A program made the translations under genes and the position numbers. Below the pieces are notes generated by a model. The model was given only the letters and a program-made list of their open reading frames with translations. It searched no databases and was not told the DNA's origin. This document shows, one piece after another, positions 1-40,890 of a DNA stretch of 40,890 nt (positions are counted from its first letter, which is position 1; each line of letters starts with the position of its first letter). This stretch comes from Campylobacterales bacterium (GTDB lineage: Bacteria > Campylobacterota > Campylobacteria > Campylobacterales > JAOZPA01): NCBI GenBank assembly GCA_029932985.1, contig JAOZPA010000004.1, positions 1-40,890 of the forward strand, read 5' to 3'.

Positions 1-276
1 AGAAGATGTTGCTTGGTAAGTGGTATAACTTAATTATTGTCATAAATTAGATTTAAAGGCATTGAGTGAGATTTTAGATAAATTTCTAAGCAATTCCTAT
101 AAAAAAGGGTCTTAATATGAATTTAAACTCACTTATTGGCTCATTGCCTTACCCCTTATTTACTAAAATTAGGAATAAGAGATTAATTATAAATCAGCGG
201 TAAGGGGATTGGAGTATAAGTTGATTTAGTAGAAAAAGTGGGTATAATATTTAAAAGATTTATAAAAGGAGAGATT

Positions 277-747
277 ATGTTTGAGACAGGTTTTTTATCC
301 AATAAAGCACCATTATTTATGGATTTGGTGAGTTTGTATTTTTTAATTTTCCCATTTTTACTTTTTGTAGGCATATTTATAGTACACAAAAAAAAATTTC
401 TACTTCATAAATGGTATCAGTTAGGGCTGTTTTTTCTCACCTTAGCCGTCATTATATTTTTTGAAATTGGTATTCGATGGATTGGTGGATTTAAAGAATT
501 TTTAGACCAAAGTTCCATCTCACACGAATTTTTCATCTCCTACCTAAGTGTTCATATCTTTATCGCCCTCATTAGTGTGGTCGGCTGGGTCATCATATTA
601 ATCAAAAGCCACCTCTCCTCTAAGAGAAATAACTTTGATTCACCATTTTTCAAAAAACACAAATTTTACGGGCGGTTATTGATTTTGGGACTCACCCTCA
701 CAGCATATAGCGGTGCGGGGATTTATGCGATGTTATTCTTATTTTGA
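277..747 (+). CDS. DUF420-like multi-pass membrane protein
   Basis: ORF 238..747; internal ATG at 277 (MFETGFLSNKAPLFMDL) follows an AGGAGA ribosome-binding site; hydrophobic multi-TM protein with conserved His residues (HKWYQLG, HEFF, HKFYGR) typical of DUF420. Confidence 0.65.
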   Translation: MFETGFLSNKAPLFMDLVSLYFLIFPFLLFVGIFIVHKKKFLLHKWYQLGLFFLTLAVIIFFEIGIRWIGGFKEFLDQSSISHEFFISYLSVHIFIALISVVGWVIILIKSHLSSKRNNFDSPFFKKHKFYGRLLILGLTLTAYSGAGIYAMLFLF

Positions 748-1301
748 TATTTCTCAAAAAACCACATAAAAGCATACATTAGCCCCGATGTTTTTGAGTA
801 TGATTCATCGAAAATAAAATCTTTTGCCTCGTTTAGGGGCAAATTAACCACCTCAATCTCCTCAATATCCACACCACCGCCATCATAAAGTTTCAAACTA
901 TCATCAACTTTTGCAAAATACATAGTCTGCTCACCCCCAGCAAATCCCACCGAAGTATAAAACGATGCAATCTTTTCAATATTTTCCACCGCCACCACAA
1001 AACCCGTCTCCTCCTCAATCTCCTCCTTGGCAATCTGCAACAATGACTTATCCTTATCCACAATCCCCGCACAAAGCTCATAGGTGAAACCATTCTGATT
1101 TGCCAGATAAACCGCTGGACGAAACTGCTTAACTAGCACAAATGAATCACACGAACTATTATATATCAAAATCGCCACACTATTATGAACTTTCACTACA
1201 TCCCAAATCTTCTCCACACCGTTTTGAGTATAAAAAACTCTTTTTGGGGTGAGATATTGCGAATCTGTAAAATCTGTAACTTTTGTTATCTCAATTGACA
1301 T
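723..1301 (-). CDS. Nudix hydrolase (ADP-ribose / nucleoside-diphosphate-sugar pyrophosphatase-like)
   Basis: Nudix box-like GIVDKDKSLLQIAKEEIEEETGF; likely start MSIEITKV at 1301 rather than 1376; convergent 25-bp overlap with the upstream CDS. Confidence 0.85.
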   Translation of the reverse strand: MSIEITKVTDFTDSQYLTPKRVFYTQNGVEKIWDVVKVHNSVAILIYNSSCDSFVLVKQFRPAVYLANQNGFTYELCAGIVDKDKSLLQIAKEEIEEETGFVVAVENIEKIASFYTSVGFAGGEQTMYFAKVDDSLKLYDGGGVDIEEIEVVNLPLNEAKDFIFDESYSKTSGLMYAFMWFFEKYQNKNNIA

Positions 1302-1483
1302 CAAAATCCTTTTATCTGAAGTTGAATATAGTGGCTTAGTATTTGGCAAAGCACCCCTATCAAAATATTTTAGCAAAATTTTTATAAAAAATCTCTTTGA
1401 TAATTTTCACAATAGGTATAAATTTATCTAATGATATGGAATTATTTGCTATAATTGGGGTTAAATTAATTTAAAGACAGATT

Positions 1484-2584
1484 TTGATACAGATAGATAG
1501 ACGAATATTTACACACTTTGATTGGCATCTACTAATTTTATTGATACCCATCATCGCAACTTCCCATTTTTTGATAATAGAAGCTAGTGATATGTTGGCA
1601 CGAAAACAGATGATATATCTTTGTGTGGGGGCTGGAGTATTTTTCTTTTTTTTCATTTTGCCCATTAGACGGCTTGATTGGCTCATTCCCACATTTTTTA
1701 TCATCTCATTAGGTTTACTGGTGAGTGTTGAGTTTTTTGGAGTTACTAAACTTGGGGCTAAAAGATGGTTGGCGATTCCCCTTACCCATTTTACCATTCA
1801 ACCCTCGGAGATAATCAAACCCGCTTTTATTTTGATGATGGCATATCTCATCAAGTACAATCCTCCACCGAAAAATGGTTATGGTGTTTCCGCTTTTATA
1901 AAACTCTCCATCTTCATATTAATCCCCTCTATTTTGATTTTAAAAGAGCCAGATTTGGGTACAGCCCTAGTGCTTTTGATGGTGGGATTTGGTACACTTT
2001 TTGTCGTGGGAGTGGAAAAAAAAATATGGTTAAGTTTGCTCATAATCGTGGGGTTGGCATCTCCTATTTTATATGCCTCACTCAAACCCTATCAAAAAAC
2101 TAGAATCAAAGATTTTTTACAGCATCCAAGTTATCAAGTTAAACAAGCCAAAATTGCGGTGGGGTCGGCAGGAATGTATGGCAAAAGCAAAGATGATGCT
2201 ACTCAAACTCACCTAAATTTTTTGCCCATCGCCACCAGTGATTTTATCTTTCCATACCATATTGAGCGGTTTGGATTTGTTGGGGCGGTGTGGCTGATGC
2301 TTCTCTATATGGGGTTGATTTTGCATCTGCTTTTTTTGACAACCAAGATTAAAAACGATTATTTCACCATCACGATTGCTACATCTTTGAGTATGATGAT
2401 TTTTATCTATATGGCGGTAAATATGCTTATGACCATCGGTTTAGCCCCAGTTGTAGGGCTTCCCCTGCCCTTTTTTAGCTATGGTGGAAGTAGCTTTATC
2501 GTATTTATGGCAGTTTTTGGAATTTTGGAAAACCTACTAGCTTTTAGATATGATATGCTTTATCAACATCTTAAATATTTGTAA
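1484..2584 (+). CDS. rodA: Rod shape-determining protein RodA (SEDS family)
   Basis: 366 aa multi-TM; SEDS signatures (KRWLAIPLTHFTIQPSEIIKPAFILMMAY, KEPDLGTALVLLMVG, LPFFSYGGSSF); TTG start. Confidence 0.9.
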   Translation: MIQIDRRIFTHFDWHLLILLIPIIATSHFLIIEASDMLARKQMIYLCVGAGVFFFFFILPIRRLDWLIPTFFIISLGLLVSVEFFGVTKLGAKRWLAIPLTHFTIQPSEIIKPAFILMMAYLIKYNPPPKNGYGVSAFIKLSIFILIPSILILKEPDLGTALVLLMVGFGTLFVVGVEKKIWLSLLIIVGLASPILYASLKPYQKTRIKDFLQHPSYQVKQAKIAVGSAGMYGKSKDDATQTHLNFLPIATSDFIFPYHIERFGFVGAVWLMLLYMGLILHLLFLTTKIKNDYFTITIATSLSMMIFIYMAVNMLMTIGLAPVVGLPLPFFSYGGSSFIVFMAVFGILENLLAFRYDMLYQHLKYL

Positions 2585-2629
2585 AATCATACTTTAGTCC
2601 CCAAACGGCTATCATAAAAAAGGAGAAAT

Positions 2630-3391
2630 ATGCTCATAAATTTTAAAAAATTTAGTTCTATAAAAATTGGGAATGAAGTAGAGGTTGAAGTGATTGATAA
2701 GATAAAAAAAAGTGAAAAATTTATCATAGGCAAGGCAAATAATCTTCTAATTTCCAATAATCCTCCGCCATTGGCGATTTTATCAAAAAAATTTAATTAC
2801 ATAAAGATAGAGGATTCAAAACTTCATATCGGGGCGATGACCCCAAACGGAAAAGTGGTATCTTTTGCCAAAAAACATAATTTAGCTAACTTAGAGTTTT
2901 TATCTCATTTACCAGGGTCAATTGGTGGGGCAATTAAGATGAATGCAGGGCTAAAGGAGTATGAGATTTTTAATAATCTTTGGGGGATTAAGACAGAAGA
3001 TGGGATTATAAAAAAAGAGGATATAGATTTTGGTTACCGATATAGTAAAATTGATGGCATAATTTTTGAGGGAATTTTTGAGATGAAAGAGGGTTTTAGC
3101 TATGAAAGATTGGAGTTACTAAAATCTATGAGAAAAAATCAACCTAAACTGCCAAGTGCTGGAAGTTGCTTTAAAAATCCAAAAGGAGATTTTGCAGGTC
3201 GATTAATCGAGGCAGTTGGCTATAAGGGTAAAAAAATTGGCGGTGTGGGCTTTAGTGAAGTTCACGCAAACTTTTTAGTAAATCACGGTGAGGGGACTTT
3301 TGATGATGCTGTAAAAATAATAGATGAGGTAAAGGCAAAAGTTTATGAAAAATTTGAGATAGAGTTGGAAGAGGAGATAATTATAATTTGA
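2630..3391 (+). CDS. murB: UDP-N-acetylenolpyruvoylglucosamine reductase
   Basis: LEFLSHLPGSIGGAIKMNAG, GFRYS-like GYRYSKIDG, LPSAGSCFKNPKGDFAGRLIEAVGYKG. Confidence 0.93.
   Translation: MLINFKKFSSIKIGNEVEVEVIDKIKKSEKFIIGKANNLLISNNPPPLAILSKKFNYIKIEDSKLHIGAMTPNGKVVSFAKKHNLANLEFLSHLPGSIGGAIKMNAGLKEYEIFNNLWGIKTEDGIIKKEDIDFGYRYSKIDGIIFEGIFEMKEGFSYERLELLKSMRKNQPKLPSAGSCFKNPKGDFAGRLIEAVGYKGKKIGGVGFSEVHANFLVNHGEGTFDDAVKIIDEVKAKVYEKFEIELEEEIIII
3287..3295 (+). repeat. GGTGAGGGG motif (copy 1 of 12 exact copies; see findings for the rest)
   Basis: Exact copies at 3287, 13996, 19803, 20295, 23769, 24177 (+) and 16793, 17292, 20040, 20734, 26158, 33236 (-). Confidence 0.9.
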
Positions 3392-3400
3392 GGAAAAGAG

Positions 3401-3742
3401 ATGCACGAATATAGTATAGTTGGGGCATTGATAGAGAGTTGTGAGGAGAATGCTAGAGAAAATGGTTCTGCGAAAATTACGAAAGTGGTGGTGAAGATTG
3501 GGGTGATGAGTGGGGTTGAGCCTGAATTATTGGAGAGGGCTTTTGAAACTTTTAAGGAGAATTCGATTTGTGATGGGGCGGAATTTATTATGAATATTCA
3601 ACCCGTTGTGATAGTTTGTAATTTATGCCAAAAAAAATCTACTTTGACGAAAAATGAGTATTTTTGCCCCCATTGCCAAAGTGTAGAAATAGAGGTGGTT
3701 GATGGCGAAGAGATATATTTAATGCAATTAGAACTTCAATAA
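3401..3742 (+). CDS. hypA: Hydrogenase nickel incorporation protein HypA
   Basis: MHEYSIV start, VVKIGVMSGVEPELLERAFE, zinc-finger CNLC...CPHC. Confidence 0.93.
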   Translation: MHEYSIVGALIESCEENARENGSAKITKVVVKIGVMSGVEPELLERAFETFKENSICDGAEFIMNIQPVVIVCNLCQKKSTLTKNEYFCPHCQSVEIEVVDGEEIYLMQLELQ

Positions 3743-3758
3743 TATATCCCCCTCCCCT

Positions 3759-3803
3759 CTCTCATTGCCTTTCCTCTCATTGCCTTTCCTCTCATTGCCT
3801 TTC
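3759..3803. repeat. Three perfect 15-bp tandem repeats (CTCTCATTGCCTTTC)x3
   Basis: Direct reading: CTCTCATTGCCTTTC at 3759-3773, 3774-3788, 3789-3803, just after the hypA stop. Confidence 0.95.
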
Positions 3804-4002
3804 TTCCCCCAAATAATCGGGTGCTTTTGCCAAATAATAACCCATTTTAGCATTTTGAATTCTAAAATTTTTTTTAAAAAAAAGTTACAATATGATTCAG
3901 TAAAATTTTCTTAATTTTTTTATTAATTAATTTAATAAAGTTTTTTTATTTTTTATGGTACACTACATCCATATTAATATATCTTCTTGAAAAGGAGTAG
4001 AA

Positions 4003-4425
4003 ATGCTTGATTTAAGTTTTGGCTTGATTATTACTACTGCGGTAGTTTTTTTATTTTTGCTAAAATATTTAAGTGATAAGCTTTATGGACCTTTGTTGTA
4101 TTTTATGGACAACAGAAAGAAAAGTATTGCTGATGACTTGGCTAATGCTAATGCTAATAGTGCTGACATTGATGTTTTTAAAACCCAAGCGGCGGCTATT
4201 ATTAGTGAGGCAAAAAAAGAGGCTTCTGTGATTCGGGAGACTGCGATAAACCAAGCTAAGAGTATTGCGGGTGAAAAAACGCAAAAACAACGAGACGGGT
4301 TTGAGAGAGAGTATGAGAGTTTTATGATTAAGCTTGAAGAGAGTAAAGCTGAAATTAAAAACTCTTTAATGGCTAATTTACCTCTATATAAAGAGGGTAT
4401 CAAAATTAAATTAAGTCAACTGTAA
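4003..4425 (+). CDS. F0F1 ATP synthase subunit b' (AtpF')
   Basis: Single N-terminal TM followed by a long charged helix, YGPLLYFMDNRKKSIADDLANA; first gene of the atp cluster. Confidence 0.88.
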   Translation: MLDLSFGLIITTAVVFLFLLKYLSDKLYGPLLYFMDNRKKSIADDLANANANSADIDVFKTQAAAIISEAKKEASVIRETAINQAKSIAGEKTQKQRDGFEREYESFMIKLEESKAEIKNSLMANLPLYKEGIKIKLSQL

Positions 4426-4434
4426 AGGGTCAAT

Positions 4435-4950
4435 TTGAAGATTAAATATCTATTATTTTTAATTCTACCAGCTTTTGCTTTTGCTTCTAGTGGAGGAGCG
4501 GAGGTTGAGACAGATTTTGTTGAACGAACGATAAACTTTTTGATTTTCTTTGGTATTTTATACTATTTAGTAGCAGACCATGTTAAAAATTTCTTCAATG
4601 GAAGAATTGATGGCATAGCAAATGAGCTTGATAATATTCAAATGAAATTATTAAAATCAAGAGCGAAAAAAACTGAAGCTATAAAATCTGTAGAAGATGC
4701 TAAAAAATTAGCTACTGAAATTGTAGCAACTGCAAAAGATGAAGCTATACTTCTTGCAAAAAAAGTTGAAAGTGATTCAGTAGTAGAGATTGAAAATATC
4801 GGGAAAGCTCATCAAGATAGAATTGAGATTGAAGAGCGGAAAATGGTTAGAGAGGTTGTTGGTGAAATAATTAATGATGCTTTTGATGATAAATCGGTTT
4901 CACTAGACAAAGATGATTTTGTGAACTTAGTGCTTAAGAAGGCTGCTTAA
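4435..4950 (+). CDS. atpF: F0F1 ATP synthase subunit b
   Basis: N-terminal signal/TM then stalk helix, TTG start; overlaps the atpH start (ATGA type overlap at 4950). Confidence 0.88.
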   Translation: MKIKYLLFLILPAFAFASSGGAEVETDFVERTINFLIFFGILYYLVADHVKNFFNGRIDGIANELDNIQMKLLKSRAKKTEAIKSVEDAKKLATEIVATAKDEAILLAKKVESDSVVEIENIGKAHQDRIEIEERKMVREVVGEIINDAFDDKSVSLDKDDFVNLVLKKAA

Positions 4951-5474
4951 TGAGTGGTATCGCTAAAAAATATGTAAAAGCTTTAATTAGTGCTTGTGAC
5001 AAAACAACACTTAATGGAGTTAACGGAAATTTAGAAAAAATTGCAACTGCATTTAATGATGGTAAATTTAAAGATATTATCCTTTCACCTGATGTGAAAA
5101 AAGATAATAAAATTGAGTTGATTTTGTCATTTGATAAATGCAATGAGCAAACGGTGAATTTGATTAAAATTTTAAGCAAAAATGAAAAACTACAATCTAT
5201 TCCATCTATCACAAAAGAGCTTAAATACCAAATCGCACATTTAGATAGTAATTTTGAAGGTGTAGTGATTAGTAATTTTGAGGTCGGTAAAGAAAAAATC
5301 ATAGAACTTGAAAAAAGCTTAGGCAAAAAATTTGGGGCAACTGTAACTCTACGAAATAGAATAACAGATTATCCTGGAATAAAAGTTGAATTGGCTGATT
5401 TAGGTGTAGAGGTTAGTTTTTCCATGAGTAGATTAAAAGCTCAAATAGCAGAGCATATATTAAAAGCTATATAG
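4950..5474 (+). CDS. atpH: F0F1 ATP synthase subunit delta
   Basis: Position between b and alpha; MSGIAKKYVKALIS and C-terminal GVEVSFSMSRLKAQIAEHILKAI. Confidence 0.9.
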   Translation: MSGIAKKYVKALISACDKTTLNGVNGNLEKIATAFNDGKFKDIILSPDVKKDNKIELILSFDKCNEQTVNLIKILSKNEKLQSIPSITKELKYQIAHLDSNFEGVVISNFEVGKEKIIELEKSLGKKFGATVTLRNRITDYPGIKVELADLGVEVSFSMSRLKAQIAEHILKAI

Positions 5475-5539
5475 AGAAGAGAAAAGTTGATTAAACTAAA
5501 CAACTTTCAAATTTTTATAAATTACAAGGAGTATATCAA

Positions 5540-7048
5540 GTGAGCACAAAGTTAAGAGCTGATGAGATTAGTTCAATAATAAAAGAGAGAATTGATAACT
5601 TTGAATTGAATGTCGATGTAGAAGAGACAGGAAAAGTTATTGGTTATGCTGATGGTATTGCCATTGTTTATGGATTAAATAATGTTATGGCTGGAGAGAT
5701 GGTTGAGTTTGAAACTGGCGATAAGGGAATGGCTATCAACCTTGAGGAATCAAGTGTAGGTATCGCAGTTCTTGGAAAAGGTACAGGCATTGTAGAGGGA
5801 AGTTCAGTAAAAAGACTTTCGCAACTTCTAAAAGTTCCAACTGGTGAATCTTTAGTTGGTAGAGTTGTAAATGCACTTGGTGAGCCAATTGATGGAAAAG
5901 GTGCTGTCGAAAATACAACTTACAAATTTGTAGAGGAGAAAGCTCCAGGGATTATGGCTAGAAAGTCAGTTCACGAGCCACTTCAAACTGGTATTAAAGC
6001 TATTGATGCACTTGTACCAATTGGTAGAGGTCAAAGAGAGCTTATCATTGGTGATAGACAAACTGGTAAAACGACTGTTGCAATCGATACAATTATCAAC
6101 CAAAAAACTGAAGGTGTAATTTGTATCTATGTAGCGATTGGTCAAAAACAATCAACAGTTGCTCAAGTTGTAAAAAAACTTGAAGAACACGGAGCTATGG
6201 ATTATACGATTATCGTAAATGCAGCAGCCAGTGATTCAGCAACACTTCAATTCCTTGCACCTTATACTGGTGTAACTATGGGTGAATATTTTAGAGATAA
6301 TGGCAAACACGCACTTATCGTTTATGATGATTTATCAAAACACGCCGTAGCTTATAGAGAGATGGCTTTGATTTTGAGACGACCTCCAGGGCGAGAAGCA
6401 TATCCAGGTGATGTTTTCTATCTTCACTCAAGATTACTTGAGAGAGCTGCTAAAGTAAATGATGAATTAGGGGCTGGTTCTCTAACCGCACTTCCTATCA
6501 TCGAAACTCAAGCAGGAGATGTATCAGCTTATATCCCTACAAATGTTATCTCAATCACAGATGGTCAAATTTTCCTAGAAACTGATTTGTTTAACTCTGG
6601 AATCCGACCAGCAATTAATGTTGGTTTGTCTGTTTCAAGAGTTGGTGGGTCTGCTCAAATTAAAGCTACTAAACAAGTTGCTGGAACTTTGAGACTAGAT
6701 TTGGCACAATATAGAGAGCTTCAAGCATTTGCTCAATTTGCTAGTGATTTGGATAAAGAGAGTCGAGCGCAATTAGAAAGAGGTCAGAGAATGGTCGAAG
6801 TTCTAAAACAAGGACCTTATGCACCTCTTACAATTGATAAACAAGTTGTTATAATTTATGCTGGAGCGAATGGTTTTCTTGATGATATTCCTGCTAGTGA
6901 TGTTGTACGATTTGAAGCTGAACTAATTCCATTTATCCAAACAAAATACCCTGAACTTTTCACAGACATCAAAGATAAAAAGAAAATTGATGATGCAATA
7001 AAAGAGAAGTTAGATAAAGTGTTAACTGATTTTAAATCAAATTTTTAA
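5540..7048 (+). CDS. atpA: F0F1 ATP synthase subunit alpha
   Basis: [19 protein letters not shown] Walker [34 protein letters not shown] start. Confidence 0.98.
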
Positions 7049-7062
7049 TAGAGGATTAGTTT

Positions 7063-7950
7063 ATGGCAAGTCTTAAAGATATTAAAAGACAAATTAAGAG
7101 TGTAAAAAACACTCAAAAAACAACAAAAGCTATGAAACTTGTTTCTACTGCGAAACTTAAAAAAGCGGAAGAAGCGGCAAAAAGGTCTCGTCAATATGCC
7201 ATAAAAATAAATGAAATTTTATCTGAAATTGCATATAAAATCAACCAATACAAAGTTGGTGGAGTGGAAAGTAGATATTTTAATAAGATAGAAAATCCAA
7301 AAACCATCGACCTACTTTTTGTCACTGCTGACAAAGGGCTTTGTGGCGGTTTTAATTCTCAGACTATTAAAAAAGTTTCCTCTTTAATGAAAGAGTTTCG
7401 AGCAAAAGATGTAAAGGTGCGACTAATAGCTGTTGGTAGAAAAGGTTTAGATTTTTTCAGATACCAAGATGAAGAGATACTAAAAAGCTATGTTGGAGTG
7501 AGTGCTTCACCAACTCCACAAAAAGCAAAAGAGGTTATCGACCCAGTTATTGAAGATTTTAACAACGGTGTAACTGACGGAGTGATTTTAATCCATAATG
7601 GATATTTAAATATGATTACTCAAGAGTTAAAAACGGTTAATCTTATGCCTGTTGAGCAGATTCCTGAACCTAAAGTTATATCTGAATCTATGATGGAGGT
7701 TGAACCTGCTGATGAGGAAGAGGCAATTTTGGAATCACTTGTGAAAAAATATTTTGAATATAATATCTATTATTCACTAATTGATTCACTAGCTGGTGAG
7801 CATAGTTCAAGAATGCAAGCGATGGATGCGGCTACTAATAATGCAACGGAAAAAGTAAATAAGCTTACAATTGCTTACAATAAAGCAAGACAAGAAGCGA
7901 TTACAACAGAACTTATTGAGATTATTAGTGGTATGGAAGCTTTAAAATAG
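7063..7950 (+). CDS. atpG: F0F1 ATP synthase subunit gamma
   Basis: MASLKDIKRQIKSVKNTQKTTKAMKLVSTAKL; C-terminal ITTELIEIISGMEALK. Confidence 0.98.
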   Translation: MASLKDIKRQIKSVKNTQKTTKAMKLVSTAKLKKAEEAAKRSRQYAIKINEILSEIAYKINQYKVGGVESRYFNKIENPKTIDLLFVTADKGLCGGFNSQTIKKVSSLMKEFRAKDVKVRLIAVGRKGLDFFRYQDEEILKSYVGVSASPTPQKAKEVIDPVIEDFNNGVTDGVILIHNGYLNMITQELKTVNLMPVEQIPEPKVISESMMEVEPADEEEAILESLVKKYFEYNIYYSLIDSLAGEHSSRMQAMDAATNNATEKVNKLTIAYNKARQEAITTELIEIISGMEALK

Positions 7951-7959
7951 CGATGATAG

Positions 7960-7977
7960 GTTCGGCTTATGCCGAAC
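7960..7977. repeat. Hairpin GTTCGGC-TTAT-GCCGAAC between atpG and atpD
   Basis: Perfect 7-bp inverted repeat with 4-nt loop, 10 bp after the atpG stop. Confidence 0.9.
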
Positions 7978-8009
7978 ATTTTAATATTAATGAACCAAAA
8001 AACTTTAAG

Positions 8010-8025
8010 CGGTTGTAAAAAACCG
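8010..8025. repeat. Hairpin CGGTT-gtaaaa-AACCG between atpG and atpD
   Basis: 5-bp inverted repeat in the same 118-bp intercistronic gap. Confidence 0.55.
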
Positions 8026-8056
8026 ACAATATCAGTTTTTTGAATATAATAATTAG

Positions 8057-9466
<1,410 letters not shown>

Positions 9467-9484
9467 GTTCGGCAACTGCTGAAC
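9467..9484. repeat. Hairpin GTTCGGC-AACT-GCTGAAC immediately after atpD stop
   Basis: 7-bp stem with one G-U pair; same family as 7960-7977. Confidence 0.85.
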
Positions 9485-9508
9485 AGTTTAAATGCTAATT
9501 ATTTGTAG

Positions 9509-9527
9509 GGTGCGATTTTTTCGCACC
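9509..9527. repeat. Hairpin GGTGCGA-TTTTT-TCGCACC between atpD and atpC
   Basis: Perfect 7-bp inverted repeat; further copies at 9569-9587 and 13966-13983. Confidence 0.92.
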
Positions 9528-9568
9528 AAATTAATAGATAATAACAATTGATAAATTGAGCCAAAATT

Positions 9569-9587
9569 GGTGCGATTAATTCGCACC
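9569..9587. repeat. Hairpin GGTGCGA-TTAAT-TCGCACC between atpD and atpC (opposite orientation by flanks)
   Basis: Perfect 7-bp inverted repeat; flanks (aaatt / ctatcg) are the reverse complement of those at 9509-9527. Confidence 0.92.
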
Positions 9588-9608
9588 CTATCGATTTTAA
9601 GGATAAAA

Positions 9609-9989
9609 ATGGATTTAACAAAATTAGAAATAGTTACACCACGAGGTATAATTTTTGATAAAGATGTAAAAACTGTAACTCTACCAGGAGCAGAGGGTGA
9701 ATTTGGTGTTTTAGCACAACATGCAGCCCTAGTTTCTATGCTTTCTCATGGAGTTATTGATATTGAACATAACGATGGAAAACGAGAAATGGTTGCTATC
9801 GATTGGGGCTATGTCAAGGTTGATGAAAATAAAATATCAATATTAGCAAATGGAGCAAAATCTATCTCACCAGATGGTGACATTAGTAAAACTCTAGCAG
9901 ATGTAGATAAATTATTTTTAGATATCACAGATGACAATGCAACTCTAGCTGCTACAAGAGCAAGAATAGAAAAAATAACGAGAGGTTAA
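9609..9989 (+). CDS. atpC: F0F1 ATP synthase subunit epsilon
   Basis: MDLTKLEIVTPRGIIFDKDVKTVTLPGAEGEFGVLAQHAALVS; start at 9609 because the 9567 start lies inside the hairpin. Confidence 0.95.
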   Translation: MDLTKLEIVTPRGIIFDKDVKTVTLPGAEGEFGVLAQHAALVSMLSHGVIDIEHNDGKREMVAIDWGYVKVDENKISILANGAKSISPDGDISKTLADVDKLFLDITDDNATLAATRARIEKITRG

Positions 9990-9995
9990 AAAGTA

Positions 9996-10559
9996 ATGGA
10001 AGGAATTGACCTTTTAGTTGCTTATCTATCCAGAAGTAGTGCCATAACTTATATAATTTTGTTGTGGCTTTCTGGTTATTTAATAGCAACGATTTGGGTA
10101 TATATTTATAGATATTTTACCTTGAGAGACTGGCTTAGAGATGAAAGAAAATTTTTAAACTCTTTGTTTGTCGATAAAAACACCTATGCCCACGACTTAG
10201 CCCTTAGCAAATGTTTAGGCAAAGATTCAGAAAAAACTACTATGGAAATCTGCTTATCAAGAGCTGAAGTAAAAGCCACCTATGGTTTTTCATTTCTTTC
10301 AGTTGTTGCATCAACTTCCCCATTTATTGGTCTTTTTGGAACAGTAGTTGGAATTTTAGACACATTTTCAAAACTCGGTGGTGGAGGAGGCGGAGGTCTT
10401 GCCATAATTGCCCCTGCAATCAGTGAAGCATTAATCGCAACCGCTGTTGGAATTTTTGTAGCTATCCCATCATTTAGTGCGCATGTATCACTAAAACGAA
10501 AAGCTTATGAACTTCTTTCTGTACTTGACCAGCAGTATAAACTTCTAAAAAAAGAGTAG
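9996..10559 (+). CDS. tolQ: TolQ/ExbB (MotA/TolQ/ExbB proton channel family)
   Basis: VVASTSPFIGLFGTVVGILDTF...IAPAISEALIATAVGIFVAIPSFSAH. Confidence 0.9.
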   Translation: MEGIDLLVAYLSRSSAITYIILLWLSGYLIATIWVYIYRYFTLRDWLRDERKFLNSLFVDKNTYAHDLALSKCLGKDSEKTTMEICLSRAEVKATYGFSFLSVVASTSPFIGLFGTVVGILDTFSKLGGGGGGGLAIIAPAISEALIATAVGIFVAIPSFSAHVSLKRKAYELLSVLDQQYKLLKKE

Positions 10560-10561
10560 AT

Positions 10562-10960
10562 ATGAGATTTGACTGGGGAGAAAATCCCGATTTAAACATC
10601 ACACCATTAGTTGATATTATGCTAGTGCTTTTAGCAATTTTAATGGTTTCTACTCCTGCAGTTGTCTATGAAGAGTTAATCAAACTTCCTAGCGGTTCTA
10701 AATCCAGTGTTGTACAAAAAGCTCCAGATTTAGAGATTCGAGTAACTTCAAAACTCAAAATCTATATAGGTAAAAGTAAAAAAAGTATTGAATATGACAG
10801 CTTTCCAGACACCTTTCCGAGGAAATACAGTCAAGAAAAAAATAAAGATATTACAGTTTATATAAAAGCTGATAAAGATTTAAAATATGAGCATGTAATG
10901 AGAATATTAGGTATTGTGAAAGATGCGGGATTTAGAAAAATCTCACTAGAAACTGATTAA
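10562..10960 (+). CDS. tolR: TolR/ExbD biopolymer transport protein
   Basis: PDLNITPLVDIMLVLLAILMVSTPAV; 132 aa. Confidence 0.92.
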   Translation: MRFDWGENPDLNITPLVDIMLVLLAILMVSTPAVVYEELIKLPSGSKSSVVQKAPDLEIRVTSKLKIYIGKSKKSIEYDSFPDTFPRKYSQEKNKDITVYIKADKDLKYEHVMRILGIVKDAGFRKISLETD

Positions 10961-10965
10961 AATAT

Positions 10966-12060
10966 ATGAATAGCGGTAATAAATTTTTTATAGTAGGTGG
11001 AATAGTATCTATATTTGGATATATATTAATTCTCATCAGCGTCTATTTTATAATACTAGAAAAAGATAATATTACCAAAAACTATGTGAGCAAAAAAGAT
11101 AAATTTTTAGAGGTTACTATTAACTCCTCACCCACTAGAACAAAATCAAGAAATACTCCAAAATATATAGATAAACCAAAAAAGCCACCGAAGAAAATTT
11201 TAAAAACTCCTACATTAAATAATAATGATGGTAAACGAATAAAAAAAGTATCTAAACTATGTGCCGATAAATGCCCCCGAATTGATGGTTCTTGTAAAAG
11301 AGTTTGTGAAAAAGGTGAATATTGGAGTAAAAAATATTGTAAATGTAGAATGACAAAAAAAGAGAGACTTAGAATAAAAAAATTAAAATTAGCTGAAAAG
11401 AGAAAAGCTGAAAAGAAAATATTAAAAGATAAAAAAAGAGAAGAGGATAGGCTAAAAAAGATAAAATTACAAAAAGATAGAGAGAAAGACAGAAAAAAAC
11501 TAGAGGCTGATAAATTAAAAAAACAGCAAGAGAAGAAAGAACAAGTTCAAAAAGATAAAAAGAAACTACAAGAGAAAAAAGAGTTAGAGGAAAAAAAGCA
11601 AAAAGAGAAAGTAGAGCAACAGAAAAAAAGAATGGAGATGCTTTATAAACAGATGGAAAAGGATGATGCTCAAGAGAGTAAAAATAGTAAATCTCCATCA
11701 AAAGGAAGTGCTAGTGAAATTCTTGATAGCAACAAAATAGAGACAGGTGAAGGTTTGGGGGAAGAGGGGATTGAGGATGCATTTAAGGGTGGTATTGATG
11801 AACATCTTCAAACAAAATTTCAAAATGAAACAGCTTTTATTCAAGCAGGGATTAAGGCTTCTGTGAAGTTGACTATATATAAAAGTGGAAAATTTAAATA
11901 TAGTATCTCAAGATATACTAGAAATTCACAATTTGATGCAAAGGTAAATCACTTTTTTAAATCTTTAACTAGAGGTGATTTTAAAAAGTTCATGGGTGAT
12001 TTTCCAGAGAAAAAGAATGGAAAATTTGTATTTAATGTTGAACTTTCTGATGAGGATTAA
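10966..12060 (+). CDS. TolA-like energy-transducing protein with long K/E-rich helix
   Basis: N-terminal TM, long charged low-complexity helix, C-terminal TonB/TolA-like domain; sits between tolR and tolB; contains an unusual six-Cys segment. Confidence 0.82.
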   Translation: MNSGNKFFIVGGIVSIFGYILILISVYFIILEKDNITKNYVSKKDKFLEVTINSSPTRTKSRNTPKYIDKPKKPPKKILKTPTLNNNDGKRIKKVSKLCADKCPRIDGSCKRVCEKGEYWSKKYCKCRMTKKERLRIKKLKLAEKRKAEKKILKDKKREEDRLKKIKLQKDREKDRKKLEADKLKKQQEKKEQVQKDKKKLQEKKELEEKKQKEKVEQQKKRMEMLYKQMEKDDAQESKNSKSPSKGSASEILDSNKIETGEGLGEEGIEDAFKGGIDEHLQTKFQNETAFIQAGIKASVKLTIYKSGKFKYSISRYTRNSQFDAKVNHFFKSLTRGDFKKFMGDFPEKKNGKFVFNVELSDED

Positions 12061-12085
12061 AATTTATGATGAGGAGTATAGATAG

Positions 12086-13357
12086 ATGAAAATAGTTTTA
12101 GGTATGATTTTGTTTGTGGCACATCTTTTTGCAGTGGATGCTACAATTGAAATTTCAAAAAAGAAAGATAAGATTTACAAAGTTATGGTTGAGGATTCAA
12201 CCACAAAAGAGATAGGTGCAAGTTTAAGCAAGAAATTCTTTAAGCTTTTGCTCGGTGACTTAAAAGTTAGTTCAAATTTTGAGGTTATCGAAGACCACTT
12301 CAAAAAAAGTTTTGATGCAACCTATATTACAGAGGATGTTCTAGCAAAAAATGCAGAATTGATACTACGATACAAACTCGAATTTAGCGACAATAAAGCA
12401 TTAACTGCAAAAGTTCGATTATACAGTGTGCGGTCTAACTCCATTATGGTAGAGAAAAGTTACAATATGTCAAACACAAAAATGTATCCATTTCTATCGC
12501 ACAAAATTATCTCCGATTTGAACAAAGAGATGGGTTCAGGAAGTATCGATTGGATGAATAGATATGTGATTTTTTCCAAATATACTTCATCGGGAAATAG
12601 CTCCATCTACCTTTCAGATTATACTTTAACCTATCAAAAACGGGTAGTAAGCAAGGGATTAAATCTATTTCCAAAGTGGGGAGACGAAGAGCAACGAACC
12701 ATCTATTACACAAAAATCCAAAACGACACACCTACACTTTATAGATACAATCTATACTCAGGCAAAAAACAGTTAATCACTCAATCTGAGGGGATGTTGG
12801 TTTGCTCAGATGTCAGCGAAGATGGCTCAAAACTGGTACTCACTATGTCCCCTAACGGCTTACCAGATATTTATGTTTATGACTTAAATACAAAACAAAA
12901 ACAACGAATTACCAAATTTTCAGGAATTGATGTTGGAGGGCAATTTGTAGAAGGTACTAGTAAAGTTGTCTATGTTTCCGACAAACTAGGCTACCCAAAT
13001 ATTTATCTTGCTAATACACAAAGTGGAGATTCACAAAGATTAGTTTATCACGGCAAAAACAATAGTTCTTGTACGGCAAACGGAGATTACATCGTTTATT
13101 CGAGTAGAGAATTTAAAAAAGATAGTGATGGTAGTTCAATATTTAACCTATATCTGATTTCAACTTCAAGTGACTTTATCAGACAATTAACATCTTATGG
13201 TAAAAATATGTTTCCTAAATTTGCAAAAGGAAGTGATGCTGTACTTTTTATAAAAAGCTATAAAAATCAAAGTTCATTAGGCTTAATTAGGTTAAATGCA
13301 AATATCAGTTTCGACTTCCCCTTAAAAGTAGGTAAAATACAGTCAATAGATTGGTAA
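12086..13357 (+). CDS. tolB: Tol-Pal system translocation protein TolB
   Basis: Signal peptide, WD40-like beta-propeller repeats (LVLTMSPNGLPDIYVYDLNTKQKQRITKFSGIDVGGQFV). Confidence 0.92.
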   Translation: MKIVLGMILFVAHLFAVDATIEISKKKDKIYKVMVEDSTTKEIGASLSKKFFKLLLGDLKVSSNFEVIEDHFKKSFDATYITEDVLAKNAELILRYKLEFSDNKALTAKVRLYSVRSNSIMVEKSYNMSNTKMYPFLSHKIISDLNKEMGSGSIDWMNRYVIFSKYTSSGNSSIYLSDYTLTYQKRVVSKGLNLFPKWGDEEQRTIYYTKIQNDTPTLYRYNLYSGKKQLITQSEGMLVCSDVSEDGSKLVLTMSPNGLPDIYVYDLNTKQKQRITKFSGIDVGGQFVEGTSKVVYVSDKLGYPNIYLANTQSGDSQRLVYHGKNNSSCTANGDYIVYSSREFKKDSDGSSIFNLYLISTSSDFIRQLTSYGKNMFPKFAKGSDAVLFIKSYKNQSSLGLIRLNANISFDFPLKVGKIQSIDW

Positions 13358-13418
13358 GTTTAAGTTATTTTAGAAATTTTTTTGATAAAATAAACACAAT
13401 TTTTTAGAAGGATAGAAT

Positions 13419-13958
13419 ATGAAGAAGATTACAATTATTTCATTTGTTGCATTAGCAATGTTATTAACCACAGGTTGTAGCAAAAAACAAGAGGTAAAAC
13501 CAGTAGAGCCTGTTTTAGAAAAACAGATAGAAGTTCCCGTAGAGATTGTAGATAATAGTGCTGCTAATGACATCGCAGATGATGCGGATAGTTCAGTATT
13601 ATCATTTGAGCAACTACAAGAGTTGGTAAAAACAGTTTATTTTGATAGTGATAAATATATTATTAAAGAAAATATGGAAACTGTAATTAGCTCAAATGCA
13701 GATGCCCTAAACAAAAAAGAGGCAAAAACTGTTTCAGTTGTGGTAAGTGGTCATTGTGATGAGTGGGGTACAGATGAGTACAACTTCGCACTAGGTCAAA
13801 AAAGAGCAATCGCAGTTAAAAATGCTTTAGAGAGTAGAGGAATCGCAGGTGAAAATATCAAAACTGTAAGTAAAGGTGAAGGTGCACCTGTTTGTGGTGA
13901 AAGCACTCCAGAGTGTTGGTCACAAAATAGAAGAGCCGAGATTCAACTGAATCAATAA
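13419..13958 (+). CDS. pal: Peptidoglycan-associated lipoprotein Pal (OmpA domain)
   Basis: Lipobox LLTTGC; VYFDSDKYIIKENM, VSGHCDEWGTDEYNFALGQKRAIAVKNALESRGI. Confidence 0.95.
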   Translation: MKKITIISFVALAMLLTTGCSKKQEVKPVEPVLEKQIEVPVEIVDNSAANDIADDADSSVLSFEQLQELVKTVYFDSDKYIIKENMETVISSNADALNKKEAKTVSVVVSGHCDEWGTDEYNFALGQKRAIAVKNALESRGIAGENIKTVSKGEGAPVCGESTPECWSQNRRAEIQLNQ

Positions 13959-13965
13959 TCCTTGA

Positions 13966-13983
13966 GGTGCGATTTTTCGCACC
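13966..13983. repeat. Hairpin GGTGCGA-TTTT-TCGCACC after pal
   Basis: Perfect 7-bp inverted repeat, third copy of the family seen in the atp operon. Confidence 0.92.
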
Positions 13984-14000
13984 AAATAAAACATCGGTGA

Positions 14001-14015
14001 GGGGTCATAAACCCC
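14001..14015. repeat. Hairpin GGGGT-CATAA-ACCCC overlapping a GGTGAGGGG motif copy
   Basis: 5-bp inverted repeat; the motif copy 13996-14004 supplies the left arm. Confidence 0.6.
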
Positions 14016-14045
14016 AAATTAATTAATAATTTCAATAGGAAATAT

Positions 14046-14636
14046 ATGAGAATATTGCTTTTAATTCCACTTTTGCCATTTATGTTATATGCTTCTGAAC
14101 CATCTGCATTTAGTGCTGGTGATTTGGATTCTAAAAATCCGTATGGTTTAACTGAAAGTGAAAAAAAAATCTATGACAATAAAGCAAAGGTGCGGAAACT
14201 TACCAATAAATTTGGTAGTGTAGATGCAAGAATCCAAAATAGTCTAACTTCCATCGAGGGAATGAGAGATGAAGTGGAGCGAAATAGTGTGAAAACTAAT
14301 TCAATAGAGCGGAAACTGAGTAAAATAGAAAATATTTTGGGAATTGGCAAACCATCTCTAAATGATTCTAATAGCTCAAATCAAAGTGTGATAAAGGTAG
14401 CAAATGAGGTAGCGACTCTCGATAGTAGCAAAAAATTCTCGATAGCCCAGCGACTTGATAAGATTGAAGAGTATATCAAAAAGTCAAGAACTCTACAAAA
14501 ACAAAACTACACCAAAATTAATTCATCTCTAAATAAGATAGCTAGATTGACCGATTCTAAACTTTCAAAACGGCAAGTGAAAAAAATCGTTCGAGCTGAA
14601 ATTAAAAAATATTTAGATACTATGTTTAAAAAGTAA
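14046..14636 (+). CDS. CpoB/YbgF-like periplasmic coiled-coil protein lacking an evident TPR domain
   Basis: Signal peptide, coiled-coil heptads, position directly downstream of pal; ORF stops after EIKKYLDTMFKK with no TPR-like sequence. Confidence 0.65.
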   Translation: MRILLLIPLLPFMLYASEPSAFSAGDLDSKNPYGLTESEKKIYDNKAKVRKLTNKFGSVDARIQNSLTSIEGMRDEVERNSVKTNSIERKLSKIENILGIGKPSLNDSNSSNQSVIKVANEVATLDSSKKFSIAQRLDKIEEYIKKSRTLQKQNYTKINSSLNKIARLTDSKLSKRQVKKIVRAEIKKYLDTMFKK

Positions 14637-14776
14637 AAATTTACCACGAAACATAAAAAGTCATAAGTTTTAATAATTTATGACTACCCCTTCAGATGGA
14701 ATTAAATTAAAAAGAGCAAATTAACCTTTTACTAATCACGATTGAGATAAAATTAGAGAAAATTAAAAGGACTAAT

Positions 14777-16516
14777 TTGCAGTATAGTTTTAAGTCAATC
14801 TTCAATGAAGTAAAAAAATTTAAAAAAGAGTTGATAGTTGCAAATATTGTAGCGATTATTGCAGTGATTATCAGCACACCCATTCCCCTACTCATTCCAC
14901 TTTTGGTTGATGAAATTTTGCTAGACAAACCAAACATTATTTTAGGCACAATCGACATTTTTTTTGATAAAAGCGAACCCTATTTTTATGTTTTTATCGT
15001 GCTTATCGTGGTTTTGGTCGGTCGAGCTTTGTTTTTTACTCTAAATGTTTTGCAACTCAAACTTTTCACCATAATCTCCAAAAATATCACATTTAAAATC
15101 AGAAAAGATTTATTAACTCATCTAGGATTAACTTCACTCTCCGAGCTTGAAAGTATTGGAAACGGCAAAATCAGCTCCATTTTAGTTATCGACATAAATA
15201 CAATTGACGAATTTCTAAGCTCCGTAATTAGCAAATTAATCATCTCTATTCTCACCATCATTGGGGTAGCAATTGTACTTTTATCAATCCATTGGCAATT
15301 AGGACTTTTTATATTTTTGATAAATCCATTTGTTATAATCTTGACCACAAAAATCGCACGAAAAGTTGGAATGCTAAAAAAGATTGAAAATTCAAAGATT
15401 GCACTTTTTCAAGAAGCCCTAAGCGAAACTATGGAGATTTTTTGGCAAATAAGAGCCAGTAATCAAGATAAAAAAATGCTTTCCAAAATTACCGAAAAAG
15501 CTAAAGATATAAAAGATGCCTCCATCGCATTTGGCTACAAAAGTGAAGCTGCTGCCAAACTTTCAGCCCTCACATTCATCTCTGGATTTGAGGTTTTTCG
15601 AGCTACCTCTATTTTGGCGGTTGCCTATTCCGATTTGTCAATCGGTTTAATGTTGGCAATCTTTGGATATTTATGGGTAATTATGACCCCTTTTCAAGAT
15701 ATTTTTGCAATCCAATACACCTATGCAAATGCAAAATCTGCACTAGCAAGAGTAAATGAGCTTTTTGCTTTGGAAAATGAACCAAAATACAATACTCATA
15801 AAAATCCTTTTGCAAAAAGTGTTACAAATGAGATTGAACTTAAAAATGTAGATTTTTCATATCACGACCACAAAACTATCCTCAAAAACATTTCACTCAA
15901 AATCCCAAAAGGCAAAAAAGTAGCGATTGTGGGGGCGAGTGGAAGCGGAAAAACAACTCTTGCTCATATAATTGTGGGATTTTACCCCATAAGCCGTGGC
16001 GAAATTTTGTATGACAATATCGATATAAAAGAGATAGGTTTAGATGTAGTGCGAGAAAATATCTATCTAGTTTTGCAAAATCCACAGCTCATCAACACCA
16101 CCATCGAGGACAATTTGACTTTTGGGCGAGATTGCACACCTCAGCAGATAAAAGATGCTATCACTTTAGCTCAACTTGATAGTTTCATTAATGATTTAAA
16201 AGATGGAATCAAAACCAAAGTGGGTAAAAATGGTATCAAACTTTCAGGAGGACAGCGACAAAGACTCTCAATCGCCCGAATGATTTTGCAAAATCCACGA
16301 GTCGTAATTTTGGATGAATCCACCTCAGCTTTGGATATGCACACCGAAAAATCACTCTTTGAAGCACTACAAAACTTCCTAAAAGACAAAACCACAATCA
16401 TCATCGCCCACCGATTAGAAACCATCAAAAACAGCGATTACATCTATGTGCTAAACAACGGCACGGTCGAGGAGGAGGGAACTTTTGAACAAATCAGTTT
16501 CAAAGAGTTAAATTAA
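14777..16516 (+). CDS. ABC transporter half-exporter (TMD-NBD fusion)
   Basis: Walker A VGASGSGKTTLAH, signature LSGGQRQRLSIARM, Walker B VVILDEST; six-TM N-terminus; TTG start. Confidence 0.95.
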   Translation: MQYSFKSIFNEVKKFKKELIVANIVAIIAVIISTPIPLLIPLLVDEILLDKPNIILGTIDIFFDKSEPYFYVFIVLIVVLVGRALFFTLNVLQLKLFTIISKNITFKIRKDLLTHLGLTSLSELESIGNGKISSILVIDINTIDEFLSSVISKLIISILTIIGVAIVLLSIHWQLGLFIFLINPFVIILTTKIARKVGMLKKIENSKIALFQEALSETMEIFWQIRASNQDKKMLSKITEKAKDIKDASIAFGYKSEAAAKLSALTFISGFEVFRATSILAVAYSDLSIGLMLAIFGYLWVIMTPFQDIFAIQYTYANAKSALARVNELFALENEPKYNTHKNPFAKSVTNEIELKNVDFSYHDHKTILKNISLKIPKGKKVAIVGASGSGKTTLAHIIVGFYPISRGEILYDNIDIKEIGLDVVRENIYLVLQNPQLINTTIEDNLTFGRDCTPQQIKDAITLAQLDSFINDLKDGIKTKVGKNGIKLSGGQRQRLSIARMILQNPRVVILDESTSALDMHTEKSLFEALQNFLKDKTTIIIAHRLETIKNSDYIYVLNNGTVEEEGTFEQISFKELN

Positions 16517-18226
16517 TTCTATCTTCACATCTTGAAAAACTGCGGAGTCGCCCTCTTCGCTGACTCTGTTTGGGGTTAAGTAGTTTCCGCCACTTGCCCC
16601 TGCATAAATTAAGATGCAATCTTTTCGTAATCTCTCATCAAATTTTAGCTCAAACTCATAAGAGCCGTAATCACTTTTGGCTAAAACTTTTTGCCCCTCT
16701 TGAAAATTTTCATCTGGCTTTATGTATAGACAATTATCTATCTCAAATTGAGAATTTAACGATTTTTTAGACTTAGAAGTTAGCAAATAGTACCCCTCAC
16801 CGCTTAGTGCTTCATCTTCAAACTCATCGATAAAAATGAAATTATCAAAAGTATCTTTTTGGGTTTTATAATTTTGATAAGTTTTTGCCTTTAAAACTCC
16901 ATCTTCCCCATAACTATTTGACTCCACAATTTCACGAATATACTCTTTTTCACTTTTAAGTTTTTCATATCCAAACTTCCCTATCAAAAATTCAGTCAAA
17001 TCATACTCACTTATCCCAAACTTTGGTTCATTAATTTTGGGCATTAGAGATAAATATTCGTGTCCATAACTAATTTTAATATCCTCTTTTTCCAAAAAAC
17101 TACAAGCAGGAATCACTAAATCAGCCATCTTAGAGGTTTCATTTTCATAAAGTCCAAAATAGATTACAAATTTAGCTTTTTTTATCCCATCTTTTATTAT
17201 TTCCGTTTGGGGATTTGAAACCATTGGATTTGCACCTTGAATAAACACCAAATCATACTTACCAAAATTTACCGACGGCTTAGGCTCTTGACCCCTCACC
17301 GTGAAATGATTTTTGAAGCCAAAACCACTATCTCCCAGATAATGAACACCACTACCCTCTTTATCGAAAAGTCCCAACATCGCCACAAAAGATTCAATGG
17401 CTCTTAACACGAAATGCCCTATCTCATATTTTTGCACACCAACACCGATAAGAAATGAAACCTTTTTACCTTTAATAATCTCCAAAAATTTATCAATTTC
17501 AAGTAGGTCGATGTCGTGTTGTTTTGCTAAATAATTTAATCTAAATGAGTCGATAAAATCCAAAAACCATCTAAAATCTTCTGTATGATTTTTAATAAAG
17601 TTTTCATCCTCCATCTCATCCATTATTGCAAATCGGCAAAGTAGAATTGCCAAATAAATATCGGTTCGGGGTTTTAATTGCAAAAATAGTTTCGCCTTTT
17701 GGGCAATTTTAGTTTTGACGGGGTCTATAACAATTAGAGTTTTATCTTTGATGATATTATAAATATGGGAGTTTGTATCACTAACATTTCGCCCCCAAAC
17801 CACCACAACTTCACTTTTTTTTATCTCACTAATAGGCATATTTATAACTGATTCTCTGCCTTGAATAACTCCAACCTCACCAGCTCCCTCACACAAAGTT
17901 CCTTTGGTGAAAGTTGAGCCATAGGGGTTAAAAAATTTAGTAGTAACTCCCTGCATCTTGCCAAGATTCCCACTTCCACGATAATAGAGAGATTTTTTGC
18001 CCTCAAACTCCTTTAACTTCTCAAACAAAATTTCCGTTGCTTTATCTAAAGCCACCTCTTTTTGATTATACAAAGCCTTTTGGAATCTAGGAAATTTATC
18101 ATAACTATTCAAAATAGGGCAAAGGTAACCATTTGTAACAGGATGAGCAACCGCCCCTGTTAATTTACCATCTATCACCTCAATTTCGCAACTATCATAA
18201 CAATCAAGCGGACAAGCTGTTTTCAT
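16508..18226 (-). CDS. Molybdopterin-dependent oxidoreductase catalytic subunit (BisC/DMSO reductase superfamily)
   Basis: N-terminal CPLDCYDSC...GYLCP Fe4S4 motif; VVVWGRNVSDTNSH, FIQGANPMVSNPQ. Confidence 0.9.
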   Translation of the reverse strand: MKTACPLDCYDSCEIEVIDGKLTGAVAHPVTNGYLCPILNSYDKFPRFQKALYNQKEVALDKATEILFEKLKEFEGKKSLYYRGSGNLGKMQGVTTKFFNPYGSTFTKGTLCEGAGEVGVIQGRESVINMPISEIKKSEVVVVWGRNVSDTNSHIYNIIKDKTLIVIDPVKTKIAQKAKLFLQLKPRTDIYLAILLCRFAIMDEMEDENFIKNHTEDFRWFLDFIDSFRLNYLAKQHDIDLLEIDKFLEIIKGKKVSFLIGVGVQKYEIGHFVLRAIESFVAMLGLFDKEGSGVHYLGDSGFGFKNHFTVRGQEPKPSVNFGKYDLVFIQGANPMVSNPQTEIIKDGIKKAKFVIYFGLYENETSKMADLVIPACSFLEKEDIKISYGHEYLSLMPKINEPKFGISEYDLTEFLIGKFGYEKLKSEKEYIREIVESNSYGEDGVLKAKTYQNYKTQKDTFDNFIFIDEFEDEALSGEGYYLLTSKSKKSLNSQFEIDNCLYIKPDENFQEGQKVLAKSDYGSYEFELKFDERLRKDCILIYAGASGGNYLTPNRVSEEGDSAVFQDVKIELI

Positions 18227-18245
18227 TTATACCCTTTTTTACAAT

Positions 18246-19118
18246 TTAATCTATGAATCTTTTCAGTAAATCTCCATATTCATCTATTCGTCTATCTCGC
18301 AGAAATGGCCAGATTTCCCTTGTGGCTTGAGTTTTTTTCATATCTATATCACAGATAATTATCTCCTCTTTATTGCTTTTTGCTTTTGCCAAAAATTCGC
18401 CTTGCACTCCACAAACAAATGAATTTCCCCAAAACTTTATACCATTTAAACATTTTGTGCTATCTTTTTCAAATCCCACTCGATTTACAGAAACCAACGG
18501 CAAAGCATTAGCAATCGCATTTCCTCGCTGAACTGTAATCCAAGCATCTAATTGTCTTTTTTTCTCCGCCTTATCATCCTCTTTAAACCACCCAATCGCA
18601 GTTGGATAGATTAAAATATCTGCTCCCTTGAGAGCCATCAGCCGTGCAGGTTCACTAAACCATTGGTCCCAGCAAATTAAAATTCCCAAATTGCCAACAC
18701 TTGTTTTGATTGGATGAAATCCCAAATCTCCACCAGTAAAATAAAATTTTTCATAAAATCCATTATCGTGAGGAATGTGCATTTTTCTATATTTTCCAGC
18801 CACCGTACCATCTTTTTCAAACACCACACTTGTATTGTGATAAATCCCAATCGCCCGTTTTTCAAAAAGAGTCGTAACTAGCACAATTTGAAATTCCTTT
18901 GCCACCCCTGCCCAAAACTTAACATTATCTTGATAATTATAGGAAAGCTTAAAATTATTCACATCCTCATTTATGCAAAAATATCTATTTTGATGAAGCT
19001 CCTGCAAAACCACCAAATCTGCACCCTTTTTTTTCGCTTTTTTTATCATTGAAATAGTTTTTTTGATTGTTTTTTCTTGAGTTTTATGAAATTTTTGTTG
19101 AATCAATGCTACCCTCAT
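18246..19118 (-). CDS. N-carbamoylputrescine amidase-like carbon-nitrogen hydrolase
   Basis: Nitrilase catalytic triad context: VLQELHQNRYF, KYRKMHIPHD, GNLGILICWDQWFSEPARLMALKGADILIYPTAIGW. Confidence 0.9.
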   Translation of the reverse strand: MRVALIQQKFHKTQEKTIKKTISMIKKAKKKGADLVVLQELHQNRYFCINEDVNNFKLSYNYQDNVKFWAGVAKEFQIVLVTTLFEKRAIGIYHNTSVVFEKDGTVAGKYRKMHIPHDNGFYEKFYFTGGDLGFHPIKTSVGNLGILICWDQWFSEPARLMALKGADILIYPTAIGWFKEDDKAEKKRQLDAWITVQRGNAIANALPLVSVNRVGFEKDSTKCLNGIKFWGNSFVCGVQGEFLAKAKSNKEEIIICDIDMKKTQATREIWPFLRDRRIDEYGDLLKRFID

Positions 19119-20008
19119 ATTAAATATTTTCCTGCCTCTTCTAAAATTTTCTCTTTTGGTAAAACTTGTACATTTTTAAATTGAGTCCTATTAAAAGTCG
19201 TCTGCCTTTTTGCAAGTTGAGCAGTATGAATCGAGATAAGCTCTATCAACTTCTCCTTTGAAATTTTTTCATCCAAATAATCCAAACTCTCCTTAATCCC
19301 AATAGAGTTCATCGCATTTGGATTAGTTCCATATTTCTCCCTCAAATACTCCACCTCCTCAATCAGCCCCGCCTCCACCATTTTAGAAGTTCTAGCTTTA
19401 ATTCTCTCTCGCAAAATCTCTCTATCCACCTCAATCTGATAAATCTCAATCTCTTTTATAATTGGCTCTTGTCGATTTGCCTCAAAATAATCTGTCACAT
19501 TTTTTCCACTCTCTAAATATATCTCAAACCACTTCTCAATTCGATAAATATCATTTTTAGAAATTTTTTTACTATAAATCTCATCAACCTCACAAATTTT
19601 ACCATAAGCTTTCTCTTTATCCTCCAAAATCTCCTTAACTCTAGTTTTCGTCTCCGCAGAAATTTTTGGCTTTTCACTAATCCCATAAACCATCGATTTC
19701 AAATAAAAACTCGTCCCACCCACAATTATTAAATTTTTCTCATTCGCCACCGCATAATCTCTCGCCTCAAAATAAAGCTCAAAAAACCTCTTCACATCAA
19801 ACGGTGAGGGGACTGAAATCTCATCAATCCCAAAATGCTTTATCCCCTCTCGCTCCCTCACAGTTGGTTTTGCCGATGCAATATCTATCTCTTTATAAAT
19901 ACTAAGCGAATCTAGCGACAGAATTACACAATTACTAGTTTTTGCCAACTCAATACTTAATTTACTCTTCCCTGAAGCTGTCGCCCCCAAAATCGCTATC
20001 TCTTTCAC
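19115..20008 (-). CDS. miaA: tRNA dimethylallyltransferase MiaA
   Basis: EIAILGATASGKSKLSIELA, SLDSLSIYKEIDIASAKPT, TFNRTQFKNV; probable GTG start at 20008 after AAAGGAGGAG. Confidence 0.93.
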   Translation of the reverse strand: MKEIAILGATASGKSKLSIELAKTSNCVILSLDSLSIYKEIDIASAKPTVREREGIKHFGIDEISVPSPFDVKRFFELYFEARDYAVANEKNLIIVGGTSFYLKSMVYGISEKPKISAETKTRVKEILEDKEKAYGKICEVDEIYSKKISKNDIYRIEKWFEIYLESGKNVTDYFEANRQEPIIKEIEIYQIEVDREILRERIKARTSKMVEAGLIEEVEYLREKYGTNPNAMNSIGIKESLDYLDEKISKEKLIELISIHTAQLAKRQTTFNRTQFKNVQVLPKEKILEEAGKYLI

Positions 20009-20056
20009 ATTCTCCTCCTTTGTATATTTTGTCTCAAGTCCCCTCACCAATGTGTT

Positions 20057-20668
20057 TTATTTAGAAGCTTTTTTCATATAATTATTTAACATTTTATCAT
20101 CTTGATTTTCAATAATTGTATTTGATTTTTTTATCAGAATTAAATCTTTATCATCTTTAATTTTTATCTCTTTATCTTTTAAAATTTTTGGTTTTTTTTT
20201 ATCATAAAAATAGAAACAGATAATTCCAATAGATAAGATAAATGCTATCCATAAAAAATAGTTTAACCCCTTTTGCTTTTTTAAAACATTTCTCGGTGAG
20301 GGGGCTGGAGTAATTTTATTTGTCGAAATTTTAACTCTAATCTCAAACCTATTTTCACTTTTTGAAATATCTACATAACTATTTTTTTTTCTAAAAAGCA
20401 CTAAAATAAGAGAGTTATTTTTTTGATAAATTTTATATCTTGAGAGAAGTTTAGACTTTAGTTTTCTATTAATTTTTTTGAAATAGAGATTTTTAAAAAT
20501 AATTTTAGTTATATTTTTAAAACTTTTTTTTGAAATTTTGCCATTGTATGGTTTGTCACAAAGCAAAACTAAATCTGTGGAATTATCGTAAAAAAATATT
20601 TTATGCTCAAGAAGAGTCGAAGCAAATAGAAGCTGGGTAGATAAAATTAAAAATAGAATTTTCCTCAT
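20057..20668 (-). CDS. Probable FliO-like protein: periplasmic domain, single TM, cytoplasmic tail
   Basis: Signal peptide, AMIN-like beta-rich domain, one TM (YFLWIAFILSIGIICFYFY), basic tail; stop adjoins the start region of the downstream gene and its own start abuts fliN, matching the fliN-fliO arrangement of Campylobacterota. Confidence 0.5.
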   Translation of the reverse strand: MRKILFLILSTQLLFASTLLEHKIFFYDNSTDLVLLCDKPYNGKISKKSFKNITKIIFKNLYFKKINRKLKSKLLSRYKIYQKNNSLILVLFRKKNSYVDISKSENRFEIRVKISTNKITPAPSPRNVLKKQKGLNYFLWIAFILSIGIICFYFYDKKKPKILKDKEIKIKDDKDLILIKKSNTIIENQDDKMLNNYMKKASK

Positions 20669-20922
20669 TACATATCTCTACTCTTTAATTTTTCTATTTT
20701 AATTGCGAATTTTGAATCTTTGATGATAATTTCCCCCTCACCGATGTTTTGATTATTGACTAAAATAGCCGATTTTTCACCTATCTTTTTATTTAATTTT
20801 ATAACTTTTCCAACTTCAAAACTATAAATCTCCTCTAGCAAAATCTCTCTTTTGGCAAATATCACACTTATATCTACCTCAATCTCCAGAATTTTTTTTA
20901 GTAACTTTTTTTGCATCACCAA
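20668..20922 (-). CDS. fliN: FliN/SpoA-domain flagellar motor switch protein
   Basis: 84 aa SpoA domain: ILEIEVDISVIFAKREILLEEIYSFEVGKVIKLNKKIGEKSAILVNNQNIGEGEIIIKDSKFAIKI. Confidence 0.85.
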   Translation of the reverse strand: MVMQKKLLKKILEIEVDISVIFAKREILLEEIYSFEVGKVIKLNKKIGEKSAILVNNQNIGEGEIIIKDSKFAIKIEKLKSRDM

Positions 20923-21716
20923 TCCAAAAATAGAAATAGAGATGATAAAAAATAGTTGGCTGTAAATATCGTGACCGCTGCCATTACTACCGCTTGAGTC
21001 GTTGCAATCCCCACTCCTCTAGCCCCGCCTTTGGTGAAATATCCTACATAAGTACCGATTGAGCTTATCAAAAATCCGAAAACAAAAGCTTTGATAATTC
21101 CCACTCCAATATCGCTAAAACTTAAAAATGTGGAGATGGTATTTTTGTAGGCATTTGGATTTATCCCCAAAACTTCCGTGGAGATGAAATATGCACTCAC
21201 ATTTCCCAATAGGTCAAAACAGATAACTAATATGGGTAGTGAAATAGTAGATGCGATGATTCGGGGGATTATCAAATATTTTCGTGAATCCACCGCCAAA
21301 GTATCGATTGCATCAATCTGCTCCGTAACCCTCATCGTGCCAAGTTCCGCCGCCATCGAACTAATCGCCCGACTTGTAAGCATCAAAGCCCCAAACACAG
21401 GACCTAACTCTTTTGAGATAGAGATAAAAACTGTATAGCCGATAAACTCCTCCGCCCCGAAATCCTTGAACCCTTGATAGAGTTGAAGCGACATCACCAG
21501 CCCCGTAAAAACCGCTGTGAGCATAATAACCATAAATGAATCCGCTCCAATTCTTTCAATCTGCTTAAAAGTTTCCTTGCCCCTAAGCGGAGTTGTAAAA
21601 TAGAGTGGAATCAATTTAAGATTAAATATCAAAAAATGCCCAAAGTCCCCCAGCCGATTTATCAAAGTGAGAATGGGTTTGCCAAAAAAAGAGAAAAAAT
21701 GGTCAATAGCTCTCAT
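20916..21716 (-). CDS. mlaE: MlaE-family lipid ABC transporter permease
   Basis: VFTGLVMSLQLYQGFKDFGAE, SKELGPVFGALMLTSRAISSMAAELGTMRVTEQIDAIDTL. Confidence 0.92.
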   Translation of the reverse strand: MRAIDHFFSFFGKPILTLINRLGDFGHFLIFNLKLIPLYFTTPLRGKETFKQIERIGADSFMVIMLTAVFTGLVMSLQLYQGFKDFGAEEFIGYTVFISISKELGPVFGALMLTSRAISSMAAELGTMRVTEQIDAIDTLAVDSRKYLIIPRIIASTISLPILVICFDLLGNVSAYFISTEVLGINPNAYKNTISTFLSFSDIGVGIIKAFVFGFLISSIGTYVGYFTKGGARGVGIATTQAVVMAAVTIFTANYFLSSLFLFLDW

Positions 21717-21783
21717 AAATTTCCTAAATAGTGTAAGTAGCGGATTATATCATCATCTCATTAAACTTTGCATAAAAAAAATA

Positions 21784-22689
21784 TTAAATTATCAAATCAC
21801 CCTTTTTTAATCTTTTACCTCGAATAAAATCGACTACATTCATCTTTTTTTTATTTGGGGGTTGCACCTCTATAATTTCGATTGAACCATCACTACAACC
21901 TACAATTATACTCTGTTTTTTTATCTCTAAAATTTGGTTTTTTGCCCCCTTTAAGGTAGCAAGTTTCATCTGTTTTATCTTTAATCCATTTGTGAGATTA
22001 ATCCCTGGCCAAAAATAGAAAGCTTTAAATTTTGCAAAGATTTTTTTTGCACTATCTAACTCCACCACCGCATCACTCTTTTTTATCTTTGCACAATGCG
22101 AAGATGAGGCATCGATTTGGGGGACTGAAAGCAGTGAATCATAATTTTTTAGAGTTTTAATAGTTAGTTCAGATGCAAGGAGTGAAAGTTTTTCAAACAG
22201 TTCATCCACTTTCATCTCTTTAATCTCCACATAAGAGTAACTCAAAATATCTCCCGTGTCCAACCCCTCATCCATCTTCATCGCTGTAACTCCTGTGAAT
22301 TTGTCCTGATTCAAAAGGCTCTCTTGGATAGGACTCGCACCTCTATATTTGGGCAAAATGGAAGCATGAAGATTTATACAAGTAGCAATATCTAATACCT
22401 CTTTTGGCAAAATTTTACCATAAGCCGCCACGATAATGAAATCGGCTTGATAGGCTCTGATTTGATTTTGAGTCGTCTCATCTCGTAGCGAATTTGGTTG
22501 CAAAATATCTATCTCTATCTTTTGGTCAAGCACAAATTTTTTGACATCTGGGGGGGTCAGCACCTGTTTTCGCCCCACTGGTTTATCGGGTTGAGTCACT
22601 AAACACACCAGCTCCATATTTTGCTCTTTGCGCAATGCCTTAAAAATTTCCGTAGCATAAGAGGGTGTCCCCATAAAAATAATCTTCAT
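21784..22689 (-). CDS. fmt: Methionyl-tRNA formyltransferase
   Basis: MKIIFMGTPSYATEIFKAL, NLHASILPKYRGASPIQESLLNQDKFTGVTAMKMDEGLDTGDIL. Confidence 0.96.
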   Translation of the reverse strand: MKIIFMGTPSYATEIFKALRKEQNMELVCLVTQPDKPVGRKQVLTPPDVKKFVLDQKIEIDILQPNSLRDETTQNQIRAYQADFIIVAAYGKILPKEVLDIATCINLHASILPKYRGASPIQESLLNQDKFTGVTAMKMDEGLDTGDILSYSYVEIKEMKVDELFEKLSLLASELTIKTLKNYDSLLSVPQIDASSSHCAKIKKSDAVVELDSAKKIFAKFKAFYFWPGINLTNGLKIKQMKLATLKGAKNQILEIKKQSIIVGCSDGSIEIIEVQPPNKKKMNVVDFIRGKRLKKGDLII

Positions 22690-22705
22690 TTTATTCCTTT
22701 TTTTA

Positions 22706-23572
22706 TCAATTTGCGAAAGTGTTACATCTTTTCATCTCGCCTGTGTTAAATCCAATTTTGAACCATCTCATTCGTTGGGCAGATGTGCCATGGGTGAATG
22801 AATCGGGGACAACATAGCCTTGAGATTTTTTTTGGAGAGTGTCATCGCCTATCTGTGAAGCTGCATTTAGTGCCTCATCAATATCACCCTTTTCCAAAAT
22901 ATTTTTCATCTTATGAGCATGATAAGCCCAAACCCCTGCAAAACAATCCGCTTGAAGTTCCACTTTGACTTGAACTTTATTTGCCTGAGTTTTGGTGGCT
23001 GATTGTTTATATTTTTGAACTTTGGTGAGAATTCCTAGAAGATATTGGATATGATGAGCAACTTCGTGAGCAATTACATAAGCTTGAGCAAAATCCCCAG
23101 CGGCATTAAATCTACTTTCAAGTTCTCGAAAAAAAACTAAATCGATATAAACTTTTTGGTCAGCAGGGCAATAAAATGGTCCAGTTGCAGTAGATGCTTT
23201 GCCACAGGCGGAGGTAGTTCCCCCACTAAAAAGCACAAGTTTTGGTTTTTGGTATCGTTTATCCATCTGCTCTACAAAAATTTTGCTCCATACATCTTCC
23301 GTATCTTTTAAGACTACTGAAACAAATTGAGCCTGTTTTTTATTTTGAGCTGTGTGTTTGTAGGTGCTAGTGCTTGTAGTGGATTGAGTAGTTGAAACTT
23401 CATTTACTACTGCATTAAAAACTTGACCCAAATCTCCACCACTCATAAAGTAGGTGACGATTGCCACTAAAATAATTCCTATTCCACCTTTGATGGGTTT
23501 TCCACCACCGCCACTGCCATTTCCTCGTCTATCCTCGATATTATCACTTCCGCTTCGTCCTTCCCATCTCAT
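22706..23572 (-). CDS. Neutral zinc metallopeptidase (YpfJ/UPF0042-type HEXXH family)
   Basis: MRWEGRSGSDNIEDRRG start, single TM, YVIAHEVAHHIQ HEXXH motif. Confidence 0.88.
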   Translation of the reverse strand: MRWEGRSGSDNIEDRRGNGSGGGGKPIKGGIGIILVAIVTYFMSGGDLGQVFNAVVNEVSTTQSTTSTSTYKHTAQNKKQAQFVSVVLKDTEDVWSKIFVEQMDKRYQKPKLVLFSGGTTSACGKASTATGPFYCPADQKVYIDLVFFRELESRFNAAGDFAQAYVIAHEVAHHIQYLLGILTKVQKYKQSATKTQANKVQVKVELQADCFAGVWAYHAHKMKNILEKGDIDEALNAASQIGDDTLQKKSQGYVVPDSFTHGTSAQRMRWFKIGFNTGEMKRCNTFAN

Positions 23573-23678
23573 ATTTGACCTTTTTTTTTGGAATTATAGC
23601 AAAAATTGGATTATTTTAAAATTTATCTTATTTGATTATAAGCTATTTTTCAATAGAATTCTTTAAAAAGGAGATTTT

Positions 23679-24590
23679 ATGAAATTATCTGAAATTGTGA
23701 AAAGTTTAAAGATAGATTTTGAGGGTGAAGATGTTGAGATAGACTCTATGAATACAATTTTTGAGGCTGGTGAGGGGGAGCTTAGTTTTGTGGAGAGTGA
23801 AAAGTTTAAAGATTTACTTTTAAATACAAAAGCTTCTGCGGTTCTAGTTTCAGAGGATTTAGCCCGATTTGTGCCAAAAAATTCTATCGCGTTAGTGTGC
23901 CGTAATCCTCGACTAGCGATGGCAAAGGCAACTAAATTTTTTCAGCAGAAAGGTTTTTCATCGATTGCTAGTAGTGCATATTTGGGGCGAAATTTGCAGA
24001 TTGGCAGAAATTTAACAGTTTATCCAAATGTCTATATTGGAGATAATGTGGTGATTGGTGAAAATGTGACAATTTATCCAAATGTGACGATTTATGATAA
24101 TACGGTGATTGGTAAAAATTGTACGATTCATGCGGGAAGTGTGATTGGGAGTGATGGTTTTGGATATGTGCCAAGCGGTGAGGGGCATATAAAAATTTAT
24201 CATTTAGGAAATGTGGTGATAGAGGAGGATGTGGAGATTGGGGCAAATTGTGCAATCGACCGAGGGGTTTTTGGCTCGACACTCATCAAGCGAGGGACGA
24301 AAATTGATAATCTCGTGCATATCGCTCATAATTGTGAAATTGGTGAAGATTGTTTTATTGCAGGGCAAGTGGGGTTAGCAGGTTCTACTATCATCGGGCG
24401 AGGGGTTGCCATGGGTGGGCAGAGTGCGAGTGCTGGGCATTTAGAAATTGGGGATTTTGCACAAATTGCAGGAAAATGTGGAGTTATAAGCTCACTCAAA
24501 GGTAAAAAAACTTATAGTGGTTTTCCTGCTTTAATCCACCGAGATTGGCTAAAACTGCAGGTAAAATTAAGAAAATTTTTGAAAGGATGA
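23679..24590 (+). CDS. lpxD: UDP-3-O-(3-hydroxymyristoyl)glucosamine N-acyltransferase
   Basis: Left-handed beta-helix hexapeptide repeats; HAGSVIGSDGFGYVPSGEGHIKIYHLGNVVIEEDVEIGANCAIDRG. Confidence 0.96.
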   Translation: MKLSEIVKSLKIDFEGEDVEIDSMNTIFEAGEGELSFVESEKFKDLLLNTKASAVLVSEDLARFVPKNSIALVCRNPRLAMAKATKFFQQKGFSSIASSAYLGRNLQIGRNLTVYPNVYIGDNVVIGENVTIYPNVTIYDNTVIGKNCTIHAGSVIGSDGFGYVPSGEGHIKIYHLGNVVIEEDVEIGANCAIDRGVFGSTLIKRGTKIDNLVHIAHNCEIGEDCFIAGQVGLAGSTIIGRGVAMGGQSASAGHLEIGDFAQIAGKCGVISSLKGKKTYSGFPALIHRDWLKLQVKLRKFLKG

Positions 24591-24832
24591 GTATGAAAAA
24601 TACAACATCAACACTAATCAGTACCTTTGATTTAAGCGACACTAAAAAGGGTAAAATTTCAGTTTCCCACCTAGCTGAGCCTTATGGTAAAGATTCACAA
24701 CCAGTAGTAAGTATTGGAATCTCTTTGAAGGGAAATGTTGAAGACCCTGATTGGAAAGCTCATATTCCTTATGATAATTTAGATGAACTAATTTCAGCTT
24801 TGCAAGAGGCGAAAAAACAATTTACCTCTTAA
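24587..24832 (+). CDS. Small conserved hypothetical protein
   Basis: Start codon overlaps the lpxD stop (ATGA); MSMKNTTSTLISTFDLSDTKKGKISVSHLAEPYG. Confidence 0.7.
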   Translation: MSMKNTTSTLISTFDLSDTKKGKISVSHLAEPYGKDSQPVVSIGISLKGNVEDPDWKAHIPYDNLDELISALQEAKKQFTS

Positions 24833-24888
24833 TCGGGGATTGATGGGGCGATAGGTTTTATAACTTAAAAGCCCCCATATTTCAAATA

Positions 24889-25200
24889 TTATGCTTTTTT
24901 ATTTAAACTACTCAAAAACTCCTCAATTTTATAAATATCTCGATATTCTTGAGTCATTAAATGAATTAAAGTATCACCAAAATCTATCACATTCCACTTA
25001 TGACCCTCTTCGACATGTTGGATTTTATAGCTTTTTAACCCTTTTTTGACATAATCAATTAGTGCTAAACCGTGCTTCTCCCCCAAAGTTGTAGCCACCA
25101 AAACTCTATCCACAAAATACTCACTATTCATCTCTATCACTTCAATATCGTAAGCTTTCTTTTCGGTTAATAAAACCGATACATCTTTAATCAATTGCAT
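24889..25200 (-). CDS. rsfS: Ribosome silencing factor RsfS (Iojap family)
   Basis: VEEGHKWNVIDFGDTLIHLMTQEYRDIYKIEEF. Confidence 0.9.
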   Translation of the reverse strand: MQLIKDVSVLLTEKKAYDIEVIEMNSEYFVDRVLVATTLGEKHGLALIDYVKKGLKSYKIQHVEEGHKWNVIDFGDTLIHLMTQEYRDIYKIEEFLSSLNKKA

Positions 25201-25214
25201 TCTTTTCCTTGTTT

Positions 25215-25748
25215 TTATTTTCTAAATCTTCTAAATACCACATCAAAATCTATTTTTGCTTTGCATATTGTATTTTCAAACTCATAAGTCTCTTTTGAGA
25301 AATCACCCTCTTTTGAATATTTTCCATCTACTAATTTAAAAATTTTTGCTTTACAATCATTTGGATAAGCCAAAATATAGTAGGGTACTTTCTCTTGCTC
25401 ATAGATTTCAAACTTAAATTTTTCATCTCGTCTTGCTGTTGATTTTGAAATCACCTCTATCACAATCTCTGGTGATTTTGTGAGATAGTTTTCATTTGTC
25501 TCATCACAAATCAAAACAACATCAGGTTTTAAAACTGTTGATTCTGTAATTTTCCAATCAATTTTTCCAATTACTATACAATTAGAGTAAGTATCAATTA
25601 TACTCATTAATTCTGATGCAAATATACCAGCTATCGCTTGATGATTTATAGTATGTGAAGGTATTGCTAAAGCCTCACCATCTATCAACTCCCAATCCCC
25701 CTCCCACTGCATATAATCATCATAAGTATAATACTCTATTGCACACAT
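25215..25748 (-). CDS. Uma2 family (DUF820) PD-(D/E)XK-like putative endonuclease
   Basis: YTYDDYMQWEGDWELIDGEA, VLKPDVVLICDE, PEIVIEVISKSTARRDEKFKFEIYEQEKVPYYILAYP. Confidence 0.88.
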   Translation of the reverse strand: MCAIEYYTYDDYMQWEGDWELIDGEALAIPSHTINHQAIAGIFASELMSIIDTYSNCIVIGKIDWKITESTVLKPDVVLICDETNENYLTKSPEIVIEVISKSTARRDEKFKFEIYEQEKVPYYILAYPNDCKAKIFKLVDGKYSKEGDFSKETYEFENTICKAKIDFDVVFRRFRK

Positions 25749-25803
25749 CTTCTAAACCTTTTTTCCATTATATCAAAGTTTTTTCATTTTTACAAATCTT
25801 ATT

Positions 25804-26967
25804 TCAAATCGTTTTTACTTTTTTGCTCATCATTAAAACTAATCCTACTGCGATGGCATTTGATAGCAAAGAACTTCCGCCATAGCTCAAAAACGGCACG
25901 GCGATTCCCTTGATAGGGGTGATTTGCACAATACCAAACCCATTTATTATAAATGAGATGCCCAAGATTAATCCGATGCCAACACCAAAGAGATAATTTA
26001 TCCTATCTTCACTTCGACTAGCAATTCTGAAAATTCGGTAGAGGATAAAAAAATAGATGACTACCACGATAAATAAACCGATAAAACCTAACTCCTCAGC
26101 AATTCCTGTGAGTACAAAATCGGTGTGAACATCGCTTAGGAATCCTAATTTGAAAGTCCCCTCACCGACACCTTGACCAAAGAATCCTCCATAGTTTATC
26201 GCATTTAGGGAGTTTGTGACTTGAAATGAATCGGGTAAGTGTTTGATTTTTAGGCTAGATGAGATGGACTCAGGAAAAATTGCTAAAAATATATCTTGTA
26301 CACTTGACCACCACATCACCACTCTTAGAATTCTGTGGTCTGAGGTGAAGATGAAAACCAGTACCACAAATAGTACAATTAATATGGAGTAGGTGAAAAA
26401 TCGCAAACTCATTCCTGCTAAAAGTGCCATAGTTAGAAGTGTAACTCCAAGGACGATGACTTGCCCAATGTCGTTTTGGAAAATTGCGATGAGATACACC
26501 ACAACCCCAAAAGCAATGATATATCGGGTGAAACTTCTAAACTCCTCTTTGATTGGTTTTTCGCTACTATCAAGCCGTCTCTCAAAACTCCAAGCCAAAA
26601 AAAATACAAATCCCACTTTAAAAAACTCTACGGGGGCGATGGAGAAGTGGCTAAACTGAATCCATCTTTTTGCCCCACCAACTGCATAAACTAAACTCTC
26701 AGGCAAAAATTTCATAATAATCATTGCAAACAATGAGACGATAAATAGAGATGCCCCTATGATTTTGAGCCATTTTTTGCTATCAAGATAGGAGAGTGAA
26801 AACATCAAGAGGATTGCCACAAATCCCACAATCGCTTGTTTGATAAAAAAACTAAATTCATAAATTGAATAATACCGCACAACATAAGTAGTAAGTGAGA
26901 ATGAGAATAATATACTAATCCCAATCAAAGTTGAGGTTAAAATAAATAAAGTTTTGTCAGTTTTCAT
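25804..26967 (-). CDS. ftsW: Cell division SEDS protein FtsW
   Basis: KRWIQFSHFSIAPVEFFKVGFVFFLAW, QNDIGQVIVLGVTLL, AVPFLSYGGSSLLSNAIAVG. Confidence 0.88.
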   Translation of the reverse strand: MKTDKTLFILTSTLIGISILFSFSLTTYVVRYYSIYEFSFFIKQAIVGFVAILLMFSLSYLDSKKWLKIIGASLFIVSLFAMIIMKFLPESLVYAVGGAKRWIQFSHFSIAPVEFFKVGFVFFLAWSFERRLDSSEKPIKEEFRSFTRYIIAFGVVVYLIAIFQNDIGQVIVLGVTLLTMALLAGMSLRFFTYSILIVLFVVLVFIFTSDHRILRVVMWWSSVQDIFLAIFPESISSSLKIKHLPDSFQVTNSLNAINYGGFFGQGVGEGTFKLGFLSDVHTDFVLTGIAEELGFIGLFIVVVIYFFILYRIFRIASRSEDRINYLFGVGIGLILGISFIINGFGIVQITPIKGIAVPFLSYGGSSLLSNAIAVGLVLMMSKKVKTI

Positions 26968-26982
26968 AAGATTCCTATTTCC

Positions 26983-27474
26983 TTAAACTATTTTAGCATT
27001 TTTGTCTATCCACTTAATTATCTCAGATGGATTATTTAAATCCAAAATATCTATATGTTTAGGGATATTGTATTTTTCTAAATCGATACTATCATCAATG
27101 GCAATTGCCCCAGAATAATCAAAATAGCTCTCATCAATATTATCTCTAAAAATAGCGATTCGGGGAAGTGGATAAGTTTTTAATCCCTCAACTAGCAACA
27201 AATCAAAATCATCAAAAAAATCTATAATTTTCTGTAAAGGTTTCTCTTGCTTGACAAAAAGAGTAGTTTTCTTTGGTGAGATAACTGCCACATCCGCCCC
27301 CGTAGCTGAAAATTTATAACTATCTTTTCCCTCTGTATCAAATCTAGCCTTATCTTTTGGGTCATTTTTGATTATTGCAATTTTTCTCTCTTTTATCAAA
27401 ATATCTGCAATTTTCACTATTATTGAAGTTTTTCCACTATTTGATGGACCTGTAAATGCAACCGCTTTTCTCAA
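26983..27474 (-). CDS. mobB: Molybdopterin-guanine dinucleotide biosynthesis protein MobB
   Basis: AVAFTGPSNSGKTSIIVKIADIL, DLLLVEGLKTYPLPRIAIFRD. Confidence 0.9.
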   Translation of the reverse strand: MRKAVAFTGPSNSGKTSIIVKIADILIKERKIAIIKNDPKDKARFDTEGKDSYKFSATGADVAVISPKKTTLFVKQEKPLQKIIDFFDDFDLLLVEGLKTYPLPRIAIFRDNIDESYFDYSGAIAIDDSIDLEKYNIPKHIDILDLNNPSEIIKWIDKNAKIV

Positions 27475-27601
27475 AAAACATCCTTTAATTTTATCTTTTG
27501 GAATAATAGCTAAAAATAATTGATTATTCGATTAATTTCTATAAAAAGGAAAATTCGGTGAGGAGACTAGAGAATAGGGAGGCAAGTAAGAAAGTAGATT
27601 A

Positions 27602-27628
27602 AGCGAGGCATAAGCCCCGTTTTTTTAA
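27602..27628 (+). terminator. Hairpin CGAGGC-ATAA-GCCCCG followed by T-run
   Basis: agcgaggcataagccccgttttttt; imperfect GC-rich stem with 7 T; lies between two minus-strand genes. Confidence 0.6.
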
Positions 27629-27640
27629 TTAAATATTTGT

Positions 27641-27985
27641 CTAATATGGATTTTCATAAAAGATATATTGACCGCCTGTGTAGTTACTAAATTCAAAATA
27701 TACTTTTTTCTCATCTGTATCTACTTTGAAGTTTAAATTTTTGTCTATAAAGCCATAACCATATCTATATGGTCTAACTGAGTTATCATCTGTTCCCATT
27801 GCGGTTGAAAGTTTGCCGATTTTGATAAATCTCATCACCATTTTTTCTCCAGCATATATCTCTAAGACTCCATTTGTACCTGTCCAGTTTTGGACACCTC
27901 TGCTTAACTTGTTTTGTATCTCTTGGCAACCTGTCGAAAATAGCAAAAAAAATGCCACCACTGTTAAACTTAAACTTTTCCTCAT
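27641..27985 (-). CDS. Small putative lipoprotein
   Basis: Lipobox-like LLFSTGC; 114 aa. Confidence 0.7.
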   Translation of the reverse strand: MRKSLSLTVVAFFLLFSTGCQEIQNKLSRGVQNWTGTNGVLEIYAGEKMVMRFIKIGKLSTAMGTDDNSVRPYRYGYGFIDKNLNFKVDTDEKKVYFEFSNYTGGQYIFYENPY

Positions 27986-28031
27986 ATTGTTCCTTATATT
28001 TTTGTTTGGGGTTATTGACTTTGTAAAAATC

Positions 28032-28568
28032 TTAAATACCCTTCGTTTCTAAATCTTTGACAATTTTATCAATCACATTTGGTACAAGTCTTTCTGAAAA
28101 ACCTGTAATAAATCCAATCATTATCGCTTTTATACCATCAATTCTAGCCTCTGGCTTTACATTTATAAAAATATCTGCTACATTTGTATAGGGTAAATCT
28201 AAACCCTGAAATTTTGGAAAAATCTCTCCACTAATAACTCCTGAAATACAGATACCATAAAATATAATTGCCAAAAAACCAGAAACAAAAGGTGTGATAT
28301 AGAGTTGTAAAATTGCCATAAAATTAAGATGGGGAGTAAGTTGATTCTCCTCAGATAGAGGTATATTTTTAATTCTTAAATAGGAGTTCAAAAGTCCCCC
28401 AGTTGCTCCAGCTAAAAATATCAACATCATCAAAGGCACACTCTCATTCTCTTTGGTTTTCATACTAAATATAACCAATAGATAGATTACAGATATTGCC
28501 ATAGTGATAATAGCATGAAATCTCAAACTTTTCAAGATTGGATAAACTTCTAAATTACAAACTTTCAT
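28032..28568 (-). CDS. Uncharacterised multi-TM membrane protein
   Basis: TM segments and conserved-looking ISGVISGEIFPKF / GFITGFSERLVPNVIDKI. Confidence 0.7.
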   Translation of the reverse strand: MKVCNLEVYPILKSLRFHAIITMAISVIYLLVIFSMKTKENESVPLMMLIFLAGATGGLLNSYLRIKNIPLSEENQLTPHLNFMAILQLYITPFVSGFLAIIFYGICISGVISGEIFPKFQGLDLPYTNVADIFINVKPEARIDGIKAIMIGFITGFSERLVPNVIDKIVKDLETKGI

Positions 28569-28569
28569 A

Positions 28570-29010
28570 TCATCTTAACCTTTTGATTTTTTTTCTACCA
28601 ATTTTATATAGCTTGGAAGAGCCTTTTTCTTGTAGTCCACGGGAATCTTCCACTATGATTTCACAAACTTTTTTTGCAAATTTCTCATCATAGTTCAGTG
28701 AACTTAAATTGGCAGAACTAGAAAAACTCCATCCGATTTTTTTTAGAAACCTCAAATGAAACTCATCTTTTACAACTCTAATCGCACAATTATTTGGATA
28801 GATAAATGTCGATTTAGATTCTTTCCTAACTTTTTTTTTGAATTTGTTAGGTACTCTTGCAAATTTTTGCAATCTTTTCAAACTATCAATTGTAACTAAA
28901 AACTTTTTTCCTAAACTCCTTTGTTTTATTTTGGCAATTTTTTTATTATCTTGGGATAAAAAACCAACAGTTGTATCACTTTGAGCTAAAAAAAGAGTTT
29001 TTTTGTTCAT
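28570..29010 (-). CDS. Short Sua5/YciO/YrdC-like protein
   Basis: LFLAQSDTTVGFLSQD, FIYPNNCAIRVVKD, SFSSSANLS, SSKLYKIGRKKIKRLR; about 146 aa. Confidence 0.6.
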   Translation of the reverse strand: MNKKTLFLAQSDTTVGFLSQDNKKIAKIKQRSLGKKFLVTIDSLKRLQKFARVPNKFKKKVRKESKSTFIYPNNCAIRVVKDEFHLRFLKKIGWSFSSSANLSSLNYDEKFAKKVCEIIVEDSRGLQEKGSSKLYKIGRKKIKRLR

Positions 29011-29660
29011 TAGTCATTAGAGTTTATTTCAGCAACTCCTGTCACATTTTTTTTGACACTTTTTGGATTTCCTATATAATTTATCTCAGAACTTTCATAA
29101 GCAGTTGCATCTAATTTATCACTCACAAAAAGTTTGAGTTCACTAGCCCCTTTTACCATAACTACTGCATTTTTGACCTTTAGTGAACCTAAATCCACCT
29201 CAACAGAGCCATCAATTTTGACATTTAAATTTGAAACTTTTCCACTTCCGCTTAAAGTCCCCGAGCCATTTAAATTAATTTTGAGATTTTTTTCACTCAA
29301 GCCACTAACCTTTATTTCACTAGCTCCATCTGACTTAATCGCTTTTAAACTAGGTGTGCTAATTGTGATTTTTATCTCACTTTGTGTTGAAAAACTTTTG
29401 CTACTATCTATTATTAATTCACCATCAACTACATTAAAATTGATAACTTCAACAATATTTTTATCAGCCTTTATTTTGCACTTTAAATTTTCACCAACTT
29501 TTATCTTTAAATCAGCGATAGTTTTTAGATTTAATTGTGAAAAATTTGTGATTTGACAATTTTGAGATATAATTGTACCTGAATCTTCAATCATTGAGCC
29601 ACTAGCCATTGCCAAACTGGAGACAATAGAGGATAGTAAAATTTTTTTGAATAATTTCAT
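29010..29660 (-). CDS. DUF2807-type (GIN domain, head) secreted protein
   Basis: Signal peptide; repeated short beta-strands alternating with I..SDGASEIKVSGLS, LNLNGSGTLSGSGKVSNLNVKIDGSVEVDLGS. Confidence 0.75.
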   Translation of the reverse strand: MKLFKKILLSSIVSSLAMASGSMIEDSGTIISQNCQITNFSQLNLKTIADLKIKVGENLKCKIKADKNIVEVINFNVVDGELIIDSSKSFSTQSEIKITISTPSLKAIKSDGASEIKVSGLSEKNLKINLNGSGTLSGSGKVSNLNVKIDGSVEVDLGSLKVKNAVVMVKGASELKLFVSDKLDATAYESSEINYIGNPKSVKKNVTGVAEINSND

Positions 29661-29804
29661 AAGAATCCTTTCATTAGATTTTATTTAAAAAATTATTTTA
29701 GCTAAATTATGATTAGAAAAGTTTGAATTAGGTGCTAATTCCCCCATAGAGATGAGGGAATTAAGCTTGAAGAGTTTGATGGTGGAGGTTTTATAAAATA
29801 AAGC

Positions 29805-32453
29805 TTATAATCTTTCTATTAATTCAGAAAATTCAATTAAGTTTTGCTCTATTCCCTCAACATCGTAGGATTTAATATTTTCTATTAAAGTTTTTGTATA
29901 ATCTAAGACATCTTGGTTTTGAAACTCTTTACCAATCTCATAGACATTTCTTGCAAATACTTTACACTCTTTGAAATTTAGGATTTCCAGATTGTTTTTG
30001 TATTCATTTGAATTTTTAAGCTCCTCTAACTTCCAAATCAAATCTAAGTTATTGTATGTAACTTCTGAGATAGCTTCTCGTTTTGCTTTATCAATAGTGA
30101 GTTTAGTCTCTTTCAATCTCTCATTATTTTTAACACGATTTAAATTAATTGGGCAAATAATTTTTAGATGTGTACCCTCATTTATCTCACTTTGAATCTC
30201 TATATGATAATTTAATAGTTTAGTCAATTTTTTTACTATTGCAAAACCGATACCGAGAAAATCAACTACATCTTGAGGGGCATCATTTTTAAATGCATCT
30301 TGAATTCTTGCTAGATTTGTAGGGCTAATTCCCACTCCACTATCGCTAATTAAGATTATTAACTCATCATCATTGGAGGTTACTTCAATTTTAATAAAAC
30401 CTTTTTCGGTATATTTAATTGAATTATTAACCGCATTTATGATAATCTGTCGCAATCTTGTCTGGTCACTTTCGATAAATCTAGGAATATCATCACTTAT
30501 CTCTATTGAAAACTTAAGGTTTTTTTCAGTAATTTTCTGGATAAAAATATCTCTAATTTTGACGAAAAAATACTCTAAATCAATTGAAGTGTGGTAGAGT
30601 TTAATTTTTTTATGCTCTAGCAAACTTATATCAATAATATCATTGATAATTAGCAAAAGATTATCTCCACTCGCTTTTATTGACTCTAAATATTTCCTTT
30701 GAGTTTTTGTCAAATCATCATTTTCAAGCAGTTGAGCAAAACCTTTAATAGCATTTAATGGTGTCTTTAAATCATGAGAAATATTATTTATAAACTCATT
30801 TTTAATCTCTTTATTTCTCTTTAAAAAGTTTATATTATCATTAATTTTCTTCTTAAAAGAGATGTCAACAATCGCCAAAACCACTAAATCTGGATTTTTA
30901 TCAGTAATAGATGAACCTGTAATATGGCAATAAATATCTTTACCCTCGCTATTAATTAAAGTTTGTTCAATATCAAGCATTGAGCCTTGTTTAATTTTAT
31001 CTTCAATCTCATCTCGAAGACGACTAAAATCTTTTTTATTTAAATAGAGATTTTGCATCTCTTGCCCAACGATATTACTCTCTTTAAAATTAAAAAGTTT
31101 ACAAAATCCAGGATTTACCTCTATAATTCTCAAATTTTCATCTAAAAATAGAAAAGCAATCTTATTATTGGAAAAAATCATCTGTTTTTTCTGTGTTATA
31201 TCATCTAACACACCTCGGTTTTCTTGAAGTTGCTGTTGATAGTTGAAATTAATCTTATCCTTTTTTTCAATCTCTCCCTCTTTAACCGTCAACTCTTTTT
31301 TATGAATAGACATAATTTTTTTAACAAGCTGAATGAGAGTAAAAGAGATAGCTCCAATTGCTAAAAGTATTAGAAAACCAATAAACATCGATTCTTTCAA
31401 TCTTTTATCATATTTCTCACCAATCTCTAACTTTTTCTGCTCAATCTCCTGCTTGACTTTATCCACATCCACTCCAGCACTAATTAGCCATTGCCAATCA
31501 CTATAAAGGAAAAAGTAGGCGATATTATCTTTTTTTTGCCCATTTTGATAGGATTTAAAAACAATCCCTCTATTTAAAATATCTCGATTTATCTCATCTT
31601 GATATTGTCTTTTGAGATATGCAATCTCTTCACCACCCTTTATAGGTGCCATCAAAAGGTCTAAATTATCATACTCATCAATTTTAAAAATAGTGATTCT
31701 CTTATCTTTATCACTAATCCCCTTGACTTTCAACATTTCAATTGCACTATTTTTGATGTTTTTATCAAGATTATTTACATTTTTTGCATAACCCACAATC
31801 CAATTAAAAGGTTCAAAATAACTAGTAAAAGCCATCTTTTTAATTTTTAGAATAGAATCTTTATAAGTTTTCAAAGTTGTAAAATCAACATACCCCTTCT
31901 CCTCTATCTGAATCTTATTGTAAAAAGCCTCCACATATTTATATCCATTAGAATCAATATCTTCCGCACAATTCATCCCCTCTTTGAGAGTATTTGTGGG
32001 TAGAAGTTTCGCTACAATATTATTTCTAGCTTTAATCTCATATATAAATATCTCATTATGTTTATCACTATTACTCAATGTTTTTAAGATAGCAATAATC
32101 TCCCGTTTAATCTCTTTATCACTTTTTTCTGAAGACCTATTATACATCGCCGCGGCTAATTTAATCGCAGTTGTTGTATTAAATTGTAAATTATCTTTGA
32201 CTTTTTGTTTAGCTAAAAGTTTTTGATAATTGATTTGATTTACAACATCATGAACTTCACTTCTGATAGATTTTTTCTCCTTCTCTATCATCGTTTCTAA
32301 AATTTGTTCATTTTCTTTGTTGAACTCTTCCAGTGATTCTTGAAGCGATAAATTATAGTAGGCGATAACACCCATTATAAAAATTGCAAACACAATATTT
32401 AATGTAATTATATTTCTCGATAAATATTTCCCTCTCTCTGCTGTTGCCATCAT
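29805..32453 (-). CDS. Membrane sensor histidine kinase with Cache-like extracellular domain, PAS, HisKA and HATPase
   Basis: Two TMs flanking a Cache-like region (GYVDFTTLKTY, WNWIVGYA-like FNWIVGYAKNVN), PAS, NEFINNISHDLKTPLNAIKGFAQLL, ISDSGVGISPTNLARI. Confidence 0.92.
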   Translation of the reverse strand: MMATAERGKYLSRNIITLNIVFAIFIMGVIAYYNLSLQESLEEFNKENEQILETMIEKEKKSIRSEVHDVVNQINYQKLLAKQKVKDNLQFNTTTAIKLAAAMYNRSSEKSDKEIKREIIAILKTLSNSDKHNEIFIYEIKARNNIVAKLLPTNTLKEGMNCAEDIDSNGYKYVEAFYNKIQIEEKGYVDFTTLKTYKDSILKIKKMAFTSYFEPFNWIVGYAKNVNNLDKNIKNSAIEMLKVKGISDKDKRITIFKIDEYDNLDLLMAPIKGGEEIAYLKRQYQDEINRDILNRGIVFKSYQNGQKKDNIAYFFLYSDWQWLISAGVDVDKVKQEIEQKKLEIGEKYDKRLKESMFIGFLILLAIGAISFTLIQLVKKIMSIHKKELTVKEGEIEKKDKINFNYQQQLQENRGVLDDITQKKQMIFSNNKIAFLFLDENLRIIEVNPGFCKLFNFKESNIVGQEMQNLYLNKKDFSRLRDEIEDKIKQGSMLDIEQTLINSEGKDIYCHITGSSITDKNPDLVVLAIVDISFKKKINDNINFLKRNKEIKNEFINNISHDLKTPLNAIKGFAQLLENDDLTKTQRKYLESIKASGDNLLLIINDIIDISLLEHKKIKLYHTSIDLEYFFVKIRDIFIQKITEKNLKFSIEISDDIPRFIESDQTRLRQIIINAVNNSIKYTEKGFIKIEVTSNDDELIILISDSGVGISPTNLARIQDAFKNDAPQDVVDFLGIGFAIVKKLTKLLNYHIEIQSEINEGTHLKIICPINLNRVKNNERLKETKLTIDKAKREAISEVTYNNLDLIWKLEELKNSNEYKNNLEILNFKECKVFARNVYEIGKEFQNQDVLDYTKTLIENIKSYDVEGIEQNLIEFSELIERL

Positions 32454-33373
32454 AACACCTCCACTCTATTTCGACCATTTCTTTTCGCTTCATACATCCC
32501 CTCATCTGCTCTTAAAATCAATGTATCTTGTGTATCATTTTCCCTAAAAGCAGTTACCCCAAAACTACAAGTTATATTTTTATCTAACCCCTTAAATTCC
32601 CTCTCGGAAACTTTTAACCTTAATTTATTAGCAATCTCTTTCGCCCCATTTAAATCTGTTTTTGGCAAATAAAGAATAAACTCCTCTCCCCCCCATCTCG
32701 CAAATACATCTGAAATCCGAATCTCCCTTTTTACAACTTTTGCAATATCTACAAGCACAATATCCCCAACCTTATGCCCATAAGTATCATTAACTTTTTT
32801 AAAATGGTCAACATCAAAAAAGATAATAGACAACGGCTCTTTATACCTTTTCGTCTCGTTGATTTTCTCCTCTAAAAGCATATCAAACTTTAATCTATTA
32901 TAGATTTTTGTAAGTGAATCGGTACTTGCCAAAATTTTTTCCCGTCTTAATGCCTCTTTTAACTCACCAGTCCTTCTTTGTAGAGTCAGATGAGTATTTA
33001 CCCTCGCCATCAATTCAATCCCATTAAACGGCTTAGTGATATAATCCACCCCGCCAACGTGAAACCCAGTTCTAATACTCTCAGTGTCATCACGAGCAGT
33101 TATAAAAATTATAGGAATATCTTTAAAATAACTATTTTTTTTAATCTGCATACAGGTCTCAAATCCATCCATTATGGGCATCATAATATCCAATAATACC
33201 ATATCAAATTTCATCGCTTTAAGTGCTTTAATCGCCCCCTCACCACTATTCACAGCTGAGACATCAAATTTATTTGTCTCAAGAAGCGAAGCTAAAATTT
33301 GAATATTCAACTTATTATCATCTACAACTAAAATCTTAGAACCTCTATTATTATCTATATGCTCAAAACTCAT
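32450..33373 (-). CDS. Response regulator with GGDEF domain (REC-GGDEF diguanylate cyclase)
   Basis: REC: VVDDNKLN, LLDIMMPIMDG, ITKPF; GGDEF: FDVDHFKKVNDTYGHKVGD, RISDVFARWGGEEF (intact GGEEF and RxxD I-site); overlaps the kinase gene by 4 bp. Confidence 0.95.
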   Translation of the reverse strand: MSFEHIDNNRGSKILVVDDNKLNIQILASLLETNKFDVSAVNSGEGAIKALKAMKFDMVLLDIMMPIMDGFETCMQIKKNSYFKDIPIIFITARDDTESIRTGFHVGGVDYITKPFNGIELMARVNTHLTLQRRTGELKEALRREKILASTDSLTKIYNRLKFDMLLEEKINETKRYKEPLSIIFFDVDHFKKVNDTYGHKVGDIVLVDIAKVVKREIRISDVFARWGGEEFILYLPKTDLNGAKEIANKLRLKVSEREFKGLDKNITCSFGVTAFRENDTQDTLILRADEGMYEAKRNGRNRVEVL

Positions 33374-33605
33374 TTTCTACTCCATTCTAAAATTTTTAAT
33401 TTTTTTTAATTTTTTATACTTCTAAGTTTATAATTATAGAATCTATCTCTTTGAACTATATTAAGTTTATAAACTCATTTTATTTTATTGATTTTTCTTT
33501 AAGTTTGTTTATTTGAATATTTCGCTATCTATAAAATCCTAAATAAAACCTATAAAAGCCTTAACTGTGGGGTTTTATTGCAAATAATAGAGCTATAATG
33601 TTAAA

Positions 33606-34484
33606 CTATAACTGACCCCAATTTAATTTTTCCTTGATAGTTTGAAAATAATTTTTTTCAACCCTATGAATCATTTTTACACCTCTTTTCCCAATTTTCA
33701 CCTCAACAGACTCTAAATCCCTCATCCGATACACCTCTTGCCCATCAATAATGATAGATAAGTCACTATCACTTTTGAACTTTACTGAAAAATTTACAGG
33801 CATAATCAGTGGTCTTTGAGTGAGTGAATGTGGCGATATGGGGGTAAGAATAAGAGCTTGAGTTAGCGGATACACCACAGGTCCCCCAACGGAAAGATTA
33901 TAAGCTGTTGAGCCTGTGGGGGTTGAGAGAATCAAACCATCACCCTTGTAATTATTGATAATATGACCATTAACCAAAGCTTTAATATTGCACATTCCAT
34001 CGACACTATGTCTCGAAAAAACGGCATCATTAAATGCTACAACTTTACGACTTTTGCCATCTTTATAATTAAACTTAACAGTCAAAACCATACGATTATC
34101 TATCCGATATTCCCCAGCAAAAATTTTATCTAAAAAACTGCTACTCTCTTCACATTTTATATCGGTGAGAAAACCTAAATTCCCAGCATAAATCCCCAAA
34201 ATTGGTTTTTTAAATTTATAGCTTCTACGACAAAGTGAAATTAAAGTACCATCGCCACCAATCGCTATCAAAAAATCACTTTTTTTACACATCTTTTCAA
34301 ACTCAATCCCCTCACAGCCCAAAAGTGTTGAGGAGTATTTTGAAACATAAAGCTTAATTCCTAGCTTTTTTAACTTTTTTTTGATTTTAAGATAATGAAC
34401 TTTTAACTCTGGTGAATTTGGTCGAATCACAAGCCCCACTGCTCGAATCTTTTTCATTTTTTTAAAACTAGTTAGAATATCCAT
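33606..34484 (-). CDS. nadK: NAD kinase
   Basis: FLIAIGGDGTLISLCR, ILGIYAGNLGFLTDI, GDGLILSTPTGSTAYNLSVGGPVV. Confidence 0.96.
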   Translation of the reverse strand: MDILTSFKKMKKIRAVGLVIRPNSPELKVHYLKIKKKLKKLGIKLYVSKYSSTLLGCEGIEFEKMCKKSDFLIAIGGDGTLISLCRRSYKFKKPILGIYAGNLGFLTDIKCEESSSFLDKIFAGEYRIDNRMVLTVKFNYKDGKSRKVVAFNDAVFSRHSVDGMCNIKALVNGHIINNYKGDGLILSTPTGSTAYNLSVGGPVVYPLTQALILTPISPHSLTQRPLIMPVNFSVKFKSDSDLSIIIDGQEVYRMRDLESVEVKIGKRGVKMIHRVEKNYFQTIKEKLNWGQL

Positions 34485-34487
34485 AGA

Positions 34488-35159
34488 TTATCTTTTGAAA
34501 ATAGAGCTACCAACCCTAACCATATTTGACCCACATTTAATAGCCAGTTCAAAATCCCCACTCATCCCCATTGAGCAATATTTCGCACCATTAGATTTTA
34601 GTTTTTCAAAAATATCATAACTATCCTCAAAACTTTTTTGAATCAATTTCACATCTTCACTCATCGCTCCAATACTCATAACCCCCAAAAGATTTAAATT
34701 TTTACAATTTTCTCTGATTTTTAAAAACTCTTCAATCGCTCGATTCTGCTCAATTCCATTTTTTTGTTTCTCATTTGCAGAATTTATCTGGAGCAAAATA
34801 TTCATCTTTCTATTTTTTATCTCAAGTCGTTTATCTATCTCGTGAGCTAACTCAAAACTCTCACAAGATTGCATCAAAAACGGATTTAAATCTATCAATT
34901 TATTAATCTTATTTTTTTGCAACCGACCCATAAAATGCCACTCCAACGGAATATCATCAAGCAAAGAGATTTTATTTTCCAAATCCTGCACACGATTTTC
35001 CCCAAAAGCCCTCTGCCCACATTCAAAAACATTTCGTACATCATTTGCTTGTGAATATTTACTAACTGCCACAATCTTCACAATATGATGCCCACTGACC
35101 CCAAGCCTAGCATCTTCAACTCGCTGTATTACATCATCTAAATTCATATTATAATTCAT
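34488..35159 (-). CDS. YggS family PLP-binding protein
   Basis: IVAVSKYSQANDVRNVFECGQRAFGENRVQDLENKI, LEWHFMGRLQKNKI, CSMGMSGDFELAIKCGSNMVRVGSSIF. Confidence 0.93.
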   Translation of the reverse strand: MNYNMNLDDVIQRVEDARLGVSGHHIVKIVAVSKYSQANDVRNVFECGQRAFGENRVQDLENKISLLDDIPLEWHFMGRLQKNKINKLIDLNPFLMQSCESFELAHEIDKRLEIKNRKMNILLQINSANEKQKNGIEQNRAIEEFLKIRENCKNLNLLGVMSIGAMSEDVKLIQKSFEDSYDIFEKLKSNGAKYCSMGMSGDFELAIKCGSNMVRVGSSIFKR

Positions 35160-35426
35160 ACATACCCTTAATAGTTTTATTATAGCTTGATTTGTTGATA
35201 AAAAGATAAAATAGAGATTCAAAATGGAGAGATTTAATATTAACTTCTGATAATTTCCCTTGAAATTAATATTTTCTATATTTATTTTTAAACTAAATAT
35301 AAATTGAGTATTAAAGAAAAAAAATTTAAGCTTCAGTTCAATTTAGATAAGAAAAAAATATTTTTTGCTTTACTTTTATCTTTAATATGATAAAATTATA
35401 GATAAAATTTTATTTGGAGGCTTAAG

Positions 35427-36590
35427 ATGAAAAAAGTTATAAGATTTTCGCTAATAGCGATTTTGGCTACAAATGTTTATGCAAACTGGGATGATTTTTT
35501 AAAAGGTTCGGGGACTGAAGATGCAGTTCTGCACGATGATGGAAAAATTTATGATTCAGGGGTACTTTATAATGCAAAAGTGAGTTACCAATTTACAGTT
35601 TTTGATAATAACCAGCATCACGACGACAATGATAGAGTTTGGATTAAAATTGAGGGAGATGGAGTGACTATTGAAACTCCTAGAGATGGTTTAACCAAAG
35701 ATGAGTTAACCGACTGGGGAAAAGCAAATGCCGATGCCCTTATGAAAGCTATTTATGGTGGTGACCCAACTGCCACAATGTCTGGTCAATCCACCTCATC
35801 CTCATCTGCCGCAACAAAAAGCCGAAACTTAGGTATGATAAGCTCACTTAGCAACAATTTTTCATCCAAAGTTTTGATGAATAGTGAATCTGCAACTATC
35901 AAAAACAAAGGTGAAAGTGGTGATGCAAGTTCTGGAGTTTTAAACTACTCCTATGATTTTACAAATGGCGACAAATTAGGTTTTTTGACCACTTACCGAT
36001 ATACAAAAATCAATGACCACTGGGGTTCAAAATCTGGAAATCTCTCACTCATCCCATTTTACACCATAAATAGTATCATAAATAGTCAGCTCGACATTGC
36101 AACCACAATCAACTTAATCGGAAGTGCGGTATATTTGGAATCCTCAATTTTCCCAGATGGTGGCGGATATTTAGAATACGGTGCAGGGGCTGGAGTTATG
36201 CCTACATACAAAATCACCGAAAATTTTTGGCTAAATACAAGCTTGGCATATCAATACAGCAAAAAATATATCCCAAGCTCAAAAGTCCCTGAAGATTTAG
36301 AATTCGTCGCAGATGCCATCAATAATCTTGAACCTATGCAAACAATAAATTATGGAATCGGGGCAAAATATCACTTTACAAAACAATGGAGAGCTAGTGC
36401 CGATGTCCTACAAATTATGCAATTAGCAAGAGAGGATTTAGAGGAGGGGCGAGACAAAGCCACCTATTATATGGCACAAACTCAATATGATTTATACAGC
36501 TGGACTTTGGGTTTAGGATATAAAATCGTAAGAGATGTCGCAGATTACGAAGAGGACTCATATATGTTCACTTGTAAATATAATTGGTAG
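35427..36590 (+). CDS. Secreted / outer-membrane beta-barrel-like protein of unknown function
   Basis: Signal peptide MKKVIRFSLIAILATNVYA; Ser/Thr-rich linker; aromatic-alternating C-terminal half ending YMFTCKYNW; strong RBS TTGGAGG. Confidence 0.7.
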   Translation: MKKVIRFSLIAILATNVYANWDDFLKGSGTEDAVLHDDGKIYDSGVLYNAKVSYQFTVFDNNQHHDDNDRVWIKIEGDGVTIETPRDGLTKDELTDWGKANADALMKAIYGGDPTATMSGQSTSSSSAATKSRNLGMISSLSNNFSSKVLMNSESATIKNKGESGDASSGVLNYSYDFTNGDKLGFLTTYRYTKINDHWGSKSGNLSLIPFYTINSIINSQLDIATTINLIGSAVYLESSIFPDGGGYLEYGAGAGVMPTYKITENFWLNTSLAYQYSKKYIPSSKVPEDLEFVADAINNLEPMQTINYGIGAKYHFTKQWRASADVLQIMQLAREDLEEGRDKATYYMAQTQYDLYSWTLGLGYKIVRDVADYEEDSYMFTCKYNW

Positions 36591-36633
36591 CCTAAAGGTT
36601 TATGACCCTGCAAGAATACCCTATCAATTACAA

Positions 36634-36663
36634 AAAACCTCGAATCTCTTCGGGGTTTTGTAT
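36634..36663 (+). terminator. Rho-independent terminator-like hairpin
   Basis: AAAACCTCGAA-TCTC-TTCGGGGTTTT, 11-bp stem (one T-G pair) with T-tract, 44 bp after the preceding stop. Confidence 0.75.
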
Positions 36664-37483
36664 CTTTTTGCGTATCTTGTTAAAAAAAATTTAAAAAAAA
36701 ATAGAATAAAAATCTCAAAAATTAAAGCTATCTATAGTAAATAAAAAAAATATTTTTAAAGAAATAATAGACTTAAATATTGAAAATAATAAATTTTTCC
36801 AATAATAGAAAGTGTATTTCCGTAACATAAAACAAGTGTAATTTATAAAAAATACAATAGATTTTTTTTTCTCCAGATTAAGTGTTAATTTTGTATCATA
36901 TTGAATAGTTTAAAGAGATAAAATATATTAAAGGATATTAGAATATATGAAAAAAATGAAAATTTAAATAGTGTATTTAAAAGTCATTATTTTAGAAAAA
37001 ATACCTACCTATTGGGATTACTTTACTATATGAATATTTTATAAATTGCTGTTACTTTCCCTAGAATAAGGACTTTTATAGTAAAATAGAAGTATATTTG
37101 CAGATACAATATATATAATAAAAAGATAATTTTAAGTTAAGATATAGTTAATTTCTAAACTATTAAAACAAAATAATATCTTATATTAATTATAAGGTTA
37201 AATTTCATAAGACCTTTCTACTCCTTAAAAAAATATTTAATTTGTTACAAATTGTATCTACCCAAATTAAAATAAAAGCTATATTTAGTTAATTAGGATA
37301 AATTACATTTTTTAATATATCTTTTTGTATTTTTTAAGAAAAAGAGATAAATTTTAGATAAAATATGTGAATTTTTGCAACAAAAAATATTTATCTTTGT
37401 TAGTGTTAATATTTTTTATTAAGATAATTTTAATCTTAATAGTGATAGAATTCTTGAAATCTTTTATTAGAGACGGAGTTTTT

Positions 37484-37933
37484 ATGAAAAGAATAATTAT
37501 GCTTTGTTTGCTGTTTGGATTTGAATTAGCTATTGCTAGTTCAGTTAATAGTTTTAATAACTTTCAAGCAAATATGATAGATAATATTAAAGCTAAAAAT
37601 TCTGATATAAAGCAAGGTTCGATAGAGATTAAACATTCTACATTAGGAGATGTTGACAATAAGCAATTAAATGTAATTCGTGATGTTATTGTCAGTAATT
37701 CAGTTATTTCGCAGGGGGCTTTTGAGATTAAAGATTCTGACCTAAAAAATATTGAAAATAAGATGAAGAATGTGATTGAAAATAGTAAATTTTATAATTC
37801 GACTGTTTTCCAAGGGAAAGTTAAAGTTAGTAAGTCAAAACTGAGTAATTTTAAGAATAAGCAAAAATCTATTATTAGAAATGCAAATATTAGAAACTCA
37901 ACAATATCACAAGGTGTGATAACAATTAAATAA
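37484..37933 (+). CDS. Secreted repeat protein A, candidate curlin-like / functional-amyloid subunit
   Basis: Start at ATG 37484 after GGAG; signal peptide MKRIIMLCLLFGFELAIAS; four ~33-aa repeats (NKQxNVIxxxxxxNSxIxQGxxxIKxSxL). Confidence 0.6.
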   Translation: MKRIIMLCLLFGFELAIASSVNSFNNFQANMIDNIKAKNSDIKQGSIEIKHSTLGDVDNKQLNVIRDVIVSNSVISQGAFEIKDSDLKNIENKMKNVIENSKFYNSTVFQGKVKVSKSKLSNFKNKQKSIIRNANIRNSTISQGVITIK

Positions 37934-37943
37934 GGTGTTTATT

Positions 37944-38324
37944 ATGAAGAAAATTATTATTTTATCAATGGTCGCAAGTTTAAGTCTTTTTGCTAGTTCA
38001 GTTAATAACTTTGCAAATGCACAAGAGAATAGAATAAATGGTTCCGATGTAGCAAATCATTCTACTTTAGCACAGGGAGCTACATCTGTTAGTGGTAATG
38101 CTGTGGTAAATAACTTTGCAAATGCGCAAGTAAATAAAGTTATTGGTTCTGAAGTTTTAAAGAAATCTAGCTTAACACAGGGTTCTACTTCTGTTGCTAA
38201 CTCTAGACTTACAAATTCTACAAACTTACAAAGTAATAAAGTAAAATATAGTAGTGTCCGAAATCATTCTGATGTATCACAAGGTTCTACAAATATCACA
38301 GATTGTGAGCAAGGCTGTGACTAG
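37944..38324 (+). CDS. Secreted repeat protein B, candidate curlin-like / functional-amyloid subunit
   Basis: Start at ATG 37944; signal peptide MKKIIILSMVASLSLFAS; three ~35-aa repeats (VNNFANAQxNKVxGSxVxxxSxLxQGxTSV); C-terminal CEQGC. Confidence 0.62.
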   Translation: MKKIIILSMVASLSLFASSVNNFANAQENRINGSDVANHSTLAQGATSVSGNAVVNNFANAQVNKVIGSEVLKKSSLTQGSTSVANSRLTNSTNLQSNKVKYSSVRNHSDVSQGSTNITDCEQGCD

Positions 38325-38384
38325 TTGAAACAAACTACAACAATTTTGACTTTACGAAATAGTTGTAATTAGTTCAGCTTATAT

Positions 38385-38421
38385 ATAGGATTGAAATTTT
38401 TTGAGTTTCAGTCCTATTTTT
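38385..38421 (+). terminator. Rho-independent terminator-like hairpin after repeat protein B
   Basis: ATAGGATTGAAA-tttttgag-TTTCAGTCCTAT followed by TTTT. Confidence 0.75.
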
Positions 38422-38434
38422 CAAAGGTTTAAAA

Positions 38435-38851
38435 ATGAAATCTATTTTAATACTATCTATAATATTTTCCTCTTTACTTATCTCATCTAATGAAAGCTAT
38501 GAAGCATCAAAAGTGAAACACTACTCAAAAAAAAATAATGGTTTAAGTAATGATGGTAAAACTATATATAGATATGTAGAGGGCAAACATACAGTAAAAA
38601 CAAATAACATATCTTTAGGAAGTGTTAAGCAAACAAATTTAAAAAAAGGTCTAACTGTAAATAGTACAATAGATGGGTTAGATGTATTTGGTAAACAAAA
38701 AATAAGTAAATATAAAACAAAAATACTTGAAAAAAGGGAAGAAAACTCCACTGTTAGTAGAATTGGTGAGGTCGATTTAACAAAAGATAAAAACAAAGAT
38801 GTAAAAGAGGTCAATATCTATTTAAAAAATGTACAAATAAGAGTTAAATAA
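38435..38851 (+). CDS. Small secreted protein of unknown function between repeat proteins and CsgG-like gene
   Basis: Signal peptide-like MKSILILSIIFSSLLISS; 138 aa; same strand, tightly placed in cluster. Confidence 0.65.
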   Translation: MKSILILSIIFSSLLISSNESYEASKVKHYSKKNNGLSNDGKTIYRYVEGKHTVKTNNISLGSVKQTNLKKGLTVNSTIDGLDVFGKQKISKYKTKILEKREENSTVSRIGEVDLTKDKNKDVKEVNIYLKNVQIRVK

Positions 38852-38915
38852 AAAAATTTATTTGATACCAATACAATAACTTCATATAATTTAAAAATCA
38901 CAAAGGTCTAAAGTA

Positions 38916-39944
38916 ATGAAAAATATTATTTTAATATTAATTGCATTGCTTTTAATTTCAGGATGTGGTTTCAAACAACCTAAAATAACTCAAAAAGAGA
39001 AAGAGTTTAAAAGTCCAATACAAAATAAAACATTTTTTACAGATGCTTTTGCTAAATTAGATAAATTAATGAAACTTTTTGAAGCTCCACGAATTAGAAT
39101 CCAAATAAAATCTATTGAAAATAGGACATCCTCCACAAAACTACCTTTCGATATAAGAAATTTTCTAGAAACACCTCTGATTTTATATATTTCAAGCTTT
39201 GATTTAGTGGCTTACGAACCTACTTTTAGAGAAAAAGAGATGGTTATGACAGGACAACGTTCCCAAGGAATTGAAAAATTTTTGCCAGGCTTGGTTATAA
39301 ATGGGGCAATTACCCAATATGATAAAGGGATTTACTCAACAAGAAAAGGTTTAAATACAGATGTAGAGGCGGGAAAAGGTCAAGGTTCTACTACTTTTAT
39401 GGGTGAACTTGATAATAGTGTAGCCCGTTCTCAAATCGCCATTGATTTAAAAGTCTATAAATATTATGATAGAACTTATCTTTTTGGAATTGCTACTCAA
39501 AATAAAATTGAACTACTAAAATATTCAAGAGATGGAAATTTTGGACTATTTCTAAATGGTACAGGTTTAGGCTTAAGTAAAGCTATCACTTTTGAACACA
39601 CAGAAGACCAAGCCCTTAGAATTTTATCAGAATACAGTGTACTTCAACTTCTAGGTAGGCTTTACGCTCTCCCCTACTGGAAATGTACAAAACCAAATCT
39701 ACAAATAGACAACTTCGTAGTCGAAGGAGAGTTAAAAGAATATACTAATTTTAGCATAAAAAAGAAGATAAACAAATTGGAAATTATCCTTAGTGCTTAT
39801 AAAATGACCTCTTTTAAAAAAGATGGAAATATAGATAATCAAGAACTTAAAGAGATAAAAGAAAAATTTAATGTAGAAGATAATGAAATCTTAAGCCCTG
39901 AATTCTATAAAACTCTCTTCATCAATGCACCTTTTTTTAACTAG
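38916..39944 (+). CDS. CsgG/HfaB-like outer-membrane lipoprotein
   Basis: Lipobox LLISGC; FLPGLVINGAITQYDKG ... ARSQIAIDLKVYKYYDRTYLFGIATQNKIELLKY ... EDQALRILSEYSVLQLLGRLYALPYWKC follows the CsgG pattern (G.I..Y, Q.A..LR.V....G.V..S......I.SYE, and C-terminal A.E....YL.). Confidence 0.6.
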   Translation: MKNIILILIALLLISGCGFKQPKITQKEKEFKSPIQNKTFFTDAFAKLDKLMKLFEAPRIRIQIKSIENRTSSTKLPFDIRNFLETPLILYISSFDLVAYEPTFREKEMVMTGQRSQGIEKFLPGLVINGAITQYDKGIYSTRKGLNTDVEAGKGQGSTTFMGELDNSVARSQIAIDLKVYKYYDRTYLFGIATQNKIELLKYSRDGNFGLFLNGTGLGLSKAITFEHTEDQALRILSEYSVLQLLGRLYALPYWKCTKPNLQIDNFVVEGELKEYTNFSIKKKINKLEIILSAYKMTSFKKDGNIDNQELKEIKEKFNVEDNEILSPEFYKTLFINAPFFN

Positions 39945-40216
39945 GCTTATCTTTTAATCTAAAAAATTTTAAAAGTTTGAGATAAATATATTTCCTCCTT
40001 TTTTTTTCCACTATACCATATCTCTTAATATCATCCTCTTCCTAGAATTACCAAAGCCTAAAGCTTTAATCTCTTATTTTTCAATTATTATCTTTTTTTA
40101 TAAATGTTACTAACTAAAACAATCATTAAAACAATATTAAAAACAGAAAGATTAAATATGTTTTTAACTCTTATTTAACTATAATGTTTTTAATATTTGT
40201 TAAAAGGAGATTATAA

Positions 40217-40890
40217 TGAGAAGTATAAAAAAATCAGTTTGTTCTATTTTTTTAACTACAATTTCAATTCTAATGCTTACTGGTTGTGGAGATGATAGCT
40301 CAAATAATGTAGCGGTAGAAGAGGTATCGCAAGAGGAAGTATTAATAGAGAAAAAAGAGATAGTGGGTTATATATATGATAGTGCGGTTGAAGGAATTGA
40401 ATATCGGTGTGGGAAAATTATTGGATTCACTCAAAATAATGGTAAATTTGAGTGTTCATCTCTTCCTTTGACTTTCTATATTGGTAAAATAAATTTAGGT
40501 TCAATTAATAAAATAACAGAGGATAAACTCATATTTCCACAAGATATTGTGGGGGTTCATAGAAAAAATATAAGGGATAAAGAGGTTGTCAGAATTGCTT
40601 TGCTTTTACAATCTTTGGATAAAGACACTAATCCAGAGAATGGAATTGAAATTAGCAAAGATACAAGTGAGAGATTTACTGAAAATATTATTTTAAAAGA
40701 TATTACTTTAGAAAATTTAAAAGTTAAAATAAAATTAATGAATAATCAAATTGTTTTTAAAACTGAAGATGAAGTAATCGCTCATTTGGCTATGAATGTT
40801 GGAGTAAATCCTGATGAAATAATAAAAATTCCTGTAATTAATAATGAAATAGTGATTCCAGTAGTTGAAACTAATGAAACAGTGATTCCA
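40217..40890 (+). CDS. Lipoprotein, truncated by window end (candidate surface protein entering a repeat)
   Basis: ATG 40217 after AAAGGAG; lipobox ILMLTGC; open to the window end: GYIYDSAVEGIEYRCGKIIGFTQNNGKFECSS...IVGVHRKN...VVRIALLLQSLDKDTNPENGIEIS; absent from the ORF track because no stop lies in the window. Confidence 0.75.

Follow-up and report, generated by a model that had tools for sequence, protein, structure and literature searches.

A candidate compact CsgG-type export and assembly cassette with non-curlin repeat proteins in Campylobacterales

Curli use a CsgG pore, and by similarity such pores are also known from the anchor of the holdfast. The Hfa plan consists of a pore plus small secreted proteins (PMC6707917), and ladders of Asn and Gln have been described for curli (PMC10192328) and for FapC, in which each repeat makes up one layer (PMC12392863). 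The Epsilonproteobacteria go unmentioned in a published survey of curli (PMC3521004), and a full-text search of open-access papers turned up no description of such a system in this phylum. Here we analyse a window of 40,890 nucleotides, by which we mean the whole stretch of DNA from positions 1 to 40,890 of contig JAOZPA010000004.1 of a Campylobacterales bacterium (numbered C144; the draft genome comprises 2.43 Mb in 210 contigs and is 97.67% complete). Four of its genes would, on the reading that we favour with some reservation, form a compact CsgG-type export and assembly cassette for a surface fibre or coat.

The four genes, A to D, lie in a row on the plus strand at 37484-39944 in the list of open reading frames. 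Gene A (37484..37933) begins with the ATG at 37484, has a GGAG upstream and encodes a secreted repeat protein of 149 aa, a signal peptide followed by four 33-aa repeats. Ten nucleotides behind its stop, gene B (37944..38324) encodes a second such protein of 126 aa, with a signal peptide, three repeats of 34-35 aa and a short tail. A gap of 110 nt separates B from gene C (38435..38851), which encodes a secreted protein of 138 aa, and another of 64 nt separates C from gene D (38916..39944), which encodes a lipoprotein of 342 aa. Signal peptides and lipobox were judged by inspection: A, B and C carry signal peptides, a cut behind LAIA being plausible for A and one behind SLFA for B, whereas D carries the lipobox LISGC with Gly at +2, as in lipoproteins of the outer-membrane type. 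The earlier note had described four consecutive plus-strand genes with export signals in a Campylobacterota-like genome, and both statements hold, the source genome belonging to Campylobacterales; among the sampled relatives, all of the same order, it has no near relative. About 900 nt upstream of A the window encodes a putative outer-membrane beta-barrel protein of 387 aa (35427-36590), which has a weak match to OMP_b-brl below cut-off and no counterpart seen beside D in other loci. Downstream, the start of another lipoprotein gene (40216-40890), with no Pfam match, runs off the contig end.

The repeats of A and B start right behind the signal peptide. Self-comparison of A peaks at a lag of 33 (0.378) and that of B at lags of 35 and 34 (0.284 and 0.213), and the top self-match of either protein was equalled by 0 of 2000 shuffles, in line with the two proteins of ~33-35-aa N/Q/S repeats claimed earlier. 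When the seven repeats of A and B are aligned, eight columns are identical in at least six of them, the maximum in 2000 shuffles being one. The consensus reads S-x-[LV]-x-x-[FIV]-x-N-x-Q-x-N-x-[IV] ... N-S-x-[ILV]-x-Q-G-x-x-x-[IV], in which all seven repeats share N8, S23, Q27 and G28, Q10 and N12 each occur in 6/7, and columns 3, 14, 19, 25 and 32 are hydrophobic in all seven. In a beta strand, every second residue of N-x-Q-x-N-x-[IV] or of S-x-[ILV]-x-Q would point to the same side, a pattern reminiscent of the Asn/Gln ladders of curli and FapC, and from these Asn/Gln/Ser columns, which recur once per repeat, we infer that A and B may form a beta-sheet fibre. AlphaFold gave no informative model of B (pLDDT 37, short strands only), so the proposed layers are drawn from the sequence pattern by itself. 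Behind its last repeat B ends in DCEQGCD, and the two Cys of this tail could cap or cross-link a polymer; mature A has no Cys. Since full-length alignments of the repeat proteins fell out of register, a three-repeat alignment was used instead; the A7 profile gave weak matches elsewhere in the genomes (E 0.003-0.06). Neither Pfam nor NCBIfam has a family above cut-off for any of the tested subunits or C proteins, from the window or from other loci.

D by itself matches neither PF03783 nor any other Pfam CsgG model, and as Pfam, NCBIfam and PDB sequence searches with it alone yielded nothing useful, family profiles were needed. Six of 15 D homologues match PF03783 at E < 0.01, the D paralogue C9 of the same genome scores, with its neighbours, above the PF03783 cut-off, and the D family profile matches E. 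coli CsgG over the body of the protein (probability 91%, E 1e-6), while two control proteins from the window matched CsgG in the signal peptide only or nowhere. An AlphaFold model of D (four sequences) reached moderate confidence (pTM 0.67, pLDDT 63); in a Foldseek search of the PDB its best 25 matches are all CsgG (top E 1.4e-6, probability 1.00), FlgT coming after at 4.7e-3, and the PelC and GNA1162 folds likewise match more weakly than CsgG. The TM-scores are modest (0.27-0.35 by query length). The least confident stretches of the model coincide with the position of the two membrane hairpins of CsgG. These hairpins make sense only within an oligomer, and the low-confidence stretches of D are consistent with a pore, which is not proof of one. 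The HfaB model NF037935 does not match the window D and matches 4/15 homologues weakly (best 5.7e-4), far below its 300-bit cut-off. As profile and fold match CsgG and the HfaB scores fall so far short, we place D, from sequence profiles and a predicted structure, in a separate branch of the CsgG/HfaB superfamily. The earlier description of a CsgG-like lipoprotein is thus upheld by family profile and fold, whereas a direct Pfam match is absent. The earlier note would have given up its reading had D shown no CsgG fold, and such a fold is predicted. The idea that D has a shortened form of the CsgG constriction loop was abandoned, as two alignments disagree.

The C-terminal module of D (39684..39941, plus strand), which forms four helices in the model, appears to be peptidoglycan-binding-like: PF01471 (PG_binding_1) is found in the C-terminal extension of some D homologues (best 2.1e-5; Azospirillum 0.0015). 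The source genome has several CsgG-type lipoproteins, as it encodes two further D paralogues (L012:8412-9506 on G000:C9 and L013:9063-10898 on G000:C101), one with a 164-aa secreted protein upstream and one itself a 611-aa protein, together with a separate PF03783 protein (L001:1252-2271 on G000:C161).

Protein C had been taken for an orphan, which it is not: homologues lie directly upstream of D in the related loci L083 and L087, and a profile of C and these two counterparts also finds L089 (3.9e-6) and L043 (2.7e-4, Sulfurimonas), small secreted proteins beside D. C is probably an accessory protein, an anchor or a nucleator. Between B and C lies a hairpin of 15 pairs followed by a T run (38385..38421, plus strand), a possible attenuator or terminator, and the region 38322-38434 folds with a z of -5.7. 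A scan for consensus terminators passed over this hairpin because its stem is A+T-rich. Hairpins directly after the repeat gene, with z from -1.9 to -5.4, are present at seven further loci, giving 8/8 loci tested, and a clean T run is missing from some of them. Since the hairpin sequences differ between loci, it looks as though a design is shared, with subunits made in excess of the pore, and not an element.

With the family profile, the D family was found in 14/400 sampled relatives, own genome included, from 10 genera; an earlier class-wide sample, searched with a smaller D profile, overlaps this one. A search of genome contigs with a 4-row alignment gave three loci, and a search of viral contigs gave no related locus. 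The closest D proteins (G430, G516 and G522) come from one genus of another family, that of G430 (L037) being 46% identical to the window D. In L083 (G516) and L087 (G522), two or three large repeat proteins of 259-581 aa come first, followed in turn by a hairpin gap, a C homologue and D. With the A/B-repeat profile, the first of the repeat proteins of L087 is matched at 4.9e-9, and the motif S-x-h-x-Q is over-represented in the L083 and L087 subunits with a spacing of mostly 33-38 aa, which is less regular in two of the five proteins. In other families, different repeats lie upstream of D, with periods of 34 (L015, L017), 32 (L018, L040), 31 (L085), 29 (L086) and 36 (L088). Altogether a periodic protein precedes D in at least 10 loci (p <= 0.02, 9/10 at the shuffle floor; as a control, 2/41 window genes passed p 0.005), so that the recurrence of repeat proteins next to D in other genera, on which the earlier note had made its reading depend, was found. 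The repeat proteins of L015 and L017 (the same loci as L041 and L042) are not detected by the A/B-repeat profile; what links them to A and B is their position, the period of 34 aa and a profile match that is in register but weak (P 0.0014, probability 18%).

Not every D homologue is preceded by a repeat protein: L013, L038, L084 and L090 have none, so that lipoproteins of the D type may serve other purposes or have a second use; at L012, L039, L089, L043 and L082 the small secreted neighbours are less periodic. At L038:5710-8888, L084:6452-9609 and L082:5581-7158, where repeat subunits are not recognisable, the D homologue has a caspase-like protein and a lipoprotein resembling DUF4384 as neighbours, or is fused to DUF4384 (Azospirillum plasmid). 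Right after D in five loci, and absent beside the window D, is an NMT1_3/TAXI-type periplasmic substrate-binding-like protein (L018:8555-9748, with 3.5e-7, L086:2079-3284, L085:6912-8111, L010:211-1419 and L009:2592-3611). At L019:5639-7944 and L039:6192-8715, two D paralogues stand in tandem, and a secreted protein of ankyrin-repeat-like type lies between them or at their side.

Is the locus curli? Searches of the whole draft genome for CsgE and CsgF gave nothing at E up to 10, and curlin repeats (PF07012) are absent from A and B and nowhere over cut-off in the draft genome or in 13 related genomes, the E. coli controls scoring over cut-off in both cases. The repeats of A and B are non-canonical, as the earlier note had it, with no PF07012 match, a period of 33-35 aa and no profile similarity to CsgA (hhalign probability 0.5%), and its failure to recognise CsgE and CsgF extends to the whole draft genome. 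Lacking curlin repeats, CsgE and CsgF, the locus does not belong to the Csg system in its defined sense, and the wording curli-like locus falls to that extent, whereas a curli-like way of working is compatible with these results. A canonical curli operon that is merely divergent, which could appeal to the CsgG fold and to two repeat subunits like CsgA and CsgB, is for these reasons highly improbable, its repeats being 33-35 aa long against about 23.

Two rivals are serious. A and B might be a non-amyloid beta-helical coat or adhesin that D exports, made of closed solenoids without cross-beta elongation, and it is true that repeats elsewhere resemble a generic beta-helix (e.g. IKTGKNSRAEIGSLNVKKS in L041) and that the prediction for B, at very low confidence, offers nothing beyond short strands. 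Yet Asn/Gln/Ser columns once per repeat are typical of the curli and FapC amyloids (PMC10192328, PMC12392863), and Q and G are invariant in 7/7 repeats; we regard such a coat as possible though unlikely. The other rival, modelled on HfaB, HfaA and HfaD of the Caulobacter holdfast, would make an anchor of D, C and the repeat proteins, one that holds a polysaccharide or some other appendage at the outer membrane without long protein fibres. A pore with small secreted proteins is indeed the Hfa plan (PMC6707917), four of the D homologues have the weak HfaB matches given above, and a Wzc-like polysaccharide tyrosine-kinase gene adjoins D in L015 and L017. However, all HfaB scores are far below cut-off, no holdfast genes were seen in the window, and the large multi-repeat subunits of L083 (259-581 aa) suggest a structural polymer; we regard an anchor of this kind as unlikely. 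If D exported nothing and were a scaffold lipoprotein from the wider CsgG/FlgT/PelC superfamily, lying beside unrelated surface proteins, this would agree with the weaker FlgT, PelC and GNA1162 matches and with the homologues that adjoin DUF4384 and caspase-like genes and no repeat protein. Such a scaffold is improbable, as CsgG comes first by three orders of magnitude in E-value, segments matching the CsgG membrane hairpins are present in length, and repeat genes recur beside D in many genera.

Based on these comparisons we propose that the cassette probably works like a CsgG export system; by the tests run it is not a curli or holdfast operon. A, B and C would enter the periplasm by Sec, and D, a lipidated outer-membrane oligomer of the CsgG fold, would probably be tied to peptidoglycan by its C-terminal module. 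Unfolded A, B and C would cross through the D ring, and outside the cell, at its surface, the 33-35-aa repeats of A and B might each fold as one beta layer, the stacked N-x-Q-x-N and S-x-[ILV]-x-Q-G strands giving Asn/Gln/Ser ladders. Layers stacking within and between subunits would build the fibre or coat, and the polymer would be anchored or nucleated by C, whose gene neighbours that of the pore. The hairpin behind the subunit genes would lead to A and B being made in excess of C and D. If true, Campylobacterales of different genera use a CsgG-type pore for unrelated subunits in the absence of CsgE and CsgF, which bears on the needs of a minimal export machine and on its choice of cargo. 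These bacteria would then also have a system for adhesion or biofilms that has so far not been looked for.

The likeness to curli lies in a pore lipoprotein of the CsgG fold and in small Sec-exported repeat proteins with regular Gln, Asn and Ser. The cassette differs in its repeats of 33-35 aa, as against about 23 aa with an N-x5-Q motif in curlin, in lacking CsgE, CsgF, CsgC and CsgD alongside, with no chaperone or gate (CsgE) found in the draft genome, and in the extra C-terminal module of D. With the HfaABD proteins of the Caulobacter holdfast it shares a CsgG-related lipoprotein and small secreted partners, and it departs from them in its weak HfaB scores and in that no holdfast genes were seen in the window; in NCBIfam, no HfaA or HfaD family is among the matches of A, B, C or their counterparts. 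The Fap system (FapC/FapB) resembles it in having few, long, imperfect repeats with conserved Asn and Gln, but here the pore is CsgG-like and not FapF, the subunits of the two systems share no family match, and family searches gave no Fap-named family for A, B, C, D or the upstream barrel protein. The cassette is probably a new form of CsgG-type secretion that spans several genera, and its A and B repeats match no known family. We further suggest, as a proposal that could nearly as well prove right as wrong, that it represents a class of CsgG-dependent surface polymers of Campylobacterales, with non-curlin one-layer repeats of ~34 aa, a partner C and a PG-binding-like module on the pore in a setting free of CsgE and CsgF, which would be the third family of CsgG-pore substrates beside curlin and the Hfa proteins.
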